Shown here piece by piece: positions 1 to 20,400 of a stretch of 20,400 bases of DNA. Positions within the stretch are counted from its first letter, which is position 1, and each line of letters begins with the position of its first letter. The DNA comes from a virus, in the IMG/VR virus record IMGVR_UViG_3300045999_002970, positions 1-20,400 of that record. One strand, given 5' to 3'. Position numbers and translations under genes: made by a program. Under the pieces are notes generated by a model. It had not been told where the DNA came from, ran no database searches, and worked only from the letters and a program-made list of their open reading frames with translations.

Positions 1-301
1 AGAGAACCGCTTCGTGGCTGAGAAGATCCTTGGGACGAAGTTCGCGGTGGGTTCGGCTGACAACGACATCAATCCGATGGCGGGCCAGCTTGACCTGATC
101 GTGAACCCGTTCCTCACGGACCCGGATGCGTGGTTCATCATCGCAAACGCCAAGGCGGGCGCGACGTTCTACCGTCGTCGCAACGCCGAGATCACCCGTG
201 ACAACGAGTTCGACACGGAGATCCTCAAGACGAAGACGACGGCGCGTTTCTCCGTGGGTGTCACGGATTGGCGCTACGCGTATGCGTCGGCAGGTAGTTG
301 A
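1..301 (+). CDS. Major capsid protein, C-terminal part (5' end outside window)
   Basis: The frame is open from base 2, so this is the tail of a longer gene; the GTG at 14 is unlikely to be the true start. About 99 residues are visible. They carry a run near LTDPDAWFI, a YRRRNAEI segment, then E-F-D-T-E-I-L-K-T-K-T, and end with a DWRYAYAS motif. Acidic/lysine strand followed by a terminal D-W-R-x-x-Y is what I know from HK97-fold and Mu gpT-like major capsid proteins, where it forms the last strands of the shell subunit. Its place just upstream of a terminator and a string of virion genes agrees. The identification rests on the C-terminus alone, so the exact capsid family is uncertain. Confidence 0.72.
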   Translation, partial: ENRFVAEKILGTKFAVGSADNDINPMAGQLDLIVNPFLTDPDAWFIIANAKAGATFYRRRNAEITRDNEFDTEILKTKTTARFSVGVTDWRYAYASAGS

Positions 302-331
302 CCCCATTTTGTAGCATGACACAAAACGGGG
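302..331 (+). repeat. Imperfect hairpin after the capsid gene
   Basis: The arms are CCCCATTTTGT (302-312) and ACAAAACGGGG (321-331), pairing over 11 positions with one A/C mismatch and an 8-base loop. It begins directly after the capsid stop codon. No T-run follows, so it is not itself a standard terminator; an mRNA 3'-end stabilising role or partial attenuation is inference. Confidence 0.55.
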
Positions 332-343
332 ATTAGTTGGGAC

Positions 344-367
344 AGGGGGGCTTCGGCCCCCCTTTCT
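344..367 (+). terminator. Intrinsic terminator after the capsid gene
   Basis: A perfect stem GGGGGGC / GCCCCCC (345-351 with 356-362) is closed by a TTCG tetraloop, and the 3' arm is followed by TTTCT. A very stable G+C stem with a UUCG loop and U-run is the classical rho-independent form. It lies 43 bases after the capsid stop and should end or strongly reduce transcription there, giving the capsid transcript a defined 3' end. Confidence 0.85.
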
Positions 368-370
368 CAT

Positions 371-432
371 AGGGGACTTGGTGCTTGAGATCCCCTCGTT
401 AGACTCCGGGCGGATCAACAGAGGATCTCCCC
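371..432 (+). promoter_or_regulatory. Leader with weak promoter candidate and RBS
   Basis: This lies between the terminator and the next start. TTGGTG (378-383) and TAGACT (400-405) are 16 bases apart, a weak sigma70-like pair (3/6 and 4/6 matches). AGGGGA (371-376) and TCCCCT (391-396) form a perfect 6-base inverted repeat that overlaps it and could be an operator. GAGG at 421-424 is the likely ribosome binding site for the ATG at 433. A promoter makes sense because a terminator lies just upstream, but the match is poor. Confidence 0.25.
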
Positions 433-1863
433 ATGACAGGCAAGACCCAGTTCCTCGGCCCCGTCGCTTCTGGCGTGGACAACGGCGCTCCCGCGCTCAC
501 GACCAAGGCTTATGGCCGATTCACCGTCTGGACGCCCCTGACGACGGTCCCGGTGACTTCGCTGCCGGTGGCGGTCCTGCCGTTTGACTCGATCCTCCGT
601 GAGATCAACATCTGGAAGATCGGCGCGTTCACGGGCGAGGCGGCCATCCGCTTCGGCACGGTCGCTGGCGGCTCCGACAACCTTGGCAGCGTCTCGGTCT
701 CCGGCAACACGATCTACCGTGTGAATGCCGCGACGGCTCAGACGACCCTTCCCTTCAACCATGCGGGCGTTTCGGCTGCCGGGACTCCGATCTACCTCTC
801 CACGGGCGCGATCTCTGGCACGGCCACGGCCCTGTCCTCGGCGGCCTTCGTGGAGGTGGTCTACACCCGCGTCAGCCTGACCGAGCGTCCCGACCTCGTC
901 GCGGCGCACAAGGGCAACGACACGGCCTACCAGGGTCCCGTGCGTTCCGGCGCGCAGGATGTCGGCATCCCGGCCCGTCTGACTTGCGGCGTCCTCAAGA
1001 CCTCGCAGCAGGCCACGGCGGCCTCGTCCCCGGTTTCGGGTCAGGTCATCGGGGTGATCCCGTATGGCGGATACCTGAACGAGATCAACTTCTACTGCCG
1101 CACGGCCCCGGCTGGCGAGGCGACGGTTCGCTTTGCCATCAACGGCGAGGGCGACAACCTCGGCAGCGTGTCCGTCTCGGCGGCGGGGGTCTACTCGGTC
1201 GCCCTGACGACGGCGGTTCGTGCCACCTTCGCGCGCGGGATCAACGCCGGATCGGCCCAGCCTGTGCGGATGTCGGTCCTCGCGGCCTCGGGCAGCATCG
1301 CGGCGCTTCAGGGCGTGGGCGAGATCGTCTTCTCCCGCCTCGGCCAGAGCGACGGCTACCCGGGTGTTGGCCAGAAGGAGACGACCTTCCAGGGTCCGAT
1401 TGCCACGGGCCAGAACCTTGGGACTTGGGGCAACGCCAAGCCGGAGGTTGGCTGGGGCCGGTTCTCCAAGCTGACGACCAACATCGCCTCCACCAACGGG
1501 GTGGTCTCGGGCCAGCTTGTCGGCTACCTCCCCATCGGCGCGGCACTTGTCGGCATCAACTACATTGCCGGGACGGCTGCGGCTGGTGAGGCAACGGTTC
1601 GGGCTGGTGTGTCTCCGACGGTTTTCACCTCAGACACACTAGGTAGTGTTTCGGTCTCGGCGGCTGGTGTGTATTCGGTGATCCAGTCCACGGCGGTCGG
1701 CGCGTTCGACAACTCGGGCGTCAACCGAGCCAAGTCCGGTGCCACCGCGCAGGCCATCTACATCAACGTCGCTGCCGCGTCTGGCAGCATCGCGGCGCTC
1801 TCGGCCAATGCGGCAATCGAGATCGTCTACACCCGCCTCGACCCCTCGATCTACGGAGTCTGA
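433..1863 (+). CDS. Triplicated virion-type protein (three tandem modules)
   Basis: This 476-residue protein consists of three copies of one ~155-residue module. Landmarks repeat in order: GP-(V/I)-x-(S/T)-G at residues 9-14, 168-173 and 321-326; a GEA-(A/T)-(I/V)-R segment near 68, 228 and 384; LGSVSVS at 84-90, 243-249 and 403-409; and a closing (V/I)-(V/E)-x-V-(Y/F)-x-R strand near 141-146, 297-302 and 463-468. Composition is rich in Ala, Gly, Ser, Thr and Val with no charged helix, as expected for beta-rich structural proteins. Position directly after the capsid gene suggests a head decoration or head-fibre protein; this is inference. I do not recognise the family. Start at ATG 433 follows GAGG. 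Confidence 0.82.
   Translation: MTGKTQFLGPVASGVDNGAPALTTKAYGRFTVWTPLTTVPVTSLPVAVLPFDSILREINIWKIGAFTGEAAIRFGTVAGGSDNLGSVSVSGNTIYRVNAATAQTTLPFNHAGVSAAGTPIYLSTGAISGTATALSSAAFVEVVYTRVSLTERPDLVAAHKGNDTAYQGPVRSGAQDVGIPARLTCGVLKTSQQATAASSPVSGQVIGVIPYGGYLNEINFYCRTAPAGEATVRFAINGEGDNLGSVSVSAAGVYSVALTTAVRATFARGINAGSAQPVRMSVLAASGSIAALQGVGEIVFSRLGQSDGYPGVGQKETTFQGPIATGQNLGTWGNAKPEVGWGRFSKLTTNIASTNGVVSGQLVGYLPIGAALVGINYIAGTAAAGEATVRAGVSPTVFTSDTLGSVSVSAAGVYSVIQSTAVGAFDNSGVNRAKSGATAQAIYINVAAASGSIAALSANAAIEIVYTRLDPSIYGV
445..1840 (+). repeat. Three diverged tandem repeats inside the gene
   Basis: The units start near 445, 922 and 1381 and are about 460-480 bases each. Protein similarity is clear but DNA has diverged; short shared DNA remains, such as GGCAGCATCGCGGCGCT at about 1292 and 1783. 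The stretch 1597-1680 in unit 3 uses more A/T-ending codons than units 1 and 2. Confidence 0.75.
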
Positions 1864-1866
1864 CCT

Positions 1867-2211
1867 ATGGCTCGCCCCAAGAACTGGTTGTTCACCCTCG
1901 CCAACGCGGAGGCGACGACCATCTACTGGCCCACGGACACTTGGGTATCCACGCAGGAGTATGCGTTCAACTTCCGCATCATTTCCGGGTCCGGTTCGTT
2001 CCTTTCCGGTTGCTCTGCCGCGTCTACCATCGACCGGGTCCTGCAAAGCGGCGTCGTCTCCGCGCATTGGACGGAGCGAGTGGCCTTCTCGACCGGGACT
2101 GCGGCGACGTTCACGGGTCCCGTGTCGTGCTGGCGGCTGACCGTGCGATCCAGCGGCGCGGCGACGTTTGACCTGATGGCCCTTCAGGCTGGTCCTGAGC
2201 GGGTGGCCTGA
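1867..2211 (+). CDS. Small hypothetical virion-type protein
   Basis: A 114-residue protein beginning MARPKNWLF, with a central Ser/Gly/Ala-rich stretch and alternating hydrophobic residues suggesting a beta fold. No signal peptide or long helix. I do not recognise a family. Start ATG 1867 is three bases after the preceding stop, and its stop overlaps the next start (TGATG at 2209-2213), so it is embedded in the structural operon. A minor virion or decoration component is plausible from context only. Confidence 0.7.
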   Translation: MARPKNWLFTLANAEATTIYWPTDTWVSTQEYAFNFRIISGSGSFLSGCSAASTIDRVLQSGVVSAHWTERVAFSTGTAATFTGPVSCWRLTVRSSGAATFDLMALQAGPERVA

Positions 2212-2585
2212 TGGGCCGTTGGACGGAACGCAATCGTTGGCGTCGTGGACGGTGGCTTGTCCAGGACGACGAGAGCGGCTTCGTCCACTACTCGGATCAG
2301 GTTGTCCGTCGCTGGGATGGGCTGTACGTCCGCAAGGATCAGGACGAGCCTATCGACCCGCAATGGTTCATCACTTCCGAGAACGACCCGGCACCGCTTC
2401 CGTTCGTTCGCCCGGAGGCTGCCGCTGGCCCCGCTTGCAAGACCGGCCCCGCCTACGACGCCAACAACAAGCCGATCAAGAGTTTCCCCGGATACAACCT
2501 CTTCATTGGCAGCAGCATCGGGAGCATGGAGATCGAATGCTCTTTCATCGTGTTCCCTGACGCAGGCCCCTATCCCCCTCGGTGA
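2211..2585 (+). CDS. Small phage protein resembling a Cys-less zinc-ribbon family
   Basis: This 124-residue protein opens with a Trp/Arg-rich stretch (W4, W10, W15), then DDESGF (19-24), RWDGLYV (34-40) and DEPIDPQWF (45-53). The pattern resembles a small phage family I know in which CDRCGF, a WDGL-V segment and C-x-x-C-(W/x)-EP-x-x-PQ-x-F form a four-cysteine knuckle. Here the expected cysteines are D19, S22, R41 and Q44. The C-terminal half ends in a hydrophobic strand and PYPPR; Cys residues occur only at about 75 and 105, outside those positions. The function of the family is not known to me. Its start overlaps the preceding stop by one base. Confidence 0.72.
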   Translation: MGRWTERNRWRRGRWLVQDDESGFVHYSDQVVRRWDGLYVRKDQDEPIDPQWFITSENDPAPLPFVRPEAAAGPACKTGPAYDANNKPIKSFPGYNLFIGSSIGSMEIECSFIVFPDAGPYPPR

Positions 2586-2588
2586 CGC

Positions 2589-3278
2589 ATGGCACAGCAG
2601 GACAAGGCAACGCTGAAGCAGGCTTTCGAGACGGGTGACGCGCCCACGGGTTCCGACTTTGAGAACCTGATCGACAGCCAGTTGAACCTCGCGGAGACGA
2701 CGGCGCAGACCATCAATGGTCCCGTCAACTTCGCGGGTGGCGTCTCGTTCGCCACGATCTCGGCGGCGGTTGTCGGCGGCAACGTCGGAACCTTTGGAAC
2801 CATCTCGGCTTCGGCTGGTACGTTCACGCAGGTGTCCGCCAATGGCATCTTCGGACTGGCGAAGGCCGAGTGCTGGGCGACCAGCAATGGCGTCATCTCG
2901 GCCACGGCCATCAACTCCTACGTCGTGACCAACGTCGGAACGAGCGCGGAGACGGTCAACCAGTTCACGCACAACGGCTCTGGTCGCCTCACCTACACGG
3001 GGACGCAGCCGAAGTCCTTCATGTTCGACGTTGACTTCACGGTCAGCGGAGTGACGGCTACGCAGAACGTCGGTGTTCGCTTGGGCAAGGACGGAGTCTC
3101 GCTTGCCAAGACTACGATGGAACTGCGGCTTGCAGCCTCCTCCGCCCCCTATGTCGGCCATGTCGGCTGCATCGTGACGCTGACGGCCAACTCGTATGTC
3201 GAGGTCTTCGCGACGCCGACGCTGAACGTCAGCAACATCGTCTTCGAGAAACTGAACCTCCGCACCCGCGAGGTCTGA
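2589..3278 (+). CDS. Fibre-like virion protein with NLIDS N-terminal module
   Basis: A 229-residue protein. Its N-terminus has a short helix followed by PTGSDFENLIDS (residues 19-30), which is shared at the same positions with the tail-fibre protein at 12265. Next comes a Gly/Ala/Thr-rich repeat region (N-G-P-V, F-A-G-G-V-S-F, G-T-F-G-T-I-S-A-S-A-G-T-F), as in trimeric fibres, and then a C-terminal region of strands with MFDVDFTVSG and NVGVRLGKDG, reminiscent of a jelly-roll fibre head. Likely a minor fibre or head fibre attached to the virion through the N-terminal module; assignment to head or tail is inference. ATG 2589 follows the preceding stop by three bases. Confidence 0.68.
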   Translation: MAQQDKATLKQAFETGDAPTGSDFENLIDSQLNLAETTAQTINGPVNFAGGVSFATISAAVVGGNVGTFGTISASAGTFTQVSANGIFGLAKAECWATSNGVISATAINSYVVTNVGTSAETVNQFTHNGSGRLTYTGTQPKSFMFDVDFTVSGVTATQNVGVRLGKDGVSLAKTTMELRLAASSAPYVGHVGCIVTLTANSYVEVFATPTLNVSNIVFEKLNLRTREV

Positions 3279-3279
3279 G

Positions 3280-3993
3280 ATGGCATCCCCCTACCTGACG
3301 GTTCTGGAGATCGTCAACGAGGTCTGCGACCGGATGAACATCCGCCGCGTGACCACGACGACGCAGAACATGTTCACCAAGAACAGCATCAATCTCCTCA
3401 ACGACATCATGGAGGAGCTTGCTGACATGGGAACGTGGAACGAACTGCAAGCCTCGGCTGCGGTGACGATGGTGTGCGGGCAGTCGCTATACAGCATCGA
3501 CACGACGACGCTCGCCACGGCCAAGCAGTTCATTCACTCGATCCAGGAGGTGTCGGTCTCCGGTCGCGTCCCGCCGCTGGAGCCGATCTCGGACAAGAAC
3601 GAGTTTCGGATGCTGAACCGAGTCAACAGCATCGGCCAGCCGTCGCGCTACATCATCGAGGGCGTGGACACGGTGGGCAATCCGCGCATCGGCGTGTTCC
3701 CTCGACCGGGTGCGTCGTATGCTGGCAACTCGGCATTCGTGAAGTTCCAAGTCCTGCCGCCGAAGTACGTTGCTGGCACGGATGACAGCGTGGTCGTCCC
3801 GTTCCCCGGTCGCGTGGTGGTCCTCGGGCTTCTCGCGGCTTCGCTGCTTGACGAGAGCGGTGGTGCAGAGACCCGCCAGTATCAGGCCGCGCAGATGAAG
3901 TATCTCGCCTCGCGCAACTCGTCGCTTGGCAGGCAGACGGCCAAGACCGGCGAGTATGTGAGGGTGCAACCCGGCATTACGTCGAGGTCCTGA
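3280..3993 (+). CDS. Putative head-to-tail adaptor (P22 gp4 / T7 gp11 type)
   Basis: 237 residues. The N-terminal ~55 residues are helical (LTVLEIVNEVCDRM, INLLNDIMEELADMG), followed by W53 and strands. RYIIEG (123-128), RIGVFPRPG (136-144) and VKFQVLPPKYV (154-164) form a central beta region, and residues 175-215 return to helix (VVVLGLLAASLLDES, TRQYQAAQMKYL). This helix-beta-helix layout is typical of podoviral adaptor/head-completion proteins that join the portal to the nozzle. The next gene encodes the expected partner and overlaps it (TGATG at 3991-3995). Sequence similarity to a named adaptor could not be checked here. Confidence 0.58.
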   Translation: MASPYLTVLEIVNEVCDRMNIRRVTTTTQNMFTKNSINLLNDIMEELADMGTWNELQASAAVTMVCGQSLYSIDTTTLATAKQFIHSIQEVSVSGRVPPLEPISDKNEFRMLNRVNSIGQPSRYIIEGVDTVGNPRIGVFPRPGASYAGNSAFVKFQVLPPKYVAGTDDSVVVPFPGRVVVLGLLAASLLDESGGAETRQYQAAQMKYLASRNSSLGRQTAKTGEYVRVQPGITSRS

Positions 3994-6068
3994 TGCCCGA
4001 GCGGTATTACCAGATCGCGCGAAGGGGTCTGGCGACCAACTTCACAGAGACCGAGATCCCGCTGGACTACGCCCAGAGGTTCCGCAACCGCTTCATCAAT
4101 GCGGCTGGTGGTGCCGAGAAGCGTCCGGGCTACGTCGCCCTCTCGGGTGCGTTGCCGACCAAGGGCATCGTCACGGGCCTGCATGAGTATGTGGACAAGG
4201 ACGGCACGGCCACGCTGTTCGCATCCTCCGAAGGCGTCGTGTTCCGCTACAACGGCTCCTCGGCATGGACGCAGGTCTGGCAGGCGACGACGGCATCGCG
4301 CATCCGCTCCGTGCAGTTTGACGACAAGCTGGTGTTTTGGAACGGGGTGGATCGTCAGGTCTACATCGACAGCCCGACCGCCAATTTCGAGCGTCTCCAG
4401 CCCCTCATGGAGCAGGGGACCTGCGGTGCGTCCACCTCGGCTGCGGCGCTTACAGATGCTGCGGTTACGGACTGGACCGCGCAGACGTTTGTTGGCCCTG
4501 GCGACATCGTCTTCAACGCCAAGCGCGGGGCCTATGGCCTTGTGACTGCCGTGACTTCGTCGCGGGTCAGCCACACTCCCATCAGCGCAGCGGCGCGCGG
4601 CTTCGGCAACACCTTCACGCCGATCAGCGGCACTCCCGTTGGTGGCGAGCCTACGCCCGGAGACGGCTACAAGATTTACGACAGCATCGAGTTGAACGTG
4701 GTCTCCAATGACGGGATCATGGACAACGTCGCGACCATCGTCTCGACCAGCACCAGCCCGACGCAGACCTACATCGCGGTGTCGGCTGACCGGGTGGCGA
4801 ACTGGACCACTACGGCGATGCGGAACGGAGACATCGTCCACAACACGACCAAGAACGCGGCGTCGTTCGTGTCGGAGATCCTATCCTCCGGGTTCTACGT
4901 CTCGCCCTCGATTGCCACGACCTCGGCGGGCGACTCCATCGTCCTGTACCAGTCGGCCATGCCGGTCGCGTCGTGGATTCATGTCCACTACGGGCGCGCA
5001 TGGATGATCGACTCCCGCGACCCGCGCAACGTCGTGGCCTCGGGTGCGAATGACATCCAGGACTTCACGGTAGACAGCCAGAGCCTGGAGACGAGGACGG
5101 TTGCCATCGGGGCGCAGCAGCCGGGTGCGGATCCTGCGGTAAGCATTGCATCGTTCCAGACGTATCTGGTGATCGGCACGGAGCGCGCGGTCTACGCCTT
5201 CCGTGGCACGGCCCCCGCCGATCTGGAACCCGCTGGCCTGTTCCCGCAGGGCATCATTGCGCCAGACAGCTTCGTGAACACCGGCAACGACCTGTCTTTC
5301 ATCGGGTATGACGGGCTGTTGAGCATCAGCCTGCTCATCAACACGAACAACCTTCAGCGGTCGAACATCTCGGAGCCGATCAAGAACACGCTCCGCGCAA
5401 TCATCCGCGAGGTCATCGAGAGCCGGAACCCGTCCGTCCAGATCGTCAACTACCAGCGGCGAAGCTGGATCGTGATGAAGATCGCGAGCAAGCTCTACGT
5501 CTACAACTACGCCAACTTCGTGATGGACGACGGCAAGATCGTGGCCGGGGCGAGTTGGTCCGACTTCGACGGGCAGATCGGCTTGCAGAGCGTCCTCTAC
5601 GTCCGAGCCAACTCCGACCTCCTTCTCGGCGGCGCGGATGGCAAGGTCTACCAGTTCGACCAAGGAACCTTCACGGATGACGGGGCGCTGTACCCGACCG
5701 AATACATGCCGGGCTGGCTGAACCTTGAGGAGCCGCGCCAGTCGATGCGGATCAAGACAGGTTCGTACATCGTGCCAAACTTCCAGGTCGGCGGCAGGGT
5801 GGTCTACAACATCGAGGCTACCGGGGACTTCAACCTCCAGTCCTATGACCTCATCACGGTCACGGCGCAGGAGGAGTTCGGTGGCCGACCCATTGGCACC
5901 TTCACCATCGGCAGCGACTTTGTCGGCATGGCCCGCACGGTGGAGGGCAAGAACCCCCTGCGCTGGAGGGGCGCTCATTTCCGCCTCTCCTTCCGCACCT
6001 TTGACCCATACGGTCCTGACGTACTGGCCGGTTTCTCGGTATACGGGGACATCCACGGGAGACGCTAA
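3993..6068 (+). CDS. Putative tail nozzle / packaged-DNA stabilisation protein (gp10-like)
   Basis: 691 residues. The N-terminus has LDYAQRFRNRFINAAGGAEK (24-43) followed by RPGY, a motif I associate with P22 gp10-like and T7 gp12-like proteins of the short-tail nozzle. Repeated blocks of strands such as LFASSEGVVFRYNG, LVFWNGVDRQVYID and SVLYVRANSDLLLGGADGKVYQFD look like blades of a beta-propeller. The length lies between P22 gp10 (472) and T7 gp12 (794). It would form the distal part of the short tail with the adaptor encoded just upstream. Start overlaps the preceding stop by one base, and its stop overlaps the next start (TAATG). Confidence 0.7.
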   Translation: MPERYYQIARRGLATNFTETEIPLDYAQRFRNRFINAAGGAEKRPGYVALSGALPTKGIVTGLHEYVDKDGTATLFASSEGVVFRYNGSSAWTQVWQATTASRIRSVQFDDKLVFWNGVDRQVYIDSPTANFERLQPLMEQGTCGASTSAAALTDAAVTDWTAQTFVGPGDIVFNAKRGAYGLVTAVTSSRVSHTPISAAARGFGNTFTPISGTPVGGEPTPGDGYKIYDSIELNVVSNDGIMDNVATIVSTSTSPTQTYIAVSADRVANWTTTAMRNGDIVHNTTKNAASFVSEILSSGFYVSPSIATTSAGDSIVLYQSAMPVASWIHVHYGRAWMIDSRDPRNVVASGANDIQDFTVDSQSLETRTVAIGAQQPGADPAVSIASFQTYLVIGTERAVYAFRGTAPADLEPAGLFPQGIIAPDSFVNTGNDLSFIGYDGLLSISLLINTNNLQRSNISEPIKNTLRAIIREVIESRNPSVQIVNYQRRSWIVMKIASKLYVYNYANFVMDDGKIVAGASWSDFDGQIGLQSVLYVRANSDLLLGGADGKVYQFDQGTFTDDGALYPTEYMPGWLNLEEPRQSMRIKTGSYIVPNFQVGGRVVYNIEATGDFNLQSYDLITVTAQEEFGGRPIGTFTIGSDFVGMARTVEGKNPLRWRGAHFRLSFRTFDPYGPDVLAGFSVYGDIHGRR

Positions 6069-6760
6069 TGGCAGACTTTCTTGGCTTCCTCGGACCTGTT
6101 CGGGACGTTCTTGGTGCGGCTGGCGGGGTCGCCTCGGTTGCAGGTGCATTCGGGCTTGGTCGCGACCGCCGCACGGAGAAGGCGCTCAGGGCGCAAGCAG
6201 AGCGGGCCACGCAGCTTTCCGAGGCCCTGACCAACCCCAACAGCCCCCTGTTCCAGAGCATGGCTTCTGATGCCTTGCAGCAGCAGCGCACGGCCCGGCT
6301 TCAGGGCATCTCGGACTTCGTTCGGGAGCAGGAGCGCCAGGCCCGCAGGTTCCCGGCCTCCAGCAATGTGGGCATCTACGCTCGCAACCCGCGCCGGGAC
6401 GAGTCGATTGCCCGCGCCATGATGCTCGCCGGGCAGAACGAGCAGGCGCAGGCCAACCAGCAGGCCCGTCAGACGCTGTCCACCGGCCTGAGTGCGCTTG
6501 GGTCGTCCATGAATGCGCTTGGCACGGCTGGTAGGGTCCAGTCTGAGGGCCAGACCGCTCGCGCCATTGGCCTCCCGAGCGCGCTGTTTGGTGCAGAGCG
6601 GATGCTTGGGCGTGTCCAAAGCCGCTTTGGTGGTTCTCAGACCTCTCCCGAACCCTCCTATGGTCTTTCCCCTCCAGTCTCCATGACCTATGACCAGGCG
6701 ACGGGGATGCGCTCTAGAATGACGAATCCATACACCGGCCTTCTGTACGGAGGCGTCTAA
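6068..6760 (+). CDS. Putative small internal (ejection) virion protein
   Basis: 230 residues. A hydrophobic Gly/Ala-rich N-terminus (FLGFLGPVRDVLGAAGGVA, 4-22) is followed by a long Gln/Ala/Arg-rich helical region (about 35-160) and a Ser/Pro-rich tail. Following the nozzle gene and preceding two large helical proteins, it is in the place of T7 gp14 or P22 gp7, small ejection proteins delivered into the host envelope. Function is inferred from position and composition; no diagnostic motif is visible. Confidence 0.6.
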   Translation: MADFLGFLGPVRDVLGAAGGVASVAGAFGLGRDRRTEKALRAQAERATQLSEALTNPNSPLFQSMASDALQQQRTARLQGISDFVREQERQARRFPASSNVGIYARNPRRDESIARAMMLAGQNEQAQANQQARQTLSTGLSALGSSMNALGTAGRVQSEGQTARAIGLPSALFGAERMLGRVQSRFGGSQTSPEPSYGLSPPVSMTYDQATGMRSRMTNPYTGLLYGGV

Positions 6761-8736
6761 TGTCTCCTCCCAGCCTCACGCCGGAGCAGATCCAGGCTCT
6801 GATGGAGTTCTACGGGGACCCGCAGGCTGAACGAACGATTGCGGAGCGTCCGTATGAGGCTCCAATCTTGCGACCCATTGATGTTTTAGCTGGACCTGGG
6901 GGTGCATATTTTGACCTTGCGATGCCCATGAGGCGGCAAGACGGGTCACCATCAGATTTAGTAATGGCTCGCGAAGCCAACAGGGAGGGGATTTGGCTGC
7001 CGTCTCACATATCCCTTAGAGACGACCCTCCAAGTCCGCGTCCATCTGCTGACCTTGCCGATTTTCAGGCCGGTCAGATGCTCATTCCGGTAGAAGGCGC
7101 TAATGCGCTTGCCCGTTCAGTCGCGCAAGCCCGTCAGGCCAGTGCCGGTGGCGGTGCTGCCGTCCCGCCGCCGCCCCCTGCGCCCCCCGCTCCCGATGCT
7201 GCGCCCGGTGACACGGCCCGCGCTCGCGTGGACATGGAGACCGGCTCGCAGGGTCGCACGACGCCTTCCAACGCCGCAGACGCCGCCAGCGTTGGCACCC
7301 GCATTTCAAAGTATCTTGAACAGGCTGTTGGCCGCCTTTCCGGGGAGCAGCAGGGTTTTGGCGACATCGCGAATGCCCTCATGCAGGTTCGCGCGACCGG
7401 CGGCAAGGTCAACTTCGAGCAGGCGATGCGGGACATCGAGGCGAAGGACTTCAACCGCGCCACGAACCTTGCCAATGCCTATGCTGCCCTCAAGCGCGCT
7501 GATGGTTCCGGGCAGTTGAGCCTAAAGGACCAGGCTCTCATCGAGCAGCGGAAGCTTGATCGCGCGGCCCGCGAAGGCAATCAGGCGGCGGTGCAGCTAA
7601 ACAACGCTATCAACTCTGCGGTGAAGGACTACTCGCGGGCTGACCAGCCTAGGATTCGCGAGGAGATCATGACGACCATCGCTGCATGGCGGTTGTCGAA
7701 CGAGGGCCGTGATGCCTCGCTTGCTCAAGTCCCCGAGATCATGCGCGATGTCCTGAACCATGTGAACAGGCTTGGCTATCGCAGGGTCGGCGGTGGTGGT
7801 GGCGGTGGCGCTCAGGCTGCTGGCCCGTCTGGTGGAGGCATCTACATGGACGACGAGGTGCAGAGGTTCCGCCCGTTCGTCCCGCAGGGTCGCGGTGGTC
7901 TCTCCCAGCAACAGCAGGCAGCCAATCGCGCCTTTGAGCGTGGAGATGAGCAGACGGCACTTTCGATTGCCCGAAACATCGAGGACAAGGCTGCTGGTCG
8001 AGGTCGCGGTGGCGGTGGCGGTGGTGGCGGAGGCGGGCAGTTGAGTGCCGCAGACGAGAGCAAGGTCGTAACCCGACTCGGCTCTGCCAACAGCACCCTG
8101 ATGATGATTGACCGCGCGAAGTCGCTTGTTGCAGGCGGCGCCCCCGTTGGCTTGGCTGAGAAACTCAGCACTATTGCCGAAGGCGTAAGGGCGCAGGCCA
8201 AGATTATTCTTGGCTCTGATGACAACAGGCTGAACGCTGCGCTGCGTTCTGCACAGAACGGTTTGGATTTTGTTATTGCGGCTGACAAGACCGGGGAAAC
8301 TGGTCGTGCATTCTCTTGGCTTACAAGCAATAGCTCCGCTGATGCCCAGAGGCTTAAATCTGTCCTGACAATGATTGCCTACTCTCTGGCTAAGACGATG
8401 GACTCTGGTGGACAACTTTCCAACGGCGATGTCCAGAACGCCATGCGAACCATTGGTCAGGCTGGAAGCGGGATATTGACAAGCCCGAACAATCTTATCG
8501 CGGCCTTGGAAGAGGTTGCCAACCTGACGCGGAGTAACGCATACAGCCAGGGCATGTCTGCAAACATTCCAGAAGAGCGCATCATGAGCATTCTGGACCG
8601 TCGTCCTCCCCCTGCCGCAGCCGCTGGTGGTAGTGGCGCAGCACCTGCTCGTGACCCGCTTGAGGGCAGGACCGCTAAGGATGCTCAGGGGAACCGAGTA
8701 ATCCGTCGCAACGGTGCATGGGTGCCGGTCCAATGA
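6760..8736 (+). CDS. Putative internal (ejection) virion protein, 658 aa
   Basis: The protein has low-complexity linkers between helical blocks: a proline run (AVPPPPPAPPAPD, about 134-146), a first glycine run (about 343-350) and a second (about 417-426). Helical segments occupy about 180-340 and 430-600. The C-terminus, E-G-R-T-A-K-D-A-Q-G-N-R-V-I-R-R-N-G-A-W-V-P, is a G-x-R-(V/I)-x-R-x-G-x-W-V-P ending that I know from phage internal proteins. Residues about 28-95 are encoded by noticeably more A/T-rich DNA than their surroundings. It lies between a small and a very large internal protein, matching the T7 gp14-15-16 or P22 gp7-20-16 order. No enzymatic motif seen. Confidence 0.65.
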   Translation: MSPPSLTPEQIQALMEFYGDPQAERTIAERPYEAPILRPIDVLAGPGGAYFDLAMPMRRQDGSPSDLVMAREANREGIWLPSHISLRDDPPSPRPSADLADFQAGQMLIPVEGANALARSVAQARQASAGGGAAVPPPPPAPPAPDAAPGDTARARVDMETGSQGRTTPSNAADAASVGTRISKYLEQAVGRLSGEQQGFGDIANALMQVRATGGKVNFEQAMRDIEAKDFNRATNLANAYAALKRADGSGQLSLKDQALIEQRKLDRAAREGNQAAVQLNNAINSAVKDYSRADQPRIREEIMTTIAAWRLSNEGRDASLAQVPEIMRDVLNHVNRLGYRRVGGGGGGGAQAAGPSGGGIYMDDEVQRFRPFVPQGRGGLSQQQQAANRAFERGDEQTALSIARNIEDKAAGRGRGGGGGGGGGGQLSAADESKVVTRLGSANSTLMMIDRAKSLVAGGAPVGLAEKLSTIAEGVRAQAKIILGSDDNRLNAALRSAQNGLDFVIAADKTGETGRAFSWLTSNSSADAQRLKSVLTMIAYSLAKTMDSGGQLSNGDVQNAMRTIGQAGSGILTSPNNLIAALEEVANLTRSNAYSQGMSANIPEERIMSILDRRPPPAAAAGGSGAAPARDPLEGRTAKDAQGNRVIRRNGAWVPVQ

Positions 8737-11519
8737 GCGACGATCTTCCCCCGGGCTTCACTCTTGAAGAGGACGGCACCGGCCTTCCTCCTGGATTCGT
8801 TCTGGAGGAGGAGTCCGCTACGGCCCCGGCACGCGCCTTCCGTGAGCCAGCAGAGCCCGGTCAGGCCGAAAGCATTCGCCGCGAGTTGATGACTCTCGGA
8901 CTGCCTCCCCGGAACATTTCCGCAGTCAGGCCGAGTGAAGAGCGGTCTGCCATTGCTCGCGAGAACGAGCGCACCCGATCAATGGGTGAACTCCAGCTTC
9001 TTGAGGGCAACATCAGGATTGGCGAAGCGCCCATCGAGGCCCGAGAACTCTCTGGCTACGGGTTGAGCAGGCTTCAGGGATACAAGTCTGTCCTTGAGCC
9101 TCTTGGCTATCAGGTCAAGGAGATCACGACGGAAGGCCCGTACAAGGGCGAGATCGTCTACCGATACTCGGGCAGCGATCCGTGGACGACTGTTCGCGAA
9201 CCGGAAGGATTCATGCGCCCAGCCGATGTTCAGGCGCGTCTTCGCGACATACAGTCCATCAAGGGTAGCATTATTCCGGAAGCACTTGGGGCTGGTGCTG
9301 GCGCTCTTGGCGCTGCTGCTCTTCGATTGCCAATTCCCGGTGCGCGGAGTGGCGCTCCTGGCGCTGCTGCCCTTTCATTTCCAGTTCGCTACTTTGCCGA
9401 GATCAGCCGCATGAGGGAGGGGCGCAGGCTCGGCGTCATCCCCAAGGATGTGTCTGATGCCGAGATTGATGCCGTCGCATTCAATGACGCCGGATGGCAG
9501 GCTCTTGGAGAGGCCAGCGGCGTTGCGCTCTACGGCCTGTTGAAGGCAGGCGCATTGCGCGGCATGCCCGACATGGGCGACCTGACTCTCGATAAGCTGA
9601 ACCAAGGCATCGCCCTTGCTCGCGCCGAGGTTGGTCCCGGCGGCGAGAACCTCATCACCATTGGAGACGTTCTCAAGAAGATTAATCACCCCCTTGCCGA
9701 CTTCTTCAAGTCCGTTGAGGAGAAGACCGCCAAGACCTTCGGAAGGCCGGGCCACGCAGAGATGCGCGAGCGGGCGGTCGAGCGTGAGAAGTTTGCTGGC
9801 GAGCAGGCCCGTGGTGCGGTTGCTCCGACGCAGCAGCCTGATGTCGTTCAGCTTGGCGAGGATGTTTCCACTCGCGTCGCACCCGGATTCGGTGAGTTTC
9901 GCGAGGATGTTCTTAGCGCCGGTGGGAAGCCCGTCACGAAGCCGGATACGGGGTTGCTGGCAAAAAATGTCGTGGATGCCCTGAAGGCAGCAGAGCAGGC
10001 TCAAAAGACTGCGATCCAAAACCTTTACCGGCGCGCAGAGTCGAGCGCAGTTGGAGCTACTGACAAGCCCACGGAAAGCGAATCCGCGCTGAGGGACATC
10101 GCTGATGCTCAGGGCGGCAGGCTCTTCCCGAGCCTATCGAAGGATCAGCGAAAGTTGGTCAAGGACTCCTTGAGTACTTTCTACGACGAGGTGAGCGATC
10201 CGGGGCGGTTTGGTGCAGACGATGTCTTCGTTCCCGGGGGAACCCGGTTCGAGTTGAAGCCCGTTTCGCTTGAACAGATGAACAAGGCTATTAACGATAT
10301 CCGAGACGCCATTCGCACAAAGTTCAAGAATGAGTGGAAGGGTGATCTTGACGAGTTGGCAAGCATTGAGGAGGCGCTTGTCAAGGATCGAAACAGGCTG
10401 TTGATGAAAACAGGCGGCCAGCAGGCCGTGACAGATTTTGAGACGGCTGATTCACAATGGAAGATGATGAAGGACACCTTCCGCCGGGAGAGGATCCAGA
10501 AGGCGTTCAAGGTCAGCCCCAATCTGTCGGCAGCAAGAACTGCTGAAGATGCGCTTGACAGCCTGTCGATTGACTATGACACGGCACTCCAGTTGAACAA
10601 ATACATTGGCAAGGACGAAAGGGACGGCATTCGCGCGATGCTTCAGTTCCAGGTCGCTGATGTCGGTCGTGCATACGGCAAGGCTCAGAGAGAGATTCGT
10701 GACGCACAGGTCCAGCGGCTCATCGAGGCTGAGGACTCACCCCTGCGCGTGTTCTTCACGGATGCGGAGCGCAAGCGGATGTTCGACGCGGCCAATCTCC
10801 AGCGTCTTCGCAGGCAGATCGGCGTGGCCGAGAACGAGTCCATGTCTGGCTGGATCGACAATTTCTATAGCAAGATGGATGTTGACCAAGCCAACGCGAC
10901 CTTCAACAGGCTTCGTAAGGATCCGTCGCTTGCACCTGTTGCCGAGAGCATCAAGCAGGCAGTCAGGCAGAAGCTGTACGACGACATCACCAAGCAGGGT
11001 CCCATGAAGGAGGCCCGCATCCTTGATGTCGAAAAGCTGACGGCAATGCTTGGAGACCCGACCAAGGCGCGGTGGCTTGGCATGGTCATGGACAGCGGAT
11101 TCATGACGCGCTTGGATCAGGTCAGCAGGGCGACGCAGGCCATGTTCCCGCAAGTCGCTCGCGTGAACCTTCCCGCTGGCGAGGCCGCTGCTGGTAACGC
11201 CCTTGTTGCCGCATTTCGGACTTTCAGGACCGCAGTCGGCCCCCTGAATGTTCGCTCTCGCTTTGCTAGTGCTGGCTTGCGTATCGCCACGGGAGAGATG
11301 CAGCAGCGCATGGCTCGCGCGATCCTTGACCCGGAATACTTCGGCAAGTTGCTGAATGCCGCTAGGGACACTCCCGGTGGCCGGGCGACGGCTGCCACGA
11401 TTGGCGCTGCCCTGCTTGAGGACAAGATCGGTGACAAGACCGGGCGCGGAGATTGGGTGAGGGAGATCCCCGCCTCCATCTCGCGGACAACTGAACGGGC
11501 AATGGGAGCAATGCAATGA
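8733..11519 (+). CDS. Putative large internal (ejection) virion protein, 928 aa
   Basis: I chose ATG 8733, whose ATGA overlaps the preceding stop, rather than ATG 8718; the product then begins MSDDLPPGF. Two copies of LPPGFxLEE stand at 5-13 and 18-26, an N-terminal motif I associate with large podoviral internal proteins. A Gly/Ala-rich hydrophobic stretch (about 185-215, G-A-G-A-G-A-L-G-A-A-A-L) may interact with membrane; the remainder to about 900 is mostly charged helix. I see no lytic transglycosylase signature (catalytic Glu with a G-L-M-Q-type motif), so this is an ejection protein by context rather than a recognised enzyme. It overlaps the next gene (ATGA at 11516-11519). Confidence 0.66.
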   Translation: MSDDLPPGFTLEEDGTGLPPGFVLEEESATAPARAFREPAEPGQAESIRRELMTLGLPPRNISAVRPSEERSAIARENERTRSMGELQLLEGNIRIGEAPIEARELSGYGLSRLQGYKSVLEPLGYQVKEITTEGPYKGEIVYRYSGSDPWTTVREPEGFMRPADVQARLRDIQSIKGSIIPEALGAGAGALGAAALRLPIPGARSGAPGAAALSFPVRYFAEISRMREGRRLGVIPKDVSDAEIDAVAFNDAGWQALGEASGVALYGLLKAGALRGMPDMGDLTLDKLNQGIALARAEVGPGGENLITIGDVLKKINHPLADFFKSVEEKTAKTFGRPGHAEMRERAVEREKFAGEQARGAVAPTQQPDVVQLGEDVSTRVAPGFGEFREDVLSAGGKPVTKPDTGLLAKNVVDALKAAEQAQKTAIQNLYRRAESSAVGATDKPTESESALRDIADAQGGRLFPSLSKDQRKLVKDSLSTFYDEVSDPGRFGADDVFVPGGTRFELKPVSLEQMNKAINDIRDAIRTKFKNEWKGDLDELASIEEALVKDRNRLLMKTGGQQAVTDFETADSQWKMMKDTFRRERIQKAFKVSPNLSAARTAEDALDSLSIDYDTALQLNKYIGKDERDGIRAMLQFQVADVGRAYGKAQREIRDAQVQRLIEAEDSPLRVFFTDAERKRMFDAANLQRLRRQIGVAENESMSGWIDNFYSKMDVDQANATFNRLRKDPSLAPVAESIKQAVRQKLYDDITKQGPMKEARILDVEKLTAMLGDPTKARWLGMVMDSGFMTRLDQVSRATQAMFPQVARVNLPAGEAAAGNALVAAFRTFRTAVGPLNVRSRFASAGLRIATGEMQQRMARAILDPEYFGKLLNAARDTPGGRATAATIGAALLEDKIGDKTGRGDWVREIPASISRTTERAMGAMQ

Positions 11520-11680
11520 TGAAGATGTCGCGCGGCCAGAAGAAGGTCGAGAAGGTCATGGGTGAATACAAGCGAGGCAGCCTGCATTCCGGCAAGGGCG
11601 GCCCCGTGGTCAGGAAGCGGGGGCAGGCAATCGCCATTGCCCTCTCGGAAGCCGGTATGTCCAAGAAGCGGAGGAAGTGA
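11516..11680 (+). CDS. Small basic DUF6496-like phage protein (54 aa)
   Basis: It begins at ATG 11516, overlapping the stop of the 928-aa gene (ATGA); ATG 11519 is an in-frame alternative. The product contains KVMGEYKRGSLHSG, then GPVV-x-K-R-x-QAIAIALSEAG and a Lys/Arg tail. VM-x-E-(F/Y)-K-x-G-x-L-x-SG followed by QAIAIALSEA is the signature I know as DUF6496, a short protein common in phages and some bacteria, of unknown function. Two coupled start/stop overlaps (ATGA before, TGATG after) support translation. The high positive charge is compatible with nucleic-acid binding; this is inference. Confidence 0.78.
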   Translation: MMKMSRGQKKVEKVMGEYKRGSLHSGKGGPVVRKRGQAIAIALSEAGMSKKRRK

Positions 11681-11865
11681 TGCCCAGCCACTACAACCAT
11701 GAGAAGACCGAGTCGAAGGCCGAGAAGGCCCGCGAGTACGGTGGCAAGAAGTCGATGGCCTCCTGCAAGGTCAATTGCCAGTACCCGACTGGCACCATTC
11801 CCTCGGCCAAGGTAAGCATGGGGGCGCAGAAGACGAACCCGGCGCGCCGCAACCACAGCTACTGA
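11680..11865 (+). CDS. Small basic hypothetical protein (61 aa)
   Basis: ATG 11680 shares its A with the TGA of the DUF6496-like gene. The product starts MPSHYNHEKTESKAEK, has a CKVNC motif near residues 29-33, and ends in KTNPARRNHSY. It is hydrophilic, basic and lacks a membrane segment. I do not recognise a family. The lone C-x3-C pair is not enough for a zinc site on its own. It is followed by an 8-base gap (with GAGGGTG as possible RBS) to the next gene. Confidence 0.62.
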   Translation: MPSHYNHEKTESKAEKAREYGGKKSMASCKVNCQYPTGTIPSAKVSMGAQKTNPARRNHSY

Positions 11866-11872
11866 GGGTGCC

Positions 11873-12268
11873 ATGCTGCCACATGTACTAAGGGCATTGA
11901 GGATTCTTGCCTCGGCTAGGTTCCCCGGTGAGGCCCGTATTGCACCGGCAATCAGGGGAAATCCTGAGTACCTTCGCGGACAGGCAAAGGCACTTACCGC
12001 CGGGGCTTCTGGAGGTGTGGGTGCTGGTGCTGCTATGATGGGACTTGGTCAGCAGGGGGAGGATCAGGGATATCTTCCCCCCATAACGCCAGACGAGGCT
12101 GCCGCATTGGGTCTGCAAGGTGGTCCTGACCTGTCCAATTTTCGGTTGACGCCAGAGCAGATGGACAAGTTGGCTTTGTATCAGGAAATGACCAGACAGC
12201 AGCCATCTCGGTTTGACCGCACAGACTACATTCTAGACTTCCTTCGCAGCTCTGGTGGCAACCGATGA
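11873..12268 (+). CDS. Hypothetical phage protein (131 aa)
   Basis: The start ATG 11873 follows a GAGGG sequence, and the stop overlaps the tail-fibre start (ATGA at 12265-12268). The first 25 residues are basic and hydrophobic (VLRALRILASARF). A Gly/Ala/Met stretch (about 43-58, G-A-S-G-G-V-G-A-G-A-A-M-M) could insert in or touch a membrane. The C-terminal half is acidic and helical (LTPEQMDKLALYQEM). Its place after the internal proteins suggests a further minor virion component, but the sequence shows no known domain. Confidence 0.62.
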   Translation: MLPHVLRALRILASARFPGEARIAPAIRGNPEYLRGQAKALTAGASGGVGAGAAMMGLGQQGEDQGYLPPITPDEAAALGLQGGPDLSNFRLTPEQMDKLALYQEMTRQQPSRFDRTDYILDFLRSSGGNR

Positions 12269-13161
12269 CGGCCCTGTCGAAGACCGCCCTGAAGGCCCTC
12301 TGGAAGGCTTACTTCCAGCCCACCAGCGCAGACTTCAGCAACCTCATCGACTCCTGGACGGACTACAAGGTCGGCCTTGAGGCGCTTGGGCAGGCGGTTT
12401 CGGCGGGGTCCGTTGGCGTTCCCCGGTACGTCTCCACGACGACGGTGGAGTTTCTTTCAGTTGGCGCAACGGGGCAGGACCTGCTTGGCTCCGGAACGGA
12501 TGCATCGGCGCGCTCTGTCATTGGCCTCTCCGGCCTGACGCTTCCGGTCTCGGTCGCCAATGGAGGCACGGGCGTCGCGTCCCTTAGCGCCAACCATGTG
12601 CTGCTCGGCAACGGCACCTCTGCCGTGCAGTTGGTTGCACCGGGGACGAGCGGGAACGTCCTGACGAGCAACGGAACGACCTGGCAGTCCTCCCCAATCA
12701 GCGCCGGAGGAAAGCTGCTCCAGTACGTCACCACCACTTTGGCAAGTGCCAGCACCCAGACGGCCACCATCCCGTTTGACGATACGATCCCCCAGAGCTC
12801 TGAGGGGACTGAAATAATGACGCTGACAATCGTCCCCCAGTCAGCGACAAGCACGATCCAGATTTCAGTCTATGTGAATATGTATAACACGGTCGGGGTT
12901 GAACTTATTGCGGCCTTGTTCATGGATAGCGGTGCTGACGCGAAGGCCGCTGCTGCGGAGTTCGCTCCCGGTGGGTCGATGGTTACGATGGCCCTTGTGT
13001 TTTCTGAAACAACTGGATCGACTTCATCCAGAACATACAAGGTCAGGACTGGACCTTCGGCATCTGGAGGCGGGACCCTGACGATCAATGGGGTTGCTGG
13101 AGCAAGGCGCTTTGGGGGCGTGTTGCTATGCCGAATTGAGGCTTTGGAGATCCAGCCATGA
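12265..13161 (+). CDS. Tail fibre protein
   Basis: 298 residues. The N-terminus carries PTSADFSNLIDS at residues 19-30, matching the fibre-like protein at 2589, and probably attaches the fibre to the virion. The middle has the well-known fibre repeat V-A-NGGTG-x-x-S-L (97-107), LLGNGTSAVQ (113-122) and NVLTSNGTTW (131-140). The C-terminal domain from about 168 (TIPFDDTIPQ-x-x-E-G-T-E) through TYKVR and GARRFGGV to the end is a receptor-binding-type fibre tip I have seen at the ends of many fibres. DNA for this tip (about 12780-13140) is more A/T-rich than the rest of the gene, as expected for an exchanged host-range module. Confidence 0.85.
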   Translation: MTALSKTALKALWKAYFQPTSADFSNLIDSWTDYKVGLEALGQAVSAGSVGVPRYVSTTTVEFLSVGATGQDLLGSGTDASARSVIGLSGLTLPVSVANGGTGVASLSANHVLLGNGTSAVQLVAPGTSGNVLTSNGTTWQSSPISAGGKLLQYVTTTLASASTQTATIPFDDTIPQSSEGTEIMTLTIVPQSATSTIQISVYVNMYNTVGVELIAALFMDSGADAKAAAAEFAPGGSMVTMALVFSETTGSTSSRTYKVRTGPSASGGGTLTINGVAGARRFGGVLLCRIEALEIQP

Positions 13162-13373
13162 CCGAGATTGATCCCAGAGAGTTTGGCCGCCTCGAAGCCG
13201 AGGTGAAGGGCCTCACCAAGTCGATGGAGGAGATGTCCTCCGATCTGAAAGCCGTGCGCTCCGCGATGGACGCTGCCGGTGGTGGGTGGAGGGTGCTGGT
13301 GGCGGTAGGGGCCTTGTCGGGTGCAATCACAGCCGCTTTGGTGAAGGTGATACCGTTCATTCCATTGAGGTGA
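13158..13373 (+). CDS. Coiled-coil plus one TM protein, possible XhlA-like lysis accessory
   Basis: 71 residues. Residues 7-40 have heptad spacing (FGRLEAEVKGLTKSMEEM) and a charged coiled coil; residues 44-66 are a hydrophobic transmembrane segment (WRVLVAVGALSGAITAALVK), then IPFIPLR. Soluble N-terminal coil plus one C-terminal TM is the plan of XhlA-type and some phage holin-like proteins. A canonical three-TM holin occurs at 15206, so this may be a second holin, an antiholin or an unrelated membrane protein. It overlaps the tail-fibre stop (ATGA). Confidence 0.68.
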   Translation: MTEIDPREFGRLEAEVKGLTKSMEEMSSDLKAVRSAMDAAGGGWRVLVAVGALSGAITAALVKVIPFIPLR

Positions 13374-13376
13374 GAG

Positions 13377-13625
13377 ATGCTGGAGGGGTTTCTTCTCGCT
13401 GCACAGGACGACAAGCCCCTGTGCATGCCTATCCACCAGATCGAGGAGGTCTTGGCTGGGTACCGGGAGAAGGCTTGGGTCGCGGGCAGGGTGGACAGCG
13501 GCAACATGCTGGTGATCTACACCTCTCCAAACGGCACATGGACAGCGGTCGTCATTGCCCCCAACGGGATGGCCTGCGTTGGCCCGATGGGGCGGGACAT
13601 GAAGCTCGTCGGCACGGGTGCCTGA
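13377..13625 (+). CDS. Small hypothetical protein (82 aa)
   Basis: An in-frame stop at 13371-13373 leaves ATG 13377 as the first start. Residues 1-10 are hydrophobic but too short for a normal signal peptide. The C-terminal half has NGTWTAVVIAPNGMACVGPMG (52-72), a G-x-W-T-x(5)-P-x-G-x-x-C pattern I associate with small secreted proteins in alphaproteobacteria and their phages; the function is unknown. Two Cys residues (C16, C67) might pair if the protein is exported. It ends immediately before the metallophosphoesterase start. Confidence 0.62.
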   Translation: MLEGFLLAAQDDKPLCMPIHQIEEVLAGYREKAWVAGRVDSGNMLVIYTSPNGTWTAVVIAPNGMACVGPMGRDMKLVGTGA

Positions 13626-14780
13626 ATGCCAAATCCGGGTTTGAGCCGCGAGGAAGCCTTGCGGCGCGTGGAGACCGTGGAGCAATGCCTCCGCGAAGGC
13701 TATGTCCCCACCGGCATGACGCCGCAGACCGGATTGCGCGGGGCCTGGGCGGAGGCCATGTTCCGCCTCGGCAGGCGCATCAACGGCAAGACCAGCACCG
13801 TCAAGCAGCTTGAGGCGACCGCCGGTCGTGAGATCGACTGGTCCCAGTACGCAGCCAGCGGGGCTAGGAGGCCCTTGGAGCAGCGATACACCCCTCCCCC
13901 TATCCCAGACCCCGAAATCCCCGTTGAGGCGCTCATAGACCGTCTGGCGGAAGGCTACACCCGCCGTTCGGAGCATAGGGCCGCCAAGAAGTGGATGCGG
14001 TTTGGCCTGAAGGAGGATGGTCCCTACGTCATTGCGGTGGTGGGCGACCCCCATCTGGACGATCCCGGCTGCAACTGGCCCCTCCTCAAGCGCGATGTGG
14101 AGTTGATGAGGACGCCTAATGTCCATGCGGTCTGCCTCGGGGATGTGACGAACAACTGGACCGGGAAGCTGGTTCGCCTCTACGCGGAGCAGGAGACGAC
14201 CCGGACGCAGGCTTGGAAGCTGGCCGAGTGGTTCTTCGGGGCCGTGCCGTGGATCGTCCTGATTGCCGGGAACCATGACATGTGGTCGGGGGCGGGTGAT
14301 CCGTTGGACTGGATGGCTCGGGGCCACGCGGTCAAGCAGGACTGGGCGGCACAGTTCGAGGTCGCCACGCCGAGCGGCCACGCGATCAAGATCGACGCGC
14401 GCCACGACTTCAAGGGCTCGTCCATCTACAACCCCCTGCACGGACTGATGCGCGCCCGGCAGTTCTCGGACGGGGTTGCCGACATCCTCGCTGCCGGTCA
14501 CCAGCACCATGCCGAAATCTACCAAGGGCAGGACGCGGCGAAGGGGAGCAAGTCCTTCTGGCTGGTGCGCGCGCGGGGCTACAAGCACATCGACAGCTAT
14601 GCCGACCAGCACCAGTACGAGGCGCAGGAGTCGCGGCACGGCTCGACGGTGGGGATCGTCGTGGACCCGGAGGGCAGCATCCAGGCTTACACGGATCTTG
14701 CGGAGGCCATCGACATCATGCGCTACAAGCGCGGGAAGTGGGAGGCTCGTCATGCCAAGGCGTCGCGGCGAGTACGATGA
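13626..14780 (+). CDS. Calcineurin-like metallophosphoesterase
   Basis: 384 residues. The metal-binding blocks of the superfamily are present in order: GDPHLD (140-145), GDVTNNW (172-178), GNHD (215-218), H260 in ARHDFKG, and GHQHH (291-295). All expected ligands (Asp, His, Asn) appear intact, so a di-metal phosphoesterase acting on a nucleotide or nucleic-acid phosphoester is likely; the substrate cannot be read from sequence. The first ~130 residues, L-S-R-E-E-A-L-R-R-V then T-G-L-R-G-A-W and R-R-I-N-G-K-T, are an additional helical region that may bind DNA. Sitting among fibre and lysis genes is unusual for a nuclease-type enzyme but I have seen such phage placements. ATG 13626 abuts the preceding stop. 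Confidence 0.88.
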   Translation: MPNPGLSREEALRRVETVEQCLREGYVPTGMTPQTGLRGAWAEAMFRLGRRINGKTSTVKQLEATAGREIDWSQYAASGARRPLEQRYTPPPIPDPEIPVEALIDRLAEGYTRRSEHRAAKKWMRFGLKEDGPYVIAVVGDPHLDDPGCNWPLLKRDVELMRTPNVHAVCLGDVTNNWTGKLVRLYAEQETTRTQAWKLAEWFFGAVPWIVLIAGNHDMWSGAGDPLDWMARGHAVKQDWAAQFEVATPSGHAIKIDARHDFKGSSIYNPLHGLMRARQFSDGVADILAAGHQHHAEIYQGQDAAKGSKSFWLVRARGYKHIDSYADQHQYEAQESRHGSTVGIVVDPEGSIQAYTDLAEAIDIMRYKRGKWEARHAKASRRVR

Positions 14781-14961
14781 CCCGGACTGGAAGGAGGTCG
14801 GGAGCCACCTTGGGGAGGCGTTCTCGGGGACGATCTCGGAACTGCGCTCCGATAACCCGTCCGGAAAGCCCTTCAAGCCGGTCAGGGGGCCCCTCGGCTT
14901 CTGCATCGACCCCGCTGCCTATCGGCGGAAGCGTCGTCGTAAGGTGGATACCGCGAAATGA
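14752..14961 (+). CDS. Small basic hypothetical protein (69 aa) overlapping the phosphoesterase
   Basis: ATG 14752 lies 29 bases inside the 3' end of the metallophosphoesterase, in another frame, and is preceded by GGGAGG at a good distance. The product starts MPRRRGEYDDPDW, has a central helix (VGSHLGEAFSGTISEL) and ends with RRKRRRKVDTAK. Its stop overlaps the next start (ATGA at 14958-14961), which supports it as a real gene. No family recognised; the basic tail may contact nucleic acid. Confidence 0.62.
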   Translation: MPRRRGEYDDPDWKEVGSHLGEAFSGTISELRSDNPSGKPFKPVRGPLGFCIDPAAYRRKRRRKVDTAK

Positions 14962-15206
14962 CCCAGCCCCTGACGGATGGCACGATCTCGGCCCCGCACC
15001 TCGACACCATGGAAAGTGGTCCCGACTCGTACAGAGGTCCGACGCTGGCAATGATCTATCCCAGCCACAACCGGGAGACGCCGATAGCCGTGGCGGTGCA
15101 GAAGGACGGGGTGCTGACCATCGCGCAGATCACGCTGCAACACGCCGCCGGTCTCGCCGCAACCCTGACGAATCTGGTCGCAACTGAGATCGAGAGGAGA
15201 AGCTGA
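14958..15206 (+). CDS. Small hypothetical protein (82 aa)
   Basis: It starts at ATG 14958 overlapping the preceding stop, and its TGA (15204-15206) overlaps the holin start. A strand region near AMIYPSHN and TPIAVAVQKDGVLTIAQI is followed by a helix (HAAGLAATLTNLVATEIERR). No membrane segment or known motif. Its location directly before the holin suggests a lysis-cassette or late-gene role by context only. Confidence 0.62.
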   Translation: MTQPLTDGTISAPHLDTMESGPDSYRGPTLAMIYPSHNRETPIAVAVQKDGVLTIAQITLQHAAGLAATLTNLVATEIERRS

Positions 15207-15598
15207 TGGGATTCGGAATCGGAGATGCGGTCGCCGCTGGCATCAAGGTGCTGGACAAGTTCATTCCCGACCCTTCGGCTAGGGCCAAGGCAGAGGCTGA
15301 ACTCCGCGATGCCCTGCTCGCTCACGACAGGGCGCAGATCGAGGTCAACAAGGCGGAGGCCGAGACCGGGTCCCTGTTCATCGGTGGCTGGCGACCGGGC
15401 ATTGGCTGGGTCTGTGCGGCTGCCGTGGCCTACACCTACCTCTTTGTCCCCCTCGCGGTGTGGATCGGGTTCCTCATCGGCAAGCCCATCCCCAAGCCCC
15501 CGGTTCTGGATGCCAACCTCTGGGAACTGATGTTCGCGATGCTTGGCTTAGGTGGTCTCAGGACCATCGAGAAGCTGAAGGGAGTGGCCTCCAAGTGA
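15206..15598 (+). CDS. Holin of the three-TM (GTA) family
   Basis: 130 residues. A Gly-rich amphipathic N-terminus (GFGIGDAVAAGIKVLDKFIPD) leads to a charged helix (ARAKAEAELRDALLAHDRAQIEVNKAEA), then the family hallmark GSLFIGGWRPGIGW (55-68). TM segments follow at about 66-91 (possibly two helices) and 104-119 (LWELMFAMLGLGGL). This is the layout of the holin family first noted in gene-transfer agents. It would permeabilise the inner membrane for the endolysin encoded next; the two genes overlap as GTGA. Confidence 0.87.
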   Translation: MGFGIGDAVAAGIKVLDKFIPDPSARAKAEAELRDALLAHDRAQIEVNKAEAETGSLFIGGWRPGIGWVCAAAVAYTYLFVPLAVWIGFLIGKPIPKPPVLDANLWELMFAMLGLGGLRTIEKLKGVASK

Positions 15599-16122
15599 TC
15601 GGCAATTTCCTTGAGTGCCTGAAGGAAGTGCTTCGGCACGAAGGCGGGTACGTCAATCACCCCGCAGATCCGGGCGGGATGACCAACCTCGGCGTCACCA
15701 AGCGAACCTGGGAGGCATTCAAAGGCCGCGAGGTGGACGAATCCACCATGCGCTCCCTGACGGTGGACGATGTCACGCCCCTCTACCGAGACCGCTACTG
15801 GACTGCGGTCAAGGCAGACAGCCTACCCGCTGGCGTTGACCTTGCCGTGTTCGACATCGCCGTCAACTCAGGGCAGAAGCGCGCGGGCATGATCTTGCAG
15901 CAGGCACTCGGGGTGAGCCAGGACGGAGTGATCGGCCCCCGAACGATACAGGCCGCCAGCATTGTCCACGCCAGCGGCCTGATAAACGACATCTGTGACG
16001 CCCGACTGGCCTACCTCAAGTCGCTCCACCATTGGCCTACCTTCGGAAAGGGATGGGGCCGCAGGGTGGAAGCGGTCAGGAAGAAGGCAGTCGAGATGGC
16101 TACTCGACCCGCCACACCCTGA
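15595..16122 (+). CDS. Endolysin, GH108 muramidase with peptidoglycan-binding domain
   Basis: GTG 15595 is chosen as start: it overlaps the holin stop (GTGA), is preceded by AAGGGAG, and gives 175 residues; no ATG stands before the catalytic region. EGGYVNHPADPGGMTNLGVT (16-35) is the glycoside hydrolase 108 signature with E16 as the expected catalytic acid. Residues about 75-90 include DLAVFDIAVNSG, and 95-150 (LGVSQDGVIGPRT) match a peptidoglycan-binding type 3 domain. The enzyme should cleave the glycan backbone of peptidoglycan. No signal peptide or SAR helix is visible, so export depends on the holin. The 3' end overlaps the minus-strand gene by 23 bases. Confidence 0.92.
   Translation: MIGNFLECLKEVLRHEGGYVNHPADPGGMTNLGVTKRTWEAFKGREVDESTMRSLTVDDVTPLYRDRYWTAVKADSLPAGVDLAVFDIAVNSGQKRAGMILQQALGVSQDGVIGPRTIQAASIVHASGLINDICDARLAYLKSLHHWPTFGKGWGRRVEAVRKKAVEMATRPATP
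16090..16108. repeat. Hairpin at the convergent gene ends
   Basis: GTCGAG (16090-16095) and CTCGAC (16103-16108) are perfect inverted arms with a 7-base loop. The TAG stop of the minus-strand gene lies in the loop (16100-16102). No T-run follows on either strand, so it is at best a weak or rho-assisted terminator. Confidence 0.35.
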
Positions 16123-16324
16123 CGCCGGTCCCCCGCACCATCCTCGTCGCAAACTTCCACCCGTGCCGCCTGCCAAAGTTGACTGCTGCGTTGCGGACAT
16201 TGACGCAGGCTCGCTTGTCGCCGGGCGCGAGGAAGCTGTCCCCCGGCTTCATCTTGCTGAACGGGTACTTGGGGCTGCCGACCTGATTGCGGGGGATGGG
16301 TACGGACTCTTCGATCTCGATCAC
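16100..16324 (-). CDS. Small conserved phage protein (74 aa)
   Basis: I choose GTG at 16324 because it overlaps the upstream stop (GTGA) and has GGGAG 6 bases before it; an ATG start at 16387 would overlap the upstream gene by 67 bases. The product has I-E-I-E-E at the start, then KYPFSKMKPGDSF (19-31), KFATR (57-61) and RVWRV (69-73). YPF-x-x-M-x-x-GDSF ... G-x-(R)-V-WR is a pattern I know from many small phage proteins encoded in replication or late clusters, of unknown function. It is the last gene of the minus operon. Confidence 0.72.
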   Translation of the reverse strand: MIEIEESVPIPRNQVGSPKYPFSKMKPGDSFLAPGDKRACVNVRNAAVNFGRRHGWKFATRMVRGTGVRVWRVE

Positions 16325-16644
16325 AGGATTCTCCCTCGCGCATTGGCGCTCATGGTCTGCCAAGCGTCGATCACTCGCTCTCGCCAAGCCCGCTCATGGC
16401 GCAGCTTCTCGGCAACCACGAAGGCATTCCGGCGGTCCTCCAGAGCCTTGCGGTACGCCTCGGATGCGAGTGCCTCTGCCTCCTTGTCGGCGGCGCGGGG
16501 CAACTCGCTCTTGAGGTACTCGGCAGCGTAGACCGTGCGGAGCATGTCGGACGAGAACTCGTAGTCAGCCCTCGCCTCGGCAGCCCGGTCACCGATCCTC
16601 TGGAGTGCGTCCAGATGCCCCTCGATGTCATCCGGCGAGAGCAT
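16321..16644 (-). CDS. Helical hypothetical protein (107 aa)
   Basis: It starts at ATG 16644, overlapping the stop of the preceding gene (ATGA), with GAGG upstream. The product is almost wholly helical and charged (LDALQRIGDRAAEARADYEF, KEAEALASEAYRKALEDRR, LRHERAWRERVIDAW). No Cys or membrane segment. I do not recognise a family. The conserved-looking WRERVIDAWQTM close to the C-terminus may be a packing helix. Both junctions are 4-base overlaps, so translation is likely coupled. Confidence 0.65.
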   Translation of the reverse strand: MLSPDDIEGHLDALQRIGDRAAEARADYEFSSDMLRTVYAAEYLKSELPRAADKEAEALASEAYRKALEDRRNAFVVAEKLRHERAWRERVIDAWQTMSANARGRIL

Positions 16645-16913
16645 CAGAACGGCACCTCGTCATCCATGTCCCGCTGGCGGGTCTGCTGCTGGCCCATGGC
16701 CCGCTGACCCTGGCCCCTCGGGGCGTCCGTGCGCTCCTTGGGCTGGGCGAGGACGATCACGGTCTTTCCGTCATCGCTGCGCCCCGTGGGGACGTAGTCG
16801 AGGTAGAGGGTGTACCCACCGTTCTTGTTCGGGAACGCGGAGCCGACCTTCGTCCAGTAGGTCTTCTGACCGTCCTTGCTCTTCGTCCCGCAGATTGCGT
16901 CAAGCCGTTCCAT
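16644..16913 (-). CDS. Small protein with SSB-like acidic C-terminal tip (89 aa)
   Basis: The N-terminal 55 residues look like a compact beta fold: QKTYWTKVGSAFPNKNGGY (16-34), LYLDYVPTG (36-44) and KTVIVLAQP (50-58). A disordered Gln/Arg/Gly linker follows (59-80) and the chain ends DMDDEVPF (82-89). That layout, with an acidic tip ending in Pro-Phe, copies the C-terminal tail of bacterial SSB, which docks replication and recombination enzymes. The N-terminal part resembles small W-x-x-(I/V)-G-x-AF-x-N-x-(D/N)-G proteins of phages and plasmids, not a standard SSB OB fold by eye. The start overlaps the upstream gene by 14 bases, with GGAG before it. Confidence 0.7.
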   Translation of the reverse strand: MERLDAICGTKSKDGQKTYWTKVGSAFPNKNGGYTLYLDYVPTGRSDDGKTVIVLAQPKERTDAPRGQGQRAMGQQQTRQRDMDDEVPF

Positions 16914-17256
16914 CGCGCTTCTCCTTCATGTCGTTGATGATTTCGGATGCCTTGTCGCTTGTGATGATGTCGAGGACATCGTTATCCCAGTCGAACAAGG
17001 CCACGGCGATATCCTCCTGCGTGATGTTGCCGCCGCAATGCTCGTTGATCGCTTGCGCCGTCAACTCCGTGATGTCACGTTGGATCACATCCCGCCGCTT
17101 CTTGAACACCGTGATCCATGTGTCGATCTCCATGAGTGCTGCATGGCACGCGCGCAGGACCAGCTTCTCTGGCTGCGGGATCGGGTCCATGTCGTAGCGG
17201 CTGCCGTTCTCGATGGCATTCTTCCGCACGACATCGTTCACGTATTCGTCACTCAT
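16900..17256 (-). CDS. Hypothetical protein (118 aa)
   Basis: ATG 17256 lies 8 bases within the preceding gene, with GGAGG upstream. The product starts MSDEYVNDVVRKNAIENG and is mainly helical. IPQPEKLVLRACHAALMEID (26-45) and a helical stretch KKRRDVIQRDITELTAQAI stand out, followed by an acidic region (DIAVALFDWDNDVLDIITSD) and a Lys/Asp tail. There is no motif that I can name. Its place is in the replication-recombination operon between a coiled-coil protein and the SSB-tail protein. Confidence 0.63.
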   Translation of the reverse strand: MSDEYVNDVVRKNAIENGSRYDMDPIPQPEKLVLRACHAALMEIDTWITVFKKRRDVIQRDITELTAQAINEHCGGNITQEDIAVALFDWDNDVLDIITSDKASEIINDMKEKRDGTA

Positions 17257-17572
17257 CCTCTGGATCCTCCTTCAGCACCTCGCGAATCCGTTTAACCTTG
17301 TCGCGAAGGTCTTTTACTTCAAACTCAATATGTGAAATCCCGTAATCAAGGGATGTCGGTCGGTCCGACATTTCATGCAGATCGTCGCGATTCCCTTCGC
17401 AGAAATCTGTCATTGACCATCCAAGTTCTGACAACTCTGCGTGTTGCCTTCCCTGCCATTCTGTCAACTTCTTGACCTCGGCGCGGGCTTTGTCGCGTTC
17501 CGCACGAGCCTCGTCTCTCTCCCTTGCCAGCGTATCAAGCGCCCTCTGGACCGCAGACTCGCTGACACTCAT
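17249..17572 (-). CDS. Coiled-coil hypothetical protein (107 aa)
   Basis: It starts at ATG 17572 in an ATGA overlap, with AAGGAG seven bases before. Residues about 10-45 are a strongly charged heptad coil (ALDTLARERDEARAERDKAR) and a second coil runs from about 83 to the end (EFEVKDLRDKVKRIREVLKE). Between them is a segment with W52, CEGNRDD and a predicted turn. Its DNA is more A/T-rich than neighbouring genes in the middle (about 17300-17420). No known domain. Confidence 0.63.
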   Translation of the reverse strand: MSVSESAVQRALDTLARERDEARAERDKARAEVKKLTEWQGRQHAELSELGWSMTDFCEGNRDDLHEMSDRPTSLDYGISHIEFEVKDLRDKVKRIREVLKEDPEDE

Positions 17573-17913
17573 GATGCACTCCTTTGCGGCTCATGCAGCT
17601 TCTCAAGCCCAGCGGGCCTAGGACCGACTCGGTCAAAGACCAGGCTGTCGAGCTTCTGCATCGCTTGCCTGACGAAATGAGTCATCTCTGCCGAGCCTCC
17701 CATTTCGAACTTTCCGGATTTCATTGCGGCGCCGAGCGTCTCCAGATACTCGCGAGCCGCAACCCGCAACGCATCCAGATCAGCCCGCAGCCGCTCAACC
17801 TCGGCCACCAAGTCCTTTATCTCGTGCTTCAACTCTTTGCTCTTCGCGCGCGATGCTTTGAGCCTCCCTTTGATTTCAGCCTCCTTAACGGCAAGGTCCC
17901 ATTCGTCACTCAT
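17569..17913 (-). CDS. Coiled-coil hypothetical protein (114 aa)
   Basis: ATG 17913 overlaps the ERF-gene stop (ATGA), which fixes this start against longer in-frame options that run into the ERF gene. The product begins MSDEWDLAVKEAEIKG; residues 20-60 form a charged coiled coil (KSKELKHEIKDLVAEVERLR), followed by a helix with EYLETLGAAMKSGKFEMG. The C-terminus is basic. It and the next gene are consecutive coiled-coil proteins downstream of the recombinase; a role as partner is only contextual. Confidence 0.64.
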   Translation of the reverse strand: MSDEWDLAVKEAEIKGRLKASRAKSKELKHEIKDLVAEVERLRADLDALRVAAREYLETLGAAMKSGKFEMGGSAEMTHFVRQAMQKLDSLVFDRVGPRPAGLEKLHEPQRSAS

Positions 17914-18557
17914 GCCCCGCCCTCCCCGTTGTACCCGGCAACCAGCTTGTCCTTGAGTGCCATCAGGGCGGCATAGCCCTGCTCGCTGGCACTCTTCACC
18001 AGCATGATGGCCTCCTTGTTCGCCAGCATGATCTCGGCCAGCGCAGTCGCATCCTGGGCCGCCGACATGGCGTCGTGGATGCGCTTGTATTCGGCGCGGG
18101 GGTCGGGCTTGGACGCCCGAGTGGTCATGTGCTGGACCTGATTGCCGTCTGCGCTGTTCGCGTCGTCGTCCTCCTCGGCGGCGAGGCCAAAGAAGCTGGC
18201 GATCTGATAGCGCCGGGCAAAGGTCATCAGGCTGCCCATCTCCTGCATCTTGACGATGCGGGCGCTGTCGAGCGGCATACAGGTGCTGACCAACCCACCG
18301 CCGCTGTGGAAGAGGCGCAGGCACATGACCATGCCGTCCTCGCGCTTCTCCAGCGTCTGGGTGAAGGCCAGCCCGTTGCTTGCGAGCGGGCCACGGATGC
18401 CGTCGAGGATGCTGTCCAGAGTGGCGTAGGCGAACTTGTACGCCCCACGCTCGCTCTTGACCGACACCTCCCTGTTCTTCGTCGGGTTGCTCATCTTGCC
18501 CTGAGCCGCCGCCAAAGCAGCGTAGAGCAGGGCCTGCTTGTCCAGGTTCTCGTCCAT
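17910..18557 (-). CDS. erf: ERF-family single-strand annealing recombinase
   Basis: I choose ATG 18557, since it has a perfect AAGGAGG six bases upstream and lies one base from the preceding stop; ATG 18584 would overlap the exonuclease gene. The product has 215 residues. YKFAYATLDSILDGIRGPL (40-58), L-F-HSGG (82-87), and QEMGSLMTFARRY (105-117) followed by an acidic EEDDDAN segment are the ERF superfamily core. ERF proteins anneal complementary single strands in phage recombination. The C-terminal ~70 residues are a helical tail. It is paired with the exonuclease encoded just upstream, as in Red/RecET-like modules. Confidence 0.9.
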   Translation of the reverse strand: MDENLDKQALLYAALAAAQGKMSNPTKNREVSVKSERGAYKFAYATLDSILDGIRGPLASNGLAFTQTLEKREDGMVMCLRLFHSGGGLVSTCMPLDSARIVKMQEMGSLMTFARRYQIASFFGLAAEEDDDANSADGNQVQHMTTRASKPDPRAEYKRIHDAMSAAQDATALAEIMLANKEAIMLVKSASEQGYAALMALKDKLVAGYNGEGGA

Positions 18558-18558
18558 G

Positions 18559-19335
18559 TCATCCCTCCTTGATGCGGAGCGCACGACGCTTGTCGCGCGT
18601 CACCGTGATGCCGTGACCAGCAGCGGATCGAACATCCGCAGCCACCAGCTTCTTGATCGTATCAGCGGCCTTGTCGAACTGAGATGCGTAGTTCTTGCAC
18701 ATCAGCCATTCGTGTGCCGCAGATGCCCACTCGTTGTTGCCCGTCATGTCAACGGTTCGTGTTGCCTCGGGTGGGTCGATCTTGACCGCCACGTTGCTCG
18801 GCGGGAGGCGAAGCGTGACGCACTCCCAGAACTCCCTCTCGCGCTCGACCAAGCGCAGCGCATACTCCTCGTTGTACTCGACCTCGACATAGTCCCAGTC
18901 GTTTCCGAAGATGACGGAGAGGAATGCTTTCTTCTTTCCAGCCACCATCATGTTGTGATGCAACTGAGGCTGGTACTTCGGAAGCACATCGGACATCGTC
19001 GCCCGGCCATTCGTGTGCTTGGCCTCGACAATGCCTTCCTCGCAAAGCCCGTCAAGCGTGGCTCGCATGAAACCGACGCTCTCCACCGACACGTTACGCA
19101 TCAGCTTGAGGCCGGTCTTCTTCTCGAACCAGGACAGGTTGAAGTCCTCGGTTGCATTGCCCAGCATGACCTGGAACTTGTCACTCAGGTCTTCCGGTTC
19201 CTTCTGGCCGGTCTTCACCAGCCAGAGGTCGTGGATGCGCTCGGCATCCCCCGACATGATGACGTTGGCATCGGAGCCGCCGATACCCGACCTCCGGGCG
19301 TCGTGCCACTCCTTGGTCTTAGCGATTGGCAACAT
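18559..19335 (-). CDS. YqaJ-family (lambda Exo-like) recombination exonuclease
   Basis: 258 residues from ATG 19335, preceded by AAGGAGG. W10 and RRSGIGGSDA (14-23) form the N-terminal YqaJ motif; LGNATEDF (58-65) carries E63; ATLDG (92-96) holds D95 and VEAKHT (103-108) holds E104 and K106, the D-(x)n-E-x-K catalytic core of the PD-(D/E)XK nucleases; KYQPQLHHNMMV (120-131) follows, as in the family. The length agrees with lambda-type exonucleases (about 226-300). It should resect double-stranded ends 5' to 3' and give 3' single strands for the ERF protein encoded one base downstream. All core residues appear intact. Confidence 0.9.
   Translation of the reverse strand: MLPIAKTKEWHDARRSGIGGSDANVIMSGDAERIHDLWLVKTGQKEPEDLSDKFQVMLGNATEDFNLSWFEKKTGLKLMRNVSVESVGFMRATLDGLCEEGIVEAKHTNGRATMSDVLPKYQPQLHHNMMVAGKKKAFLSVIFGNDWDYVEVEYNEEYALRLVEREREFWECVTLRLPPSNVAVKIDPPEATRTVDMTGNNEWASAAHEWLMCKNYASQFDKAADTIKKLVAADVRSAAGHGITVTRDKRRALRIKEG
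18564..18570 (-). promoter_or_regulatory. RBS that fixes the ERF start
   Basis: AAGGAGG on the minus strand lies six bases before ATG 18557 and inside the last codons of the exonuclease gene. Confidence 0.8.
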
Positions 19336-19339
19336 GGTC

Positions 19340-19346
19340 CCTCCTT
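19340..19346 (-). promoter_or_regulatory. RBS of the exonuclease gene
   Basis: AAGGAGG on the minus strand lies four bases before ATG 19335. The same sequence stands before the ERF gene. Confidence 0.8.
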
Positions 19347-19358
19347 TGTTGCGCGATG

Positions 19359-19387
19359 TTTATGGATCGTATGTCTCAGCCTGTCAA
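19359..19387 (-). promoter_or_regulatory. Sigma70-like promoter for the exonuclease-ERF operon
   Basis: Reading the minus strand, a perfect TTGACA (19387-19382) is followed after exactly 17 bases by CATAAA (19364-19359), matching four of six -10 positions. Transcription would start near 19352, giving a leader of about 17 bases that contains the AAGGAGG of the exonuclease. The -35 element lies within the last codons of the replication-type gene, in one of the few non-coding gaps (40 bases) of this operon. Confidence 0.6.
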
Positions 19388-19981
19388 TGCCTGTTTGGCC
19401 GAGATGCACCGGATTCGTGTCTCCAGCCGGTCTCGCCCGCTCAACCAATGTTCTCGGTCGATTGGGATTGCATCTGGCAGGTTCTCGTTCTTCTCCAAGT
19501 GCGCGCGGACTGCCGCCCAGACCTTTTTCTCAAAGCCATCAAACCCCGGAGCCATGCAGTCCCAAAGTTCTGCCTCGGTGCTGTTGAGCCGCCGCGCAGC
19601 TTCATGCAGTTGCTCTGCGTGGACCTCTCTGGTTCGCTGGAGTAGCTGGCGTTTCAGAACCTGCGCCTGCTTGTTCATCAACACCAGCCCAGCAGCCTCC
19701 GTGTCCTGCTTGTACGCTGGCTCGTCGCTTGCAGCCATCGTGCTGTGTTCGTCCAGCCACCGCTGCTGGTTCAGCCAGGTGCTGGCATGGGCGACGTACT
19801 GGATGTCCTTGCCCCTCATCGCCGCCGCGTAGGCGTGGCAGCCCTTGAGGATGTCAGATGGGGCGATCTTCAGCGCCTTGGTCATCTTGTCCCAGCTTTT
19901 GACCGCAGCCCCCCGCCCGACGCGGCGCGGGTACGACCGCCAGAAGTCCTCAAATGAGGGCTCCCCAAGCATATCGCTCAT
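19376..19981 (-). CDS. Phage replication-type protein (helicase-loader/initiator accessory-like)
   Basis: 201 residues from ATG 19981, which overlaps the microprotein stop (ATGA) and has AGGAG eight bases before. FEDFWRSYPRRVGRGAAVKSW (10-30), an I-L-K-G-C-H-A-Y-A helix (44-52) and YVAHASTWLNQQRWLDE (62-78) form the FW-x-x-YPR-K/R-x-G ... P/H-x-x-TWL-x-x-x-RW pattern seen at the C-terminus of phage replication initiators and organisers. Here it stands at the N-terminus of a short protein without a preceding winged helix. The rest (85-201) is helical with a E-L-W-D-C segment. A role in loading replication enzymes is inferred. Confidence 0.66.
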   Translation of the reverse strand: MSDMLGEPSFEDFWRSYPRRVGRGAAVKSWDKMTKALKIAPSDILKGCHAYAAAMRGKDIQYVAHASTWLNQQRWLDEHSTMAASDEPAYKQDTEAAGLVLMNKQAQVLKRQLLQRTREVHAEQLHEAARRLNSTEAELWDCMAPGFDGFEKKVWAAVRAHLEKNENLPDAIPIDREHWLSGRDRLETRIRCISAKQALTG

Positions 19982-20046
19982 GTCAGCACTCCTAGAGCTA
20001 TGAGAATTGCAGCTAGGAACAGCATGAGTAGCAGCGTCTGTTTCAT
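19978..20046 (-). CDS. Hydrophobic 22-residue microprotein
   Basis: ATG 20046 overlaps the upstream stop (ATGA), and its own TGA (19980-19978) overlaps the next start (ATGA). AAGGA stands just before the start. The product begins MKQTLLLMLFLAA and continues with I-L-I-A-L-G-V-L-T: Lys followed by about 18 hydrophobic residues, a single transmembrane helix or an uncleaved signal-anchor. Both 4-base junctions in phase with neighbours make chance unlikely. Function unknown; a small membrane protein affecting the host envelope, or an ORF whose translation merely couples its neighbours, are both possible. Confidence 0.6.
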   Translation of the reverse strand: MKQTLLLMLFLAAILIALGVLT

Positions 20047-20231
20047 TTCCTTCTACTACCTCGGTATGGGTTGTCCTTCAGATAGCCGGGGCTGACGTTG
20101 CCCTCATCCCACGCCTCGGCCTTGCGCTTGCGGATGAGGCGGTCGATGCGCTCGGCAATCCAGATTTCGTCGGGCCAGTTATCAATCGCCAAGCGTGCGA
20201 GACGTTGTCCATCGGTCTTGCGGCTGGTCAT
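20043..20231 (-). CDS. Small basic hypothetical protein, paralogue of the gene before it (62 aa)
   Basis: ATG 20231 overlaps the upstream stop (ATGA) and is preferred over ATG 20285, which lies inside the upstream gene. Residues 7-10 DGQR, N-W near 17-18, then ERIDRLIRKRKAEAW (26-40) and a basic C-terminus GSRRK. The D-G-x-R-x-A ... N-W ... IDR-(L/I)-IRKR-x-x-EAW series is shared with the partial gene immediately upstream, showing tandem duplication. The R-K-R helix may bind nucleic acid; no family recognised. Confidence 0.66.
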   Translation of the reverse strand: MTSRKTDGQRLARLAIDNWPDEIWIAERIDRLIRKRKAEAWDEGNVSPGYLKDNPYRGSRRK

Positions 20232-20400
20232 GGCTTGGCCTCCATTTCGGCAATGACCTCGCGGAAGTTGTATCCGGCCACCCACGCCTCGCGCTGCCTC
20301 TTCCTAATGATCCGGTCGATTTCGTGGGCCGTCCCCGCAACGTGAGCGCCGCTTATCGCCCAGTTTTCGGCCATGCGCTGCGCGATGCGCTCGCCGTCTG
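20228..20400 (-). CDS. Small hypothetical protein, 5' end outside window (paralogue of the next gene)
   Basis: The frame is open from the window edge, and 56 residues are visible, ending at TGA 20230-20228. They include DGERIAQRMAENWAIS, then HEIDRIIRKRQREAWVAGYN and E-M-E-A-K-P. The match with the downstream gene in DG-(E/Q)-R, NW, IDR-(I/L)-IRKR and EAW is direct. No stop interrupts it before 20400, so the start lies outside. Function unknown. Confidence 0.6.
   Translation of the reverse strand, partial: DGERIAQRMAENWAISGAHVAGTAHEIDRIIRKRQREAWVAGYNFREVIAEMEAKP

Follow-up and report, generated by a model that had tools for sequence, protein, structure and literature searches.

The question raised by this locus is whether a 22-codon ORF, hereafter the micro-ORF, which overlaps both of its neighbors, encodes a phage membrane protein, only helps to start the translation of the replication gene that follows it, or is open by chance. 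The stretch of DNA analyzed, referred to as the window, comprises 20,400 bases, positions 1–20,400 of the IMG/VR virus record IMGVR_UViG_3300045999_002970. In our judgment the micro-ORF is rather likely to be a genuine accessory phage gene for a single-span membrane microprotein, and its hydrophobicity, together with its sequence in related loci, supports the view that it is real, translated and membrane-spanning. If made, its product would rank among the very short membrane proteins of phages, and the micro-ORF would be a concrete case of a gene likely skipped by gene callers with the usual length limits.

The micro-ORF and its gene neighborhood

An earlier note on this DNA had described a 22-residue ORF in which a lysine is followed by hydrophobic residues; its coordinates, length and sequence proved exact (Table 1). 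For the upstream neighbor no match was found among PHROG families (E up to 0.001) or in Pfam (E up to 0.1). The downstream neighbor belongs to the same operon as the genes of an exonuclease and an Erf-like protein, the ATG start of the latter being our choice. Judged by this gene content, the operon would be of the early type, and the tail and lysis genes of the window are oriented against it. A DNA similarity search with the window gave nothing among named phages. Three ATGA junctions follow one another on the minus strand, at 20228–20231, 20043–20046 and 19978–19981. In addition, the 62-aa ORF (20043–20231) and a 48-aa ORF (20228–20374), both on the minus strand, have a motif in common (IDRLIRKRKAEAWDEG/IDRIIRKRQREAWVAG) and are apparent tandem relatives.

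Table 1. Features of the replication/recombination operon of the window and ORFs probably homologous to the micro-ORF. Coordinates are those of the window unless a locus is named.
Feature	Coordinates	Strand	Remarks
Micro-ORF, hydrophobic, 22 aa, MKQTLLLMLFLAAILIALGVLT	19978..20046	-	ATG start, TGA stop
Upstream neighbor, 62 aa	20043..20231	-	Joined by ATGA 20228-20231 to the preceding ORF
Downstream neighbor, replication initiation/primosomal-type protein, 201 aa	19376..19981	-	PHROG 270, E 2e-22
RecE/YqaJ-type exonuclease	18559..19335	-	Same operon; PHROG 434 and Pfam YqaJ
Erf-like ssDNA annealing protein	17910..18557	-	Same operon; PHROG 2324 and Pfam ERF
ATGA, stop of upstream gene/start of micro-ORF	20043..20046	-	Absent in L001 (10-nt gap instead)
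ATGA, stop of micro-ORF/start of replication gene	19978..19981	-	Kept in L001
AAGGA, 1 nt before micro-ORF ATG	20048..20052	-	Suboptimal as Shine-Dalgarno
AGGAG in last micro-ORF codons	19989..19993	-	Likely Shine-Dalgarno of replication gene, 7 nt from ATG
Probable distant homolog, MREVHWLMLVMSALLIVLGLFM	L079:396-464		22 codons, ATG start
Probable distant homolog, MREVHWLMLVMSALLIALGLFM	L081:897-965		22 codons, ATG start; identical stretch in L085

The AAGGA with which the note had credited the micro-ORF is indeed present but lies too close to the ATG for a good Shine-Dalgarno sequence, and the best 16S-tail pairing upstream of the micro-ORF is weak (-7.3 kcal/mol; 34 of the 657 ATGs of the window are as strong). 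The end of the micro-ORF would double as the Shine-Dalgarno sequence and the ATGA of the replication gene, the AGGAG having a pairing of -6.8 kcal/mol and its counterpart in the close relative described below being AGGGG.

Hydrophobicity of the predicted peptide

The predicted peptide contains 19 uncharged residues (T4–T22), with a GRAVY of 2.11 and a summed value of -4.2 on an insertion scale. When the interior of the micro-ORF was submitted to 20,000 dinucleotide shuffles, the frame remained open in 25% of cases, never with a hydrophobicity as high. Among the 529 ORFs of 15–40 aa in the window, counted in six frames and with nested starts, this GRAVY was reached by two, both of them nested forms of the micro-ORF. 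Random 63-nt segments of the minus strand (n = 200,000, the micro-ORF's own segments included) were open in 64% of cases, and open and as hydrophobic in 0.03%. Frequent hydrophobicity arising simply from AT-rich DNA is described for enterobacterial intergenic micro-ORFs in PMC11188072; the micro-ORF studied here has 32 G+C among its 69 bases, in comparison with 62% for the window, and this composition is preserved by the shuffles. The hydrophobicity of the micro-ORF is beyond chance.

With a length under about 50 aa and one hydrophobic stretch of bilayer length, the peptide has the features of a small single-span membrane protein. It would be an inner-membrane peptide crossing the bilayer once, with a short polar head (Lys2 and Gln3) before the uncharged 19-residue stretch that begins at position 4. 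By the positive-inside rule its topology is probably N-in, as Lys2 is the sole charged side chain. It also resembles an uncleaved signal sequence. We infer that the micro-ORF is translated early from the replication/recombination operon and that its product is inserted into the membrane with this topology.

A close genotype with a different ribosome site

Two IMG/VR contigs, L001 and L002, show no difference in the 10,603 bases retrieved and represent one close genotype. Their micro-ORF (L001:4936–5004) differs from that of the window in three of the 22 codons, two of them synonymously and the third by Ala17Gly, and 21 of the 22 residues of the peptide are identical. For the proteins encoded downstream, identity with the window is 81% (replication protein), 89% (exonuclease) and 96% (Erf protein); over its first 81 codons the replication gene encodes the same amino acids in both genotypes. 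The DNA alignment ends at position 20073 of the window, within the final codons (NPYR) of the upstream gene, and therefore the micro-ORF and the replication gene are on the same side of a mosaic breakpoint.

Beyond this point the upstream gene of L001 is different from that of the window, and 10 nt separate its stop from the ATG of the micro-ORF. There, GAGGAGGA replaces the ATGA, with a 16S-tail pairing of -12.0 kcal/mol, against -12.1 kcal/mol for the exonuclease gene of the same locus. By the scoring used, this site ranks 1 to 3 among 412 ATGs, and 5 to 7 among 1,010 start codons when GTG and TTG are added. In the reporter tests presented in PMC10666635, coupling drops steeply with distance and is almost gone at about 20 nt, and 10 nt is the outermost spacing counted as coupled. 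A simple reading is that related genotypes start the same ORF differently: in the window, translation would come mainly from termination-reinitiation at the upstream ATGA and, in L001/L002, from the micro-ORF's own strong Shine-Dalgarno sequence.

A broken ORF beside intact neighbors, which the earlier note had named as the observation that would speak against a microprotein, was not found in L001/L002, the only closely homologous stretch obtained. Nevertheless, the micro-ORF differs by just 4 of its 69 nt and the adjoining 231 nt, with 13 differences, are as conserved, so that the substitutions are too few to infer purifying selection. In simulations with four random substitutions, the frame stayed open in 93% of the trials, and at most one residue was altered in 10%.

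A probable distant homolog at another position

A scan with five exonucleases gave 119 loci, of which the best 80 were taken. Twelve of these 80 (L077–L088, several of them near-duplicates) have the replication-exonuclease-Erf order of the window, with replication proteins 34–51% identical to that of the window. In none of the 12 does a micro-ORF of this sequence immediately precede the replication gene. However, a peptide search (tblastn) over 185 loci disclosed 22-codon ORFs in L079, L081 and L085 (Table 1) that are probably homologous to the micro-ORF. The L081 peptide is identical to that of the window at 10 of 22 residues, aligned ungapped and end to end, and M1, L7, M8, L9, A13, L15, I16, L18 and G19 are invariant across all four peptides. 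The polar head is here formed by Arg2 and Glu3.

The tblastn E-value (0.085 over 185 loci) is weak when taken alone. The ungapped score against the window peptide is 47 for the L081 form and 43 for the L079 form, the next unrelated sequence among 1,087 distinct 22-codon ORFs reaching 24. A score of 47 was attained in 1 of 200,000 permutations of residues 2–22 and in 32 of 200,000 when only residues 7–22 were permuted. Since these tests were made after the match had been seen, the homology is called probable.

Like the micro-ORF of the window, the distant homolog has 22 codons, an ATG start and a basic second residue, and is accompanied by the same gene order. Unlike it, the homolog is separated from the replication gene downstream by 1.8 or 1.3 kb, and its junctions are different: 22 nt are shared with the ORF upstream, a gap of 15 or 10 nt precedes the next gene, and an ATGA is found on neither side. 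Its ATG is preceded, at a distance of 4 nt, by a GGAGG (-8.7 kcal/mol). The L079 and L081 forms differ in one codon, non-synonymously (Val17Ala), with zero synonymous changes, and this single difference means that the pair adds little on selection. Residue 17 is the sole difference in each of the two close peptide pairs, being Ala/Gly in the window and L001 and Val/Ala in L079 and L081.

The peptide thus seems to be kept while its place and its junctions vary. As the homolog retains the length and not the place, the peptide rather than the junctions is the thing to test. The earlier note had presented the micro-ORF as locked between two ATGA junctions: both are exact in the window, but the upstream one is missing in L001 and neither exists in the distant homolog, and on the sequences compared the pair is peculiar to the window genotype. 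The check suggested in the note, conservation of the hydrophobic pattern in relatives, was positive in L001/L002 and probably so in L079 and L081/L085.

Further searches for homologs

When records were searched with the distant form, matches were obtained in 3 of 15; a second search, with the window peptide, gave nothing beyond the window itself and L001/L002. As it missed the distant form, empty answers of this second search are weak. A tblastn search against phages with the window peptide and the distant homolog gave no match, although the low-complexity filter may have hidden some. Neither the window peptide nor the distant homologs matched any PHROG at E up to 10, a 22-aa query having little power, and Pfam gave no match for the window peptide at E up to 0.1. 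In the literature search nothing was recognized as the peptide or its family.

The first peptide pattern scan recovered the L001 and L002 contigs only, and the second these contigs plus two matches having the nine-residue core alone in common. The third gave 33 loci, 31 of which are N-termini of frames of at least 41 codons, by eye mostly signal peptides; secreted proteins thus have N-termini similar to the window peptide.

Searches with the replication gene led to distantly related sequences, and no similar upstream micro-ORF was found in 10 viral loci (L008–L017) or in 14 genome loci (L025–L038); other short hydrophobic ORFs precede this gene in L009, L014 and L025. Of 197 genomes related to one of Bradyrhizobium, 44 contained exonuclease matches. 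In 20 of these exonuclease loci, taken with flanks of about 1.5 kb, there was no replication gene, and the sole hydrophobic ORF upstream on the sense strand had 15 aa (L059, loose cut). The homologs found are one close genotype and two related genotypes of the probable distant homolog.

Alternative explanations and possible role of the peptide

The main rival to a membrane microprotein, which we consider unlikely, is that translation of the micro-ORF delivers ribosomes to the start of the replication gene, or opens the RNA there, the peptide itself being idle. A stop/start overlap with that gene is found in both close genotypes, and the AGGAG of the replication gene, lying in the last micro-ORF codons, is predicted to be mostly paired within a hairpin in the window (probability of being unpaired, 0.10–0.12). 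Nevertheless, this closure occurs in the window only and is ordinary among synonymous recodings, of which 81 and 95 in 300 were as low. The pairing of the L001 site is weaker (0.35–0.36 unpaired; 240 and 58 of 300 recodings as low), and the folding of the whole region is close to that of shuffles (z of 0.46 and 0.03). These tests with shuffles, synonymous recodings and L001 led us to drop the idea that a hairpin over the start of the replication gene is conserved.

Coupling would also fit the observation that an ORF of at least 87 codons ends within 2 nt of, or overlaps, the replication start in 11 of the 12 loci L077–L088 (near-duplicates included), a doubtful 61-codon ORF ending at this start in L077. 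Such tight packing is thus general at the replication start and not special to the micro-ORF. Moreover, a pure coupler does not need an extreme transmembrane composition, and the probable distant homolog sits elsewhere, with other junctions. This homolog makes a coupling role, as well as a chance origin, less likely and the microprotein likelier.

Quite unlikely is a peptide of the type I toxin kind, or otherwise inhibitory to the host, that depolarizes or disturbs the inner membrane. In length and composition the micro-ORF product is like the small single-span toxic peptides, DinQ and type I toxins, described in PMC3567139 and PMC8309996. However, there is no PHROG or Pfam family match, and the likeness is one of length and hydrophobicity alone.

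It is very unlikely that the peptide tethers the phage replication complex to the membrane by pairing with the initiator encoded by the next, coupled gene. The 3' ATGA leading to the replication gene is common to both close genotypes, and complex subunits are enriched among gene pairs spaced between an 8-nt overlap and 10 nt apart in Escherichia coli and Haloferax, according to PMC10666635. Against a tether, the related replication genes of L077–L088 (34–51% identity) have other immediate neighbors, and the probable homolog lies 1.3–1.8 kb away from the replication gene. Finally, a chance open frame in the 61-bp intergenic gap, which the shortness of the ORF and the proportion of open random segments would allow, is highly improbable given the hydrophobic pattern, the strong ribosome site of L001 and the probable distant homolog.

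The membrane microprotein proposed by the earlier note is consequently the preferred reading, its GRAVY exceeding that of the shuffles, the ORF being intact behind a canonical Shine-Dalgarno sequence in L001 and a 22-residue homolog probably existing. The note's further suggestion, that peptides of this sort may modify host membrane enzymes or exclude other phages, gained no support from the analysis and was not contradicted by it. By analogy, one might guess that the peptide binds a host membrane protein or perturbs the membrane early in infection. A more specific version is possible, if doubtful: a family of peptides, always 22 residues long, in which a basic head is combined with an LML....(I/L)LI.LG core and which changes its place within the early operons of this phage group. 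Acting on a host membrane component, the peptide itself would be kept irrespective of the junctions.

Comparison with known small proteins

Predicted small phage genes were reportedly catalogued by Fremin et al. in 2022 (Cell Rep.), and the micro-ORF is like them in being a short ORF in a phage contig. Its product is also like YohP, MgtR and DinQ in having a length little beyond one membrane span. YohP, of 27 aa, is inserted post-translationally through SRP, as stated in PMC7549839. Unlike YohP, the micro-ORF peptide is shorter, phage-borne and encoded in a replication/recombination operon. Single-span proteins of this tiny size, like small genes in phages, are a known kind, of which the micro-ORF is probably a real further member.

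Other short hydrophobic ORFs near exonuclease genes

Several other short hydrophobic ORFs were seen in the loci collected. A very hydrophobic one of 25 aa (L086:2036–2113 and L088:2037–2114) has its start in an ATGA overlap and lies two ORFs upstream of the replication gene. The small gene preceding it ends in GVRVWRIK, similar to GVRVWRVE in the ORF at 16103–16387 of the window. Another, of 29 aa (L020:3739–3828 and L089:2740–2829), has TAATG and ATGA junctions and scattered changes between the contigs, and a third, of 32 aa, is found near the exonuclease gene in L023/L024; the exonucleases accompanying the 29- and 32-aa ORFs are of other types. As the micro-ORF does, these ORFs have a single hydrophobic stretch, overlap a neighbor and precede the exonuclease by no more than about 1 kb. 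However, they have no evident sequence similarity to it, and the insertion scores of the 29- and 32-aa peptides are weaker.

We considered, and rejected, the idea that tiny hydrophobic ORFs generally accumulate upstream of the exonuclease, as their number on the sense strand did not clearly exceed that on the antisense strand. With a strict cut, two sense and two antisense ORFs were counted in 40 clusters (84 loci), 0.1 being expected from resampled sequence. A looser cut, picked after this first result, gave four sense against two antisense in the 40 clusters; the peptides of L020 and L023/L024 fall short of both cuts.

In L023 (4001–4808) and L024 (1530–2310), the YqaJ-type exonuclease is encoded in two ORFs in different frames, split between the LDG and EAKH motifs, a start of the second ORF overlapping the end of the first. 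As the junction sequences of the two loci differ, an assembly error is less likely.
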